Assembly (NCBI GenBank): GCA_002050165.1
Contig: MWSW01000007.1
Span: 1 to 64,000 of the forward strand
Length of the DNA: 64,000 bases
Source of the DNA: Candidatus Tepidiaquacellales bacterium OLB4/UTCHB1
Lineage (GTDB): Bacteria > Bacteroidota > Ignavibacteria > Tepidaquicellales > Tepidaquicellaceae
Direction of reading: 5' to 3'
The position numbers and the translations under genes are program-made. Positions 1 through 64,000 of the stretch are shown here, piece after piece (the first letter of the stretch is position 1; each line of letters opens with the position of its first letter). The notes under the pieces are model-generated. The model worked only from the letters and a program-made list of their open reading frames with translations. It was not told where the DNA came from and searched no databases.

Positions 1-17
1 CAGGACGACAAATGTCG

Positions 18-2006
18 TTATTTCATCAGTATCATGCGTTTTGTTTGACTGAAATTACCTGCTTCAAGTCGATAGAAATATATACCACTTGAAAGATGAG
101 GTGCTTGAAAATCAAATTCATAAGACCCCGGAACCAGCTCGCTGTTTACAAGCAGCGCAATTTCCCTTCCGTTTATATCATAAACTGTAAGCTTTGTAAA
201 AGACTGTTCAGGAATATCAAACCTGATTTTTGTAACCGGATTGAAGGGATTAGGATAATTATTCCAAAGGGAAAATTCTGATGGAACTTCGTGGGATGAA
301 ATTGTAATCCCAACGGAAGTACGTTTTAAAATAACGATAAAAGTATTTGATGAGAGGGAATCCAATCCGTTGTATGCCATTACAGACCAGAGGCACATCA
401 CAGAATCTCCAACCGTTCCGAAAAGTGCTGCCAATGAATCAAGTTCGCGGTTCCTGATAGTAAACTTCGAAGATTTACCGTTAGAATCGCTTTGGTATGA
501 AATATTGCTTGAAGCCGGAGTTCCGCCCTTTCTGATTTTAAATGCATAACTGATAAACGGGTCAAATCCAGCATCTGACCAATCGAATGTATGCAACGTG
601 TTCTGATCATTCATTGATACAGGAATTGATGTAAGATTGGACGGTGATGTCAGTGCAATTGATTGCATTTGAACTCCTTTGACTGTAACGTAATCATCAA
701 CAAATATTGTATCAGAGCCGAACGAATTTGAGACGATTAATTCCACATCGTATCTGCCCGGAGTAGAATAATTCACTGTTGGATTTTGCTGAGTTGAAGA
801 TGATGGTGACCCACCCGGGAAAGTCCAATTCCAGCTGGTTGGAATTCCTCTTGAATCGTCAATGAAATTGATAGAGTTACTGTGTTGTATAACATTGTTG
901 TCGGATTCAAATAAAGCAATTGGTTGTCCCTGTACGGGAGTTAATCCCTGTGAATTTTGCAAACTTGCCCTTATTCCGTTTAAGGTAGCTACCATTCTGA
1001 CTTTCTGACCTTGGGTGAAAATATTCATGCAAATATCATTTGTATAATCCATATAGTTCATGAACATATCACCATTGGGATTAGACTGATTGCAGGAGTT
1101 AGGACGATAAGGGAAAGACGGACAACCATAATTTTCTGTCTCCTGTGTAGGGGTATCAGCTACAAGGTCGCTGCCGCAATAGTTATCGCCCCAGATATGA
1201 TAAAGCGATAACCAGTGACCGACTTCATGCGAGGCAGTTCGTCCAAGGTTGTAAGGTGATGACAATACTCCGACTCTACCGAAATAATTATAGCCGATAA
1301 CAACTCCGTCAGTTGCCGGATTTCCTCCGGGGAATGTTGCAAATCCGAGAATGTTGTTATTTATTGCCGGTGCAGTCCAGATGTTCAGGTAGCTCGCGCT
1401 TGGCCATGCATCCTTACCCCCGGTGGAAGAATATTTAATTTGCGGACCTGTCGGAAATGACGTAACGGAAGTTTGAGTTCTGGTAATTCCCAATGTCGGA
1501 TTGCCGTTTGGATCTCTGACTGCAAGTTTAAATTCTATTTCAGCATCTGCGGCAAACGGTACAAAAGGTGCAGGTGTATTTACTGTATCCGCATTCAATC
1601 TCCTGAAATCTTCGTTCAATACGTCAATCTGGCTTTTGATTTGCTCGTATGAAATATTTTGAATCGGTTGATTCCAGACGACGTGAACAACGACAGGTAT
1701 TGTAATAACCTGCCTGCCGGAGAAATCATGCTTTTTTGAAAAATCTTTTACGTATTCTTCAAAAGCATTAATTCTGTCATTAAATCCTGGATCTTCTTGT
1801 TTCATTAAATCGAGATATTCGTCAAATCCACATTTCGCGGTTTTCAGTTTTTCGGTTTGTGACGCGAAATTAAAACCTGCGGTATTTAACTGTTCTGGCT
1901 CCTTTGCCTGATCTCCTTTTTCAAGTAAAAATCCTGTTACAACAAGAAATATAACGGCTATACTGTTTAACGTAACTGATAGCCGTGAAAATTTAAAGTT
2001 TTTCAT
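18..2006 (-). CDS. Secreted M43-like (pappalysin-type) zinc metalloprotease with PKD and T9SS sorting domains
   Basis: A 662-residue protein with an N-terminal hydrophobic signal segment (about 7-27). The catalytic zinc site is HEVGHWLSLYH at 260-270 (H260, E261, H264, H270), followed by a Met-turn MNYMD near 316-320, as in the M43 cytophagalysin/pappalysin family. A PKD-like domain (about 362-443, with SWNWTFPGG) follows, then a module of about 120 residues (446-566) shared with the next gene, then a T9SS type A sorting domain (about 578-662) with NYPNPFNP. It is predicted to be exported and released or anchored at the cell surface; the substrate is unknown. It is the last gene of a three-protease run on this strand, 71 bases after its neighbour. 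The protease class is well supported, the exact family slightly less so. Confidence 0.9.
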   Translation of the reverse strand: MKNFKFSRLSVTLNSIAVIFLVVTGFLLEKGDQAKEPEQLNTAGFNFASQTEKLKTAKCGFDEYLDLMKQEDPGFNDRINAFEEYVKDFSKKHDFSGRQVITIPVVVHVVWNQPIQNISYEQIKSQIDVLNEDFRRLNADTVNTPAPFVPFAADAEIEFKLAVRDPNGNPTLGITRTQTSVTSFPTGPQIKYSSTGGKDAWPSASYLNIWTAPAINNNILGFATFPGGNPATDGVVIGYNYFGRVGVLSSPYNLGRTASHEVGHWLSLYHIWGDNYCGSDLVADTPTQETENYGCPSFPYRPNSCNQSNPNGDMFMNYMDYTNDICMNIFTQGQKVRMVATLNGIRASLQNSQGLTPVQGQPIALFESDNNVIQHSNSINFIDDSRGIPTSWNWTFPGGSPSSSTQQNPTVNYSTPGRYDVELIVSNSFGSDTIFVDDYVTVKGVQMQSIALTSPSNLTSIPVSMNDQNTLHTFDWSDAGFDPFISYAFKIRKGGTPASSNISYQSDSNGKSSKFTIRNRELDSLAALFGTVGDSVMCLWSVMAYNGLDSLSSNTFIVILKRTSVGITISSHEVPSEFSLWNNYPNPFNPVTKIRFDIPEQSFTKLTVYDINGREIALLVNSELVPGSYEFDFQAPHLSSGIYFYRLEAGNFSQTKRMILMK
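309..671 (-). repeat. Paralogous C-terminal module, copy 1 (in M43-like protease)
   Basis: This stretch codes for residues 446-566 of the M43-like protease and aligns without large gaps to a segment of the neighbouring M12B-like protease. Shared landmarks are IRKGGTP, LDS followed by VGDS, LWS, AYNG, DS(L/V)SSNTF and KRT(S/T)(V/I)GI. It sits directly before the sorting domain in both proteins. The second copy is at 2366-2719. Confidence 0.8.
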
Positions 2007-2077
2007 AATTATTTTTTTATGAACTCAAGAAATCTGTTGTGAAAATTACACCTAAGTACAGATTAATAAAAGACAAA

Positions 2078-4336
2078 TTATTTTATTAAAACCATTCTCT
2101 TTACCTGCCTGAATCCCGGAGTGGATAGTTCATAAAAGTAAATTCCACTTGAAACTGTTGAAGCATTCCAAAGATAAGTATAAGTTCCTGCCTGCAGTTT
2201 CGAGTTTAGCAATGATGCAACCTCCCTACCGGATATATCGAATATTTTAAGTGACACGATTGTGTTTTCAGGTAAATCAAACTTAATGTTAGTTGTCGGA
2301 TTGAACGGATTCGGATAATTGTTGAACAGAGCGTATTTATCCGGAATTTCAGTTGGTACAGTTTGAATCCCTATAGTTGTTCTTTTTATTATCAGGATGA
2401 AAGTATTTGAAGATACGGAATCGTATCCGTTATACGCCCAACCTGACCAGAGAGTAAGAATTGAATCGCCGACGTTTGCACCAAGTGTTGATGCGATCGA
2501 ATCAAGAAGTCCTCCTGTAATTGTAATTGAAGTATCCGTGCCACCAGAATTACTTTGAAAGTACAAGTTTGAATTCATAGGGGTTCCGCCTTTTCTTATT
2601 GACCATTTGTAAGAGATTGACGGATGTGTACCCGCGCTTGACCAGACGAAATCGTGAGTTTGAGATTGTCCGGGCGATGTTTGAATTGAGTGCATTGTCG
2701 GTGGTGATATATTGTGCATAGACACAAAGTTCAGAATTATTCTGAACGTTGACGTTGTAGTATCACCGATTGATGGATTGGACGAATCATACATTCTAAT
2801 CAACGCCTGATCAGTGTATCCGATATATGGGATAGTCCAGTTGTATGTTCCTGCCAGAGCGTTGACATTATCAGAAATAGTGTGCCATTCATTTCCGTTG
2901 TTTGTAGAATATTCTAAATTAAGCGTACCTGTTAAGCTCGTTCCCCAGTAGATCGGCACCTCATCATCGGTTCGGAAAGTTTCCCCACCTTGTGGGTAAG
3001 CAAGGATGAGTTGCTCAGAGGCATTAACAACACAAGGTGCATTCGATGCTCTCAGTCGTATCCTGTCACCAGGTTGATCGCCAAATCCAAGTACAAAACT
3101 GATTCCGCCTGAGGTAAGGTGACAGTAACTCATAATTGTTCCGGTTCTTGGTATGACCGGTCCGTTGTAGCAGTTTCCCTCAACCTGATAGCAACTGTCA
3201 ATTGGTCCGCCGTTCCAAGCAGTGCAACTGTGAGTATGAGCCGACCCGAAATTGTGTCCAAGTTCGTGAGCAACAACCATGACATCCCAGGAGTAAGTTG
3301 GCAATTGGTAAATATTTCCATCGGTGTTGCTGAAACCATAACCGTTACCCATAGTTGGAGAATCGCATAAAACATTTACCCACGCAATACCTCCCAATCC
3401 GCCTGAACGAATACTAATTAGGTGTGCAACTGTTCTGGAAACTCCCGATTGAGTCGAGTTCCAGTGATCCTTGAACTGATTGAGTATGATACTTGAAGTC
3501 GTTCCGGTGTACGGATCAGGCGTTGTCCAGATTCTGATATAGGAAGAAACAAGTTTTATATTAACTTCTTTTAGATACAGCGTTGATATGGCAGTCATAA
3601 GTTTCATGATGTAGTTCATAGTATTTGTTACGCTGCCGTACGCGAGGTAAGTAACATAATCAACATCCAGTGCGATGTCCGCTTCAAGCAACGGTGCATC
3701 AGTAATGTTATCAGCGTGGTAATATTTTTTGTCTTCGTTAAAACTTTGCATAAGTTCATCAGAAAAAACATCGCTTGTTTCACACCTGAAATCATTTTTA
3801 ATTTTCAAGTCGCTATCCCTGTACAGAATGAATTTGTTATCAAGGGATGATAAGCCGGTGTTTAATTTTCCAATCACGTAATTCCCTGACGAATTTGACA
3901 TCATGGCAGTAACATCATCTTTGGTTATATTAAACACAACGGTGGAATTTTCTGAACCTGCAATATTACCTTTGTAACTCAGAACGAGATCGCCAAGGGT
4001 TACTTCCCTTTCACCTTCCGGAGTCATCTCAACTATTTTAGTCCAGGGTTTGAGAATATCAAATTTTTCAAGAGAGGCTATAACGTATTCATTTTCGCTA
4101 ACCGGAACAAAGAGGTCAAGCTTCATTGGTTTCTCTGAATAAATTGAGCTTAACTCGGTTTTGTTAACATCAAATATTAATGAATGACCAACGAGGTTAT
4201 CTACAATATTTAAATTTGGTAGCGCTTCTGGTTCAATTACAGTAAACAAGTTCTGGCTTACTTTGTTTTGTGAATACGCGGTTACAGCAAAAGATACAGT
4301 GAATAATATAATGACAGCAAAAATTAATTTTTTCAT
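2078..4336 (-). CDS. Secreted reprolysin-like (M12B) zinc metalloprotease with T9SS sorting domain
   Basis: A 752-residue protein with a signal peptide (about 1-22) and a propeptide-like N-terminal region. The metzincin zinc site is HELGHNFGSAH at 357-367, with a Met-turn-like IMSYC at 401-405. A Kre9/KNH-type beta domain follows (about 444-535, YPQGGETFRT...IYW), then the module shared with the downstream protease (about 540-657, containing RKGGTP), then a T9SS type A domain (NNYPNPFNP near 672-680). It starts only 5 bases after the stop of the M14 gene, so the two are almost certainly cotranscribed. It probably degrades extracellular protein; the natural substrate cannot be read from sequence. 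Confidence 0.9.
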   Translation of the reverse strand: MKKLIFAVIILFTVSFAVTAYSQNKVSQNLFTVIEPEALPNLNIVDNLVGHSLIFDVNKTELSSIYSEKPMKLDLFVPVSENEYVIASLEKFDILKPWTKIVEMTPEGEREVTLGDLVLSYKGNIAGSENSTVVFNITKDDVTAMMSNSSGNYVIGKLNTGLSSLDNKFILYRDSDLKIKNDFRCETSDVFSDELMQSFNEDKKYYHADNITDAPLLEADIALDVDYVTYLAYGSVTNTMNYIMKLMTAISTLYLKEVNIKLVSSYIRIWTTPDPYTGTTSSIILNQFKDHWNSTQSGVSRTVAHLISIRSGGLGGIAWVNVLCDSPTMGNGYGFSNTDGNIYQLPTYSWDVMVVAHELGHNFGSAHTHSCTAWNGGPIDSCYQVEGNCYNGPVIPRTGTIMSYCHLTSGGISFVLGFGDQPGDRIRLRASNAPCVVNASEQLILAYPQGGETFRTDDEVPIYWGTSLTGTLNLEYSTNNGNEWHTISDNVNALAGTYNWTIPYIGYTDQALIRMYDSSNPSIGDTTTSTFRIILNFVSMHNISPPTMHSIQTSPGQSQTHDFVWSSAGTHPSISYKWSIRKGGTPMNSNLYFQSNSGGTDTSITITGGLLDSIASTLGANVGDSILTLWSGWAYNGYDSVSSNTFILIIKRTTIGIQTVPTEIPDKYALFNNYPNPFNPTTNIKFDLPENTIVSLKIFDISGREVASLLNSKLQAGTYTYLWNASTVSSGIYFYELSTPGFRQVKRMVLIK
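2366..2719 (-). repeat. Paralogous C-terminal module, copy 2 (in M12B-like protease)
   Basis: This stretch codes for residues 540-657 of the M12B-like protease and is the partner of the module at 309-671. The protein similarity is much higher than between the catalytic parts, which belong to different protease families. That points to domain duplication or exchange between neighbouring genes. Confidence 0.8.
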
Positions 4337-4341
4337 TTTGA

Positions 4342-6855
4342 TTATTTTATTAGTAACATTCTTTTTGAGTCAATGAAAACAGGAGAATCAGATAAACTGT
4401 TTTTCACAGTGAGCCGATAAATATAAATACCGCTTGCTAAATTGGAACCATCAAAACTAACCTGATAATTGCCTGCTTGCAATTGCGAGTTAACCAAAGT
4501 TGTAATTTTCCTGCCGAGCAGGTCAAAAACCTCAATTTGTGCGTTTCCTTCATCGGTTAAAGAGAAACTGAAATTAGTTATAGGGTTAAACGGATTAGGG
4601 AAATTTTGTGAAAGTGAATATTTAAGCGGAATCTCACCGTTCCCTGTTACAGCGGATGTATTTTCATAACCCCAAATTTTTATATCGTCAATGTACCATC
4701 CGTCATAGGTTACCGCAATATCGCTTTTAAACATGAACCTAAATTTAACCGAGTGACCAATGTAAGGTGTGAGGTCCATGGATTCTTCTATCCATTCAGA
4801 CTGAGTACCGTTAAAAAGTGGTTGACCGTTTGGTTGAAAACTTCCGCTTCCGGGTCTGGTTTTTTTACCGGCGAGCGCTATCCAGGTTGAACCGTTATTT
4901 GTTGATACTTGTACTTGTCCGTAATCATAACCCGGCTCCATTGAAAATTTTGTCCTGAATGAGAGCTTGACAGAATTAAATGTACCCAAAGGAATAGTAT
5001 TTACCATTGTAAGAATATTCGTAACGTTATTTCCATAGTTTCCGGATCTCGAATCTGTAAATGATGTAGGTGGTGAATAAAACGATGAAGAAGTGGTATC
5101 CCATACATTCGAGCCAGAACCGGTAGCTGTCCAGTTAGGTGATTTTGAATTTGCCTTATCGAATAATAAAACCGTAGAAGTACCGAGCATTAAAGTTAAC
5201 GTATCCTGACTCACGGTCGCATTATCAATTTTTACTTTAACAAGCAGATTTGTTTCCTGTCCATTGAGTATATTTTCATTTACAATAAACACAAACGGAT
5301 CTGCGCTGTTGTTTTTAGTTTGTAGAAAACCAAAATCCCCGAAATTTTTATTCATGCTCAACCCTGCTACTCCCGAATCGAGCGGAATAAGTTCTGCGGA
5401 AACATTTGAAGCGTTTTGTTTGCCAACGCTTTTCAGACTAATATACAACCTTGAAGTATCACCTGCATCCAGTCCCGAGCCTTCAGCTAAATCGAAACTT
5501 TTATATTGGACATATTCACCAGCAACACCTGCAAAGAAAATGTTAGGCTGAAGATTTTGCATAACAAGTGGGATTATACGCGATTGCTGTGGCCAGAAAC
5601 CGTCTGATGAAGTGCCAACTTCCGGTGTAATCGAAATGCAATGTACGTGTCCTGAATCGTTATACATCCAGTCATCAGAAGAGCCCCTTACTTCGTAGCC
5701 GACTGTTTGAGAAGCGGTTCCCGGTAAGTAACCGTTGTAAGATGACATTTCCTGTGTAAATGCCTTAAAGATTAAAGAATCGGGTGTCTGCACCGGATCT
5801 ATCCAAGCCCATGGGTATATATAGAGGTTGCTGTATGAGTGATAAAAAAGCGCATTTTGAAAATTCTTTGAATTAACAAAATTTTGAATAGTTTGTGTTT
5901 CTGGTTCGGAGAAAGGCGCTGTTCCACGGTATGTATCGGATGACGGACTCGTAGATGAACCACCGTTAGGAGAATTCCAAAACTGATAGAGACCGAAATT
6001 TCTGTTTAGGTCAATTCCGTTGGTTGCCGGCTGATACACATTAGTATCTACATTGCGCAAATTTTTCCTTCGCATTCCACCACCGTTGGGTCTGTGCTTT
6101 CGGTTATATTTGTAGCCTTCAGGGTTGACAAACGGGATGAAATACATATCGCGGTTTTCAAGAAGAAATTTGACGGTTTCATTAGTTGGATAATTTTCAA
6201 GGAGGTAGATTGTGTAATACATCATCAACATTACAGTAATCGCTTCCCTTGAATGAATTAATGCCGTATATAAAACCTGTGGTCTGTTATTTGTTTGATC
6301 CGGGTCTTTCGTTAAACGATAAGCCCATATGGGAGTACCGTTATATGCAGTGCCGATTTGAAACTTTGATGACATTAATTGCGGATATAATGTCCGCAGG
6401 GAATCGAGCATACCAAGTGTTTGTTCGAAAGTATAATATCCGCCCATTGCTCCAAGTGGAAAATTTGATACGTTATCAACTTCTCTAATCATGTCCAACT
6501 GATGTTGATATTCCTGATTATCAAGTTCAGGATATTTCAGGTACACTTGGTTATACCAATCGTTATAAATTATTTCATACCTAATACCAAGTTTCTTTAT
6601 TATATCCAATTCAGATCCAAAAAGGTAAGCTATTACACAGCTACCTTCTTTATCCGGTTCTGCGTGGTCAATAGCAACGCCGGCTTGCGATAATTTTTTG
6701 ATTGCATCACCTTCGGTGAAAATTTTTAAAACTACTGTTCTGTTGGGATCATCAGAAAATGTTACACTACTTTGTTCGTTTGCATTTAGTGACAAATACA
6801 ATACGACAACAATCAATAAAGGGAAAAAAAATTTCCCATAAGTTTTGAGCTTCAT
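4342..6855 (-). CDS. Secreted M14 zinc carboxypeptidase with T9SS sorting domain
   Basis: An 837-residue protein with a signal segment (about 9-24). The catalytic domain carries the M14 ligand pair HSRE (H201, E204), FVNPEGY, the DLNRNF substrate-binding motif, a third ligand candidate in LFYHSYS, and a catalytic Glu candidate in ITPEVGT. A jelly-roll region resembling the C-terminal part of immune inhibitor A-type proteases follows (SGNYGNN...GWYIDDIKIWG). The C-terminus is a T9SS type A domain (NFPNPFNP). It is the first gene of the protease run and diverges from recG across a 116-base AT-rich gap that must hold both promoters. Predicted role is trimming C-terminal residues from peptides outside the cell. 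Confidence 0.92.
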   Translation of the reverse strand: MKLKTYGKFFFPLLIVVVLYLSLNANEQSSVTFSDDPNRTVVLKIFTEGDAIKKLSQAGVAIDHAEPDKEGSCVIAYLFGSELDIIKKLGIRYEIIYNDWYNQVYLKYPELDNQEYQHQLDMIREVDNVSNFPLGAMGGYYTFEQTLGMLDSLRTLYPQLMSSKFQIGTAYNGTPIWAYRLTKDPDQTNNRPQVLYTALIHSREAITVMLMMYYTIYLLENYPTNETVKFLLENRDMYFIPFVNPEGYKYNRKHRPNGGGMRRKNLRNVDTNVYQPATNGIDLNRNFGLYQFWNSPNGGSSTSPSSDTYRGTAPFSEPETQTIQNFVNSKNFQNALFYHSYSNLYIYPWAWIDPVQTPDSLIFKAFTQEMSSYNGYLPGTASQTVGYEVRGSSDDWMYNDSGHVHCISITPEVGTSSDGFWPQQSRIIPLVMQNLQPNIFFAGVAGEYVQYKSFDLAEGSGLDAGDTSRLYISLKSVGKQNASNVSAELIPLDSGVAGLSMNKNFGDFGFLQTKNNSADPFVFIVNENILNGQETNLLVKVKIDNATVSQDTLTLMLGTSTVLLFDKANSKSPNWTATGSGSNVWDTTSSSFYSPPTSFTDSRSGNYGNNVTNILTMVNTIPLGTFNSVKLSFRTKFSMEPGYDYGQVQVSTNNGSTWIALAGKKTRPGSGSFQPNGQPLFNGTQSEWIEESMDLTPYIGHSVKFRFMFKSDIAVTYDGWYIDDIKIWGYENTSAVTGNGEIPLKYSLSQNFPNPFNPITNFSFSLTDEGNAQIEVFDLLGRKITTLVNSQLQAGNYQVSFDGSNLASGIYIYRLTVKNSLSDSPVFIDSKRMLLIK

Positions 6856-6971
6856 TATTATCTATAATGCTTTTTGAGATAAAATTAAATTAAATTATCC
6901 TGTTTTATTATTCAATCCTATATATTTTTTAAAACAATTAAATTTCATTAATAATTAAGAGTCAGACCTGA
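6856..6971. promoter_or_regulatory. Divergent intergenic region between protease run and recG
   Basis: A strongly AT-rich gap of 116 bases between divergently transcribed genes. By position it should contain promoters for both directions, but I could not pick a convincing TTG-N20-TAnnTTTG match, so no element is assigned. Confidence 0.4.
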
Positions 6972-9059
6972 TTGGAATTGAAATATTTAAAAGGTGTAGG
7001 TCCCAAAAGAGCTGAAGCCTTAAGTAAAATCGGTATAACGGACATTCAACAATTTCTTCGTTTAGTTCCGAGAATTTACCTTAAACAAGTACCCATATCA
7101 CGTCTTCGGTTCCATTCCGATGGGAATGTACTAATCAATTGCACGATTACGGAAATCATTAAACCACGAAAGACCAATCACCCGTATAAACTTTACGTTT
7201 CTGATAACACCGGAATTGCAGAAATTCCGATATTTGGCGGTGGTGAATTCCGGACAAAACAGTTCAGATTGAATGATAAATTTCTATTCTGGGGAAAGTT
7301 GTCCGATAACCACAACAAATGGGCGCTAAAGCTGGATTACAGAGATCATTTGAAAATTGATGATGAAAACGTTAACGAAATGGTGAAGTTCAGATTGTTA
7401 CCGGTTTATGAGTTGTCAGGTGAATTAAAAAAAACGTGGATAAGACCACTGCTATTTACAAAAATAGTTTTCAATGCGTTCACAGAGATTTTCAGAAATT
7501 CAAAATTTAAAGTTGAAGAGACATTACCAGTTGCAATTCTGGACTCGCTAAGTCTCCGGAATCTTGAAGACGCTATCAGGAGAATTAACTTTCCTATAGT
7601 TGAAAGCGATATCGAAACTTCAAGAAGACGATTAGCATTCGACGAGTTGTTTTACCTCGAAATCATGATAGCCCTTAGGAAGAATTTTCAAAATACCAGC
7701 GGTAAAGGTATAAGTTTTAATTCAGGTTTAAATAAAATTCAATCAGAGTTTGAAGGAAAATTACCATTCAATCTTACAAACGCACAAAAGAAGGTAATTT
7801 CTGAAATTAAAAATGACATGGCTTCAGAAAAGTCCATGAACCGGTTACTACAGGGTGACGTTGGAAGCGGTAAGACGATAGTTGCAGTAATTTCTATGTT
7901 GAATGCTCTGGATAACGGATACCAATCAGCTTTAATGTGCCCAACTGAAATTCTCGCTCAGCAACACTATATAACAATTAAAAACCTCACTGAAAAAATC
8001 GGGGTGAATGTAACGCTATTAACCGGTGGACAGAGAAAAGTCGTCAGGGAGAAATTACTTTCAGGAATTAAGACCGGTGAAAGCAATATAATTATCGGAA
8101 CTCACGCACTTATACAGGACAAGGTCGAGTTTAACAAACTTGGATTGATAGTTATAGATGAACAGCACAAATTCGGCGTTATGCAAAGGGCAAAGTTAAA
8201 GGAAAAGGGAAATAATCCCGATACTTTGATTATGACAGCTACACCGATTCCGAGAACGTTATCGTTGACTGTTTACGGAAACCTTGATGTCTCGATAATT
8301 GATGAACTGCCAGTAGGTAGAATTCCGGTTAAAACTGTACTAAGGCGAGAAGAGGAAAAGCCTGAAGTATTTGAATTTATTCGTGGCGAAGTAAAAAAGG
8401 GAAGGCAAGTTTATATTATATTTCCCTTAATCGAAGAATCAGAAAAACTTGATCTGAAAGCTGCTGAAACAAATTTTGAGATTTTAAAAAATAAAATCTT
8501 TCCTGATTTGAGAGTGGGAATGGTGCATGGCAGAGTCCTTTGGTATGAGAAAGATGAAGAGATGGAAAAATTCAAAAACAAGGAGCTCGATATCCTCGTT
8601 GCAACAACAGTGATTGAGGTTGGAATAGATATCCCAAATGCAAATATTATGTTGATAGAAGATGCTCACAGATTTGGTTTATCCCAACTTCACCAGTTGA
8701 GGGGACGAGTTGGCAGAGGAGCGGAACAATCGTATTGCATTCTGATTTCCAATTCTGGTGACGAACACGTCAATAGCAGGTTACAAATTATGTGTGAAAC
8801 GTCGGATGGGTTCAAGATTGCAGAAGAGGATATGAAACTCAGAGGTCCGGGAGAATTCTTTGGTACTAAACAAAGCGGAATATTTAACTTTTCCTGCACA
8901 GACCTGAACAAAGACAGCGACATTTTAATTAAAGCGAGGGATGAAGCATTTAAAATTATTGAAGCTGATCCGATGCTTAGAATGGATATAAACAAACCTA
9001 TACGCGATAACTTCATTAAGAATTATAAAGATTCTTTATATCTTATTCAAATTGCATGA
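6972..9059 (+). CDS. recG: ATP-dependent DNA helicase RecG
   Basis: A 695-residue superfamily 2 helicase that remodels stalled replication forks and branch-migrates Holliday junctions. The N-terminal wedge region begins with a helix-hairpin-helix (LKGVGPKRAEAL) and an OB fold. Walker A GDVGSGKT lies at about 295-302, the DEQH box in IVIDEQHKFG, then TATPIPRTL and the RGRVGRG motif. Length fits the family. The start is TTG at 6972; another TTG two codons on is equally possible. A 13-base gap separates it from the sugar transferase, so the two may be cotranscribed. Confidence 0.96.
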   Translation: MELKYLKGVGPKRAEALSKIGITDIQQFLRLVPRIYLKQVPISRLRFHSDGNVLINCTITEIIKPRKTNHPYKLYVSDNTGIAEIPIFGGGEFRTKQFRLNDKFLFWGKLSDNHNKWALKLDYRDHLKIDDENVNEMVKFRLLPVYELSGELKKTWIRPLLFTKIVFNAFTEIFRNSKFKVEETLPVAILDSLSLRNLEDAIRRINFPIVESDIETSRRRLAFDELFYLEIMIALRKNFQNTSGKGISFNSGLNKIQSEFEGKLPFNLTNAQKKVISEIKNDMASEKSMNRLLQGDVGSGKTIVAVISMLNALDNGYQSALMCPTEILAQQHYITIKNLTEKIGVNVTLLTGGQRKVVREKLLSGIKTGESNIIIGTHALIQDKVEFNKLGLIVIDEQHKFGVMQRAKLKEKGNNPDTLIMTATPIPRTLSLTVYGNLDVSIIDELPVGRIPVKTVLRREEEKPEVFEFIRGEVKKGRQVYIIFPLIEESEKLDLKAAETNFEILKNKIFPDLRVGMVHGRVLWYEKDEEMEKFKNKELDILVATTVIEVGIDIPNANIMLIEDAHRFGLSQLHQLRGRVGRGAEQSYCILISNSGDEHVNSRLQIMCETSDGFKIAEEDMKLRGPGEFFGTKQSGIFNFSCTDLNKDSDILIKARDEAFKIIEADPMLRMDINKPIRDNFIKNYKDSLYLIQIA

Positions 9060-9072
9060 CGAATTTTAAAGT

Positions 9073-10488
9073 ATGAAAACTTCTACAAAAGTTGAAATTG
9101 GTATTCCATTGTTATTGGTTATTTCTGATTGTATTGCAGTTTTGTTATCCTATTTAATTTCCTATGAACTGAGGTTCTTTACTTTTTTCGACGAACTTCT
9201 ACCGAGAGATACTGCATTACCTGAAATTGAAGAGTATATTATTTTTTCTCTCATCATTTTACCGATCTGGGTAATCGTTTTCCAGTCATATAAAATGTAC
9301 AGGTTAAAAAGAGTCGTGTTCATATTTGACGAATTGTCCGATATCGTTAAAGCATCAACAGTCAGCGTGATTTTTGCGATGGCGTTGGTGTTCTTTTACC
9401 GGGAGTATTCATACTCAAGAGTTGTATTTGTGATGAGTTGGTTTTTCGCGATTATACTGATAACAATTTTCCGCTACCTTGTTCTCAAATTTGAGAAGAC
9501 CCTTTACAATAATAATATTGGAGTAAAGCGTGTCGCTATTGTTGGCGTGAACGATATATCAGAAAAAATTTACAAGAAACTTTGCAATGAAACATTTCTC
9601 GGATTACACTTTGTAGGCTATTTTACAAAAAACAATACTGACGAATCAGGGATAACAGATCTTAAACGAATTGGAAGTTACGATAATCTGCCGGTAATGA
9701 TACGTAAAGAGAAAATTGATAACCTGATTGTTGCGCTTAAATCAGAGGATCACGGGGACGTTTTTCCACTGATAAAAAAATGTGAGGGGTTAAATATTGA
9801 ATTCATGTTTGCGCCGGACTATTTCAATATACTGACAAGTAAGTTAAAAATTGAGGAACTCGAGGGAATTCCTTTTATGAAACTTAAATCTATACCGCTG
9901 AACATTTGGAAAAGAATCGTTAAACGGTTGTTCGATATTATTACTGCATCAATTTTGATATTTATTTTTTCACCTGTCATGCTGATAATAGCCGTATTGG
10001 TGAAGTTCACATCGCCCGGACCCGTTTTTTACAGGCAAGAGAGAGTCGGACTTGACGGAGTGAAGTTCAATATGATTAAGTTCAGGTCAATGATAGTAGA
10101 TGCTGAAAAAGAGGGGCCGAAATCTGCAGACGAACAATTGTCAAGATATACAGTAGTCGGTAAATGGCTACGCAAGTATAGTTTGGATGAACTTCCACAG
10201 TTTTTCAACGTGTTGAATGGCAGTATGAGCATGGTTGGGCCGCGTCCGGAAAGAGAATTTTTCATTAACCAGCTTAAAGATGAAATAGACAACTTCCTTG
10301 AGCGGCATCGAGTTAAAGCAGGTGTAACAGGCTGGTCGCAGGTCAACGGATTGAGGGGGGCTAAAACGTCATACCAGACCAGAATAGAATACGACATTTA
10401 TTACATTGAAAATTGGTCTTTGGCATTTGATATTAAAATTATTTTTAAAACTTTGAAAGAAATGTTGTTCTCAAAAGAGGCTTTCTGA
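9073..10488 (+). CDS. Undecaprenyl-phosphate sugar phosphotransferase (WcaJ/ExoY-type)
   Basis: A 471-residue polyprenyl glycosylphosphotransferase that starts exopolysaccharide or O-antigen repeat synthesis by moving a hexose-1-phosphate to undecaprenyl phosphate at the inner membrane. About four N-terminal membrane segments (9-150) precede a CoA-binding-like Rossmann region (VAIVGVND near 157). The C-terminal catalytic domain has KRLFDIITAS, a further hydrophobic segment, SPGPVFYRQERVG, FRSM, LDELPQFFNV and MVGPRPERE. The sugar specificity cannot be read. It is followed after one base by a small membrane protein. Confidence 0.93.
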   Translation: MKTSTKVEIGIPLLLVISDCIAVLLSYLISYELRFFTFFDELLPRDTALPEIEEYIIFSLIILPIWVIVFQSYKMYRLKRVVFIFDELSDIVKASTVSVIFAMALVFFYREYSYSRVVFVMSWFFAIILITIFRYLVLKFEKTLYNNNIGVKRVAIVGVNDISEKIYKKLCNETFLGLHFVGYFTKNNTDESGITDLKRIGSYDNLPVMIRKEKIDNLIVALKSEDHGDVFPLIKKCEGLNIEFMFAPDYFNILTSKLKIEELEGIPFMKLKSIPLNIWKRIVKRLFDIITASILIFIFSPVMLIIAVLVKFTSPGPVFYRQERVGLDGVKFNMIKFRSMIVDAEKEGPKSADEQLSRYTVVGKWLRKYSLDELPQFFNVLNGSMSMVGPRPEREFFINQLKDEIDNFLERHRVKAGVTGWSQVNGLRGAKTSYQTRIEYDIYYIENWSLAFDIKIIFKTLKEMLFSKEAF

Positions 10489-10489
10489 T

Positions 10490-10867
10490 TTGATTCCGGT
10501 TATAATTTTTTTCGGTCATACGATATTCGCGGTTTATATTTTCGCCAGATCCTATCAGGATGAGGGGACAATGCAGGCATTCCTTAATATTGCCTTCATT
10601 ATAATCTTGTTTGCTGTTGGATGGACTGTTACTGATTTTTTTACCGGTTTCATTCTCCCTGCAGAAGGGTGGAAAATACCTATCCCGGGCAATAACTTCA
10701 TAATGGGTTTGTTAAAACTCACCGGGTTCTACATTCCGGTTGATGGTAATATCGCAAGGCTTGCACCTAAAGATTCTATTTCGCTCATCTTGTTGTCGAT
10801 AGTAGAATATTATTTCTATAAATTCTTTTTCGGGAAGACAAAGGAAGTACTTAAAGTTGAAAAATAG
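10490..10867 (+). CDS. Small membrane protein of unknown function
   Basis: A 125-residue protein I do not recognise. It has three or four hydrophobic stretches (about 1-17, 29-54, 69-78 and 93-105), an amphipathic middle with EGWKIPIPG, and a basic C-terminus (FFGKTKEVLKVEK). The start is TTG, one base after the transferase stop, and its 3' end overlaps the next gene by 11 bases. It is therefore read as part of the operon and may belong with polysaccharide export or membrane assembly, but that is only inferred from position. Confidence 0.7.
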   Translation: MIPVIIFFGHTIFAVYIFARSYQDEGTMQAFLNIAFIIILFAVGWTVTDFFTGFILPAEGWKIPIPGNNFIMGLLKLTGFYIPVDGNIARLAPKDSISLILLSIVEYYFYKFFFGKTKEVLKVEK

Positions 10868-12914
10868 TAAATCATATAAGTTATTCGTCGCAGTTGTTTC
10901 CACCGTTATACTTTCTTTTACAGTAATGGATAATAACCATGTTCAGGAAAATTCAATTAAACTCGCTTTTGTAACCTATAATGATTTTGGAAACAACCTT
11001 TATCTGGATAATATTTCAATCGGAACAAGGAGTTCTTACGATCTTGAATTAACCAATATAACAGGAATTGAAAAAGATACCGCCTATCTTCCGGAAACAA
11101 GTTCTGTGAAAGTTTTGCCGACAGTTGTTATTACAAATGTAGGATACAGTTCAAGTCTCGATTCGATTATGGCGTACATTAAAATTGATGAGATTTCCGT
11201 TTTTGATTCCGTTTTTTCACCTGGAATAATTGCAGGTGGGGTTTCAGTTGTCAGGTTCGATTCTATTTCCATTCCTGCGGATATTAGTTTTACTGTTAAT
11301 ACATGGATTTCAAATCCTGTTGATTCAAACTTTTCTAACGATACTATAACTTTCAGTTCTGTGTACAAACAAGGATTCAGGAAAAAAGTTTTAATTGAAA
11401 CATTTACCAGCGCAACCAGTTACTCATCAGCTTTAAATGACCCGTATCTGAATTTTTTTGTTAATCAGAATTTCGGGAACGTAAATGCAGTGAAATATCA
11501 CCGCAATGTTCCTGAACCAGGCAATGATTCAATGTATCTTGAAAACCCGGTACAACTCGATTCATTGAGGGATTATTATTTTAACTTTCAGGTACCCACG
11601 TCAATTATGACCGGACAAAAAATTTTGAATGCGCCATATAGCGTTAATTCAAATCTGCAAGAACCGGTCAACAGCGAATTGGAATTGGGTGTCCCCTTGA
11701 ATATTACAGTTAATGATACAATAGTAAATGGTATCGTTACCGCTGATATTAATATTGAGATTACATCAAAACTTCCGGATGGTAATTGGAAGCTTAAAGT
11801 AATTGTTGCTGAACGTTATAAATCCTATGATTCTATCCCGGTAGAATGGACACAATCTGAATTTTTCGATGTGTTTAAAAAAGCATATCCGGGTATCAGT
11901 GGCGTATCTATTCCCGTAAATCATGGGACATATAATTATCAATACAATTTTCCGGTTGAACCTCAATGGGCGGATAGTTTATTATACACGCTTGTTTACG
12001 TTCAAAACGATTATGACAGAATGGTAATCAATTCCGGCAAATCAATTACCGATACTATGGTGGGAGTTAATATGATAACGGATAATATAACACAGAACTT
12101 ACCCGGTAAGGGAAATTATTTTGGTCAGTTCTCGGTACCGTCGGATGGTAATTTTTCCGGATTTGGTTCAGATGGTTCCGGAAATGGTTTCTATCTTCAG
12201 AATTTTGAGGGCGGTTTTATGTCAGGGAACTGGACTCGCTCACAACCAATATGGTTCATAAGTTTTAGAGAATCAGGTGGAGTGAACGGAACATTGTTTG
12301 GTGGAAGTAATTGTATTGTTATGCCTTTTTATGAATATAGGGTCAGGGGTATTTACGATACGCTTTTTTCTCCGGTGATAAATGGCGCTGATAGCGATGA
12401 TACATTATTTTTTAATTATGCGTACGCCCAGTATCTCAGCACTTATTCGGACAGTTTAAAAGTTTTGATATCAACTGACGGAGGAGTAACATATTCAAAT
12501 GAAATATTTAACAAGGGTGGTGAAGAACTTGCTACAGCGCCGTCAACGACAATTACCTTTAGTCCTACCGGAGCAAATCAATGGGGGACTTTTATTTTTC
12601 CGCTACAGAATATTTTTACTGATGAAAATGAACCCGGTATTTCACCCGAAACAGTTGAACTTTATCAAAACTATCCGAACCCGTTCAATCCTTCAACTAA
12701 TATCAGGTTTTACTCTCCGGGAAATAGTAACCTCACATTGGAAATTTTCGATATTTCCGGTAGATTAATAAAAAGATTGATTAACAACGAAGCTTACAAC
12801 GAGGGGTTTCATACCGTTATATTCAATGCGACCGGGTTAAGTTCGGGAGTTTATTTTTACCGGCTCAGTGCGGGCAGTTTTGTAACATCGAGGAAAATGC
12901 TTTTGGTGAAATAG
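10857..12914 (+). CDS. Secreted Omp28-like protein with degenerate thioredoxin fold and T9SS sorting domain
   Basis: A 685-residue exported protein. A short N-terminal hydrophobic signal (about 8-24) is followed by a beta-rich domain, then a region beginning KVLIETFTSAT (about 177-186) that resembles the Omp28-type thioredoxin-like domain of Bacteroidota. The place where a CxxC would be expected reads SYSS (about 188-191), so redox activity looks lost. A later beta-rich region (about 420-600) precedes a T9SS domain with NYPNPFNP. The TTG start overlaps the preceding gene by 11 bases. Its stop abuts the stop of the convergent metallophosphoesterase with no spacer. Domain naming is moderate confidence; secretion is secure. 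Confidence 0.8.
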   Translation: MKNSKSYKLFVAVVSTVILSFTVMDNNHVQENSIKLAFVTYNDFGNNLYLDNISIGTRSSYDLELTNITGIEKDTAYLPETSSVKVLPTVVITNVGYSSSLDSIMAYIKIDEISVFDSVFSPGIIAGGVSVVRFDSISIPADISFTVNTWISNPVDSNFSNDTITFSSVYKQGFRKKVLIETFTSATSYSSALNDPYLNFFVNQNFGNVNAVKYHRNVPEPGNDSMYLENPVQLDSLRDYYFNFQVPTSIMTGQKILNAPYSVNSNLQEPVNSELELGVPLNITVNDTIVNGIVTADINIEITSKLPDGNWKLKVIVAERYKSYDSIPVEWTQSEFFDVFKKAYPGISGVSIPVNHGTYNYQYNFPVEPQWADSLLYTLVYVQNDYDRMVINSGKSITDTMVGVNMITDNITQNLPGKGNYFGQFSVPSDGNFSGFGSDGSGNGFYLQNFEGGFMSGNWTRSQPIWFISFRESGGVNGTLFGGSNCIVMPFYEYRVRGIYDTLFSPVINGADSDDTLFFNYAYAQYLSTYSDSLKVLISTDGGVTYSNEIFNKGGEELATAPSTTITFSPTGANQWGTFIFPLQNIFTDENEPGISPETVELYQNYPNPFNPSTNIRFYSPGNSNLTLEIFDISGRLIKRLINNEAYNEGFHTVIFNATGLSSGVYFYRLSAGSFVTSRKMLLVK

Positions 12915-14207
12915 TTATTGTTTGACTAATCTCATTACGGTTATTTCAGGTGGACAATTAAGTCTTATTGGGAGACCAACCGGAGCTAACCCCCTCGATA
13001 CATAAAGAGAATTTCCACCGTGTCGGTACAATCCGCTGATATATTCACTTACAGTTGCCGCAAGTGAAATGTTTAAGTTTCCGAATTTTGCCAATACTAC
13101 CTGACCGCCGTGAGTGTGGCCACTGAGCGTAAGGTCAATATTCTTTTCGGAAATATCTTTGAATAAATATGGTTTATGGTAGATTAAAACTTTTGTTATT
13201 TTATTATAATCCAATCCCGCTTTTCCCACTTTCTCTCTTGCATCAATAATTGCTTTATCCAGATAATCAATAATTGCCTGGTTGTAACTTCCACCGCTAT
13301 CCCGGGTATCATCTATACCGAGCAGGCAAAGTTTATCACCGTTTATATCGAGCAACTCTGATTCATTCCGCATGATTTTTATCGGAGTTTCGTTTGAGAT
13401 AATTTTTGATACTTCTTCAGCATCGGAAAAGTAATCATGGTTCCCGAGAGTAGCATATATGCCCTTATTTGTTTCGAGGCGTTTAAAAGCATTTGAGAAT
13501 GGATGTGCTTCTTCAATCATAGAGTTTGTCAAATCACCGGATATGAACAGGTAATCACTGTTGAGATTATTTAATATTTCAACGTAATCGTTCATTAGTG
13601 ATTCGTCCATATACGGACCGCTGTGAATATCGCTAATGAAAGTAAACTTAGTTCGAACAAATTCATCAGAAAGGTTCTTAACAGGAATATCAACATACTC
13701 AATCTTATAGTCATTTTTGTTCAACACGCCGAATCCCGCACCCACAAAGGCGTATGAGGAAACAATGGCGGATGCGCCTGTAATAAACTTTCTTCTGGAA
13801 TTGTCAAACTTTACTATGGCTTTATCATTTCTGATTTTTCCTAACCAATCTTTTGTAAGTTTAATTTTTGAGAACATCCATCCGAAGAGGGTAAATGGTG
13901 ATTTTAAAATTTTCCCTACAAGAAGGTACAATCCGATGAAAACTATTGCAGCTTGAAAAATATAGAACGGGTATGTAATCAGATATTGCCAGAAACTTTC
14001 AAGTCCGGAAATAAATCCCCTGAAAATGAAATTTAAAAGGAGAGGAATATTGAAAAATAAAAAAGGAAAAGCCGCAAGATAAAACCTTGTCTTGCGGCTT
14101 AATGAGTTTGATTTTAAAAAATTATTGAACGTCCGATAAACAAGCCACTGCAATGAGAACAAAATCGTAGAAATAACTGCAAAAAATATAATATATCTTA
14201 GTTCCAT
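12915..14207 (-). CDS. Membrane-anchored metallophosphoesterase (YkuE-like)
   Basis: A 430-residue protein with about four N-terminal hydrophobic segments (5-25, 42-62, 70-95, 95-112) and a twin-arginine-like stretch SRRKFITG (about 137-144) before a small hydrophobic helix. The calcineurin-type phosphoesterase domain follows, with FISDIHSG, FISGDLTNS, TLGNHDYFSD and LSGHTHGGQ, giving the usual Asp, His and Asn metal ligands. Homologues act on phosphoester or UDP-sugar-lipid substrates near the membrane; the substrate here is unknown. The coding sequence contains a perfect terminator-like hairpin at codons 36-46 (listed separately). Confidence 0.9.
   Translation of the reverse strand: MELRYIIFFAVISTILFSLQWLVYRTFNNFLKSNSLSRKTRFYLAAFPFLFFNIPLLLNFIFRGFISGLESFWQYLITYPFYIFQAAIVFIGLYLLVGKILKSPFTLFGWMFSKIKLTKDWLGKIRNDKAIVKFDNSRRKFITGASAIVSSYAFVGAGFGVLNKNDYKIEYVDIPVKNLSDEFVRTKFTFISDIHSGPYMDESLMNDYVEILNNLNSDYLFISGDLTNSMIEEAHPFSNAFKRLETNKGIYATLGNHDYFSDAEEVSKIISNETPIKIMRNESELLDINGDKLCLLGIDDTRDSGGSYNQAIIDYLDKAIIDAREKVGKAGLDYNKITKVLIYHKPYLFKDISEKNIDLTLSGHTHGGQVVLAKFGNLNISLAATVSEYISGLYRHGGNSLYVSRGLAPVGLPIRLNCPPEITVMRLVKQ
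14069..14100 (-). terminator. Perfect terminator-like hairpin inside the metallophosphoesterase gene
   Basis: On the minus (coding) strand an 11-base perfect inverted repeat, AAGCCGCAAGA and TCTTGCGGCTT, encloses a 10-base loop. It is followed by a run rich in T (TTTTCCTTTTTTATTTTTC). This has the form of an intrinsic terminator in the sense direction, yet lies at codons 36-46 of an intact 430-codon gene. It could cause partial premature termination or be a chance consequence of coding sequence. Confidence 0.6.
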
Positions 14208-14263
14208 TATTCAAATTAACAGCGTACCGTTTGCATTAGTTTCAATCTGATATTGATAGCGAA

Positions 14264-16159
14264 CTACTTTACCTGTTGCAGGTGCTTTTTAAAGAACTTT
14301 TCCATTGCGCCGTAAAAATCAAAGCGATTTTCCTCGTTAGCAAATCCATGGCCTTCGTTTTCTTTAACCATATATTCAACTTCAACTCCGCGCTTTTTCA
14401 TAGCTTCAACCATCTGGTCGGATTCATTAATTTTAACGCGCGGGTCATTTTTCCCCTGAGCAATGAAAAGAGGTGCAGTTATTTTGTCTGCATGAAAAAC
14501 CGGTGAAGTGGCAACGAATTGAATACTATCTTCAACAGGATTACCAACCATCTCATACATCATTTGTTTCATTGGTTCCCAGTAAGGTGGAATTGTTTCA
14601 AGAAACGTAAAAAGATTCGAAACTCCGACGTAGTCAACTCCTGCTGAATATAGATCAGGGGTAAAAGTTAAACCCGCCAATGTTGCGTATCCGCCGTAGC
14701 TTCCGCCATAAATTCCGATTCTGTCAGGATCGGCAATTCCTTCTTCAATTAACCATCTGACACCATCGGTAATATCATCCTGCATTTTCAGTCCCCATTG
14801 TTTAAAGGAGGATTTCCAGAATTCCTTTCCGTATCCGGTTGAACCACGAAAGTTTACCTGTAATACTGCAAACCCACGATTTGCAAGGAACTGAACTTCA
14901 GGATTGAATCCCCATGAATCCCTTGCCCAAGGTCCACCGTGTGGATTTACAATTACGGGAAGATTTTTAGGTTCTATGCCTATCGGTAACGTAAGGTAAC
15001 CATTTATTGTTAATCCGTCGCGCGATGTGAATCTAATGGGTTTCATCTTTGCCATTTCGTCTTCATTTAACCAAGGACTGATTTCCGAAAGTAATTTAAT
15101 TTCGTCCTTCTTCGTATCGAAAATGTAATATGAGCCGAGTGTTCTATCGCTGTAAGTCCTGATAAGGAAAATCTCTTCAGCTTTATCGTGATTTGTTATA
15201 ACGATTTCATTCTCATCCCCGATTTCCTCTTCCAGTCTTTCGAATAAGTGTTTTGTTTGTTCATCCAGGAAATGTCTCTGCCTTTTCCATGTCGTAAATG
15301 AAACGCTCGTAAGTACTTTTCTTTTTTTCGAGTAATTTAAACTTGATACGTCCACTTCCGGATGTTCGAAGATGACGTTAAGTTCGGTTTTTGTTTTCGG
15401 GTCATATTCAACTATTACTAATTTATCTCTGCCCAGGTTTGAAGCTGCATAAAGATTTTTATTGTCAAAAGTAAAAAATAACGGCGCTAACGATTCTTTA
15501 AAGTTTGTAGTTAAAATAGGTTGAAAATCACTGTCCTCCGAATCCCTCATTAATAAAGTATTGTTGACGCCATCGGTGGCAACTGCTAACCTCAGTTTTC
15601 CGTCGTGGTCTGTCTCCCATCCGATTATATTGCCGGGATTTTCAGCAATCATTTTCATCTCACCGGTGAATACATTAATTCTGTAAACATCGAATACCTG
15701 AGGATTCCGTTTGTTCATACTGATCAGCATATTGTAGTCATCTTCTTCCAATACGTCAATAATTTGAGTTACAACGCTATCGAACGGTGTAAGAATCATC
15801 AGGTCTATACCGTCCGGGTCTGTTGCATACAATTTGTAATTTTCATCTCCCCCCTCGTCCTGAATGTATATTAACCTGTTGCTACCTTTCCACGCGTACC
15901 CGAAAATATCCCTTTTTAGTGATTCGGTAACCCGTGTAGTTTCACCGCTGCTTAAGTCCTGAACAAAAATATTTAACCGCGACTCGTAAGGCGCAAGGTA
16001 AGATAAATATTTCCCGTCCGGTGAAATTTGATAAGACATTCTTTCCGGATTTCTGAAAAAATCCTTTAAAGGAATTTCCCGTACCTGAGCAAATATCTTT
16101 TCCAGAGATGAGATAGACATATAAGTAATTAAAATTAGTGAAAATGTTAAAAGTTTCAT
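14264..16159 (-). CDS. Secreted S9 family (prolyl oligopeptidase-type) serine peptidase
   Basis: A 631-residue protein with an N-terminal signal peptide (MKLLTFSLILITYM..., cleavage near FAQ), a seven-bladed propeller-like domain (about 35-370, PDGKYLSYLAP repeats) and a C-terminal alpha/beta hydrolase. The nucleophile is in GGSYGGY (Ser about 487), with Asp in GKNDPRV (about 572) and His in EGHGF (about 604). It probably removes dipeptides or cleaves oligopeptides in the periplasm. An in-frame ATG eight codons upstream (16183) is possible, but the chosen start gives the cleaner signal peptide. It has no T9SS domain. Confidence 0.92.
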   Translation of the reverse strand: MKLLTFSLILITYMSISSLEKIFAQVREIPLKDFFRNPERMSYQISPDGKYLSYLAPYESRLNIFVQDLSSGETTRVTESLKRDIFGYAWKGSNRLIYIQDEGGDENYKLYATDPDGIDLMILTPFDSVVTQIIDVLEEDDYNMLISMNKRNPQVFDVYRINVFTGEMKMIAENPGNIIGWETDHDGKLRLAVATDGVNNTLLMRDSEDSDFQPILTTNFKESLAPLFFTFDNKNLYAASNLGRDKLVIVEYDPKTKTELNVIFEHPEVDVSSLNYSKKRKVLTSVSFTTWKRQRHFLDEQTKHLFERLEEEIGDENEIVITNHDKAEEIFLIRTYSDRTLGSYYIFDTKKDEIKLLSEISPWLNEDEMAKMKPIRFTSRDGLTINGYLTLPIGIEPKNLPVIVNPHGGPWARDSWGFNPEVQFLANRGFAVLQVNFRGSTGYGKEFWKSSFKQWGLKMQDDITDGVRWLIEEGIADPDRIGIYGGSYGGYATLAGLTFTPDLYSAGVDYVGVSNLFTFLETIPPYWEPMKQMMYEMVGNPVEDSIQFVATSPVFHADKITAPLFIAQGKNDPRVKINESDQMVEAMKKRGVEVEYMVKENEGHGFANEENRFDFYGAMEKFFKKHLQQVK

Positions 16160-16183
16160 TTTGGTTTTTTCTATGATATACAA

Positions 16184-16339
16184 GGTAACTATAAAAAAAG
16201 TTACATATTATTTAAAAATTTACCAGAAAAGAACATTGGTTTATAGAATCAGATTTTAAATTTAACAACATTTCAGGGGAATTTGAGTTGAACATTGTTT
16301 GATTGCTTAGCAATTTGAGATACAATTAAATTTATTAAC
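16184..16339. promoter_or_regulatory. Divergent intergenic region between S9 peptidase and TolB-like gene
   Basis: 156 AT-rich bases between divergent genes that must hold promoters for both. A short inverted repeat (ATTGC-TTA-GCAAT) lies near 16300-16312. No promoter element could be assigned with confidence. Confidence 0.4.
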
Positions 16340-17383
16340 ATGGTTTATCTAAATATTTTTTTACTTACAATGGCAGTTGCCTTCGGCAGGTGGAATAACA
16401 AATCTGACGATCCTCTCAGACACCCTGATGAAAAGCGGTTATCGAATATAAAACAATTGACATTTGGCGGCGAGAATGCGGAAGCTTATTTTTCATTTGA
16501 TGGAAAATCCCTTGTATTTCAATCAACCCGCGAGCCGTTTAAATGCGACCAGATTTTCACGATGAGCGTTGATGGGAGCGAAGTTACGCAAATAAGTAAC
16601 GGATTGGGGAGAACGACTTGTGCTTACTACCTTCCGGGAGATAGTCTGATTTTGTATTCTTCTACGCATGAAGGCGATAGCAACTGCCCGCCGAAACCTG
16701 ATATGTCCATGGGCTATGTATGGGCAATCTACAATACTTTCGATATTTATATTGCCGATATAAACGGAAACTTAATTTCCCGGTTGTCAAAAACGAACTC
16801 TTATGATGCGGAGGCAACAGTTTCCCCGATGAAAGACAAGATAGTATTTACCTCAACAAGAAACGGTGATCTCGACATTTTCACGATGAATATTGACGGA
16901 ACAGATATTAAACAGTTAACTAATGAACCCGGTTACGATGGCGGTGCATTTTTTTCACACGACGGTACGAAGATTGTTTACCGTCGCTCCGCATTTGAAT
17001 CAAATGATGAAATTAAAGAATACGAAACTCTCCTAAGCAGAGGTTTAGTGAAGCCTTCAATGATGGAAATCTGGATTATGGATTCCGACGGTTCAAATAA
17101 AATGCAGGTAACTGATAACGGCGCTGCCAATTTTGCACCTTTTTTTACACCGGACGATAAACAAATAATATTCAGCTCAAATCTGCAAAATCCTCACGGG
17201 AGGGAATTTGACATCTACCTTGTTAACCTTGACGGGACGGGGCTTGAGCGTGTTACTTTTACGGAGCAGTTTGACGGGTTCCCGATGTTTTCGCCCGACG
17301 GAACGAAACTGGTTTTCTGTTCAAACAGGAACAGCAAAGATAGGGGCGAAACTAATGTATTTATTTGTGACTGGGTGAAGTAA
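16340..17383 (+). CDS. TolB-like six-bladed beta-propeller (PD40) protein
   Basis: A 347-residue protein with a short N-terminal hydrophobic segment (about 2-15) that may serve as a signal. The rest consists of WD40-like PD40 repeats of the form FSFDGKSLVFQSTR, SPMKDKIVFTSTRNGD, FSHDGTKIVYRRS, FTPDDKQIIFSSN and FSPDGTKLVFCSNR. Such propellers are usually periplasmic scaffolds, but I see no TolB N-terminal domain and no catalytic domain, so the function is open. It stands alone between the divergent S9 peptidase gene and the metal operon. Confidence 0.85.
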   Translation: MVYLNIFLLTMAVAFGRWNNKSDDPLRHPDEKRLSNIKQLTFGGENAEAYFSFDGKSLVFQSTREPFKCDQIFTMSVDGSEVTQISNGLGRTTCAYYLPGDSLILYSSTHEGDSNCPPKPDMSMGYVWAIYNTFDIYIADINGNLISRLSKTNSYDAEATVSPMKDKIVFTSTRNGDLDIFTMNIDGTDIKQLTNEPGYDGGAFFSHDGTKIVYRRSAFESNDEIKEYETLLSRGLVKPSMMEIWIMDSDGSNKMQVTDNGAANFAPFFTPDDKQIIFSSNLQNPHGREFDIYLVNLDGTGLERVTFTEQFDGFPMFSPDGTKLVFCSNRNSKDRGETNVFICDWVK

Positions 17384-17449
17384 AAGTCTGGTTAATGAAT
17401 TCAGAGTTATTTTGTGATATCTTATAAACTTTATTTTAAGGTAATCTAT

Positions 17450-17479
17450 TATTATTTTTAAGTACGCTTAAAAATAATA
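17450..17479. promoter_or_regulatory. Near-perfect palindrome (probable operator) at the start codon of the DtxR/MntR-type gene
   Basis: Two 13-base arms around a TACG centre: left arm ATTATTTTTAAG (plus a T before it) at 17450-17462, right arm CTTAAAAATAAT (plus the A of ATG) at 17467-17479. It touches the ATG of a metal-dependent regulator gene. AT-rich palindromes with TTAA cores are typical of MntR/DtxR/TroR operators, so autoregulation is a reasonable inference. In RNA the same sequence would fold over the start codon. Confidence 0.7.
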
Positions 17480-18129
17480 TGAATATAAACGTTGAAGATT
17501 ACCTGAAAAACATTTATAACATTAAAAATGAAACCGGGAAAGTTACAAATAATTTGTTGGCGGACAGGCTTAAAATCACTCCCGCCGCAGTTAGTGACAT
17601 GGTTTCAAAGTTATCAAAATCAGGATACATAACAAATAAGCCATATAGAGGTTTCGAGCTTACCAAGAAAGGTGAAAAAATTGCAATAAGCCTTATCAGA
17701 AAACACCGGCTTTGGGAAGTATTTTTAATGAAATACCTGAACTATCATTGGGACGAGGTACACAGCGATGCAGAAAATCTTGAGCACATTTCGTCCGAAG
17801 TACTTATCTCCCGTCTGGAAAAATTTCTAGGTAATCCACAATACGATCCGCACGGTGATCCGATACCGGATAAAAACGGAAAATTTCCCGAATACAACGC
17901 GGTTCCTCTCAATAGTATTCAGATCGGCGAAACTGTCGTGATAAAAAAAGTCTCTGATGAAAATTCGGAGATACTCGAATACTTTTCAAAGCTCGGGCTT
18001 TCGCTTGATAACAAAATCCGCGTAACGGAAAAAATTAAATTTGACAACTCTGTTGAGATTATGCATAAAGGGAAAAAGATTTTTCTGAGTGAAAAGCTCT
18101 CTGCGAGAATTTATGTTCAAAAGAAATGA
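17479..18129 (+). CDS. DtxR/MntR-family metal-dependent transcriptional regulator
   Basis: A 216-residue regulator with an N-terminal winged helix (about 1-65, TPAAVSDMVSKLSKSGYI), a dimerisation and metal-binding domain (KHRLWE, HSDAENLEHISSE, DPHGDPIP) and a C-terminal SH3/FeoA-like domain (about 140-216). By family it binds Mn(II) or Fe(II) and represses metal uptake. It is the first gene of a five-gene operon for Mn/Zn/Fe uptake; its stop overlaps the next start in an ATGA. A palindrome ends exactly at its start codon, which suggests it controls its own operon. The metal cannot be decided from sequence. Confidence 0.93.
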   Translation: MNINVEDYLKNIYNIKNETGKVTNNLLADRLKITPAAVSDMVSKLSKSGYITNKPYRGFELTKKGEKIAISLIRKHRLWEVFLMKYLNYHWDEVHSDAENLEHISSEVLISRLEKFLGNPQYDPHGDPIPDKNGKFPEYNAVPLNSIQIGETVVIKKVSDENSEILEYFSKLGLSLDNKIRVTEKIKFDNSVEIMHKGKKIFLSEKLSARIYVQKK

Positions 18130-19025
18130 AAATGAAATACTTTGCGATTTTGTTAACGTTACTTTTAGTTGCCTGCAATGATCCGGTTGAAAAAAAAAGC
18201 TCGGGTAGGATCAAAGCGGTTTCTACTATTACTATTATTAATGATATGGTGAAATTTATAGGGGGCGATAAAGTTGAAGCTGTTAGTATTTGTGCAATTG
18301 GAAGGGATCCGCATACGTATGTTCCAAAACCTTCCGATCCTCGTGAAATTGCAACGTCTGATATAGTGTTTATAAACGGATTAGGGCTTGAACACTGGAT
18401 CGAGCAGATGATAGTAAACGCGGGCGGTGAGCGACCCGTAATTACAGTTTCAAAAGGAATTGAACCACTGTACGATGATGCGGGTTACGGTGATCCGGAT
18501 CCACATGCATGGTTTGACCTGAACCGGGTGAAAACTTACGCAAGGAATATTACCAACGGATTAATCTCCGTTGACCCTGTTAACAAAAGTTATTACGAAG
18601 AAAATCTCAAAAAATACATTGCGGAAATTAATCACGTTGATTCGGAGTCAAAAGAATTAATTGCAAAAATTGACACGGGTTCAAGAGTTTTAATTACCTC
18701 ACATGATGCTTTCCGGTATTTTGGCAAGGCTTACGGAATGGAAGTTTACGCCCTTCAGGGAATTTCAACTGAAGCTAAACCAAGAACTGAAGATATAAAG
18801 AAAATTATTGATCTGATAAAAGAAAGAAATATAAAAGCAGTTTTCATTGAAACTACAGTAAACCCTGCCTTAATAAAGCAGATTACACAAGAAACCGGTG
18901 CGGTTATAGGCGGTACTTTATATTCAGATTCAATAGGTGAACCGGGTAGCGAAGGTGATACTTTTTTAAAAGCATTTCAAACTAATGTAAACACTATAAC
19001 CGAATCTTTAAAGTATAACAATTGA
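18126..19025 (+). CDS. Metal ABC transporter substrate-binding lipoprotein (ZnuA/TroA/MntA-type)
   Basis: A 299-residue cluster A-I binding protein. The lipobox is LLVAC (Cys about 17), so the mature protein is anchored by lipid in the periplasmic space. Metal-ligand candidates are His in GRDPHTYVP, His in DPHAWFD, His in TSHDAFRYF and an acidic residue near GGTLYSDS, matching TroA/MntC-type sites. It lacks the His-rich loop of ZnuA, which leans towards Mn or Fe rather than Zn, though this is only a tendency. Its start overlaps the regulator stop (ATGA). Confidence 0.93.
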   Translation: MKMKYFAILLTLLLVACNDPVEKKSSGRIKAVSTITIINDMVKFIGGDKVEAVSICAIGRDPHTYVPKPSDPREIATSDIVFINGLGLEHWIEQMIVNAGGERPVITVSKGIEPLYDDAGYGDPDPHAWFDLNRVKTYARNITNGLISVDPVNKSYYEENLKKYIAEINHVDSESKELIAKIDTGSRVLITSHDAFRYFGKAYGMEVYALQGISTEAKPRTEDIKKIIDLIKERNIKAVFIETTVNPALIKQITQETGAVIGGTLYSDSIGEPGSEGDTFLKAFQTNVNTITESLKYNN

Positions 19026-19810
19026 TGAAGACAATAATTCTTAAATCCACCGAGGAAATTGAAATAATGCGGGAGAATGCGTTATTGGTATCGAGAACTT
19101 TAGGCATGCTCGCGAAACATTTAATACCAGGAGTGACTACATTGCAACTCGATAAGTTAGCGGCAGAATTCCTCGGCGATTATGGCGCAGTTTCTTCTTT
19201 TCTTGGTTATCACGGATATCCAAATTCAATCTGTACTTCAGTAAATGAACAGGTTGTACACGGAATTCCAAATAACCGTCCGCTTAAAGACGGGGACATT
19301 ATTTCGATTGATTGCGGGGCATACAAAAATGGCTATCATGGCGACCATGCATATACGTTTGAAGTCGGTGAAGTGGCACCTGAAACAAAAAAATTGCTTA
19401 AAGTAACCAAAGAATGTTTATACAAAGGAATTGAGCAATTCAAAAAAGGAAATAAAATCGGCGACATCGGATATACAATACAGTCTCACGCTGAATCTCA
19501 CGGATACGGTGTAGTCAGAGAGTTAATTGGACATGGGATTGGCAGGGAAATGCACGAACCACCTGAAGTCCCGAACTTTGGACTCCCGCGAAAAGGTACT
19601 AAACTTAAAAACGGGATGGTAGTTGCAATTGAACCAATGATTAATATGGGTACAAAAGATGTCCTGCACCTCAATGACGGGTGGACAATTATTACGCGAG
19701 ACGGGAAACCTTCGGCACATTTTGAACACGATGTAGCTTTAGTCAACGGAGTACCGGATATTCTTTCAACTTTCGATTACATTGAAAAAGATTTACCATT
19801 TGAAAAATGA
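19025..19810 (+). CDS. map: Methionine aminopeptidase, type I
   Basis: A 261-residue enzyme that removes the initiator methionine from new proteins. The metal ligands of the pita-bread fold are visible: Asp in SIDCGAY, Asp in HGDHAYT, His in GHGIGREMHEPP, Glu in AIEPMIN and Glu in HFEHDVAL. It begins at ATG 19025, which overlaps the upstream stop as TGATG; a TTG one codon earlier is also possible. Its own stop overlaps the ATPase start. It sits inside a metal-uptake operon, an unusual place for map, and is itself a Mn/Fe/Co enzyme. Confidence 0.95.
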   Translation: MKTIILKSTEEIEIMRENALLVSRTLGMLAKHLIPGVTTLQLDKLAAEFLGDYGAVSSFLGYHGYPNSICTSVNEQVVHGIPNNRPLKDGDIISIDCGAYKNGYHGDHAYTFEVGEVAPETKKLLKVTKECLYKGIEQFKKGNKIGDIGYTIQSHAESHGYGVVRELIGHGIGREMHEPPEVPNFGLPRKGTKLKNGMVVAIEPMINMGTKDVLHLNDGWTIITRDGKPSAHFEHDVALVNGVPDILSTFDYIEKDLPFEK

Positions 19811-20550
19811 TTGCAATCAGCGCAAAAAATCTTACGGTATCGTACAATCGCAAACCTGCCATAAAGGGAATTAACCTGAATATTAAAAGCGGGCGTGTTA
19901 TCGGAATAGTGGGACCGAACGGAGCAGGGAAGTCAACCCTCATGAAGGCCATGCTCGGATTACTACCTGTTGATACAGGCGAAGTGAAATTTTTCGATAA
20001 ACCGATAGATTCCTGCAGGAAGAAAATATCGTACATTCCCCAACGGGAACAATTCGATTGGGATTTTCCGATAAATGTTACTGAGCTTGTTATGATGGGG
20101 CGATATGCACATATTGCGAGATTTGGATTTCCGAATAATAATGATAAACAAATAGTAAACCGCGCATTGGAAAAAGTCGGAATGTACGATTACCGCAAAC
20201 GACAAATCCGGTTCCTCTCGGGTGGACAGCAACAAAGGATTTTTTTGGCGAGGTCACTTGCACAGGAAAGTGAAATTTATTTTATGGATGAACCGTTCGT
20301 CGGCGTTGATGCAAAAACCGAAATGGCGATTTTTGAACTACTGAAGGAATTGCGTGAAGCTGGTAAAACAATATTGGTTGTCCATCACGATCTCGCAAAA
20401 GTTAAAGATTATTTCGACAATTTGATCCTTATTAACCAGACACTGATTGCATACGGAGAAACTAACGATATTTTTACTCGTGAAAATATTGAACGTGCTT
20501 ACGGTGGAAAACTTACCATACTACAGAAAACAGAGGAGCTTGTAAATTGA
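19807..20550 (+). CDS. Metal ABC transporter ATP-binding protein (MntB/TroB/ZnuC-type)
   Basis: A 247-residue ABC ATPase. Walker A GPNGAGKST (about 37-45), Q-loop IPQREQFDW, signature LSGGQQQR, Walker B IYFMDEPF and the switch His in VVHHD are all present. It supplies energy to the uptake system formed with the flanking binding protein and permease. Its ATG overlaps the map stop; the permease starts 12 bases after its end. Confidence 0.96.
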   Translation: MIAISAKNLTVSYNRKPAIKGINLNIKSGRVIGIVGPNGAGKSTLMKAMLGLLPVDTGEVKFFDKPIDSCRKKISYIPQREQFDWDFPINVTELVMMGRYAHIARFGFPNNNDKQIVNRALEKVGMYDYRKRQIRFLSGGQQQRIFLARSLAQESEIYFMDEPFVGVDAKTEMAIFELLKELREAGKTILVVHHDLAKVKDYFDNLILINQTLIAYGETNDIFTRENIERAYGGKLTILQKTEELVN

Positions 20551-20562
20551 AAGAAACTGGCT

Positions 20563-21828
20563 ATGGGATTTTTAACTGAGCCAATCGGATATGAGTTTTT
20601 TCAACGCGCGCTTATAGCCTCGTTGCTGATAGGTATCAGTTGCGGTCTTATCGGAACTTTCATCATGTTGAGGAGGCTCTCTTTAATGGGCGATGCGCTT
20701 TCGCATGCGGTTTTACCGGGTGTTGTTATCGGATTTATGCTGGGTGGGAAAAATGAATTAATGTTGTTTTTAGGGGCGTTGACCTCGGGGATTGTTACCG
20801 CGATTTTAATCAGTTTCGTTGAAAGAAATTCTAAAATTAAGGAAGATACTTCTATCGGAATTATTTTTACCGGGGCGTTTGCGCTTGGCATCCTTCTGGT
20901 TTCGCAACTGAAGAATGTTCATATTGACCTTTCATCTTATCTTTTTGGCGACGTGCTTGGCGTATCAAATGGTGATATCATTATGTCCGGAATTATTACT
21001 TTTATCATCATTCTATCCGTGATATTGTTCTACAAACAACTCATGATAACCTCCTTTGACCCGACACTTGCTTCGGTAATGGGGATATCGGTTGCTGTCA
21101 TTCATTATTTCTTAATGATGCTTTTGTCAATGTCAATCGTTACAGGCTTACAATCAGTAGGGGTAATACTTATCATCGCCATGCTCATAACCCCACCAGC
21201 TACGGCTTACCTGCTGTCATATAAAATGAAAACCATATTAATACTTTCCGTTTTCTTTGGTGTGCTATCAGCAATAATCGGGTTATACCTTTCCTATTAT
21301 TTTAATTTTGCCTCAGGAGCTTCGATAGTATTGACCGCGGTTGCATTTTTTATTGTTACTTTTTTATGTTCACCGAAAGAAGGAATTATTGTGAAGAAAA
21401 TTAAACGGGCGGCGCTTTCACAAGTAGCCTTGAGAGAAGATGTAATGAAATATATATATCATTTGCAAAATGAACTTTCGTTTACCGGAATCAAGAGCAG
21501 GTTTATGAGTGAAAATAAAATTTCAAGACGAAAGTTTGATGAAACAGTTTCTTCTTTGGTACAAAAGAAATTAGCCAAACTTAACGATAATAAATTGACT
21601 TTGACAGATGAGGGAAATCTAATCGCAGAAAAAATTATACGGTCACACAGGCTTTGGGAAACTTATGTGACCGAAAAGGGAATTTTAAATTCAAATGATA
21701 TTCACCAGGATGCGGAGAAATATGAACATATTCTGACCGATGAGCTTATCGAAGAACTTGATGAAGAACTTGGAAAACCAGACAAAGATCCGCACGGCTC
21801 GGAAATCCCAAGGGGAAAAGCGCGTTAA
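20563..21828 (+). CDS. Metal ABC transporter permease fused to a DtxR-like metal-sensing region
   Basis: A 421-residue protein in two parts. Residues 1-270 form an ABC-3 family permease (TroC/MntC/ZnuB) with about eight membrane segments and the conserved LMGDALSHAVLPG and LLIAMLITPPATAYLL-like stretches. Residues about 287-421 form a DtxR/MntR-like region: a winged-helix part (VMKYIYHL...LTDEG) and a dimerisation/metal-binding part with SHRLWE (His362), HQDAEKYEH (Glu385, Glu388, His389) and DPHGSEIPRG. No FeoA-like domain is present. Related fusions are known in sequence databases, but what the tail does is not well described. It may gate transport by cytoplasmic metal level. Last gene of the operon. 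Confidence 0.92.
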   Translation: MGFLTEPIGYEFFQRALIASLLIGISCGLIGTFIMLRRLSLMGDALSHAVLPGVVIGFMLGGKNELMLFLGALTSGIVTAILISFVERNSKIKEDTSIGIIFTGAFALGILLVSQLKNVHIDLSSYLFGDVLGVSNGDIIMSGIITFIIILSVILFYKQLMITSFDPTLASVMGISVAVIHYFLMMLLSMSIVTGLQSVGVILIIAMLITPPATAYLLSYKMKTILILSVFFGVLSAIIGLYLSYYFNFASGASIVLTAVAFFIVTFLCSPKEGIIVKKIKRAALSQVALREDVMKYIYHLQNELSFTGIKSRFMSENKISRRKFDETVSSLVQKKLAKLNDNKLTLTDEGNLIAEKIIRSHRLWETYVTEKGILNSNDIHQDAEKYEHILTDELIEELDEELGKPDKDPHGSEIPRGKAR

Positions 21829-21918
21829 AACAGTTTATATAATTTTTGAAATAATTTAACCGCTACGGATTCTTAAAATTAACACTGAACAACGAAAAAA
21901 TTAATTGTAACGGTAAAC

Positions 21919-23481
21919 TCACTTCAGCAGTACCATCCGCTTAACGCTCACAAATTCACCGGCTTCAATTCTGTAATAATAAATCCCGCTTGAAAGGTTC
22001 GATGCATTGAACTCAACCTCGTAACTGCCTGGTTTCAGAATTTCATTTGTCAGAACCGATACTTTCTTTCCGGTTATATCGTAAATGGAGAGCTTAACAT
22101 TACCCGCTTTCACTATATCAAACCTGATGTTGGTTATCGGATTAAACGGATTGGGGTAATTCTGGAGGAGGTTGAATCCTTCGGGAGTAACTTCGCTTAT
22201 TTTGTTAACTGATGTTGAGAAATCAATTATTGCTGTCCAGATACTGGAATTACTTCCTTCCATTCTTGTCCATATTGGTCTGACTACTCCGTCAATTGCG
22301 GAGATATTTGAATAGTCGCCAAAGAAACCTGCTACAGGAAGAAAAGGTGTGGCGCTGATTGGAATATTTTCAAAAGTTTCTCCACCATCGGTTGAGCGCG
22401 CTATGAAAACGTCAGTTTGATTATTCGAATACGAACGTCTGTCGTAAAAAATGAAATAAATCACACCGGTTTTTTGGTCAACCGTCATCCATGTCAGGAA
22501 CTGGTGCTTACCCGGGGGGTCGTTATTAACGCGCTTAGCCTGAGACCATGTGCTGCCACCGTCGGTAGATTTCATAAACCATATATCCGTGTCGTCCGTA
22601 CCGTTTCGTTGATCCGACCAATTGATGTAAATATTACCGTTGAATTGACCACCACTGAGGTCGCATGCAGTTACCGGGAACCCGTTGCACCTTGAGATAC
22701 CGGGGATTAAAAAATCCCAACCACCGGGCTGGTCAGTTAAGTACATCGGCTCATTTAACCAGGTTACACCACCATCTGTAGATTTATTGAAAAAAATACC
22801 GAATTGAGAATTCCTTATAAGCGGACCCGACCATGAAACGTAAATTTCACCGTTAGGACCGATAGAGGGAACAGCGCCTTCAACAGTGTTATCTTCGTCC
22901 ACACAGTCACCACCGAGTTTATCTAATCTCATTACATTAACCCATGATTCGCCGGAATCGGTTGACTTCGCAAATAAAATTCTGCTTGTATCATTAGAAC
23001 CGGGACTCCCGTATGAATCAAACTCAGTCCATGTTACATAAATATTGTTTGTTGCAGGATCTACTACAGCCCATTCTTTATCCTGATTTTTTTGCGGGTG
23101 CAGATAAGTATAAGATCCCGGCTCGTTCCATGAAAAACCTACGTTTGTGCTTTTTTGACAAACTATCCTGTCAATCCAGCTACCTGCCGGAGGGTTTGAT
23201 AGGTGAAAGTAATAAAATACTTCATTGGTATCTACAATTATACACGGATCACCCCAGACGCCGTAAACCGATGAAGTAAGTATCGAAGTTGTCCATGTTA
23301 AACCACCGTCAGTTGATCTGTAAACTTTATTTATATTAGCACCGGCAACAATCTGGTACGGATTTTTCGGATTTATACATATCGAGGGTTCATTCGGATT
23401 TGAAAGGCTGCTAATCATAACATTTTGGTATTGAGCATACGAGCTTGCTGAAAGGATCAAAAAAATGAAGAAGATTTTCAT
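21919..23481 (-). CDS. Secreted BNR-repeat (sialidase-like propeller) protein with T9SS sorting domain
   Basis: A 520-residue protein with a signal peptide (about 1-16, FFIFLILSASSYAQ). Several BNR/Asp-box repeats are visible: STDGGLTW, STDSGESW, STDGGVTW, STDGGSTW and STDGGETF, which build a six-bladed propeller. The C-terminal 85 residues are a T9SS domain with NYPNPFNP. I do not see the arginine triad of true sialidases clearly, so enzymatic activity is uncertain; it may be a surface or adhesion propeller. It faces the metal operon convergently. Confidence 0.88.
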   Translation of the reverse strand: MKIFFIFLILSASSYAQYQNVMISSLSNPNEPSICINPKNPYQIVAGANINKVYRSTDGGLTWTTSILTSSVYGVWGDPCIIVDTNEVFYYFHLSNPPAGSWIDRIVCQKSTNVGFSWNEPGSYTYLHPQKNQDKEWAVVDPATNNIYVTWTEFDSYGSPGSNDTSRILFAKSTDSGESWVNVMRLDKLGGDCVDEDNTVEGAVPSIGPNGEIYVSWSGPLIRNSQFGIFFNKSTDGGVTWLNEPMYLTDQPGGWDFLIPGISRCNGFPVTACDLSGGQFNGNIYINWSDQRNGTDDTDIWFMKSTDGGSTWSQAKRVNNDPPGKHQFLTWMTVDQKTGVIYFIFYDRRSYSNNQTDVFIARSTDGGETFENIPISATPFLPVAGFFGDYSNISAIDGVVRPIWTRMEGSNSSIWTAIIDFSTSVNKISEVTPEGFNLLQNYPNPFNPITNIRFDIVKAGNVKLSIYDITGKKVSVLTNEILKPGSYEVEFNASNLSSGIYYYRIEAGEFVSVKRMVLLK

Positions 23482-23957
23482 AAAGTATTTTATTTTTTTA
23501 AAGAGAAAATTTTAATCTCATCCGGATTTTTATATATAATGCTAAACGGTAAATCAAGTTAATTAAATTTGAAACCGCAGCGGTTGACCAACATACTTGA
23601 TATATAAAAAATGATTAGCAACTAAACTTTACGTTTCATCTTTTGTAATCTGTGTTTAGTCAATACTGGTTTACCTGAATTAAACAATTAAAACCCGGAA
23701 AGGCAAAGTTTCACTAACTTAATACAAGTATAGTGAAATTCATTCTTATCTGAAATGTTAGATGTAACTCCCGGGATTAAATTTTTCCCGAGTTATATAT
23801 TCATAACGGAGTTAAAAATATTATTGAACTATTATCGCTGATTAAGTATTGTTCAACAAGCAATCCGGATTTGCTGCTGTAACTTACCTCTTGATTAAAC
23901 GCTGCACACTGTATATTTCTTACTTTTTACTGAAAACAACATGGATTAATTTTAAAT
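23482..23957. other. Gene-free stretch with one weak hairpin
   Basis: 476 bases without a credible gene, between the divergently oriented BNR protein gene and plsC. It is AT-rich and should carry both promoters. A bulged hairpin (AACTCCCGGGA with TCCCGAGTT, 23766-23794) is the only clear structure. A 64-codon open frame at 23849-24043 overlaps plsC and has no recognisable content. Confidence 0.5.
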
Positions 23958-24644
23958 ATGTTGACGTATGTGAAATCATTTTTGATCGCAATTCATGCAA
24001 TTTTGATTGCGGTTTTAACCATAATAGTCGGTCCATTCGATAGTCGCGGCAAGGCAGTTCACATTCTCTCGAAAGTATTTTCAAAGTGGATATTGTTTAT
24101 TGCAGGTGTTAAGTTAAAAATTGAGGGGAAAGAGAACCTTGATAAACATGCAAACTATATTTTCATCTCAAATCACCAGAGCTACTTTGACATTCCCGTT
24201 CTTATGCAAGCGATACCGAACGTAGTGCGGTTTATTTACAAAGACACAATTACAAAAATCCCAATCTTCGGGTGGGGAATGTATCTCGGCGGATATATAC
24301 CAATCAGTCGTGAAAATCCGCGGGAGGCAATCAAGAGTCTGAAGTACGCTGCTGAAAGGGTGAACAAGGGCATTTCAGTTGTGATTTTTCCTGAAGGAAC
24401 ACGGAGTACAGATGGCACATTAGGAGACTTCAAACGCGGTGCGTTCATGCTCGCTGATTTTGCAAAGGTGCAACTTGTCCCGGTTGCAATTTCCGGTTCG
24501 ATAGATATTATGTCGAGAACAAAGTTTAAAATTAAAAGCGGAGATGTCACCGTGAAATTTGCAAATCCGGTTGAATACAGCAAAGATAAAGACTTGCTCG
24601 AAAGAATTAAGACTAAGATAGACTCCATGCTGCAAAAAGATTAA
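23958..24644 (+). CDS. plsC: 1-acyl-sn-glycerol-3-phosphate acyltransferase
   Basis: A 228-residue membrane-associated acyltransferase that makes phosphatidic acid from lysophosphatidic acid. The N-terminal hydrophobic segment spans about 8-26. The catalytic NHQSYFD motif (HX4D, His73, Asp78) and the substrate-binding FPEGTRS motif (about 144-150) are both intact, as is GGYIPISR. Length is normal for the family. It is monocistronic as far as can be seen; gatC follows after 174 bases. Confidence 0.93.
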   Translation: MLTYVKSFLIAIHAILIAVLTIIVGPFDSRGKAVHILSKVFSKWILFIAGVKLKIEGKENLDKHANYIFISNHQSYFDIPVLMQAIPNVVRFIYKDTITKIPIFGWGMYLGGYIPISRENPREAIKSLKYAAERVNKGISVVIFPEGTRSTDGTLGDFKRGAFMLADFAKVQLVPVAISGSIDIMSRTKFKIKSGDVTVKFANPVEYSKDKDLLERIKTKIDSMLQKD

Positions 24645-24709
24645 GTCGTTGAGGTCTTGCAAAGCAACCTTTCTTCTTTAACTAATATTACTATACTTAA
24701 TTGCTGTAT

Positions 24710-24752
24710 CAACCCTGTAATTTGAGAATTCAAATCCCAATTTGCAGGGTTG
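24710..24752 (+). other. Nested hairpin between plsC and gatC
   Basis: CAACCCTG at 24710-24717 pairs with CAGGGTTG at 24745-24752. The loop itself contains a smaller hairpin, TTTGA-GAAT-TCAAA. No T run follows, so it is not a standard intrinsic terminator. It may protect the plsC 3' end or lie in a leader of gatC. Confidence 0.4.
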
Positions 24753-24818
24753 GAAAACAGATAAAAAATTGAATCATTTATAAACCGCACGAATTTTATC
24801 TTTATCTAAAATATTAAT

Positions 24819-25109
24819 ATGGCAGTTACAATCAAAGACGTAGAAGACATCGCAGTCCTTGCAAAGTTAAGATTCTCGGAAGACGAGAAACAGAAACTGC
24901 AAAAGGATATGAATAAAATCCTCGAATACATAGACGAATTAAATGAACTTGACCTAACAAACGTAGAGCCACTAGAAAATATCAACGACACTGAAAACGT
25001 TGTCCGCAAAGATGAGGCAGAGCCATGGCTTACAACAGAAGAAGCGTTAAGTAATGCACCGGACAAAACCGGTCGTTATTTTAAAGTCCCGAAAGTTCTC
25101 GACAAGTGA
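24819..25109 (+). CDS. gatC: Asp-tRNA(Asn)/Glu-tRNA(Gln) amidotransferase subunit C
   Basis: A 96-residue GatC, the small subunit that braces GatA and GatB in the enzyme converting misacylated Glu-tRNA(Gln) and Asp-tRNA(Asn). The N-terminus (VEDIAVLAKLRFSEDE) and C-terminus (APDKTGRYFKVPKVL) are characteristic. gatA is about 19 kb away in this window and gatB is not present, so the subunit genes are scattered. Its TGA overlaps the GTG start of kdsB. Confidence 0.95.
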   Translation: MAVTIKDVEDIAVLAKLRFSEDEKQKLQKDMNKILEYIDELNELDLTNVEPLENINDTENVVRKDEAEPWLTTEEALSNAPDKTGRYFKVPKVLDK

Positions 25110-25810
25110 AAACCGTTGCTGTCATTCCCGCACGTTACGGGTCAACACGCCTACCAGGAAAGCCACTCATTGAGATTAACGGTATTCCAATGATAGTAAG
25201 GGTTTGCAGTCAAGTATCAAAAGCAAAACTCGTTGATGAGATTATCGTTGCTACTGATGATAAAAGAATTGTAGCGGTGGTTAAAGACGCGGGATTCAAT
25301 GCGGTAATGACTTCACGGAAACACAAGTCTGGTTCGGACAGGATTGCGGAGGTTGCCGGAAAGCTTAAGTGTGATATAGTCGTGAACGTTCAGGGTGACG
25401 AGCCGTTCATCCCACCACAGAATATTGACAAAGCAATCAAAGCTTTACAAGACGACAAGTCTGCTGTTGTATCTACACTTTGTATGAAGTTCAAATCGAA
25501 TAAAGATGCAGCCGATCCTAATAAGGTAAAAGTTGTAATTGACAAAAACGGAAACGCGATTTATTTCTCACGAAGTATTATCCCTTTCAATAGATCTTCA
25601 AAAAAAATAAATTATTTTAAACATATCGGGCTTTATATATTCAGGAAATCATTTCTATTGAAGTTCACAAATTTTAAATCCTCACCGCTTGAAATTGCTG
25701 AATCATTGGAGCAGTTAAGGATTCTGGAGAATGGTTATAAGATCAAAGTCGTAGAGGTTAGAAAAGATTCTATTTCAATTGATACGAAAGAAGATTTAAG
25801 AAGGCTTTAA
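25106..25810 (+). CDS. kdsB: 3-deoxy-manno-octulosonate cytidylyltransferase
   Basis: A 234-residue enzyme that activates Kdo as CMP-Kdo for lipid A-core synthesis in the cytoplasm. The nucleotide-binding signature IPARYGSTRLPGKPL lies at 6-20, followed by VATDD, GSDRIAEV and VNVQGDEPFI. Length is slightly short for the family (usually about 245-255). The GTG start overlaps the gatC stop by four bases (GTGA). Its presence supports a Gram-negative, LPS-bearing cell. Confidence 0.95.
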   Translation: MKTVAVIPARYGSTRLPGKPLIEINGIPMIVRVCSQVSKAKLVDEIIVATDDKRIVAVVKDAGFNAVMTSRKHKSGSDRIAEVAGKLKCDIVVNVQGDEPFIPPQNIDKAIKALQDDKSAVVSTLCMKFKSNKDAADPNKVKVVIDKNGNAIYFSRSIIPFNRSSKKINYFKHIGLYIFRKSFLLKFTNFKSSPLEIAESLEQLRILENGYKIKVVEVRKDSISIDTKEDLRRL

Positions 25811-25852
25811 AACACCTAATCGTATAATCTGCGTTTCAATTTAATATCATAA

Positions 25853-27517
<1,665 letters not shown>

Positions 27518-27523
27518 ACATCT

Positions 27524-29959
27524 TTGGATATACAGGGTCTAAATACAACCGAGGTTAAAGAGAGGATCTCAAAGGGATTAATTAACACCATTGGTAAAAC
27601 AAAAACGAAAACGATAAAAGATATTTTTATCGAGAATATTTTCTCCGTTTTTAATTACATCATCTTCTCAATAATAATTGCTATAGTTTATTTCTATTAT
27701 CGGTCGGGTGATATTAATTTACTTTTAGATTCATTCGGAGTATTTATGATTGCGTTTCTGAATACAGCGATAGCTATTGGTCAGGAAATAAAAGCTAAAC
27801 GAGCGCTTGATAAAGTCAGCCTGCTATTGAAAAAAAGTGTGAAAGTAATCCGGAACAGGAGTGAAACTACAATTGAACAGAATGAAATTGTACAGGACGA
27901 TATCATAGTAATTAAGCGTGGTGATCAAGTGGTAGTTGATGGTGAAGTAATTTCATCTAATCATTTGGAAATTGATGAATCGCTACTTACGGGTGAATCT
28001 ATTCCGATAATAAAAGGTAACGGTAACAAACTCCTCTCCGGAAGCTTTTGTATATCAGGGAACGGGTTTTATCGTGCTGAGAAAATTGGCGGAGAAAGTT
28101 ATGCGAATAAAATAACCGAACTTGCAAAGAAGTATAAGTTTATAGTAACTCCATTGCAAAGAAAACTTGACCGAATTGTGCAGGGTCTTTTTGCAATTGC
28201 GTTGTTTCTCGTTGTATTGGAAATATTTTTTGATGTAAATGCAAGTCTCGATAATACAAACTTCATAAGGAAACTGGCAACTATTCTTATTTCTCTGATA
28301 CCGCAAGGACTGGTGCTGATGGCCTCTGTTACATTTGCACTCGGAGTTTACAGAATCAGTAAAATCGGTGCAATTGTCCAGAAACTGAATGCTATTGAAT
28401 CATTTTCGAATGTTCAAATAGTTTGTATGGATAAAACCGGCACGCTGACAAAAAACCGGCTGGCAGTTGAAAAGCTGGTTGTCCTTAACGATATTCATTA
28501 TGAAAAGGCAAAATCTCTTCTTGGTACGTATGCAAAATATTCCTCAGATAAAAATGCAACAATCGAAGCAATTGAAAAATTTGACGGTGGCGGTTTTTTT
28601 GAAGTAATAGATGAGGTTCCCTTTAGCTCTGAAACAAAAATGAGCTTACTTAAAATCAGACAAAATGATAGCGAGAAAACATACATACTCGGCGGGTTCG
28701 ATGTTTTAGCTGATAAGATTGATGATAAGTTTAAAAGTAAAGCGCAAAATACATTCGATAACGAGGGATTGAGAGTTTTCAGGAATTTACTACTCGGCGA
28801 AATACAGGGGGGTAAAAGATTTGAGCGAGATAATAATAACATATTGGAGGGGATTTCAATTTTGCCGGTTTGTATCGTATCAATTTCTGATGAAATCCGG
28901 GATGATGTTTATGAAGCAATACAGTTGTTTGAGAAAAACGGAATCAGGTTTAAAGTCCTTTCAGGAGATAATATGCACGCTATTCAGGCGATTGTAAATA
29001 AAATTGGCTGGGAAGTTCAGGACAATCAGATGATTTCAGGTGAAGAACTTGATAGGCTTAGCCCGGATGAATACCGTCAGGCGGTAATTTCAAATCTTGT
29101 ATTTGCACGACTCAAACCCGAACATAAACTTAAAATCATAAAAATACTTCGGAGTGAAAAACTTTATACTGCAATGATTGGTGACGGCGTGAATGACCTG
29201 CCGGCTATCAAAGAAGCTGATTTAGGCATTGCCATGGAAGAAGGCTCACAGGTAACTAAGGAAATTGCAGATTTGGTATTGCTTAAAAATAAATTTTCGT
29301 TGCTTCCGGAAATTTTCAATGAGGGGAATAAAATTGTCAATACGATAAGTTCAATTGCCAAACTCTTCCTTACAAAAAATTTCCTCGTCATTTACCTGAG
29401 CTTGTTTTCCCTGTTCTTTTTACTGGAGTTTCCGTTAACACCAAGGCGGGTTGCTTTGATAAATATATTTACAATCGGATTACCATCTTTTATAATTGCC
29501 CTTAGAAATTTGAATACTGAAAAGAACCGGAAATTTCTTACGGAGCTGTTTTCACATGTTATGATATCAGCTCTGGTAATTGTTTTCGCCGGATATGCCG
29601 CCCTTTTAATTGCTCAGGGTTATTTTCAGGTTTCCGACAGGGATGCTAATATGATTATGCTTACCGTGATGATTTTAACCGCAGTATCGAATTATTATTC
29701 AGTTGCACTGACACAAAATAACCCAAACAATAACCTCTATCTGATTTACGGTTTGGTTATTATCAGCCTTTATATCGGGTTCGCAATTACCACATCACAA
29801 ATATTTTTTATCCGTTATGTGAAACAGTTTTATGAGATTACAAATCTGAATGTAAATTACTGGGTAATTTCGCTTTCAGTCGGGTTTATAAGTGCAAGTG
29901 CACTTTTTATAATACAGAAATTACGGAAGAGGTTCTTCGATCAATATGCAATGAAATGA
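27524..29959 (+). CDS. CtpE-like P-type cation-transporting ATPase
   Basis: An 811-residue P-type ATPase. The actuator motif is TGES (156-159), the phosphorylation site DKTGTLTK (Asp303) and the hinge GDGVNDLPAIKEAD. Membrane segments are visible near 42-60, 70-88, 220-240, 250-275 and in the C-terminal third (about six). Overall order and the GSQVTKEIADLVLL stretch resemble mycobacterial CtpE, a calcium-related transporter. The M4 motif reads PQGL (260-263) rather than PEGL, changing an ion-coordinating position. The TTG start lies 6 bases after pyrG, so cotranscription is likely. The ion cannot be fixed. Confidence 0.88.
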   Translation: MDIQGLNTTEVKERISKGLINTIGKTKTKTIKDIFIENIFSVFNYIIFSIIIAIVYFYYRSGDINLLLDSFGVFMIAFLNTAIAIGQEIKAKRALDKVSLLLKKSVKVIRNRSETTIEQNEIVQDDIIVIKRGDQVVVDGEVISSNHLEIDESLLTGESIPIIKGNGNKLLSGSFCISGNGFYRAEKIGGESYANKITELAKKYKFIVTPLQRKLDRIVQGLFAIALFLVVLEIFFDVNASLDNTNFIRKLATILISLIPQGLVLMASVTFALGVYRISKIGAIVQKLNAIESFSNVQIVCMDKTGTLTKNRLAVEKLVVLNDIHYEKAKSLLGTYAKYSSDKNATIEAIEKFDGGGFFEVIDEVPFSSETKMSLLKIRQNDSEKTYILGGFDVLADKIDDKFKSKAQNTFDNEGLRVFRNLLLGEIQGGKRFERDNNNILEGISILPVCIVSISDEIRDDVYEAIQLFEKNGIRFKVLSGDNMHAIQAIVNKIGWEVQDNQMISGEELDRLSPDEYRQAVISNLVFARLKPEHKLKIIKILRSEKLYTAMIGDGVNDLPAIKEADLGIAMEEGSQVTKEIADLVLLKNKFSLLPEIFNEGNKIVNTISSIAKLFLTKNFLVIYLSLFSLFFLLEFPLTPRRVALINIFTIGLPSFIIALRNLNTEKNRKFLTELFSHVMISALVIVFAGYAALLIAQGYFQVSDRDANMIMLTVMILTAVSNYYSVALTQNNPNNNLYLIYGLVIISLYIGFAITTSQIFFIRYVKQFYEITNLNVNYWVISLSVGFISASALFIIQKLRKRFFDQYAMK

Positions 29960-30042
29960 TTTTTCCACCATACAATTTCTGTTGATTTATTTGTGTGGAC
30001 TTAAGGATTGATAAACTTAACGACGTAAGAGTATATTTAAAT

Positions 30043-30080
30043 AAAAAAAGCCGGACATCGTTGCCCGGCTTTCTATTTTT
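30043..30080. terminator. Bidirectional intrinsic terminator between convergent genes
   Basis: AAAGCCGG at 30047-30054 pairs with CCGGCTTT at 30065-30072 around a 10-base loop. An A run lies on the left and a T-rich run on the right, so it can end transcription from the P-type ATPase gene and from the convergent T9SS protein gene. Confidence 0.85.
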
Positions 30081-30094
30081 TGAGGAGAGCAAAT

Positions 30095-32671
30095 TTATTT
30101 AATAAGCAACATTTTTTTCGTCAGGTTTATTCCTTCGCTAGTTGCAAGCCTGTAAATGTATAAACCTGATGCAAGTCCGGATCCATTAAAGGTAACTGAA
30201 TAATTTGCACCCGGCTTCATGGTTTTGTTAATCAACAGAGCTACTTCACGTCCGGTCATATCATATACTGTTAACGAAACGTGTGATTCAGTTGCAATAT
30301 CAAATGTGATTGTCGTCTGTGGGTTAAACGGATTTGGGAAATTCTGATTCAACTTGAAGTTCTCAATAGTTTCCGTTCCGTTACCCGTAATGTTTGTGGT
30401 TGAGTGTTCAAAGAAGATATCTTTTACGGCGTAATTGAACCCGGAAATATTCTGATTGTAATTCTTTTCGAGTTTGAACAAGACCATTTTAACATTTGAC
30501 CTGTCAATTGCCTGACCGTTAACTCTGAAATCTGATAATTGAATTTGTTGTTGTGACCAGCTGTTATCCAGATTTATATTGACAAACGGGTAAACGTAAA
30601 CACCGTTTTGTATAGCTTCAAGCTGGACAGTCATAACCCCTGTACCTTTGGTTTTGAATTGCAGATTTGAGTACTGGGAAAGGTCTTCATTTACAAACGC
30701 AGCATTCAGAGATCGTGCGATATACACAACATCACCGAGATTACCGCTCATGTTTATACCACCGGTGAAAGCGTAAGCTCCTGCAGGGTAGTGAAAGGTT
30801 CCGTAATTGCTGATGTATTCGAAATTGTTTATCGTGCTCAATGGTCCGGAATAGTTTCCAAACATTCCGCTACCTACGAAGATGGCATCGAGAAAACCCG
30901 ATGGTGAGGCAACCGAAATATTTGCTGATGAAAGGAGACCTATTGAAATTTCAGCTTCAGATACGTCAGGGGGTAAAGTCAGATTTGTGATTTGAGTTTC
31001 CTGCTGTGAATTTTGTTCACGCTTGAATTTTATGTTGACAGGAACAGAAACCGTTTGATTTGTATTGTTGCTGAATACCATCTTAATCTTACCGCTGTTG
31101 AGATACCTTGAAGAAATTACCCAGATATCGGGATTAATCAGGTCTTCCGATTGATAAGAGAGTGAGCTCAAAGCATCGAATTTGTCAAGTATTGATCCAA
31201 CAATTTTCTGAACCGCAAATTCGGTTAATCCCCAAACCTGAAAATTGTAAATGTTTGTTACGTTTTGTCCGGGATGGTAATCTTCAATAGCCCATTTATT
31301 ATCTACTATGTGGCCGTTTGGAGTTTCGTAGATACTGAAAGAAATTGCGTAATCGGTTTCATTATTAACCGGATTATTTAAATGTGCTATGTAAAATTCT
31401 CTATTATTCACATAGGTGATTTTCAGCTCGTCAAGTTCAGAGAGCCCGAATCTGTCGCACACGCTCTTTGAATGGCTGTAAATCTCGGGTGCATTGGTAG
31501 TAGTTGAGAAAACAACACCGACCCGGTTACCGTTCTTTAAGTAATCAACAGCGTAAGCTGAAGTGGCGTTTGAAATACCGAGAATATCAAACGGAGTTGT
31601 TTCGGTTGCAACTGAATTGTATGGTCCTTCATTAGGTACAACGCTCTGAAGTTCAAACATCGGAGCAAAGAGGAAATCCTGATTGGCGACGAGCTTAGAA
31701 GTTTCACCATTGGAGATTTTAAGGTGCCGTAACATCATTGCTTCTGCCATATCGTAAGTTGATTCAATTCCGCCGTTACCACCGCTACTTGTTGAATCCC
31801 ATGTTAATTCAAGACAGTCAATCAAATTTCCATTTACCGGTTTTGCAAGTGCAATTTTTTGTTTGGTTAGCGGAGAGGAAATGTGGATGTAATGTCTGCC
31901 CGGGGAAATTATTGTATATGCGGTTACAGATAACATCGTAGTAAGTCCAGTCCCTTTTGTTACTACTATATTCGGAGTGAAACCATTGACGTCTGAAGTT
32001 AACACTGAACTGCTTAGTGTACCATCGGAAATTGATAGGTTAACCTGAACACCGGATAAAGGGTTACCCAACTCATCAGAAACTTTAACTTTTATAGTGT
32101 CGGCTATAGCAGGATCGGACAAGATGCTTACAGGAATTATTTTCAGTGTATGTACAGGTACAAAAGTACCACCGTTAAGGTTTGCATCTGAAATAATTTC
32201 AAGTGCTCTGTCCCTGACCGGGTTATTATTCTGTAATGAAGTTACATCAAGATTATCCGAAAAATGCCAGATAGCAAACTGGACGGCTGCCGCTTCATTG
32301 GAATCAAGTGGTAACCTTCCTGTGTAACTTGTTTTGTTCGGGAAGTAATTTAACAGTATATAATTTATTTTTGGCTTTACATAAGCTGAATCCGAATAGT
32401 CTTCATTAAAACCGAGAGCATTCCTAATATCCACACAATAAAATGCCGTGTAGTTTCCGTCAACTTTACCATCAAAGGTGCCTGCATACGGAACGTAGAG
32501 TAAATTCGGGGGATTATAAGGATCCACTACCTTCATGTTTCTGGAACCATCTTTCAGGCCAAAAACTTTTCCTACACTAATCCCCTCACAACTGTTCGCT
32601 TCTGCTTTTCCGGCTACGATGAAGATTAGAAGTAACCCGGTAATCGTTATGAGTTTATATATTTTAAACAT
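30095..32671 (-). CDS. Secreted protein with predicted thioester domain, Ig-like domain and T9SS sorting domain
   Basis: An 858-residue protein with a signal peptide (about 1-25). Residues about 28-165 resemble the thioester (TQXA-type) domain of Gram-positive surface adhesins: Cys79 in AFYCVD and Gln131 in AVQFAIW are placed to form an internal Cys-Gln thioester. A Big_1-type Ig-like domain follows (about 180-262, SDELGNPLSGVQVNL), then long beta-rich regions, a carbohydrate-binding-like stretch (about 690-760) and a T9SS domain (NFPNPFNP). A thioester would let it attach covalently to amines on host, polymer or neighbour cells. Such domains are well described in Actinobacteria and Firmicutes; here the cargo goes out by T9SS. 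Confidence 0.82.
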   Translation of the reverse strand: MFKIYKLITITGLLLIFIVAGKAEANSCEGISVGKVFGLKDGSRNMKVVDPYNPPNLLYVPYAGTFDGKVDGNYTAFYCVDIRNALGFNEDYSDSAYVKPKINYILLNYFPNKTSYTGRLPLDSNEAAAVQFAIWHFSDNLDVTSLQNNNPVRDRALEIISDANLNGGTFVPVHTLKIIPVSILSDPAIADTIKVKVSDELGNPLSGVQVNLSISDGTLSSSVLTSDVNGFTPNIVVTKGTGLTTMLSVTAYTIISPGRHYIHISSPLTKQKIALAKPVNGNLIDCLELTWDSTSSGGNGGIESTYDMAEAMMLRHLKISNGETSKLVANQDFLFAPMFELQSVVPNEGPYNSVATETTPFDILGISNATSAYAVDYLKNGNRVGVVFSTTTNAPEIYSHSKSVCDRFGLSELDELKITYVNNREFYIAHLNNPVNNETDYAISFSIYETPNGHIVDNKWAIEDYHPGQNVTNIYNFQVWGLTEFAVQKIVGSILDKFDALSSLSYQSEDLINPDIWVISSRYLNSGKIKMVFSNNTNQTVSVPVNIKFKREQNSQQETQITNLTLPPDVSEAEISIGLLSSANISVASPSGFLDAIFVGSGMFGNYSGPLSTINNFEYISNYGTFHYPAGAYAFTGGINMSGNLGDVVYIARSLNAAFVNEDLSQYSNLQFKTKGTGVMTVQLEAIQNGVYVYPFVNINLDNSWSQQQIQLSDFRVNGQAIDRSNVKMVLFKLEKNYNQNISGFNYAVKDIFFEHSTTNITGNGTETIENFKLNQNFPNPFNPQTTITFDIATESHVSLTVYDMTGREVALLINKTMKPGANYSVTFNGSGLASGLYIYRLATSEGINLTKKMLLIK

Positions 32672-32991
32672 GATTCTTTGTTTTCTTTACATAATTAAAG
32701 ACAAAAACCATGCCATGATTTTGGGGTGAACAGTAAAAGTTCTGCCAGAGGTAGATTATAAATAATTGTTTGAACATGATTTGCATTAAGGTGGTTTGTT
32801 GTCTTGTCATGCTTAGGTGAGAGAAACAATTTTAGCGGTTTCGTCCAAATTTGGAAAAATATAGTCTGACCGTTACAGTTTCATTTTTTACCGCAATTTC
32901 TCAAAAGTTAATTTAATATATATTTCAATTTGAATAGCTCCGGATGAGACGGTAGTTCCTTGAAGAAATTAATATTATATAGTGAACGACA

Positions 32992-33080
32992 CAAAAATCT
33001 GATTGCTGTCCAAAACGTTTTGGGATAGCCAAGAAAGATTAATATCTAATCTGTTTTGGACGGATGTGCAAAAATCTGAT
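32992..33080. repeat. Composite direct and inverted repeat element upstream of rpmE
   Basis: The 12-base word CAAAAATCTGAT occurs at 32992-33003 and again at 33069-33080. Between them GTCCAAAAC (33008-33016) is inverted as GTTTTGGAC (33053-33061), AGATTA (33036-33041) is inverted as TAATCT (33047-33052), and CCAAAACGTTTTGG (33010-33023) is a perfect 14-base palindrome. The right-hand 15 bases 33047-33061 can thus pair with both left segments. It lies just upstream of the predicted rpmE promoter. Confidence 0.65.
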
Positions 33081-33100
33081 AATAGAGGTCAATTCAATCC

Positions 33101-33131
33101 TTGAAAAAAAACTGTATATTAATTATGTTTA
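33101..33131 (+). promoter_or_regulatory. Bacteroidota-type promoter of rpmE
   Basis: TTG at 33101-33103, a spacer of exactly 20 bases, then TATGTTTA at 33124-33131 (seven of eight positions of TAnnTTTG). Transcription would start near 33135-33138, about 17 bases before the rpmE ATG. Confidence 0.6.
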
Positions 33132-33153
33132 GAGTTCTTAATTTTAAGGAAAT

Positions 33154-33420
33154 ATGAAAAAGAATATACATCCCAACTATCGACCGGTCGTGTTCAAGGA
33201 TTTATCGAGCGATTTTGCATTTCTAACACGGTCAACAGTTGAAACAAAAGAAACCATCAAGTGGGAAGACGGAAAAGAGTATCCGTTATATAAGATAGAG
33301 ATTTCAAGCGCGTCACATCCGTTTTATACCGGTGAACAAAAAATTATTGATTCTGCCGGAAGGGTTGACAAATTCAGGAAAAAGTATGCGAACCTCAACC
33401 TTAAGAAGAAAGAGGCATAA
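33154..33420 (+). CDS. rpmE: Ribosomal protein L31, type B (zinc-free)
   Basis: An 88-residue L31. The start [14 protein letters not shown] and the motif SASHPFYTG are typical of type B L31. It contains no cysteine, so it lacks the zinc ribbon of type A L31. An AAGGA-like sequence sits about 5 bases before the ATG. A strong terminator follows directly. Confidence 0.95.
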
Positions 33421-33445
33421 AATCTGTTTCGAAAAAATGAATTTT

Positions 33446-33474
33446 AACCGTTGCCTCCGGGTAACGGTTTTTTT
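33446..33474 (+). terminator. Intrinsic terminator after rpmE
   Basis: AACCGTT at 33446-33452 pairs with AACGGTT at 33463-33469, extended inward by three more pairs around a TCCG loop, then a run of seven T. Only 19 bases separate the stem from the next start codon. Confidence 0.85.
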
Positions 33475-33488
33475 GTTTAATATAATAA

Positions 33489-34715
33489 ATGAACATTAAC
33501 CGGATTATTATTACAGAACCACAGGAAACGGAATTATATTTTCCGTTGAACCTGTTGCGTCCGGTTTTCGATGTGAAATTCGGAATGTTCACGTTTCGCA
33601 GTTTAACTGAACTTCTTAGTGGTAGAATCATAGATGACCTGCTTTGTGATGAAAGGTTTTACGGTGTTTTAAACGAATCCGGTAACAACCTTAAAATTAA
33701 TCGCGATGTTTCAGGTGGAGGTTTGGTTTTGGTCTCAAATCACTATCCGGAAAAGCAACTTTTAGATTTTATTTTTTCCAATACAGGTAAAGCGATTTAT
33801 AAGAATGGTAAATTGATTGCGTTTCATGCGACCGATGTAATCTCTGACGTAAATAAGTTGTACACAAGCGCGGAGGAAATGGAAAAAACTGAGTATCCGG
33901 GCGAAGTTCAATTTTTTAATTCATCCTGGGATGCAGTAAAAATATTTAAACAAAATTTCACAACACAAATAGGATTGAAGGGTGTTAATGAAACTATTGC
34001 AAAACCCGAAGGAATACATCAAATCAATCCTGAAAATATATCCATTTCGCAGGATTCCGTAGTAATGCCCGGATCGGTTTTAGATGCATCAGCCGGCAAA
34101 GTAATAGTGGAAGCATCAGCTTTAATCGAACCATACGTTTATATCAAGGGTCCTGCTTATATAGGTAAAAATGTTACTATAAAAACCGGTACAAAAATTT
34201 ATGGTCCTGTTTACATCGGTTACTTTTCAAAAGTTTCAGGTGAAATATCATCGAGTATATTTCATTCATTAGTAAATAAACAACACGACGGTTTTACCGG
34301 CGATTCATATTTTTGTCCGTTCGTAAATCTTGGAGCTGATACGGTTACAAGCAACCTGAAAAATAATTATTCATATATTCGTGTTAAAATCCGTGAAGCT
34401 GAATTTAATTCCGGTATGCAATTTCTCGGTAGCCTGATAGGCGACCACAGCAAGACATCAATTAATACGATGCTCAATACCGGAAGCATTGTTGGCGCTT
34501 TTGCAAATATTTTCGGTGCGGGATTTCATCCGAAGTTCATTAATTCGTTTACCTGGAACGAATCAGGTAGCCTGCCGGAACTTTACGATTTTGAAAAAGC
34601 CATGATAACAACAAAAGCTGCAATGTCAAGAAGACAAACTGAGATGTCTGATAAATACATGGAACTTTGCAAAATGTTGTATGACCAAACTTCTCTGGCT
34701 ATGAAGTTGAATTGA
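33489..34715 (+). CDS. GlmU-like sugar nucleotidyltransferase/left-handed beta-helix protein
   Basis: A 408-residue protein. Residues about 1-180 resemble the shortened nucleotidyltransferase-like domain typical of a Bacteroidota-specific GlmU family, but the classic GxGxRM pyrophosphorylase loop is not visible. Residues about 185-390 form a left-handed beta-helix of hexapeptide repeats (IEPYVYIKGPAYIGKNVTI, GPVYIGYFSKV). Both parts together suggest sugar-nucleotide synthesis or acyl transfer for the cell envelope. Start ATG lies 19 bases after the rpmE terminator stem. Confidence 0.8.
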   Translation: MNINRIIITEPQETELYFPLNLLRPVFDVKFGMFTFRSLTELLSGRIIDDLLCDERFYGVLNESGNNLKINRDVSGGGLVLVSNHYPEKQLLDFIFSNTGKAIYKNGKLIAFHATDVISDVNKLYTSAEEMEKTEYPGEVQFFNSSWDAVKIFKQNFTTQIGLKGVNETIAKPEGIHQINPENISISQDSVVMPGSVLDASAGKVIVEASALIEPYVYIKGPAYIGKNVTIKTGTKIYGPVYIGYFSKVSGEISSSIFHSLVNKQHDGFTGDSYFCPFVNLGADTVTSNLKNNYSYIRVKIREAEFNSGMQFLGSLIGDHSKTSINTMLNTGSIVGAFANIFGAGFHPKFINSFTWNESGSLPELYDFEKAMITTKAAMSRRQTEMSDKYMELCKMLYDQTSLAMKLN

Positions 34716-34742
34716 ATCAGTTCAATACAATAAGTAACTTTG
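34712..34742 (+). promoter_or_regulatory. Promoter of tRNA-Val
   Basis: TTG at 34712-34714 (overlapping the preceding stop codon), a 20-base spacer, then TAACTTTG at 34735-34742, a full match to TAnnTTTG. The mature tRNA begins 9 bases further on. Confidence 0.75.
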
Positions 34743-34751
34743 CATCTCTTA

Positions 34752-34828
34752 GGGCGGTTAGCTCAGTTGGTTAGAGCGCTACGTTGACATCGTAGAGGTC
34801 ATTGGTTCGAATCCATTACCGCCCACCA
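34752..34828 (+). tRNA. tRNA-Val (anticodon GAC)
   Basis: Acceptor stem GGGCGGT pairs with ACCGCCC, the D arm reads GCTCAGTTGGTTAGAGC, the anticodon stem CTACG/CGTAG encloses TTGACAT (anticodon GAC), and the T arm contains GGTTCGAATCC. The 3' CCA is encoded. Length is 77 bases. Confidence 0.96.
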
Positions 34829-34834
34829 GAAAGT

Positions 34835-34862
34835 GCAAGCGGAGTTTCAGCTTGCTTTTTTT
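34835..34862 (+). terminator. Intrinsic terminator of tRNA-Val
   Basis: GCAAGC at 34835-34840 pairs with GCTTGC at 34850-34855 around a 9-base loop and is followed by seven T. It lies between the tRNA and thrS and argues against a thrS start upstream of it. Confidence 0.8.
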
Positions 34863-34880
34863 ATTGATAAAAAAATTAAT

Positions 34881-36845
34881 TTGCCAAATAAGATTAAAAT
34901 AAAATTCCCGGACGGTGCAATTAAGGAGTTTGACTCCGGGGTTTCATCTTTTCAGATCGCGGAATCTATTAGTCCGAGATTCGCCGATGAAGTTTTGGTG
35001 GCGGAAATAAACGGGAATATGAAAGATCTATCAGCTCCGGTTAGTGAAGATGCAGAAATAAAGTTCCATAAGTTTGATAGTGAAAAAGGAAAGGAAGTAT
35101 ACTGGCATACGACGTCTCACATGATGGCTCAGGCAATCGAAGAACTTTTCCCCGGTGCAAAGTTTGGAGTCGGTCCTCCTATTGAAAACGGGTTTTATTA
35201 TGATATTGATTCGGAACATAAATTCTCGGATAAAGAACTTGAAATGATTGAAACCCGGATTCATGAAATTGCTGAACGGGATTTGAAACCTGTAAGGGAA
35301 GAGATTCCGCGGTTAGCAGCGATTGAATACTTTAAAACAAAACGGGTTGACCCTTATAAAGTAGAAATCCTCGAAGATATTGCAAAAGACCAGGACGTGG
35401 TATCACTTTATCATCAAGGAGAGTTTACCGATCTTTGCAGAGGTCCACATTTACCATCAACCGGAAAGGTGAAAAGTGTAAAATTGCTTTCTGTATCCGG
35501 TAGCTATTGGAGGGGAGATGAGAAGAGGAAAATTCTTCAAAGAATTTACGGTATATCATTTCCTAAGAAAAAACTTCTGGACGAATATATTAAGCGTCTG
35601 GAGGAAGCAAAAAAACGGGATCATAGAAAACTCGGTCAGGAGCTTGAACTATTCTTGATTTCTCAAAAAGTCGGAGGGGGTCTTCCGCTCTGGCTCCCCA
35701 ATGGTGCAATTGTCAGGAATGAACTTGAAAAATTTCTAAAGGAAGAACAAATCAAACGCGGATATGAGCCGGTTTATACTCCACATATTGCAAAGATAGA
35801 CCTTTATAAACAATCGGGACATTACCCATACTATAAAGATTCACAGTATCCGCCGATTGATTTCGTTGACGAAACTGGAAAAGTTGAACAATATCTTCTG
35901 AAACCTATGAACTGCCCGCATCACCATCAGATTTATTTAAGTAAACCGCGTAGTTATCGGGATCTACCGGTAAGACTTGCAGAATTCGGAACTGTATACA
36001 GATACGAACAATCAGGTGAACTGAACGGGTTGATTAGAGTTCGTGGTTTTACACAGGATGACTCGCATATATACTGCAGGCACGATCAATTACTTGATGA
36101 AATTTGTAACGTAATTGAGCTTAACCGTTTAGTATTCGATACATTCGGATTCTCCGAGGTCAGGACAAGGTTGAGTTTCAGAGACAAACAGAACAAGGAA
36201 AAATACGGTGGTGAAGATACACTTTGGGATGAAGCCGAAAAAAATATCCGGGATGCTGCCGATAAAATGAAGATTAATTATTTCATCGGTTTGGGAGAAG
36301 CAAGTTTTTATGGACCGAAACTTGATTTCATGGTAAAAGATGCAATTGGCAGAGAGTGGCAACTTGGCACAGTTCAGGTTGATTACGTCATGCCTGAGAG
36401 ATTTGATCTTAACTATGTTGGCACAGACGGACAAAAGCACAGGCCGGTTATAATTCACCGGGCGCCATTTGGTTCAATGGAAAGGTTCATCGGTATCCTT
36501 ATTGAAAATTTTACAGGATATTTTCCCCTTTGGTTAGCACCGGTGCAGGTTATAGTACTGCCGGTTTCTGAAAATAGCCTCGATTATGCAACAAAGGTAT
36601 ATGCGGAACTTGAGCATTCCGGATTTCGAGCTAAACTTGATGACAGAAGCGAAAAAATAGGATACAAAATACGGGATGCTGAGACTAAAAAAGTTCCGTT
36701 TATGGTCATCGTCGGCGATAAAGAAAAGTTGAACAAATCAATCTCCGTCAGAAAACATAAAGATGGGGATCTTGGTTCTTTTGAATTGAATGAGTTTATT
36801 GAAAAAATTAAATTAGATGTTTTGAATAAAACAATTTATTTATAA
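34881..36845 (+). CDS. thrS: Threonyl-tRNA synthetase
   Basis: A 654-residue class II synthetase. An N-terminal TGS domain (IKIKFPDGAIKEF), an editing domain with HTTSHMMAQA and the zinc ligands in FTDLCRGPHLP, a catalytic core with MNCPHHHQIY and the motif 3 HRAPFGSMERF, and a C-terminal anticodon-binding domain are visible. I place the start at TTG 34881, giving the usual N-terminus; a GTG 16 codons upstream would run through the tRNA terminator. It heads the conserved thrS-infC-rpmI-rplT-pheS order. Confidence 0.95.
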   Translation: MPNKIKIKFPDGAIKEFDSGVSSFQIAESISPRFADEVLVAEINGNMKDLSAPVSEDAEIKFHKFDSEKGKEVYWHTTSHMMAQAIEELFPGAKFGVGPPIENGFYYDIDSEHKFSDKELEMIETRIHEIAERDLKPVREEIPRLAAIEYFKTKRVDPYKVEILEDIAKDQDVVSLYHQGEFTDLCRGPHLPSTGKVKSVKLLSVSGSYWRGDEKRKILQRIYGISFPKKKLLDEYIKRLEEAKKRDHRKLGQELELFLISQKVGGGLPLWLPNGAIVRNELEKFLKEEQIKRGYEPVYTPHIAKIDLYKQSGHYPYYKDSQYPPIDFVDETGKVEQYLLKPMNCPHHHQIYLSKPRSYRDLPVRLAEFGTVYRYEQSGELNGLIRVRGFTQDDSHIYCRHDQLLDEICNVIELNRLVFDTFGFSEVRTRLSFRDKQNKEKYGGEDTLWDEAEKNIRDAADKMKINYFIGLGEASFYGPKLDFMVKDAIGREWQLGTVQVDYVMPERFDLNYVGTDGQKHRPVIIHRAPFGSMERFIGILIENFTGYFPLWLAPVQVIVLPVSENSLDYATKVYAELEHSGFRAKLDDRSEKIGYKIRDAETKKVPFMVIVGDKEKLNKSISVRKHKDGDLGSFELNEFIEKIKLDVLNKTIYL

Positions 36846-36863
36846 AACTAACGATTAAATTTT

Positions 36864-37442
36864 ATTAAAGACAAACATAAAAAACGCGAGCGGGTAAATG
36901 ATGAAATCAGGATACCACAAGTAAGGTTAATTGACGAAAACGGGAACTCATTAGGTATAGTTAACACGCAGGAAGCATTAAACATTGCAAACAACAGGGA
37001 ACTTGATCTAGTTGAAATTTCTCCCAACGCAAAACCACCGGTTTGTAAAATAGTTGACTACGGGAAATACAATTACGAGAAGCAAAAGAAGGAGAAGCAG
37101 GCAAAAAAGCAACAGTTCGTAATGCAGGTTAAAGAGATTAGGTTTAACCCCAATACAGACAAGCACGATCTGGAATTCAAAGCAAAACACCTGCGACATT
37201 TTTTGCTTGAAGGTCACAAAATAAAAATTTCAGTAATTTTTCGCGGTCGGATGATTACACATGCAGAATTTGGTGAAAAACTAATGAGTGAAGTAATTTC
37301 AAAACTTGATGACGTCGGAAAGTTGGAATCATCACCAAAGATGGAAGGAAAGCAACTTATAGTTTACATGACACCTGACAAAAACAAAATCAAAGCTCTG
37401 AAAGAAAAACAACGTTCGGAAAGTACACAACAAAATTTATAA
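36864..37442 (+). CDS. infC: Translation initiation factor IF-3, AUU start
   Basis: A 192-residue IF-3, which binds the 30S subunit, prevents premature subunit joining and checks the start codon. The N-domain ([38 protein letters not shown]) and C-domain ([15 protein letters not shown]) are complete. In this frame there is a stop at 36849-36851 and no ATG, GTG or TTG before 37122, which lies mid-protein. The best start is therefore ATT at 36864. AUU is the start codon of E. coli infC, where it allows IF-3 to repress itself, so the same control is likely here. Confidence 0.93.
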
Positions 37443-37455
37443 CACAACAAATAAA

Positions 37456-37650
37456 ATGTCTAAGATAAAATCAAACCGAGCAGCAGGAAAGCGATTCAAA
37501 GCGACCGGCTCCGGTAAATTCAAAAGGAAGAAAGCCTATAAAAGGCACATCCTTACAAAGAAAGACAGTAAAAGGAAAAGAAAGCTCGGCACATCAACAC
37601 TGGTTTCTAAAGAAGACTCAAAGAGGGTTGAAAGGCTTCTTTGCATTTAA
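37456..37650 (+). CDS. rpmI: Ribosomal protein L35
   Basis: A 64-residue, very basic L35 ([31 protein letters not shown] pattern, quoted here only by its key GSGKFKR block). It begins 13 bases after infC with an A-rich leader and no Shine-Dalgarno sequence. It is the third gene of the thrS-infC-rpmI-rplT-pheS set. Confidence 0.96.
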
Positions 37651-37712
37651 TAAGAAAAGGTCCTCAAATCACTTAAACTGTGATACCTTAATTTTAAAAC
37701 AAACAAAACAAA

Positions 37713-38060
37713 ATGCCACGATCAAAGAACAAAGTCGCTTCCCACAGACGAAGAAAAAAAGTAATGGAGGAAGCCAAAGGATACTGGGGAGCAAGAAGTA
37801 AAGTTTATACTGTAGCGAAAAATGCTGTAGAAAAAGGGTTAACTCACGCTTACCGTGACAGGCGGTTAAAGAAGCGGGAGTTTAGAAGTCTCTGGATCCA
37901 GCGCATTAATGCTGCTGCAAGAATTTACGATGTTTCCTATTCTCAACTTATAGGTTTACTCAGGAAGAAGAACATTGATATCAACAGAAAAACTTTAGCT
38001 GAACTTGCATACAGTAATCTGAATGCTTTCGGTGAAATAGTGAAAGTCGCCAAATCTTAA
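37713..38060 (+). CDS. rplT: Ribosomal protein L20
   Basis: A 115-residue L20, an early 50S assembly protein. The N-terminus [16 protein letters not shown] and the [21 protein letters not shown] segment are diagnostic. In many bacteria L20 represses its own operon by binding an mRNA leader; I could not identify such a structure in the short gaps here. It is followed by a strong terminator. Confidence 0.97.
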
Positions 38061-38078
38061 GTTCAACAATCTAGACCA

Positions 38079-38104
38079 AAGGCGAGCTAAAACTCGCCTT
38101 TTTT
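38079..38104 (+). terminator. Intrinsic terminator between rplT and pheS
   Basis: AAGGCGAG at 38079-38086 pairs with CTCGCCTT at 38093-38100 around a 6-base loop, then T to 38104. The pheS ATG begins only 10 bases after the stem. Confidence 0.85.
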
Positions 38105-38110
38105 GTGTAA

Positions 38111-39148
38111 ATGAGCCTCCTTGATAAAATAGAACATACACGATTATCTGCCATCGCAGATTTGAAAAATGTAAATGACAGCGCCGGACTTGAAAAGTAC
38201 CGACTGAAATTTCTCAGCCGAAAAGGTTTGCTTAACGAAATCTTTGATGAGTTCAAACAAGTACCCGGTAATCAAAAGGGCAGTTATGGCAAGGTAATCA
38301 ACGAATTGAAGATTTTTTTGCAATCATCTTTTGACGAAACATCAGATAAAGTAAACGGATTAAATTCCGTCACAAGAGAGAAAATAGATTTCACACTTCC
38401 GGGTATTGCTTACAACGTTGGTTCAAAGCACCTAATCACTCAGGCGCTTGATGAAATTACTGATATATTCAGACGAATCGGATTTGGCGTATATGAAGGA
38501 TTTGAAATCGAGGACGAGTTTCACAATTTCGATGCATTGAACACACCTGAATACCACCCCTCTCGGGATATGCAGGATACTTTTTACATTAAATCACACA
38601 GGCAGAAAAACCGGTATGTACTAAGAACGCAGACTTCTCCAGGTCAAATAAGGGTAATGAGGGAACATACACCACCTATCAGGGTGATCGTACCCGGACG
38701 TGTTTACAGGAATGAGGAAATAAATGCTAGAAGCCTTGAAATGTTTCATCAGGTAGAAGGTTTATACGTTGATAAGAATGTAAGCATGAGGGAGCTTAAA
38801 GCTACCATCAATTATTTTGCTCATGAATTTTTCGGTAAAGAACTTGCAATAAGAATGAGACCAAGTTATTTCCCGTTTACAGAACCCTCAGCAGAAGTTG
38901 ACGTCGAATGTTATCTTTGCAATGGAAATGGTTGCAGAATATGTAAAAATTCAGGTTGGCTTGAAATTGCCGGTTGCGGTATGGTTGACCCTGAAGTATT
39001 TAAACATTGTGGATATGACCCTGAACAATATACCGGATATGCTTTTGGTTTCGGTATTGAAAGAACTCTGATGATTAAATTCGGTATTCCTGACATCAGA
39101 ATGTTCTATGAAAACGATATAAGGTTCTTAAAACAATTTAAAGGTTAA
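38111..39148 (+). CDS. pheS: Phenylalanyl-tRNA synthetase alpha subunit
   Basis: A 345-residue catalytic subunit of the (alpha-beta)2 enzyme. An N-terminal coiled region is followed by the class II core, with FEIEDEFHNFDALN, LRTQTSPGQIRVM, GRVYRNEEINARSLEMFHQVEG and GFGIERTLMI. The usual partner pheT does not follow; a cyclophilin gene does. The ATG at 38111 gives the normal family N-terminus despite lying next to the terminator. Confidence 0.96.
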   Translation: MSLLDKIEHTRLSAIADLKNVNDSAGLEKYRLKFLSRKGLLNEIFDEFKQVPGNQKGSYGKVINELKIFLQSSFDETSDKVNGLNSVTREKIDFTLPGIAYNVGSKHLITQALDEITDIFRRIGFGVYEGFEIEDEFHNFDALNTPEYHPSRDMQDTFYIKSHRQKNRYVLRTQTSPGQIRVMREHTPPIRVIVPGRVYRNEEINARSLEMFHQVEGLYVDKNVSMRELKATINYFAHEFFGKELAIRMRPSYFPFTEPSAEVDVECYLCNGNGCRICKNSGWLEIAGCGMVDPEVFKHCGYDPEQYTGYAFGFGIERTLMIKFGIPDIRMFYENDIRFLKQFKG

Positions 39149-39161
39149 ATAAAATAATAGC

Positions 39162-39848
39162 ATGAAAAACTTAAACATTTCCGTTCTGTTAATTTTCCTC
39201 TTCTTTGTTACTTTGACCGGTTGCTCAAAGACAGAAGAGCAGGGAAATAAAACGGAGACTAAAACGGAATCCAACATTACAGAACAAAAAAACATTGATC
39301 CAATGACAACAAACAATGAAACAAAAACAGAGTCAACCGAAAAAGATTCTGTAACAACCGATAACAATGATAAAAAATCCGATGGAGATATTGTTAAAAT
39401 GGAAACAAACATGGGTACAATAAAGATAAAATTGTACACCGAAAAGGCACCGATAACCACTGAAAATTTTAAAAAACTTGTTAACAAAGGATTTTATGAC
39501 GGAGTTACATTTCATAGGGTGATTGACGGCTTTATGATACAAGGTGGTGATCCTACCGGTACCGGTAGAGGCGGATCAGATGAAGTAATTAAAGATGAAT
39601 TCCACCCTGACTTGAAGCACAATAAGGCTGGTATTCTTTCAATGGCAAATAAAGGACCGAATACCGGTACTTCTCAATTCTTCATTACGCTTGCTCCACA
39701 ACCGCACCTCGATAATCGTCACGCGGTCTTTGGTGAGGTAATAGAAGGAATGGATGTCGTAAAGAAAATCGGAAAAGTTAAAACCGGTCCTGGCGATAAA
39801 CCGGTTGAGGATGTAATTATGACTAAAGTTACCGTTGAAAACAATTAA
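39162..39848 (+). CDS. Cyclophilin-type peptidyl-prolyl isomerase lipoprotein
   Basis: A 228-residue protein with a lipoprotein signal (lipobox TLTGC, Cys21), a Thr/Glu/Lys-rich linker (about 22-75) and a compact bacterial cyclophilin domain (about 80-227: GTIKIKLYTEKAP, VTFHRVIDGFMIQGGD, GTSQFFITLAPQPHLDNRHAVFGEV). It should catalyse proline isomerisation in proteins of the periplasm while tethered to a membrane. The linker is low-complexity and probably flexible. Confidence 0.93.
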   Translation: MKNLNISVLLIFLFFVTLTGCSKTEEQGNKTETKTESNITEQKNIDPMTTNNETKTESTEKDSVTTDNNDKKSDGDIVKMETNMGTIKIKLYTEKAPITTENFKKLVNKGFYDGVTFHRVIDGFMIQGGDPTGTGRGGSDEVIKDEFHPDLKHNKAGILSMANKGPNTGTSQFFITLAPQPHLDNRHAVFGEVIEGMDVVKKIGKVKTGPGDKPVEDVIMTKVTVENN

Positions 39849-39864
39849 TAACAAAATTAATCTT

Positions 39865-39894
39865 AAAGGGCGGTCGTAAAGGCTGCCTTTTTTT
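39865..39894 (+). terminator. Intrinsic terminator touching the holA start codon
   Basis: AAAGGGCGGTC at 39865-39875 pairs (with three G-U pairs) with GGCTGCCTTTT at 39881-39891 around a GTAAA loop. The T run ends at 39894 and the holA ATG begins at 39895. Confidence 0.75.
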
Positions 39895-40935
39895 ATGTCA
39901 AAATCAAAAACTGTAAATATTGCTTTCAACATTCTAAAAAAAAAGTTATCTACGGATAAACTTGCACCGTGTATTATAATTAATTCAACCCAAAAACCAC
40001 TAATTGAAGAACTGATTGCTGTAATTGGTAAGAGTTTCATCGGCAATTATTTTAATTTTACTGAGCATGTAAAAACTTTTTTCACCGATGACAAAAACTC
40101 AGAAGCGGTACTCTCGGAGTGCGCAAATGCAAGTTTCTTTATTGAAAAAAAAATAGTTTTGTTAAAGGTTGTCAAAAAACCCGGGTATCGGGGATTTACT
40201 AAACAGGAAAATGAATCCTTTTCTAATTATATCAGAACGGCCAACCCTGACAATATCCTTTTAATTGCAGACTACAGTGATGAGTTTAAAGTTGCGCAAT
40301 ATGCCGATCTCGAAAAAGCCGGCGCAGAAATTTTCAGTATAAAACAATTTAACGAAACCGAATTTGCTAATTGGGTAAGGGATAATTTTACCCCTTATGA
40401 AATCGGAGATGATGAGTTAAATTACTTTTGCTCTTTTCTGAACCTTTCAGTTGACCAGGCTCGTGAGGAAATTGAAAAATTGAAAATTTACTGCAGTAAC
40501 AGGAAAAAAATAACACTGGATGATATTAAAGTTTGTATTGGTATTTCAAAGGACTATAGTGAATTTGACTTTATCAATGCGGTACTAAATAAGAACGCCG
40601 ATCGCGCCTTAAATGTGTTCAGGTCAATATCAAACAAAAAGGACTTTGCAACTTATTCTGCTTATCTCTTATCATCGGCATATATCGCGATTTCAAAGTT
40701 GAAAGACCCCGGTATTTCGAAACTAAATCCTTATCAGCTAAGGGTTGAATTGAAAATATGGAATGATTTTGAAAAATTATGCTCACTCTATAAAAAAAAG
40801 GCATCTGAACTAAATGAACTTAAATTAAAAAATGCGTTTGATTATATTTATTCAGTTGAATTAAAACTGAAGTCAAGCGAATCTAATAAGGATTTACTGA
40901 TTTCAAAGTTAATAATAGACCTTGTAAATCTTTAA
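39895..40935 (+). CDS. holA: DNA polymerase III delta subunit
   Basis: A 346-residue protein resembling HolA, the clamp-loader subunit that opens the beta clamp. The N-terminus (APCIIINSTQKPLIEELI), the FFIEKKIVLLKVVKK segment, and the later helical domains (EFANWVRDNF, LSVDQAREEIEKLKIY, SEFDFINAVLNKNADRAL) match the family order. Sequence similarity in this family is low, so the call rests on the overall pattern. ATG 39895 directly abuts the preceding terminator T run. Confidence 0.85.
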   Translation: MSKSKTVNIAFNILKKKLSTDKLAPCIIINSTQKPLIEELIAVIGKSFIGNYFNFTEHVKTFFTDDKNSEAVLSECANASFFIEKKIVLLKVVKKPGYRGFTKQENESFSNYIRTANPDNILLIADYSDEFKVAQYADLEKAGAEIFSIKQFNETEFANWVRDNFTPYEIGDDELNYFCSFLNLSVDQAREEIEKLKIYCSNRKKITLDDIKVCIGISKDYSEFDFINAVLNKNADRALNVFRSISNKKDFATYSAYLLSSAYIAISKLKDPGISKLNPYQLRVELKIWNDFEKLCSLYKKKASELNELKLKNAFDYIYSVELKLKSSESNKDLLISKLIIDLVNL

Positions 40936-40980
40936 ATTTTGGAACAATAATAGTTTTAAATAGTAAAACCAACGTAGAGA

Positions 40981-41583
40981 TTGAATAGCCCGAAAAAAGA
41001 TTATAAATCTTTGACCGATGAACAGTTGATATTCGAATTTCAACAAGAGGATGTTGAAGCGTTCAATGAAATAGTTTTCAGATATAAAGACAGGTTAGTA
41101 AACTTTCTGTATAGATACACCGGGAGCAAGGATGATTCTGAAGACCTTGCTCAGGATACGTTTTTAAAACTCTACCGGTCGAAACATTTGTACAGGGAGA
41201 TAGCAAAATTTTCAACTTGGTTTTACACCATTGCAATAAATTTAGCTAAAACTAATCTGCGGAAAAAAGTCAGGTACAACGCTATTTCCATCAGTGATAT
41301 TGATCCGGATGAAGAGAAAGATTTCGAACTTCCGGCAAGCGGTCAGATAAGTCCTGAAGATAGCGCAAACGCAAGTATTGAAAATGTTTACATTCAGAAC
41401 GCAATTAATTCTTTGAACGAAAAATTCCGCGAGGTAATTATTCTCAGGGATATTCAAGATTTAGATTACGAAGAAATATCAAAGATTACAGACCTTCCTC
41501 TTGGGACGGTAAAATCCAGAATTAACAGGGGACGGGAAAGGCTAAAAGAACTCTTAAAAGAAATTTATAAACCAAGCAATTAA
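40981..41583 (+). CDS. ECF-type RNA polymerase sigma factor (RpoE family)
   Basis: A 200-residue sigma-70 family factor with region 2 (AFNEIVFRYKDRLVNFLYRYTG, EDLAQDTFLKLYR, FSTWFYTIAINLAKTNLRKK) and region 4 (LNEKFREVIILRDIQDLDYEEIS, LGTVKSRINRGRERLKELL). Start TTG at 40981. It is followed after 31 bases by a single-pass membrane protein that looks like its anti-sigma factor, so it probably responds to an envelope signal. Confidence 0.93.
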   Translation: MNSPKKDYKSLTDEQLIFEFQQEDVEAFNEIVFRYKDRLVNFLYRYTGSKDDSEDLAQDTFLKLYRSKHLYREIAKFSTWFYTIAINLAKTNLRKKVRYNAISISDIDPDEEKDFELPASGQISPEDSANASIENVYIQNAINSLNEKFREVIILRDIQDLDYEEISKITDLPLGTVKSRINRGRERLKELLKEIYKPSN

Positions 41584-41614
41584 AGCGAATATTCAGGAAA
41601 TTTAAAGATTTACC

Positions 41615-42403
41615 GTGTTAGAAGAAGATAAACATCTTGATATAAGGGAGAAACTGCTTAATCTGCCCAAAATTAAAGCAAGCGAAAATTTTGAGTCGGA
41701 ATTACTTGCAAGAATTAACCTTGAAGAATCAAGAGTACCTCAATCCACAACAGTTCCTCCAAAAAGAACCGCAGGATTTTTTAGTAAATTGTTCAAGCAA
41801 CAAAATCCTTACGTGGTTTCAGGGTTAAGTCTGGCTGTAGTTGTATTGATTATCTTTGGTATCTATTCGCTGAATAATTTTAATGTTTCAGATAATAATA
41901 CAGATAGTAGTAATGAACTTTTAACTAATACAAATACTGAATCAACTCCCAGTCCCAAAGAGAAGGTAAAAACCGAAGAAAATTTGACATCAACCAAAGT
42001 TGAGGAAGCGCCGTTAATTTCAAAAAGAGATTTAACTTCTCTCAATTTAAATTCCTACGAGGAAAAGATGACAACAAGTGATTTTGTAAACGGACTCGGG
42101 TACACGGATTCTTATACCGGAACGCTGGTCAAGAAAGAAGAATCCACAGAAATCAATGATGAAATTAAAAGTGGCTTTGCACCGGTAACTGAATCAAGTA
42201 AGACAGAGGAAAAGGTAACGGCAGATTCGCCGAAACTATCCGCAATGCCAAATGTAACAGAGACAATTTCAAGAGAAGCCGAAGAGATCTCAAACCAAGA
42301 GGACACATCGAAGGAGCCGGATCATTCTTTAAGAGAGATGAATAAAATTAAAAAATCACATCTCGACTCCCTAAGGAAAAAAATAAAGAAGCTGGAAGGA
42401 TAA
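41615..42403 (+). CDS. Probable membrane anti-sigma factor
   Basis: A 262-residue protein with a short cytoplasmic N-terminus (LPKIKASENFESELLARI, a motif common in anti-sigma factors of this lineage), one membrane segment (about 67-86) and a long polar, Ser/Thr/Glu-rich outer region without recognisable fold. The GTG start lies 31 bases after the sigma factor gene. The role is inferred from this pairing and topology; I see no zinc-binding HxxxCxxC motif. Confidence 0.7.
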   Translation: MLEEDKHLDIREKLLNLPKIKASENFESELLARINLEESRVPQSTTVPPKRTAGFFSKLFKQQNPYVVSGLSLAVVVLIIFGIYSLNNFNVSDNNTDSSNELLTNTNTESTPSPKEKVKTEENLTSTKVEEAPLISKRDLTSLNLNSYEEKMTTSDFVNGLGYTDSYTGTLVKKEESTEINDEIKSGFAPVTESSKTEEKVTADSPKLSAMPNVTETISREAEEISNQEDTSKEPDHSLREMNKIKKSHLDSLRKKIKKLEG

Positions 42404-42469
42404 AAATTTTCTGACTTATTTATAAGTTCCCGCCTATTTAACTTCACTTCAAATCCATTTTCTTAGTCA

Positions 42470-42739
42470 ATGTATAAAGCAAAGGTAATAGTTACACTTC
42501 GACCTTCCGTTTTTGATCCTCAGGGTAAAGCAGTTGAAAATTCATTGAAGTCCATTGGACTCAGTTCGGTTCTGGACATCCGAATCGGGAAATATATTGA
42601 GATGGAAATTGAAACAGAATCTTATCAGGAAGCGGAGCAGGTTGTAATTGAAGCGTGCAAAAAACTACTTTCAAATCCTGTTATGGATGATTATAACTTC
42701 ACAGTTCAGGAAATTCAATCGGAGAGGAGCATTAAATGA
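42470..42739 (+). CDS. purS: Phosphoribosylformylglycinamidine synthase subunit PurS
   Basis: An 89-residue PurS, the bridging subunit of the three-part FGAM synthase in purine synthesis. The N-terminus ([21 protein letters not shown]) and the following KYIEMEIE strand are characteristic. Its TGA overlaps the purQ ATG. purL is not in the window. Confidence 0.95.
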
Positions 42740-43407
42740 GTACTGCAAAAGTAGGGATCATAGTTTTTCCCGGCTCCAACTGCGATGCAGACACTTATCA
42801 CGTATTTAATAATATCATCGGGGTAGATACAAAATTCATTTGGCACAAGAGCGCTACCCTTGAAGACAGAAATATCGTAATTTTGCCGGGTGGATTTTCA
42901 TATGGTGATTATCTGAGGTGTGGCGCAATTGCTAAATTCTCTCCTATAATGTCAGAAATAATTCGCTTCGCCCAAAAAGGTGGTATAGTTATCGGGATTT
43001 GTAATGGTTTTCAAGTGTTATGTGAAACAGGATTGCTTCCCGGTGCGTTAATCCGAAACCGGATGCTTAAATTTATCTGTGATTTAGTTACATTGAAAGT
43101 AGAGAATAATAAAAGTATTTTTACAAGCTATTACGAAATTAAGGAAGAGATTAAACTTCCGATTGCTCATGGCGAAGGTAACTATGTTTGCGATTCTGAT
43201 ACATTATCGGAATTAATTGGAAACAATCAGGTATTGTTTACATACACGGAAAATCCCAACGGGTCAACGGGTAATATCGCGGGACTTCAAAACGTTTCAA
43301 GAAATATATTAGGTTTAATGCCGCATCCTGAAAGAGCATCGGAATCAATACTCGGAAACACTGATGGAATAAGGCTTTTGCGTTGTGTGGCTGAAAGTGT
43401 AATTTAA
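42736..43407 (+). CDS. purQ: Phosphoribosylformylglycinamidine synthase glutaminase subunit PurQ
   Basis: A 223-residue class I glutaminase that feeds ammonia to PurL. It has the N-terminal [15 protein letters not shown], the oxyanion segment [15 protein letters not shown], the nucleophile in [11 protein letters not shown], and the His-Glu pair in LMPHPERA. It overlaps purS by four bases (ATGA). Confidence 0.96.
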
Positions 43408-43425
43408 AAATTAAGGAGAACTACA

Positions 43426-43608
43426 ATGTTCGGTTTAGGTACACAGGAGTTAATACTAATTGCAGTTGTAATTCTTGTCCTTTTTGGAGCTAAGAAAATT
43501 CCTGACTTTATGCAAGGGCTTGGGAAAGGAATTAAGGAATTCAAAAAGGCAAGCACTGATATTGAAAAAGATATCACCAAATCAATCGAAGATAAAAAAG
43601 AAGTATAA
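43426..43608 (+). CDS. tatA: Twin-arginine translocase protein TatA
   Basis: A 60-residue TatA/E protein that forms the pore-like part of the folded-protein exporter. One N-terminal membrane segment (about 6-20, ELILIAVVILVLFG) is followed by the amphipathic helix (KKIPDFMQGLGKGIKEFKK). A true Shine-Dalgarno sequence, AAGGAG, sits about 8 bases before the ATG; this stands out in a window where most genes lack one. Confidence 0.94.
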   Translation: MFGLGTQELILIAVVILVLFGAKKIPDFMQGLGKGIKEFKKASTDIEKDITKSIEDKKEV

Positions 43609-43622
43609 AATTTTATTAATTC

Positions 43623-43658
43623 ATACCGTCACTGTTATTTTTTGTGGCGGTATTTTTT
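43623..43658 (+). terminator. Intrinsic terminator between tatA and gatA
   Basis: ATACCGTCAC at 43623-43632 pairs with GTGGCGGTAT at 43644-43653 (one G-U pair) around an 11-base T-rich loop, followed by TTTTT. gatA starts 14 bases after the stem. Confidence 0.75.
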
Positions 43659-43667
43659 ATTTTATAA

Positions 43668-45104
43668 ATGCAGATACCCGCCGGTTTTTATCAGGTTAAA
43701 AAAGATATAGAAAGCCATAAATATTCCCTTCGGGATATTATGAATGAATATCTTTCAAGGATTGAAAGTAATAAAGATTTGAATGCGTTCACATGTGTTT
43801 TTGAAGATGTAACAAGCCGTGCGGATGAAGTAAATGAAAAAATTTTAAATGGCAGTTCGGGGAAACTTGCAGGATTAATTTGTTCTGTAAAAGATGTCAT
43901 TTCGATTAAAGGTAAACCTCTCACCTGCAGTTCAGGAATACTATCGGATTTTAAAGCACTCTACAGTGCTACGGCAGTTGAAAGATTAGAAAATGAGGAT
44001 GCAATAATAATCGGAAAAGTAAACTGTGACGAATTTGCAATGGGGTCATCAAATGAGAATTCATTCCACGGTCCTGTTTTAAATCCGATAGATAAAACCC
44101 GTGTTCCGGGTGGTTCCTCCGGTGGAAGCGCTGTATCAGTTGCAGCTGACCTTTGCATGATTTCGCTTGGATCCGAAACCGGCGGATCAATCAGACAACC
44201 TGCGTCATATTGCGGTATCACTGGTTTAAAAGTAAGTTACGGACGGATATCAAGATTCGGCTTAACCGCATTTGCATCTTCCTTTGATTCCATTGGAGTT
44301 TTCGGTAAAGAAATCTCTGATATTGCATCCGTCCTTGAGGTTATAGCCGGATACGATGAAAACGATTCCACGTCTTCCGAAATACCGGTTGACCGATATT
44401 GTTCAATTCTCGAAGAAGATATAAATACGGAAACTTTTACAATAGGTATTGTGGATGAATATTTCAGCGAAGGTCTGAACCCTGAAATTAAGGCAGGATT
44501 AAATTCGCTAATTGAAAAATTACGCGCTGCCGGTGTAAAAATAAAATCAGTTAGCCTGCCGTATTCGAAATATGTAATTCAAACGTATTACATTCTTACC
44601 TCGGCAGAAGCTTCCAGTAACCTTGCAAGGTACGACGGTGTGAGGTACGGTTTAAGAGAAGTTAATTCAACAAACCTTGAGGAGATGTATGTCAATACAA
44701 GGTCTGAAGGTTTTGGAACGGAAGTTAAACGAAGAATAATGCTTGGTACTTATGTACTCTCATCAGGATATTACGATGCATATTACCGTAAAGCACAGAA
44801 AGTAAGGCGGTTAATCAAGAGTGATTTCGATAGAGTATTCCACGAAGTTGATTATATTTTATCTCCCACAACTCCGACAACTGCATTTAAGCTGAAAGAA
44901 AAAATCGATGATCCGCTTTCAATGTATCTAAACGATATATACACCGCATCAATAAACCTTGCGGGAATCCCTGCAATTTCAATACCAGCGGGGTATGATT
45001 CTAACGGTTTACCTTACGGAGTTCAGGTAATAGGGAAAAAATTTGATGAATCAGGATTATTTAAAATGCATAAATTAATTTCAAACACTATAAATTCAAA
45101 CTAA
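43668..45104 (+). CDS. gatA: Asp-tRNA(Asn)/Glu-tRNA(Gln) amidotransferase subunit A
   Basis: A 478-residue amidase-signature enzyme that hydrolyses glutamine and channels ammonia to the GatB site. The Ser-cisSer-Lys triad is visible: Lys in CSVKDVIS, then [11 protein letters not shown] and the glycine-serine stretch [10 protein letters not shown] with [11 protein letters not shown]. Length is normal. It ends one base before the glutamate dehydrogenase ATG. Confidence 0.96.
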
Positions 45105-45105
45105 A

Positions 45106-46515
45106 ATGACACACTCCAGATTTTTCGAAAATGTCAGTTATTATTTCGACAAGGCGGCAAAGCATCTCGATTATCCGAAGGGGCTTTTAGACCAAATTAA
45201 AATCTGTAACAGCGTTTACAGTTTCAAATTCCCGGTAAAGATGGATGATGACAGGTTTGAAGTGATCGAAGCTTTCAGAGTCGAGCACTCTCACCATAAA
45301 ATGCCGGTGAAAGGTGGAATAAGATACAGTGATATGGTGAATGAGGATGAGGTTAAGGCGTTGGCTGCATTAATGACATACAAGTGTGCGTTGGTTGACG
45401 TTCCCTTTGGTGGTGCTAAGGGAGGAATCAGCATCAACGTTAAAAATTATTCTGAAAAAGAGCTTGAACGAATTACCCGTCGTTACACATCTGAACTGAT
45501 TAAAAAGAATTTTATTGGACCGGGGATTGACGTACCGGCTCCTGATTACGGAACAGGCGAGAGGGAGATGGCATGGATTGCTGATACTTATGCAGCGTTT
45601 CATCACGGTGAAATTGATGCGTTCGCTTGTGTAACTGGTAAACCGCTTTCACAGCACGGTATCAACGGACGAAAGGCAGCCACAGGTCGAGGCGTTTATT
45701 ATGGCCTGAGAGAAGCCGTTAGAAATAAACAGTTGATGGATAAGCTTGGACTCAGCACCGGACTTGAAGGCAAATCAATTATCGTGCAGGGTTTAGGTAA
45801 TGTAGGTTACCATGCAGCGAAATTTTTACAGGAAGACGGAGCAAAGATTGTCGGAATTGCGGAATTTGAGGGTGGAATTTATGATCCAAACGGATTAGAT
45901 GTTCAGGCTGTCTTCGAACATCGTTTGGAAACCAAATCAATTCTGAATTTTAAAACAGCAAAGAATTTTGAAAAGTCTGAAGAACTTTTAGAAGTGGAGT
46001 GTGACATACTTGTACCCGCAGCGCTTGAGAACCAGATTCATGATGGAAACGCTCCGAACATCAAAGCAAAAATTGTTGGCGAAGGCGCAAATGGTCCTTT
46101 AACACCTGGTGCTGAAGAAATCCTGCTCAAAAAAAATATACTCATAGTTCCGGATCTGTTCCTTAATGCAGGTGGTGTAACTGTATCTTATTTCGAATGG
46201 CTGAAAAATATTTCTCACGTTGCTTACGGTAGGATTGGCAGGAGATATGAAGAATCATCTGTGAAAAATGTCATTGCAGCAATTGAAGAACTGTCCGGTA
46301 AAAACCTTTCGGATTCCCAACGGGCACAAATCATCAGGGGAGCAAGTGAGCATGACCTTGTAAATTCCGGTCTTGAAGACACTATGATAATTTCATTCAA
46401 TCAGATTTTAGAGATTATGAACAGTAGAAACCTTTCGGATTTAAGGACTGCCGCATTTATAAAATCACTTGACCGAATCGCAAAATCCTATTTCGAGCTG
46501 GGAATTTTCCCGTGA
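45106..46515 (+). CDS. gdhA: Glu/Leu/Phe/Val-family (glutamate) dehydrogenase
   Basis: A 469-residue enzyme interconverting glutamate and 2-oxoglutarate plus ammonia. The catalytic segment [29 protein letters not shown] and [15 protein letters not shown] are intact, and a Rossmann region ([12 protein letters not shown], about 229-240) binds the nicotinamide cofactor. The residues deciding NAD or NADP use cannot be judged reliably. It follows gatA with a one-base gap and ends before a terminator. Confidence 0.93.
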
Positions 46516-46539
46516 TTTTGTATTGTGAACTCACATTAG

Positions 46540-46568
46540 AAAGTCAGGCTAATAACCTGACTTTTTTT
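46540..46568 (+). terminator. Intrinsic terminator after glutamate dehydrogenase gene
   Basis: AAAGTCAGG at 46540-46548 pairs with CCTGACTTT at 46556-46564 around a 7-base loop and is followed by T to 46568. Confidence 0.88.
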
Positions 46569-46642
46569 ATTAATTATTGAGACAATTCAATGGCTTTTAT
46601 AAATTGAAAATTCCTGACATTAGCTGTAATTTGAAAATTCCA

Positions 46643-47254
46643 ATGGAAGACAATGAAATAAAAGGGAATAATTCGATATCGAAGCAAGAAGATCTCGACC
46701 TGATTGAAAAGGCTTTGAAAGGAGATCAGAGTGCTTATGAAAAACTTTTAAAAAAATATCACCCTCATATTTACAACCTGATTTTCAGAATGATTTATAA
46801 GAAAGAGGATGTAGAAGACCTTACACAGGAAGCTTTTATAAAAGCGTTCCATTCGCTGAAAAATTTTGATAAACAGTTTGCATTCTCCACCTGGTTGTAT
46901 AAAATAGCTTCCAATAACTGCATTGACTACCTCCGGAAGAAAAAATTACAAACTTTTTCAATTGATAAGGAAATCGAATCTGAGGATAGCGATTATATAT
47001 TTGAGATACCAGACAGTGATTACATTCCGGATAATCAAATCATGAACGCTCAGCGTACAACGATACTTGAGCGCGCAATTGATTCGCTTCCCGATAAATA
47101 CAAAAAAGTAATCGTCATGAGACATCGTGAAGAAATGGAATATGAAGAAATTGCCAGTGAACTTAATTTACCTCTTGGCACAGTAAAAGCTCACATTTTC
47201 CGTGGTCGGGAATTACTGAATAAGTACCTTAAGAACCGGATAAAAAACTATTAG
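46643..47254 (+). CDS. ECF-type RNA polymerase sigma factor (second copy)
   Basis: A 203-residue sigma factor with region 2 (AYEKLLKKYHPHIYNLIFRM, EDVEDLTQEAFIKAFHSLKNF, FSTWLYKIASNNCIDYLRKKK) and region 4 (LPDKYKKVIVMRHREEMEYEEIA, LGTVKAHIFRGRELL). I prefer ATG 46643; an in-frame TTG at 46577 would add 22 residues with no family counterpart. Unlike the copy at 40981, no anti-sigma gene follows; mutS does. Confidence 0.92.
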   Translation: MEDNEIKGNNSISKQEDLDLIEKALKGDQSAYEKLLKKYHPHIYNLIFRMIYKKEDVEDLTQEAFIKAFHSLKNFDKQFAFSTWLYKIASNNCIDYLRKKKLQTFSIDKEIESEDSDYIFEIPDSDYIPDNQIMNAQRTTILERAIDSLPDKYKKVIVMRHREEMEYEEIASELNLPLGTVKAHIFRGRELLNKYLKNRIKNY

Positions 47255-47310
47255 TAAAGAATCGTTATAGTGTTTCCAAACTCCATTTTTCGAAAATAAT
47301 ATTTTGTGTC

Positions 47311-49935
47311 TTGTCTGAAACCCCGTTGATGCGCCAGTACAGAAAGATAAAGGAAAAATATCCTGATACTATACTTTTGTTCAGAATGGGTGATTTCTTT
47401 GAAACATTTGAAGACGATGCATTGATGGCGGCTAAAATTCTTGGTATAACCCTCACGAAGAGATCAAACGGCGCTGCATCTGAAGTTCCGCTCGCCGGAT
47501 TTCCGCACCATGCGCTGGATAATTATTTACCAAAACTCGTTAAAGCCGGTCACCGCGTTGCAGTATGTGAACAACTCGAAGACCCGAAACTCAGTAAAGG
47601 CATTGTAAAGCGCGACGTGATTGAAGTTGTAACCCCCGGTGCAAACTTTTCGGAAAAAATTCTCGATCATAAAAGCAATAATTATCTTGCTGGGATTTCC
47701 ATAAAAGACGATGTTTGTGGCTTCGCGTTTTGTGATGTTTCTACGGGAGAATTTTATACATCTGAAGTAAACGCAACCGGGCTACCGGCACAGGTTGAAA
47801 ATATTAACCCACAGGAAATCCTTATTCAGAAAAAAAATAAAGAAAAAATTTACAAGCTGCTCGGGATAAAAATTGATTCCCCTTTTTCTGATGTTAACAA
47901 TCAAAGAGTAATCACTAAAGTTGACGATTGGGTTTTCAATTACGATTACGCGAATGAAATTCTGAATAATCATTTCAATACAAGGTCACTTAAAGGGTTT
48001 GGTATTGAAAATCTTCCACAGGCAATCATAGCTGCAGGCTGTGTACTGAATTATCTCAACGAGACTCAAAAAAGTAAACTTTCACACCTCAAGAAAATAA
48101 GTAAATACGATTATACCGATTATATTGTACTCGATCCTTCGACAAAAAGAAATCTGGAGGTAACCTCTTCATTATCAGATGGGTCTCGTGAGGGGACATT
48201 GTTTTCAATACTTGATGAGACAAAAACACCGATGGGAGCGAGATTATTAAAACGTTGGATTTCCCGTCCGCTTAAAAAAGTTGAACAGATAAATAAAAGA
48301 TTGGATGCAGTTAATGAACTTTTTCAATTTAAAAACCAACGCAACAAAATCGTTCAATTGCTCAGTTCAATAAGTGATGTTGAACGATTACTTTCAAAAG
48401 TAGCAACTTTAAAAGCAAATCCACGGGATTTAATCTCGTTAAAAAATTCCATTACAGCAATATCAGAAATTAAACGAAAACTGGTTGAATTCAAATCAGC
48501 AACACTTTCAGGTATAGCAGTCAGACTTGTTGATATACCGGATCTGGCAGCAAAAATTTCAACCGTAATAAATGAGAAACAACTTGAGGGGCAAAACAAG
48601 AATGGTTTCATTTCAAAGGGAGTAGATACTGAACTTGACGAACTTAAAGATATATTGTTAAACGGCAAAACCTGGCTGGAAAAGTTTCAGGCATCAGAAA
48701 GGGAACGTACCGCGATATCATCGCTTAAAGTTGAGTTCAATAAAGTATTCGGTTACTATATAATGGTCACTAAAACTCATACGGATAAAGTCCCCGCAGA
48801 TTATGTAAGAAAACAAACGCTCGTTAATGCCGAAAGATACATAACAGAAGAACTTAAGGAATACGAAAACAAGATTCTCAACGCCGAAGAAAAAATTGAT
48901 GCGATTGAAAGGAAAATTTATAATGAGCTTCTATCCTTCATTTTGAATTTCACTGACGATATACAACTTAATGCATCGTTGATTGCAGCGTTAGACGTAC
49001 TTTCAAGTTTTGCGGAGGTTTCCACGAGATACAAATACACGCTTCCTCATATTGATGATTCTGACAGAATAGAGATTAGAGACGGCAGGCATCCCGTAAT
49101 CGAACGTTTATTACCTGCCGGTGAAACGTACATTCCGAATGATACAAAGTTGGATAACACGGAGAACCAAATTCTGATAATTACCGGTCCAAATATGAGC
49201 GGAAAATCCAGCTACCTCCGACAAACCGGATTGATAGTATTGTTAGCTCAGATCGGATGTTTTGTCCCGGCGGAGTCTGCAAAAATCGGCGTAGTTGATA
49301 AAATATTCACAAGGGTAGGTGCATCCGACAATATTTCAAAAGGTGAAAGTACTTTTTTGGTTGAAATGCACGAAGCAGCAAATATCCTTAACAACTGTAC
49401 CTCGAAAAGTTTATTGCTCCTTGATGAAATAGGCAGAGGAACAAGTACCTACGATGGAATCTCAATTGCATGGGCAATGACAGAATACCTTCATGAAAAT
49501 CGTCCCACTGCATCCAAGACATTGTTTGCTACACACTATCACGAATTAAATGCGTTGGCAGATATGTATCCAAGAATTAAGAACTATAGAATTGAAGTAC
49601 GAGAATTCAGAGACAAAGTAATTTTTTTACGGAAAATTAATCCCGGAACGGCAGACCACAGTTATGGGATTCAGGTTGCACAGATGGCGGGATTACCAGT
49701 GCAGGTTACAGACCGGGCGAAATCTATTCTTAGGAATCTTGAAGATAAAGCTCTTAAAAAGCAACTTAAAGACGAACTTCAAATTAACATGTTCGAGGTA
49801 GAATCCCCTACCCAGGATGAAACAGCATTTGCTGAATTAATCGCAAAAATAGAGGAAATCGATATTAATAATATCACACCGGTTCAGGCTTTGGAAGTAT
49901 TGAACAGTCTGGTGGAAATGAACAAGAAGGTTTAA
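47311..49935 (+). CDS. mutS: DNA mismatch repair protein MutS
   Basis: An 874-residue mismatch-recognition ATPase. The N-terminal mismatch-binding motif GDFFETFEDDA (Phe-X-Glu) lies near 31-41, followed by connector, lever and clamp domains. The C-terminal ATPase has Walker A GPNMSGKSSYLRQ (about 626-638), Walker B LLLDEIGRGTSTYDG and ATHYHEL. The start is TTG 47311, giving MSETPLMRQY, the usual beginning of the family. It is well separated from ymdB by 215 AT-rich bases with no clear signal. Confidence 0.97.
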   Translation: MSETPLMRQYRKIKEKYPDTILLFRMGDFFETFEDDALMAAKILGITLTKRSNGAASEVPLAGFPHHALDNYLPKLVKAGHRVAVCEQLEDPKLSKGIVKRDVIEVVTPGANFSEKILDHKSNNYLAGISIKDDVCGFAFCDVSTGEFYTSEVNATGLPAQVENINPQEILIQKKNKEKIYKLLGIKIDSPFSDVNNQRVITKVDDWVFNYDYANEILNNHFNTRSLKGFGIENLPQAIIAAGCVLNYLNETQKSKLSHLKKISKYDYTDYIVLDPSTKRNLEVTSSLSDGSREGTLFSILDETKTPMGARLLKRWISRPLKKVEQINKRLDAVNELFQFKNQRNKIVQLLSSISDVERLLSKVATLKANPRDLISLKNSITAISEIKRKLVEFKSATLSGIAVRLVDIPDLAAKISTVINEKQLEGQNKNGFISKGVDTELDELKDILLNGKTWLEKFQASERERTAISSLKVEFNKVFGYYIMVTKTHTDKVPADYVRKQTLVNAERYITEELKEYENKILNAEEKIDAIERKIYNELLSFILNFTDDIQLNASLIAALDVLSSFAEVSTRYKYTLPHIDDSDRIEIRDGRHPVIERLLPAGETYIPNDTKLDNTENQILIITGPNMSGKSSYLRQTGLIVLLAQIGCFVPAESAKIGVVDKIFTRVGASDNISKGESTFLVEMHEAANILNNCTSKSLLLLDEIGRGTSTYDGISIAWAMTEYLHENRPTASKTLFATHYHELNALADMYPRIKNYRIEVREFRDKVIFLRKINPGTADHSYGIQVAQMAGLPVQVTDRAKSILRNLEDKALKKQLKDELQINMFEVESPTQDETAFAELIAKIEEIDINNITPVQALEVLNSLVEMNKKV

Positions 49936-50150
49936 ACTTAATCTTTTAATTTTCTTTTCAATTTTATATCTGCTCCAAACAGTATATCAGAAATTGATGG
50001 ATTGGTCCGGAGACAAGTTTTATTCTTGTTTCTCTAATCGTATTGCAAATGCCTTTATAATTATAATCATTTTAATTTTTATAAACTAAGTCTTCATATA
50101 ATAATTTTAACTTACAGGCGAATTTATTAAATTTTAAAATTGCTAACTTA

Positions 50151-50948
50151 TTGAAAGAAACCGTTAAAATACTATTCATTGGCGATATCATTGGTATTCC
50201 GGGATACAATATAACTAAAACCATTCTTCCGAGTTATCAGGGTAAATTTAAACCTGATTTTGTAATTGCCAACGGTGAGAATATAACTGAAGGAATAGGA
50301 ATGCTTCAGGGTGATGCGGAGAAGTTATTAGATCTGGGGATTAATGTACTTACCGGTGGTAATCACACAATGGATAAAATTCAGGCCCATAAATTTATTA
50401 ATGATTCCCCAAATGTATTAAGGCCGGAGAACTATCCGAAATCCGTTTATGGCAGGGGATACGGAATTTATGATATTCCCGGAACATCATTTAAGATCTG
50501 CGTTGCAAGTTTTATCGGAAGAGTATTCATGAAACCGCTTGATTGTCCTTTTAAGGCTTTAGACTGGCTTTGCAAAACTGTTTCGAAGGAGACGAATATT
50601 ATATTTATTGATTTTCATGCTGAAGCCACGGCGGAGAAAGTTGCGTTCGGTTGGAATGCTGACGGAAAAGTTTCAGTTGTAGTCGGAACACACACACACA
50701 TTCAAACGGCTGATAACCGGATACTGCCGCAAGGTACCGGGTACATTACTGATGTCGGAATGACCGGTCCGTATGATTCGGTAATCGGAATGAATAAAGA
50801 GCGGTCAATAAAGAGATTCATATTCGGAACCCCCCAAAAGCACGAAGTTGCTAAGGATGATGTACGATTCGCGGCAGTGCTGGCGGAAATTTATACAGAA
50901 ACAGGAAAATGTAAATCAATTCAAAGGATACTGTACCCTGAATTTTAA
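50151..50948 (+). CDS. YmdB-family metallophosphoesterase
   Basis: A 265-residue TIGR00282/YmdB-type phosphodiesterase; studied members hydrolyse 2',3'-cyclic AMP. Metal-ligand motifs are FIGDIIGIPG, ANGENITEG, GGNHTMDK, IDFHAEATAEK and VGTHTHIQTAD. Length is typical. The TTG start (MKETVKILFIGDI) is the only reasonable one. mscL follows after 12 bases. Confidence 0.93.
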   Translation: MKETVKILFIGDIIGIPGYNITKTILPSYQGKFKPDFVIANGENITEGIGMLQGDAEKLLDLGINVLTGGNHTMDKIQAHKFINDSPNVLRPENYPKSVYGRGYGIYDIPGTSFKICVASFIGRVFMKPLDCPFKALDWLCKTVSKETNIIFIDFHAEATAEKVAFGWNADGKVSVVVGTHTHIQTADNRILPQGTGYITDVGMTGPYDSVIGMNKERSIKRFIFGTPQKHEVAKDDVRFAAVLAEIYTETGKCKSIQRILYPEF

Positions 50949-50960
50949 TTAATAAAAAAT

Positions 50961-51356
50961 ATGCTGGAAGAATTCAAAAAATTTATTTCCCGTGGAAACG
51001 TTATTGACCTTGCTGTCGGTGTTATGATTGGAGCAGCATTTGGAAAGATAACGACTTCATTGGTAAATGATATTTTAATGCCACCTATCGGTATGCTACT
51101 CGCAGGTGTGGATTTCTCACAAATGAGCATTTTTATTGGTGAAGGGAAGGATGGTCCGGTTTTGATAAAGTATGGTTTGTTTATTCAGACCATGATTGAA
51201 TTTGTTATAATTGCATTTGCAATTTTTCTATTCGTCAAAGTTATCAATAACCTGAGAGATTCCCTTTCAAGGAAAGAGGAAGCGGAAATGCCTGCTGAAC
51301 CGTCAAATGAAGAAAAACTTTTAACGGAAATCCGTGACTTACTAAAAGGGAAATGA
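50961..51356 (+). CDS. mscL: Large-conductance mechanosensitive channel MscL
   Basis: A 131-residue channel that opens under membrane tension to release solutes during hypo-osmotic shock. The N-terminal helix and first membrane segment ([24 protein letters not shown]), the second segment (about 67-95) and the C-terminal helix bundle ([13 protein letters not shown]) are all present. Its stop overlaps the start of the following broken gene as ATGA. Confidence 0.96.
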
Positions 51357-52016
51357 CGATTGTTAAAATGAAGGGCGTTCCCCTCAGTCAGGATTTGTAC
51401 AGTTACATTGTCGGCAAATTTCCCGAAGAAGATTTATTTCTCAAAGAGATGGTTAATCAATCGGAAAATTAAAAATACCGGTAATCCAAATTTCACCTGA
51501 ACAGAGATAAATTCTTAATATCATCTGCAAAATGATTAATGCTTCGAAAGTGCTTGAAATTGGAACGCTTACCGGGTACAGCGGATTATGCATAATGCGT
51601 GCATTACCCGGAATCGGAAAGCTAATAACGGTTGATTTGTTAAAGAAACATACTGATACAGCAAAAAGCTTTTTTCGTAAAGCCGGACTTGAAAAAATAT
51701 CATTGCAGCTAGTTCCCGTGGAATTGATTACATGAAAAAACTATCCAACGAAAACAAAAAGTTTGATCTCATCTTCATTGATGCCGGCAAATAGTCTTAT
51801 CCTGAATATTTCAATGAGGCAATCAATCTTTCTCATTGTGGTACTGTCAAAATTTTCGATAATGCTCTTAGGGGTGTAAGGATTATAGAAAATGCCGGTG
51901 AAGATAAAGAACTTAAAAGTCCTCAAATCACAAATGATCTGATGGCAACCGGTACCCGGATTGAATCTTCGTTAGTTCCGATTGGCGATGGCTTTTGCAT
52001 TGGTAGGGTTATTTAA
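51353..52016 (+). pseudogene. Decayed class I SAM-dependent O-methyltransferase
   Basis: Three fragments of one methyltransferase lie in different frames. Residues from 51353-51472 match the family N-terminus (LYSYIVGKFPEEDLFLKEM). From 51532 a second frame gives the SAM-binding part (ASKVLEIGTLTGYSGLCIMRALP). From 51732 a third frame gives FDLIFIDAGK, an in-frame TAG at 51792-51794, then SYPEYFNEAINL...GGTV-like and IFDNALRG through to the stop at 52016. With at least one shift, a missing linker and an internal stop it cannot make a working enzyme. The intact ancestor resembled caffeoyl-CoA-type O-methyltransferases. Confidence 0.88.
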
Positions 52017-52023
52017 TAACATA

Positions 52024-52054
52024 TTGGAATTTTCAACCCTAATTCATACATTTG
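52024..52054 (+). promoter_or_regulatory. Promoter of the ComEA-like operon, giving a near-leaderless mRNA
   Basis: TTG at 52024-52026, a 20-base spacer, then TACATTTG at 52047-52054, a full match to TAnnTTTG. The ATG is the fifth base after the final G, so the transcript should begin at or within a few bases of the start codon. Confidence 0.72.
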
Positions 52055-52058
52055 CCGT

Positions 52059-52592
52059 ATGAATCTTCGGAAGGTAGAAACATTTTTTTCACATCTTAAC
52101 TTTTCAAAATCAGAGATCAGAATTTTGCTTCTGCTCGGAGGAATTCTTACGGTCGGTTTTTGTGTGAAATATTACAACGAAGTGCTAAGCGTTCCGGAAA
52201 AGAATTTTGATAGTGAAGGATTTGAATCCGGTTTTTCCTCTGTCGTAAAAGGTGAGACCGTAAATTTCGATCAGGAGAAATTTTACAACTCTCTCACTGA
52301 AAAGGAAAAACTTCTTTATGATTCGCTTAAAAAAATAGATGAAAAGTATTTCGATGCACCCGAAGGCAGAAAAAATTCCGTTAATATCGATAAGAACAGC
52401 GTTGACCTGAATACAGCTGGGCTTGAAGAATTAATTGCCTTACCCGAAATAGGTGAAGCAACAGCTAAAAGAATTATTGATTATCGTGAAAACCGGGGCG
52501 GGTTTAAAAAAGTCAGTGACCTAATGAATGTGAAAGGAATAGGGGAAAAAAAATTTGCAAAAATTAAACCCTATATTAAAGTTTCCAATTGA
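52059..52592 (+). CDS. ComEA-like helix-hairpin-helix DNA-binding protein
   Basis: A 177-residue protein with one membrane segment (about 22-38) and a C-terminal double helix-hairpin-helix domain (about 112-175: [26 protein letters not shown] in outline, then [20 protein letters not shown]). ComEA-type proteins bind incoming DNA on the outside of the inner membrane during natural transformation; the fold is also found in other proteins. Its TGA overlaps the next start, a PilM-like gene, which fits a pilus or DNA-uptake link but does not prove it. Confidence 0.88.
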
Positions 52593-53503
52593 GCTATCTC
52601 GCAGTAGGATTTTCAGGGAAATGTATAAGAATTATTTCGGTAAGAGATAATAAAGAAATAAATCTTATTTCCGAAATTGAAACCTTTCAAATGTTCAATT
52701 TTGAAGTTTCAAAGTATCACAACAATCCAGCAGTAATAACTGAACTTGGCGAAAAGATTTCAAGCGTGATAAAGAATAAGGGAGAATATTCGGGTAAGGT
52801 TTCTGTTTCGCTTGATTCAAACATCTTCTTTATAAATACCATCCCGTACGAAGATTCAGGGAACCTTCAAAATACCGAGAATGCAATTAAGTGGGATCTA
52901 ACAAATTACTTCTCAAGCTCGGGCAATGAATTTAATGTTAATTACATAAAACTTCACAATCCGGATTTACCACCGGGTATTAAGAGTTTACTTGTATTAG
53001 CCTTAAGCGAGAAGTCGCTTGAGTTCTTCAAAAAAGTTATGTCGGCTGCCGAACTCGAACCGGGTCTGATAGATATAGATCATTTTTCTATTGACACGGT
53101 TATTAATGAAATCAACAGCGATTTTTTCAAAAACAATAATGTTACCGTAATTGGTTGTAAGCGTAATAAAATCGAGTATTCCCGATATTCAAACGGTAAT
53201 TTATATGACTACAACTTTTTTTATTTCAGAGATAATACATTTGAGCAGGAAGTATCGAAGGAAAAACAAAAAATTTGTTTGGGAAATCCGGATAAACTCT
53301 TTCTCTATGGTGAAGACTATAGCGAATATTTAAAGAATGAAATTTCTTCTGAAGCCGACAGTTCGAAGATTGAAGTTCTTAACCCGCTTACGCCAGCTAA
53401 GCAATTAAATGAAAAAAACCGACAGTACAATGGTCTGTATAACTACGGGTACAGATTTGTTCCTGTACTTAGCACAGCATTAAAATCCATTGCCAACAGA
53501 TGA
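52589..53503 (+). CDS. PilM-like actin-fold protein (putative)
   Basis: A 304-residue protein. The pattern [23 protein letters not shown] followed by [12 protein letters not shown] resembles PilM/EpsL-type ATPase-fold proteins of type IV pilus and type II secretion platforms, where this region reads like 'pG..vF.R.i.lP' and 'eAi.WE.e.yiP'. The second half keeps a spaced beta-strand pattern ([21 protein letters not shown]) but I see no clear phosphate-binding loops, so ATP binding may be lost. TTG start overlaps the ComEA-like stop (TTGA) and its own stop overlaps rsmD. The call is tentative. Confidence 0.6.
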
Positions 53504-54027
53504 GGATAATTTCCGGATATTTGGGTAGCAGAAAACTATTCGTACCGGCCAATACGCTGAAAGTGAGACCGACAAGCGATAGAATCAGGGAATCAATGTT
53601 CAATATTATTGAGAACCTTATTGTGATTGAGAATGCTTATGTGCTTGATATTTTCTGTGGAACGGGTGCATTGGGTATAGAAGCGATTTCGAGAGGAGCG
53701 GAGTTTGTCTTTTTCGTGGATAAACACTCCGGAACTGTGCAACGTAACATTGAAACTTTGGGTATCGGTAACAAAAGTGAAATTATTAATGCTGATTACC
53801 GGCATTTTCTGAATTCAGAAGATTTTAAAGAGTTGAATGTATCAATCGTTTTTGCTGATCCGCCGTATGAATTTGATAAATACGAGGAATTAATTTCAGC
53901 TATATCGCAAAAGAAAACTTTGTTTGTGCTTGAGCATGAGAGGGAAATTTCTCATTTGAAAGATATGCAAATAAGACACCGAAAATCCGGTCGTACTTTT
54001 ACTACAATTTATGATTTCCGAAAATGA
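53500..54027 (+). CDS. rsmD: 16S rRNA (guanine(966)-N(2))-methyltransferase
   Basis: A 175-residue RsmD that methylates G966 of 16S rRNA in the assembled 30S subunit. The N-terminal [12 protein letters not shown], the RPTSDRIRESMFNI segment, the SAM loop LDIFCGTGALGIEA and the catalytic DPPYEF motif are all present. It overlaps both neighbours by four bases; the rsmD-coaD pair is common in bacteria. Confidence 0.95.
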   Translation: MRIISGYLGSRKLFVPANTLKVRPTSDRIRESMFNIIENLIVIENAYVLDIFCGTGALGIEAISRGAEFVFFVDKHSGTVQRNIETLGIGNKSEIINADYRHFLNSEDFKELNVSIVFADPPYEFDKYEELISAISQKKTLFVLEHEREISHLKDMQIRHRKSGRTFTTIYDFRK

Positions 54028-54509
54028 AAAAAGTTACAGCTGTTTATCCCGGCACATTTGATCCGGTAACAAACGGACACCTTGATGTAATTGAGCGGGC
54101 GACGTCATTGTTTGACGAAGTGATTGTGTGTATCGCGGTGAACTCTTTAAAATCTCCACTCTTTTCAAAAGAGGAAAGGAAAAATATGCTAATAGAATCG
54201 GTATCCGGGTTTAGCAATGTAACAGTAGATATATTTGAGGGTTTACTTGTAAAATATGCCGAAGAGAAACACGCTTCAGTTATTATTCGAGGTTTGCGCG
54301 CTATTTCAGATTTTGAATATGAATTTCAGTTATCCTTGACCAACCGTAAACTTTCACCTGCAATTAATACCATTTTTCTGATGCCTAACGAGAAATACAC
54401 GTATCTCGATTCCTCCTTAGTAAGGGAACTCGCATCTTATAATGCTGATATACAGGATTTCGTTCCGAAGAATGTCCAGCTTGCTTTAAAGGAAAAGTTT
54501 GGCTTTTAA
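54024..54509 (+). CDS. coaD: Phosphopantetheine adenylyltransferase
   Basis: A 161-residue nucleotidyltransferase making dephospho-CoA from 4'-phosphopantetheine and ATP. The T/HxGH motif is in YPGTFDPVTNGHLDVIERA, with RGLRAISDFEYEFQL and the C-terminal YTYLDSSLVRELASYNADIQDFVP. It is the last gene of the operon beginning at 52059. A weak AT-only hairpin lies beyond its stop. Confidence 0.97.
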   Translation: MKKVTAVYPGTFDPVTNGHLDVIERATSLFDEVIVCIAVNSLKSPLFSKEERKNMLIESVSGFSNVTVDIFEGLLVKYAEEKHASVIIRGLRAISDFEYEFQLSLTNRKLSPAINTIFLMPNEKYTYLDSSLVRELASYNADIQDFVPKNVQLALKEKFGF

Positions 54510-54540
54510 AATATTTGTATAACTAATTTTACGAATAGAA

Positions 54541-55032
54541 TTAAAAATATTTTGAGAGGTCTTCGGATTTGTATTTCCCGGTTTTCATATAATTAAGCAT
54601 AGCTGAGAAATCCTCTTCGTCAAGAAATCCAGGAATATTGTTTACGCTCATACCATTGTAGTTAAATGAAATCTGCGATCCGTCCGGGTTCATAAATACA
54701 TGGGTAGGGTAGCTCATTACGCCAAGTTTTTTTGAAAGGTTTGTAGCTGAAAGTTTTTCATTATTGTATGTATAATTATTTGCGCTTCCTGCATTGAGTT
54801 TGATGAAAATAAAATCATTGAGAGCTTTTTGAACTTCAGGTTTGGAGTAAACTTCACTCACCATTTTATCGCACCACCTGTCGCCTTCAGTGTAAATATA
54901 AATCAGTACCATCTTGTTTTGAGACTTTGCAGTTGTTAATCCTTGATCAAATTCGTAACCTTGAGAATGAACATAACCCGAAAATACTAAAATTAGTAAT
55001 ATGACAAGTATGTTTGCTTTAATTGTTTGCAT
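54541..55032 (-). CDS. Exported thioredoxin-like protein with a single active-site cysteine
   Basis: A 163-residue protein with a signal peptide (MQTIKANILVILLILVFSGYVHSQG) and a thioredoxin fold of the Thioredoxin_7 type (KMVLIYIYTEGDRWCDKM, then the cis-proline loop VMSYPTHVFMNPDG). The usual CxxC reads C-D-K-M, leaving one cysteine, so it may act as an isomerase, a mixed-disulfide carrier or be non-redox. An ATG 14 codons upstream (55074) is possible, but ATG 55032 starts the signal peptide cleanly. Confidence 0.82.
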   Translation of the reverse strand: MQTIKANILVILLILVFSGYVHSQGYEFDQGLTTAKSQNKMVLIYIYTEGDRWCDKMVSEVYSKPEVQKALNDFIFIKLNAGSANNYTYNNEKLSATNLSKKLGVMSYPTHVFMNPDGSQISFNYNGMSVNNIPGFLDEEDFSAMLNYMKTGKYKSEDLSKYF

Positions 55033-55299
55033 GATGAAATTATTAAATTCTGAATATTCGTTTTGAACCATCAAACCAATTTTCCGAATTTGAATATTAA
55101 ACCCAGATTCATCAAAAAGGTTCGTTAGAAATTAGAAATATTTCGTTTAAAAGGTCAGGTCAATCGGGTTACATACTACACAAAGTTGCAGGGTGTATCT
55201 TCAATTGTGATTACAGTGAAACCAAACACTCGGTACCGGATAATAGAACGTTACTTTGCCTTTGAAAATTTCCTTTAAACATCGAGCAATAGGACTGAA

Positions 55300-55842
55300 C
55301 TATCCCGTTTTATTTGAGCCCATCTTTTTATCATTAAATTCCTTCGACTTTCCTTTTTCGATTGATAAACTCTCCCAGTTATTCCCTGCAAGGTGTTTAG
55401 CCAGGTAGATAATCTGACCTGCATGATAACCGTAATGTGAAAGTTGCCGGTTAATAGCCTCAATTACAGAATGATCTTCATTTCTTATTTTAACCGTTCT
55501 CATTAAATCATTCGGTTTTAAGGAATTCAGTGTGCTAAATAATACATTCCAACCCTTTTCCCACCTTTCGTTAATATCGTCAATATCGGTGTAAAAAAGT
55601 TGTTCAAACTCTTCATCTCTATTGCGCCACAATTTCTCACCGTCAGTTACGAGGAAATCTGTCCACCTTGAGATCATATTTCCGCTCAGGTGCCTTATAA
55701 TGATTGCTATGCTGTTCGAGTTTTCATCCAGTTGAAAGAAGTAATCTTCAGGTTTTATAAGCGCCAAGGCACGTTCGCAGAGTTTCTTCAGTTTCTTAAA
55801 TTCGTTTATACTTGAGGAGAGATAATTTTCTGCTAAGTCCAT
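55300..55842 (-). CDS. DinB-like (DUF1572) four-helix protein
   Basis: A 180-residue, all-helical protein with the DUF1572 pattern: NSIAIIIRHLSGNMISRWTDFL, RDEEFEQLF, WEKGWNVLFSTLNSL and a late His-rich SHYGYHAGQIIYLAKHL. The three histidines (RHLSG, SHYGYHAG) suggest a DinB-type metal site. Members act in thiol or detoxification chemistry in some bacteria; the role here is unknown. It stands alone, upstream regions shared with the divergent nrdJ. Confidence 0.85.
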   Translation of the reverse strand: MDLAENYLSSSINEFKKLKKLCERALALIKPEDYFFQLDENSNSIAIIIRHLSGNMISRWTDFLVTDGEKLWRNRDEEFEQLFYTDIDDINERWEKGWNVLFSTLNSLKPNDLMRTVKIRNEDHSVIEAINRQLSHYGYHAGQIIYLAKHLAGNNWESLSIEKGKSKEFNDKKMGSNKTG

Positions 55843-56157
55843 TATAGTTTTTCTCTAAGATAAAAAAAGTTTCGGTTTAAAAAAAACATTAAACTCAACC
55901 GTATACAAAAGAATTTTTAAAAAAAAATTGCCAAGAATTAAAAGAATTTTAATGTCAAGCATAAAAGTTTTTCGCTTACGTTTGCATTTAAAAAAGAGTT
56001 CTGTTAAATTTGACATACCTCTTTTAAAATTTTAATCCCAATAATCGAAATTGACCAGCTTTAAAAAAATATCAATTGTTAAAAGATTATTTTCTTTGAG
56101 AACTTTCTGCATAATTGATTCACAAAAATTCCCACTAATTTTATAATCATATTTTGA
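55843..56157. other. AT-rich divergent promoter region upstream of nrdJ
   Basis: 315 bases without a gene between divergent genes. A plausible nrdJ promoter is TTG (56115-56117), an 18-base spacer and TAATTTTA (56136-56143), placing transcription start near 56149. I looked for a cobalamin riboswitch, which would suit a B12-dependent enzyme, and saw neither a B12-box nor a structured leader. Confidence 0.5.
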
Positions 56158-59100
56158 ATGAAAATAAACCGATACAACTTAAAAGAGAAACAAAGCGCTT
56201 ATGACGGTATTGAATTTGAGCGTCGTTCATCTGTTATAAGAAACAAGGATGGTTCCATTGTTTTCGAAATGCACGACATAGTGATACCCAAAGCGTGGTC
56301 GCAGGTAGCGACAGATATAATTGCACAAAAATATTTCAGGAAAGCGGGTATTCCGAAATATCTAAAAAAGGTGCACGAGGAAGGGATTCCGGAATGGTTG
56401 CAAAGGTCAGTTGCAGATGAAGATAGGTTAAGAGAACTTCCGGCTGAGGAAAGATATATTTCCGAAATGGATTCCAGACAAGTATTTAATCGTCTTGCCG
56501 GTTGCTGGACTTACTGGGGATTCAAACATGGTTATTTCAATTCCGAGCGTGATGCGAGAAATTATTTTGATGAAATGTGTTTTATGCTTGCTGCTCAGGT
56601 TGCTGCACCGAATTCACCTCAATGGTTTAATACCGGTTTAAACTGGGCGTACGGTATTACCGGACCTTCGCAGGGACATTATTACATTGATGCACAAACG
56701 GGCGAATTAAAAGCTTCTTCAGACGCTTACACTCATCCTCAGCCTCATGCCTGTTTTATACAATCAGTAAAAGACGATTTGGTAAACGAAGGTGGTATTA
56801 TGGACCTTTGGGTTCGTGAAGCGCGGTTATTTAAATACGGTAGCGGAACAGGTTCAAACTTTTCCGGACTTCGTGGTTCAGGTGAACCTTTGAGCGGGGG
56901 CGGAAAATCTTCCGGCCTGATGTCATTCCTGAAAATTGGTGATAGGAGCGCCGGCGCAATTAAATCCGGCGGGACAACAAGACGGGCTGCTAAAATGGTA
57001 ACGCTCGATCTCGACCACCCGGATATTGAAGAATACGTTAGCTGGAAAGTAATTGAAGAGCAAAAAGTCGCCGCATTAGTTACCGGTACACGTTTATTGA
57101 ACATACATCTGAATAAAATACTCAAAGCTTGTAATGATGGTCACCCTGAAAATCATAACGATAATTTCGATAACAAAAAAAATAAACTACTTGCAAAAGC
57201 TATAAGCCATGCTAAAAAAGCTCTGATTCCGCTCAATTATATTGAACGGACAATTCAACTTGCAAAACTTGGCTATAAGGAGATATTTATTCCGGTTTAC
57301 GATACGGACTGGAATGGCGAAGCATACATGACAGTCTCAGGGCAGAACTCTAACAATAGTGTACGGGCGACAAATGAATTCATGGAAGCTGTTAAGAATG
57401 ACGGTGATTGGCATTTGTATTGGAGGACGGAATTAAAGAAAGCTGAAAAGGAAGGCAGACAACCTAAACCCTGCAAAACAATTAAAGCAAAAGATTTGTG
57501 GGAAGATATTGCATTTTCAGCTTGGGCGTGCGCAGACCCCGGCATTCAATTCCATGATACAATAAATGAATGGCATACTTGTCCCAACGGTGGTGAAATC
57601 AAAGCATCCAATCCCTGTTCCGAATATATGTTCCTTGATGACACTGCTTGTAATCTCGCTTCTCTGAATCTTGTGAAATTTTACGACGAACAAGCGGATA
57701 AATTTAATATTGAACTGTACAGACATGTAACAAAACTTTGGACAATTACCCTTGAGATAAGTGTACTAATGGCGCAGTTTCCGAGCAGGGATATTGCTCG
57801 TTTATCATACGAATATCGGACACTTGGTTTAGGTTATGCAAATCTTGGTGCGCTTTTAATGCGCAAGGGAGTACCCTACGATTCAAAAGAAGCCATTTCA
57901 ATTACCGGCGCACTTACTGCTATAATGCACATGACTGCTTACACAACCTCGGCAGAAATGGCAAAAGAGTTAGGGACTTTTCCGCAATATGAAAACAACA
58001 AGGAGCATATGCTTCGCGTTATAAGAAACCACCGAAGGGCAGCATACAACCTCGGAGAAAAGGAATATGAGGGTTTATCAATTTTCCCGATTGGTATAGA
58101 TAAAAGATATTGTCAGGAAGATTTATTGAAAGCTGCGAGAGAAGATTCTGATGCTGCGCTGGAGATGGGTGAAAAATACGGATTCCGGAATGCACAAGTT
58201 ACAGTTATTGCGCCAACCGGAACAATTGGATTAGTTATGGATTGCGATACTACAGGAGTTGAGCCGGAGTATGCGTTAGTAAAATTCAAAAACCTTGCCG
58301 GCGGTGGATATTTTAAAATTATAAATGAATCGATACCTTCGGCATTGCGAAAACTCGGTTATTCAGAGGATGAAATTGACGATATTATAAAATATACAAA
58401 AGGTAACGGATCATTGATCGGCAGTCCGTATATCAATGCTCAGTCGCTTTACGATAAAGGGTTCACAAAGGAAATTATAAAGCAAATTGAAAAGACTTTA
58501 CCGAATGCTTTCGATTTAAGTTCATCGTTCAATAAGCATACAATTGGCGCTTCGTTTTGTACAAATGTACTTGGTTTTGAAGAGGAGCAATTGGATGACT
58601 TCGAGTTTAATCTTTTGAAAGCATTAGGTTTCACAAAAGAGCAGATTGATGCTGCCAACGATTATGTTTGCGGGACAATGACAATTGAAGGCGCTCCGCA
58701 CCTGAGAGAAGAACATTATCCAATCTTTGATTGTGCAAGTAAATGCGGCAAAAAAGGAACAAGATTCATTTCAGCCTCTGCCCATATTCACATAATGGCA
58801 GCAGCACAGTCGTTCATTTCGGGAGCAATTTCCAAAACAATTAATTTACCCAATGACGCGACAGTTGAAGAAATGAAAGAAGCATATATGTTATCGTGGT
58901 CGCTTGGAACTAAAGCCAATGCTCTTTACCGCGACAACTCGAAACTTTCACAACCATTGAATTCATTTGCACTCCTTGATACGGATGATGCTGACGACGA
59001 GGTAATTCAGGTTATACGGGAAAACAGCAACGATATCGTTCGTGTAGCCGAAAAAATTATCCACCGTTACATTGCAAAGAGAAGAAAATTACCTTTCAGA

Positions 59101-59802
59101 CGCAAGGGTTACACGCAGAAAGCTAAAATCGGGAACCATTCAGTTTATCTTCGAACAGGTGAATACGAAAATGGTCAATTAGGTGAAATATTTATTGATA
59201 TGCACAGGGAAGGCGCGGCGTTCAGGAGTTTAATGAATTGCTTTGCAATTGCAATATCGCTTGGATTACAACACGGAGTCCCGCTTGAAGAATTTGTTGA
59301 TGCCTTTGTTTACACAAGATTTGAACCGAACGGAGTAGTTATTGGAAATCCGAATATAAAAATGACTACTTCGCTCATTGATTACATCTTCAGGGAATTG
59401 GCTGTAACTTATCTGGGAAGGAACGATCTTGCACATGTGAATGACGAGGAAATCAGAACGAGCCCGATAGATGCTATTTCAAAATTTGATAACGAAAATG
59501 ATGACGACTTTGATGAAGAAGTTATATTCAAAGAGACGATAGTTGATGAAGTTCACGCCAAAGATTTGATAGGAAACGATAAAATTTCCATTAAACAAGT
59601 TTCACCTCCGGTACAATCCGTAACCCATACTTCCACAGAAGTGAAAACTCAGGCTACAAAAGTTCAGTTTAATTCAATTGAAGAAGCAAAATTAAAAGGT
59701 TACACTGGGGATATATGTTCAGATTGCGGAGCGATAACCATGGTCAGGAATGGAACATGCTTGAAATGTGTGAGTTGTGGGGCAACCAGCGGTTGTTCAT
59801 AA
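56158..59802 (+). CDS. nrdJ: Adenosylcobalamin-dependent (class II) ribonucleotide reductase
   Basis: A 1214-residue class II reductase that makes dNTPs using vitamin B12 and needs no oxygen. Visible are [43 protein letters not shown], the finger-loop [21 protein letters not shown] in outline, and [10 protein letters not shown]. The C-terminus is a zinc-ribbon-like segment with [13 protein letters not shown] and a final GCS, which likely carries the redox-active cysteines. I saw no intein-like insertion. It is the only dNTP-making enzyme here and suits anaerobic or microaerobic life. Confidence 0.96.
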
Positions 59803-59824
59803 AGAAATAAAAATTATTCTGATT

Positions 59825-59853
59825 AAAGCAGCAATTTCTTTGCTGCTTTTTTT
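59825..59853 (+). terminator. Intrinsic terminator after nrdJ
   Basis: AAAGCAGCAA at 59825-59834 pairs with TTGCTGCTTT at 59840-59849 around a 5-base loop, followed by TTTT. Confidence 0.88.
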
Positions 59854-59885
59854 ATACGAACCTTAAATGTTTAAGGTTAGATTGG

Positions 59886-59917
59886 TTTGATATATTGATT
59901 CTTAAAAGTTAATTTAT
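59886..59917 (+). promoter_or_regulatory. Possible recA promoter
   Basis: TTTG at 59886-59889, 20 bases, then TAATTTAT at 59910-59917, a partial match to TAnnTTTG. The recA ATG lies 17 bases downstream. No LexA-like box (CTGT-N8-ACAG or GAAC-N4-GTTC) was recognised. Confidence 0.4.
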
Positions 59918-59934
59918 ATTAACAAAAAAAAATT

Positions 59935-60987
59935 ATGGCAGACGAAAAGTCATTAAAATTAAAATCTCTCGAAATAGCAGTTGACCAAATTGAGAAGGAT
60001 CACGGTAAAGGGTCAATTATGAAACTGGGAGATAAACCGATTGCAAAGATTGCATCAATCTCAACGGGTTCAATTTCACTGGATTCAGCTCTTGGAATAG
60101 GCGGTGTACCTCGGGGAAGGATAATTGAAATTTACGGACCTGAGTCATCGGGTAAAACTACAATATGCTTGCACATTATATCCGAAGCGCAGAAGAACGG
60201 CGGACTCGCTGCATTTATTGATACCGAGCACGCACTCGATACTTCGTACGCTAAAAAGCTTGGCGTTGATGTTAGTAACTTACTTATTTCTCAACCTGAA
60301 TATGGCGAACAGGCTCTTGAAATTTGCGAAACGCTTGTGAGAAGTAATGCGCTGGATGTAATAGTTGTTGACTCTGTAGCTGCGCTTACACCGAGAGCGG
60401 AAATTGAAGGTGAAATGGGAGACTCGGTAATGGGTATGCAGGCTAGATTGATGTCACAGGCATTAAGGAAACTAACTGCCGCCGTTTCCAAATCTAATGT
60501 AGTGTTAATTTTTACAAATCAACTTAGAGAAAAAATCGGTGTAATGTTTGGTAGTCCCGAGACTACAACCGGTGGGAAAGCATTGAAATTCTATGCTTCA
60601 GTCAGAATGGATATAAGGAGAATTGCTGCAATAAAGGATGGTACCGATGTCATTGGCAACCGGACAAAAGTAAAAATTGTAAAAAATAAAGTTGCTCCGC
60701 CATTCAGAGAAGTAGAGTTTGACATAATGTATAACGAAGGTATTTCAAAAGTTGGGGATCTAATAGATTTGGCTGTAGCTAAGGATATAATAAAAAAGGG
60801 TGGGGCTTGGTTTACTTATGGTGATAACAGAGTGCAGGGGAGGGACGGTATGAAAAAATTGCTTCAGGAAAATGATGAGTTACAAAATAAAATTGAGACT
60901 GAAGTACGGAAAGCACTTGGCTTTGGTGATATTCAGGATAATGGAACTGAAGAAAATGAAAATCCAAGCAAGAAATCTTCGAAGTAA
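59935..60987 (+). CDS. recA: Recombinase RecA
   Basis: A 350-residue RecA, the ATP-dependent strand-exchange protein and SOS co-activator. Walker A GPESSGKT is at 68-75, followed by [29 protein letters not shown] and the L2-loop segment [15 protein letters not shown] with [13 protein letters not shown]. The C-terminus is acidic then Ser/Lys-rich, as is common. The regulator recX follows after 49 bases. Confidence 0.98.
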
Positions 60988-61001
60988 ATTTTCATTATTA
61001 A

Positions 61002-61033
61002 TTTGAAAGTGCCGGGATTCACCGGCATTTTTA
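61002..61033 (+). promoter_or_regulatory. Possible recX promoter overlapping the recA-recX hairpin
   Basis: TTTG at 61002-61005, a 20-base spacer that contains the hairpin, then CATTTTTA at 61026-61033 (six of eight positions of TAnnTTTG). Transcription would begin at about the recX ATG. This is a weak match and only suggestive. Confidence 0.3.
61007..61032 (+). terminator. Hairpin between recA and recX
   Basis: TGCCGG at 61010-61015 pairs with CCGGCA at 61022-61027 (stem extends outward by a G-U and two A-U pairs) around GATTCA, then TTTTT. The recX ATG begins 6-9 bases after the stem. Confidence 0.75.
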
Positions 61034-61036
61034 TTT

Positions 61037-61663
61037 ATGATAGTTACTCAAATAAAAAAGCAAAAGAAAAATCCCTCGCGGTATAGTATTTTCCTCGATG
61101 GTGAATTTGCTTTCGGTCTTTATGATGATACGATTTTAAAGTATGGTTTGAAATCGGGTGATAACCTTGCAAGTAATTTAATTGAAAAAATTAGAATTGA
61201 AGACGAGTTAATCTTCGGTAAGAGGATCATTTACAAATATCTTTCAAGAAGAGCACGTACTATAAAAGAAGTAGAAACTAAACTTACCCAACTGGAAGTT
61301 TCCCGAAAGACGGTTAATGAAGTTATTGATTATTTTCTTGAGACGGGTTACCTAAATGATGTGAAATTTACAAAAGAGTTCATAGAAACTAAAATCCGCA
61401 GAAAGCCAACAGGCAGTAAATTGATTCAAATTAAGCTTAAACAGAAGGGCGTAAAAGAGGAAACAATTGATGAGGTCATAGGGGAAGTATATACCCAAAA
61501 TCAAGAACTTGAAAAAGCTCTTGAGGCAGCGCAAAAGTATATTTCACGTAACCGTGCGATTGCAGCAGATAATTTCACAATGCAATCCAGGCTTTATAGG
61601 TATTTGGTTTCCAGAGGTTTTCAATCAGATACAATTCTGGAGGTAATTAAAGAGTTTAATTAA
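61037..61663 (+). CDS. recX: Regulatory protein RecX
   Basis: A 208-residue protein built from three-helix RecX repeats (LSRRARTIKEVETKLTQLEVS, VIDYFLETGYLNDVKFTKEFIE, QIKLKQKGVKEETIDEVI, MQSRLYRYLVSRGFQSDTILEVI). RecX binds the RecA filament and limits its growth and activity. Its position directly after recA is the usual one. Confidence 0.93.
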   Translation: MIVTQIKKQKKNPSRYSIFLDGEFAFGLYDDTILKYGLKSGDNLASNLIEKIRIEDELIFGKRIIYKYLSRRARTIKEVETKLTQLEVSRKTVNEVIDYFLETGYLNDVKFTKEFIETKIRRKPTGSKLIQIKLKQKGVKEETIDEVIGEVYTQNQELEKALEAAQKYISRNRAIAADNFTMQSRLYRYLVSRGFQSDTILEVIKEFN

Positions 61664-61667
61664 TCCG

Positions 61668-61698
61668 TTGTAAAGAGTGGCTATTAATTTTATATTGC
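61668..61698 (+). promoter_or_regulatory. Promoter of tRNA-Pro
   Basis: TTG at 61668-61670, exactly 20 bases, then TATATTGC at 61691-61698, a partial match to TAnnTTTG. The tRNA begins 7 bases further on. Confidence 0.5.
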
Positions 61699-61705
61699 GT
61701 GTTTT

Positions 61706-61780
61706 CGGGGCGTAGCGTAGCCCGGTTAGCGCGCCAGATTTGGGATCTGGAGGTCGCAGGTTCGAATCCTGCCGCCCCGA
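61706..61780 (+). tRNA. tRNA-Pro (anticodon TGG)
   Basis: Acceptor stem CGGGGCG pairs with CGCCCCG, the anticodon stem CCAGA/TCTGG encloses TTTGGGA (anticodon TGG at 61741-61743), and the T arm has GGTTCGAATCC. The discriminator A is followed by CGA, so CCA is not encoded and must be added after transcription. Confidence 0.96.
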
Positions 61781-61805
61781 CGATGAATAAATGGTAAAAA
61801 TCCAG

Positions 61806-61834
61806 AGTCCTTAACCCGTGTTAAGGACTTTTTT
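61806..61834 (+). terminator. Intrinsic terminator after tRNA-Pro
   Basis: AGTCCTTAAC at 61806-61815 pairs with GTTAAGGACT at 61820-61829 around CCGT, followed by T to 61834. The pyrD ATG starts 6 bases after the T run. Confidence 0.88.
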
Positions 61835-61840
61835 ATTTGA

Positions 61841-62851
61841 ATGTACAAACAATTTATCAGACCATTTCTTTTTTTAATTGATCCGGAAAGTGTGCACAAT
61901 AAAATGATTTCGATTTTATCGGGTAATAGATTTTATTTTCCGCTCATGAAAGCATTGTATGAACCGCCGGGCTCAGATACAATTACTGTTGCGGGAATGG
62001 AGTTCAGGAACCGGTTAGGACTTGCTGCAGGATTTGATAAGAATGGTGTTGTTCTGCAGTTCCTTGATACAATTGGTTTTTCACACGCTGAGGTTGGAAC
62101 CGTTACACCGAAACCACAACCCGGAAATTCAAAACCTAGAATTTTCAGGCTGAAGAAAGATAGTGCGATAATTAATCGGCTCGGGTTTAATAACCAAGGT
62201 GTTGAAGCTGTCAAACGAAATATTGCCGGTTCAAAGGTCAAACTTTCTACTGATTTTATAGTTGGTGTTAATATCGGTAAAAATAAACAAACTGAAATTG
62301 CGAATGCTGTTCGTGATTATAAAATTTGTTTTCAGGAACTTTTTGAAGTTGCAGATTATTTTACGATAAATATTTCATCTCCCAATACTGAAGGTTTAAG
62401 GAAATTGCAGGATAGAGAATATCTTAACGAACTCTTGGAAACAATCTGTAGCCTTAATGATAAAATGTCAGCCGGTCCTTTAAAGCCAGTATTTGTAAAA
62501 ATAGCGCCTGATTTGTCAGAACCCGAGATTGAACTGATTTTTGAAACTGTAATTCAGAATAAAATTAACGGAATTGTTGCCACCAACACAACTATCTCAC
62601 GAGAGGGATTAATGGAGGAAGTTAATGAATCAGGTGGGTTAAGCGGTAAACCATTGTTCAAAAAATCAAGTAACGTGTTAAAAAAATTATCAGAGTTGAA
62701 TTCTGAAAATATAATTTCACTGATTGGAGTTGGTGGTGTTTTTGATAAAGAAAGTTTTAATCAAAAGGTTGAATCAGGTGCTTCAATCGTTCAGATTTAT
62801 ACTGGTTTAATTTATGAGGGTCCAGGAATAATCAAAAAAATTCTAACATGA
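61841..62851 (+). CDS. pyrD: Dihydroorotate dehydrogenase (quinone), class 2
   Basis: A 336-residue flavoenzyme oxidising dihydroorotate to orotate in pyrimidine synthesis and passing electrons to quinone. The N-terminal membrane-association helix (MYKQFIRPFLFLIDPESVHNKM in outline) marks class 2. FMN and substrate motifs follow: AAGFDKNG, EVGTVTPKPQPGN, INRLGFNNQG, ISSPNTEGLRKLQ, FVKIAPDLSE, VATNTTISR, GGLSGKPL and IGVGGV. The rhomboid gene overlaps its stop by four bases. Confidence 0.95.
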   Translation: MYKQFIRPFLFLIDPESVHNKMISILSGNRFYFPLMKALYEPPGSDTITVAGMEFRNRLGLAAGFDKNGVVLQFLDTIGFSHAEVGTVTPKPQPGNSKPRIFRLKKDSAIINRLGFNNQGVEAVKRNIAGSKVKLSTDFIVGVNIGKNKQTEIANAVRDYKICFQELFEVADYFTINISSPNTEGLRKLQDREYLNELLETICSLNDKMSAGPLKPVFVKIAPDLSEPEIELIFETVIQNKINGIVATNTTISREGLMEEVNESGGLSGKPLFKKSSNVLKKLSELNSENIISLIGVGGVFDKESFNQKVESGASIVQIYTGLIYEGPGIIKKILT

Positions 62852-63498
62852 ACTTAATACCTGCACAGTTTTCGATTACCGATACACCGGTAACTATAAC
62901 TTTCGTTATTGCCAATGTATTTATTTACCTTGCAACCAATCCCGGTAAAAACACGCAATATTTTTATGAGTTTGCAGAATGGCCGTATAAAATTGTCAAC
63001 AATGGTAAATATTATCAGCTTTTAACTTCGGCATTTTTGCACGGAAGCGCAATGCACCTGATATTTAACATGTTTGCGCTTTTTACATTCGGCGGATCAC
63101 TTGAGCTTTATTTCAAAGGACTGTTTGACGGTTTCATCGGTAGTTTGTATTATGCAATAATATATTTTGTTAGTTTGTTTTCCGGTTCCCTTCTCTCAGT
63201 TGCCCTTCACTACAAAAATCCAGATTACGTCGGAGTCGGTGCATCAGGCGCCGTTTCAGGTATTGTGTTTTCTTATATTATATTCTTTCCCGCAAATACG
63301 ATTTATGTATTTTTCTTCCCAATGCCCGCATTTATCTTTGCAATTCTTTGGATTGGGTTTTCATTGTACGGTATGAAAAAGAATCTTGGCAATATCGGAC
63401 ATGAAGCACATTTAGGTGGGGCGATTGGTGGATCTGTTACAACACTCTTGTTGATTGACGGTGCGTTTAACCAATTAATCGGATATTTTACAGCTTAA
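62848..63498 (+). CDS. Rhomboid-family intramembrane serine protease
   Basis: A 216-residue protein with about six membrane segments. The rhomboid landmarks are QLLTSAFLHGSAMHLIFNMFAL, the catalytic serine in GASGAVSG and the catalytic histidine in GHEAHLGGAIGG near the C-terminus. It cleaves within or near the membrane; substrates are unknown. It overlaps pyrD by four bases (ATGA), and its stop overlaps the stop of the convergent gene. Confidence 0.92.
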   Translation: MNLIPAQFSITDTPVTITFVIANVFIYLATNPGKNTQYFYEFAEWPYKIVNNGKYYQLLTSAFLHGSAMHLIFNMFALFTFGGSLELYFKGLFDGFIGSLYYAIIYFVSLFSGSLLSVALHYKNPDYVGVGASGAVSGIVFSYIIFFPANTIYVFFFPMPAFIFAILWIGFSLYGMKKNLGNIGHEAHLGGAIGGSVTTLLLIDGAFNQLIGYFTA

Positions 63499-64000
63499 GA
63501 TTTAGCCTGTTCATTCAGGTATTCGTAATTCAACTTTTCAAAAATTTCATTATTTTGTAATCGTGCATTATACATATCAAAGTTTATGCAATTTAATTCG
63601 TGATGATTTTCAAGGCATCCGTAAACGAATTTCGATTTCCCATTCTTATCTCTGACTTCCTGTAGGCACTCACCGCATATTCCATTCATCATACATTGTA
63701 AAGTTGTGTGCAATGTGCCTACTGCTTTTGCGCTTCCGAAGACGTTAGAAACTTCACTGTGCATTAATGAATTTATATTTCTCATTAAAAGAGTTCCGCC
63801 ATTGACATAAATTCTGTCAACCTTGTCAGCGTTGTTCATTTTATTTACTATTTCACTAAGAATATTATCTGAATCACCGAAACAGGAATAAAATTCATCG
63901 GATAACTTTTCAAGTTCGGTAGTATCGAATGCAGTCTCAGGATTTTTAAATCTGGAAAAGAAGATTACATAATTTCCTTTACGTTTCAATGCTTTCAGTA
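63495..64000 (-). CDS. PyrK/SudB-like Fe-S flavoprotein oxidoreductase, C-terminal part (cut by window edge)
   Basis: The frame stays open from a possible TTG at 63989 to the window end, so the gene continues beyond 64000. The visible part of about 168 residues has the DHODB-type [2Fe-2S] cysteine pattern: LQCMMNGICGECLQ then a fourth Cys in VYGC (C-x4-C-x2-C-x16-C). The upstream segment (RIYVNGGTLLMRNINSLM) resembles the NAD-binding end of such electron-transfer subunits, and the tail (NCINFDMYNARLQ) resembles larger Bacteroidota FAD-dependent oxidoreductases. It could serve dihydroorotate oxidation, but the neighbouring pyrD is class 2 and does not need it. Confidence 0.75.
   Translation of the reverse strand, partial: LKALKRKGNYVIFFSRFKNPETAFDTTELEKLSDEFYSCFGDSDNILSEIVNKMNNADKVDRIYVNGGTLLMRNINSLMHSEVSNVFGSAKAVGTLHTTLQCMMNGICGECLQEVRDKNGKSKFVYGCLENHHELNCINFDMYNARLQNNEIFEKLNYEYLNEQAKS

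Follow-up and report, generated by a model that had tools for sequence, protein, structure and literature searches.

A class II-type thioester domain on a type IX secretion cargo protein of Ignavibacteria, with Gln271 as the predicted partner of Cys79

An 858-residue open reading frame in a 64,000-nucleotide stretch of an Ignavibacteria genome (contig MWSW01000007.1; hereafter the window) encodes a protein with an N-terminal thioester domain (TED) and a C-terminal type IX secretion (T9SS) tail, and we consider it probable that this protein is a T9SS-delivered surface adhesin with a class II TED head, whose internal thioester would join Cys79 to Gln271. Gram-positive bacteria bond covalently to their targets via a self-made reactive thioester, a 'chemical harpoon'. 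The TED itself is already known and is recognized by Pfam. No description of a TED in a Gram-negative T9SS setting was found in the open-access literature, and database annotation of T9SS-tailed TED proteins may already exist.

Results

Assignment of the thioester domain and the T9SS tail

The gene is solitary, flanked by genes for a P-type ATPase and a sugar nucleotidyltransferase, and its features are collected in Table 1. The signal peptide (~aa 1-25) would be cleaved after AEA. The first-pass annotation had placed Cys79 and Gln131 in the first domain after this peptide, had predicted that domain to be a TED with a thioester between the two residues, and had called the protein a T9SS cargo. 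In the ORF translation, both residues indeed lie in this domain, exactly at the claimed positions, with Cys79 in TAFYCVD (codon 32435-32437) and Gln131 in AAAVQFAIWHFSDN (codon 32279-32281). The assignment of the domain was borne out by Pfam, in which TED PF08341 matched aa 77-164 (E=9.3e-13, 48.9 bits, cutoff 22). A genome-wide search gave a PF08341 score of 53.6 bits and detected one TED only in the whole genome, and TIGR03934 (TQXA) scored under its cutoff (26.7 vs 30.4). The published motifs were also recognized: the [YFL]CΦζ motif as YCVD (aa 78-81), with the Cys in 109/115 relatives; the helix TQxxΦW motif as VQFAIW, with Val instead of Thr, which a profile alignment matched to TQNAIW of Cpa (4c0z) and SfbI (5a0l); and the later ΦQζΦΦ motif as KQKIA (aa 270-274), with Lys at the usually hydrophobic first position.

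The T9SS cargo assignment likewise held, since the type A tail at aa 778-854 scored above the cutoffs of both PF18962 (8.1e-09) and TIGR04183 (2.9e-09); a C-terminal sorting domain of this kind is shared with the T9SS type A cargo of Bacteroidota/Ignavibacteriota. The genome encodes the SprA translocon (916 bits) and has ~115 T9SS-tail matches, among which the window protein is the sole TED-headed one, and its TED and T9SS matches share a 110-kb contig. A profile derived from eight further cargo proteins encoded in this genome detected the T9SS tail in 78/78 complete TED proteins of the window's group and in 0/9 from other phyla. Among the complete proteins examined, the anchor follows the lineage, with the T9SS tail here and LPxTG-like ends in the TED proteins of Actinomycetota. 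Elsewhere in the window, three consecutive minus-strand ORFs of 662, 752 and 837 aa at 18-6855 all match the T9SS tail and make up a cluster of other cargo proteins.

Table 1. Coordinates of the TED protein gene and its predicted features in the window
Feature	Position	Strand	Basis
ORF of the TED protein, 858 aa, with class II-type head and T9SS tail	30095..32671	-	ORF list and Pfam
Probable Sec signal peptide, aa 1-25	32597..32671	-	Sequence MFKIYKLITITGLLLIFIVAGKAEA, followed by NSC; no lipobox
TED head lobe, aa 26-170, beta barrel and three-helix bundle	32162..32596	-	PF08341 aa 77-164; model
Cys79, predicted thioester Cys, FYCVD, [YFL]CΦζ motif	32435..32437	-	Sequence and published motif
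Helix (T)QxxΦW motif VQFAIW, aa 130-135, containing Gln131 and Trp135	32267..32284	-	Kept in 115/115 relatives; Cpa/SfbI alignment
Inserted β-sandwich, aa 175-255, intimin/invasin Big_1-like	31907..32149	-	Profile match to intimin
Return hairpin, aa 256-290, strands P/Q by analogy	31802..31906	-	Model strands aa 259-263, 273-275, 279-290
Gln271, predicted thioester-forming Gln, TKQKIALAKP	31859..31861	-	Conservation in relatives
Carrier region, aa 286-585, without Pfam match, common to other T9SS cargo	30917..31816	-	
CBM11/CBM30-like jelly roll, ~aa 590-756, limits inferred	30404..30904	-	Foldseek 1v0a
T9SS type A C-terminal sorting domain, aa 778-854	30110..30340	-	PF18962, TIGR04183
Terminator-like hairpin, downstream of ORF	30045..30074	-	Weak: 3 found vs 2.1 expected

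Class II-like fold with an intimin-like insert

The AlphaFold2 model of aa 24-300, built from an alignment of 48 rows, had a mean pLDDT of 94.2 and a pTM of 0.89, and its best PDB matches in Foldseek were EfmTIE86, BaTIE and SaTIE, followed by intimin, the SfbI TED and Cpa. The TM-scores to these structures were moderate (0.38-0.50; ~0.5 to the class II TEDs over the whole domain), values that could reflect the angle of the lobes and the different insert. In class II TEDs, a ~75-residue β-sandwich follows the third helix and precedes the hairpin with the Gln (PMC6194298), and the model shows the same order of elements, with a sandwich between the third helix and the Gln271 hairpin. By sequence, the insert resembles the Ig domains of intimin/invasin, with a profile match to intimin (6tpl) at 1.1e-07 and matches to PF02369 and PF09134 below threshold. 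Judged from motifs, profiles and the predicted model, the domain is a thioester domain of the class II fold.

The architecture of an N-terminal head with an inserted β-sandwich is shared with BaTIE (6FWV), EfmTIE86 (6FWY) and SaTIE (6FX6) (PMC6194298), and the [YFL]CΦζ and helix QxxΦW motifs of the Gram-positive class II TEDs are found here as well, at 14-15% identity to the two closest class II TEDs. The class I TEDs of SfbI and Cpa (PMC4450167; 5A0L, 4C0Z) have the head fold and the helix motif in common with the window TED, but lack its sandwich insert. Whereas the Gram-positive class II proteins are LPXTG/sortase substrates, the window protein has the T9SS tail in place of LPXTG and an insert that is intimin/Big_1-like by sequence; furthermore, Pfam detected no isopeptide or ester stalk domain in the protein, which places it outside the TIE proteins.

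Gln271 as the predicted thioester-forming residue

In contrast to the domain assignment, the proposed pairing of Cys79 with Gln131 did not stand. In published TEDs, the thioester Gln sits in a late β-strand, within a weak ΦQζΦΦ motif, whereas thioester formation does not require the Gln and Trp of the TQxxΦW motif in the central helix (PMC4450167; PMC6194298), and Gln131 is this helix-motif Gln. A thioester between Cys79 and Gln131 would be consistent with the conservation of both residues in 109/109 Cys-bearing relatives compared, and with the proximity of the helix Gln to the Cys in solved TEDs. However, in those structures it is the later Gln that makes the bond, and the one in the helix lies beside the thioester, with a hydrogen bond to the backbone of the Cys; a test of whether Cys79 and Gln131 lie far apart would for this reason not discriminate between the pairings. 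In addition, Gln131 and Trp135 are kept in 115/115 non-redundant TEDs, including six Cys79-less paralogs that have retained Gln131 but not Gln271. On these grounds, we regard the Cys79-Gln131 thioester as extremely improbable.

The bond-forming residue is instead almost certainly Gln271 (TKQKIALAKP), 192 residues from Cys79, whose codon falls outside the segment marked in the first-pass annotation. The alignment of relatives contains a conserved Gln after the Big_1-like domain, in KQKIALAKP here and in KQKLVLATP, SQRLVLALP and KQLLVLGRT elsewhere, and in the window protein the stretch from Gln147 to Gln209 is free of further Gln residues. Conservation within the TED is among the highest at Cys79 and Gln271: 107 of the 115 non-redundant TEDs have both and 6 lack both, while Cys79 occurs without Gln271 in 2/115 (position 271 being Lys or Arg) and Gln271 without Cys79 in 0/115, so that Gln271 is kept in 107/109 Cys79-bearing relatives. 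The downstream Gln is also retained in distant TEDs of Chloroflexota, Methanothrix, Myxococcota and Actinomycetota, in the motifs QKLVLA, QRLVMA, QGIVLA, QPLILA and QTLISA. The spacing of 192 residues equals the family median (range 179-229) and compares with 195 in BaTIE (Cys71-Gln266), 171 in SaTIE and 204 in EfmTIE86, as computed from the published residue numbers. When the head was aligned by profile with the solved TEDs after removal of the insert, the head aligned and the Gln271 hairpin did not. The Gln of the IPQGTRY motif, found in the family where the insert ends, was rejected as the partner; the position is Ser here (IISPGRHY) and Gly in many relatives.

In the tree, the six Cys-less proteins formed a single clade (support 98). 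Since one clade holds all six, the joint loss of Cys79 and Gln271 counts as one event, not six, and a Fisher test of the co-loss, used as a probability, was withdrawn because the tree places the losses on one branch.

We also considered a disulfide between Cys79 and Cys28, which the first-pass annotation had named as an outcome that would speak against the thioester. This pairing is disfavoured, as 99/109 of the relatives with Cys79 lack a Cys around position 28, and 7 of the other 10 also have a Cys near 286, suggesting a separate Cys28-Cys286 pair; the rarity of Cys28 and its usual company thus make the Cys79-Cys28 disulfide unlikely. Cys28 (32588-32590) and Cys286 (31814-31816) tend to co-occur in close relatives, and a disulfide between them likely joins both ends of the TED.

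These data bear on the reading that the TED fold has been kept as a structural or lectin-like head, in which a thioester is absent or irrelevant and Cys79 has a free thiol or takes part in a disulfide. One paralog clade does retain the fold and the T9SS tail without either residue, and two paralogs keep the Cys with Lys or Arg at 271. For the window protein, such a head is nevertheless improbable in our estimation, given the conservation of Cys79 and Gln271 described above, the fact that Gln271 is never retained alone, and the tendency of Cys28, when present, to be accompanied by a Cys near 286.

Distribution, arrays and paralogs

A TED was present in 29/148 relatives, and a TED match was obtained in 33/395 sampled Ignavibacteriota genomes, 32 of the 33 within the window's class; the bearers include many Ignavibacteria MAGs as well as Melioribacter and Stygiobacter electus. 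Within the window's family, several genomes contain tandem arrays of short (~470 aa) TED proteins with T9SS tails, reaching six or seven such proteins (L031, L032, L033, L034, L039 and L040), and the arrays adjoin a conserved gene pair that encodes a thioredoxin reductase-like protein (IIGSGPAGL) and a protein starting MPYYYKLGEIPQKRHTQFRQPDGSL.

The clade that lacks both residues comprises L032:13556-14971, L043:260-1711, L034:9204-10622, L041:11565-13019, L033:8021-9496 and L029:559-2046, in which Cys79 is replaced by Ser or Phe and Gln271 by Pro. The Ser type (5/6) carries a CPK[LV]..AC pattern, which suggests a disulfide in the place of the thioester. The paralogs that keep the Cys with Lys or Arg instead of the thioester Gln are L034:5445-6842 and L031:7882-9285. 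Moreover, three loci from Methanothrix/Methanosaeta MAGs (L132, L133 and L138) encode archaeal TED proteins of ~1050 aa with YCMD and IQRLVMA motifs, which would represent a thioester head outside Bacteria if the contig binning is correct.

Carrier region

Residues 286-775 matched no Pfam family and are common to other T9SS cargo, including proteins with a non-TED N-terminal part. In two near relatives of this region, L174 and L175 (G025 and G023), the non-TED part looks like a DUF11-type repeat by eye, which suggests that heads are swapped on a common T9SS carrier. The model of the carrier part (pLDDT 81, 16 alignment rows) matched CBM11 and CBM30 modules in Foldseek (1v0a, E=7.5e-07, TM-score on target 0.63); the CBM11-like match would cover ~aa 590-756, and this portion may bind glycans. 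The other, lower-quality matches were whole-chain β-rich coincidences.

Discussion

A T9SS-displayed covalent adhesin, as the first-pass annotation had suggested, is the best-supported reading of this protein, in which the TED family match and class II-like fold, the conserved Cys79/Gln271 pair and the T9SS tail coincide with a SprA gene in the same genome. By analogy with the Gram-positive TEDs, the protein would be exported by Sec and folded first, and the Cys79 thiol would then attack the side-chain amide of Gln271. Ammonia would leave to give the internal Cys79-Gln271 thioester, buried beside the helix residues Gln131 and Trp135, with the Big_1-type Ig-like insert between the helical head and the Gln271 strand, an arrangement shared with slipknot class II TEDs. 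The C-terminal tail would direct the protein across the outer membrane via the T9SS, and the protein would stay at the cell surface with the head outward. On contact with an amine of the target, the thioester would be exchanged for an amide, and the CBM11-like stalk domain may supply a first, non-covalent hold on glycans.

A precedent for action between bacteria, not on a host, is TIEpLS20, a class II TED adhesin that serves conjugation in Bacillus subtilis, whose Cys68-Gln256 thioester (188 residues apart) was inferred from a model and a C68S mutant (PMC8092201). Its YCID motif resembles YCVD here. TIEpLS20 is plasmid-borne, Gram-positive and equipped with CnaB-type stalk domains, whereas the window gene is chromosomal, and our search for plasmid relatives gave no match.

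As a serious alternative function, the Cys79-Gln271 thioester may form but, instead of attaching to an external target, cross-link the protein to the cell's own surface polymers or to adjacent sister cells, as in a matrix or biofilm. The tandem arrays of the relatives could suit a shared matrix, most of the relatives listed are MAGs from the environment that have no evident host, and a carbohydrate-binding-like domain is present. In contrast, the one well-characterized TED target in the literature consulted is an external protein, fibrinogen for SfbI (PMC4450167), and the window's genome has a single TED and no array. We hold self or matrix cross-linking to be rather unlikely and prefer attachment to an external target by the T9SS-displayed adhesin.

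For the family as a whole, we tentatively propose, with slightly less than even confidence, that the Ignavibacteria group displays covalent thioester adhesins through the T9SS, with arrays mixing reactive and dead paralogs in some lineages, as an evolved Gram-negative route of irreversible covalent attachment that combines the same head with a lineage-specific anchor. Across the Ignavibacteriota, cargo of the T9SS carries the same head with its Cys and late Gln. Provided that the thioester does form, Gram-negative bacteria would have access to covalent adhesion, and the question of which targets environmental bacteria attach to in this way would become testable.
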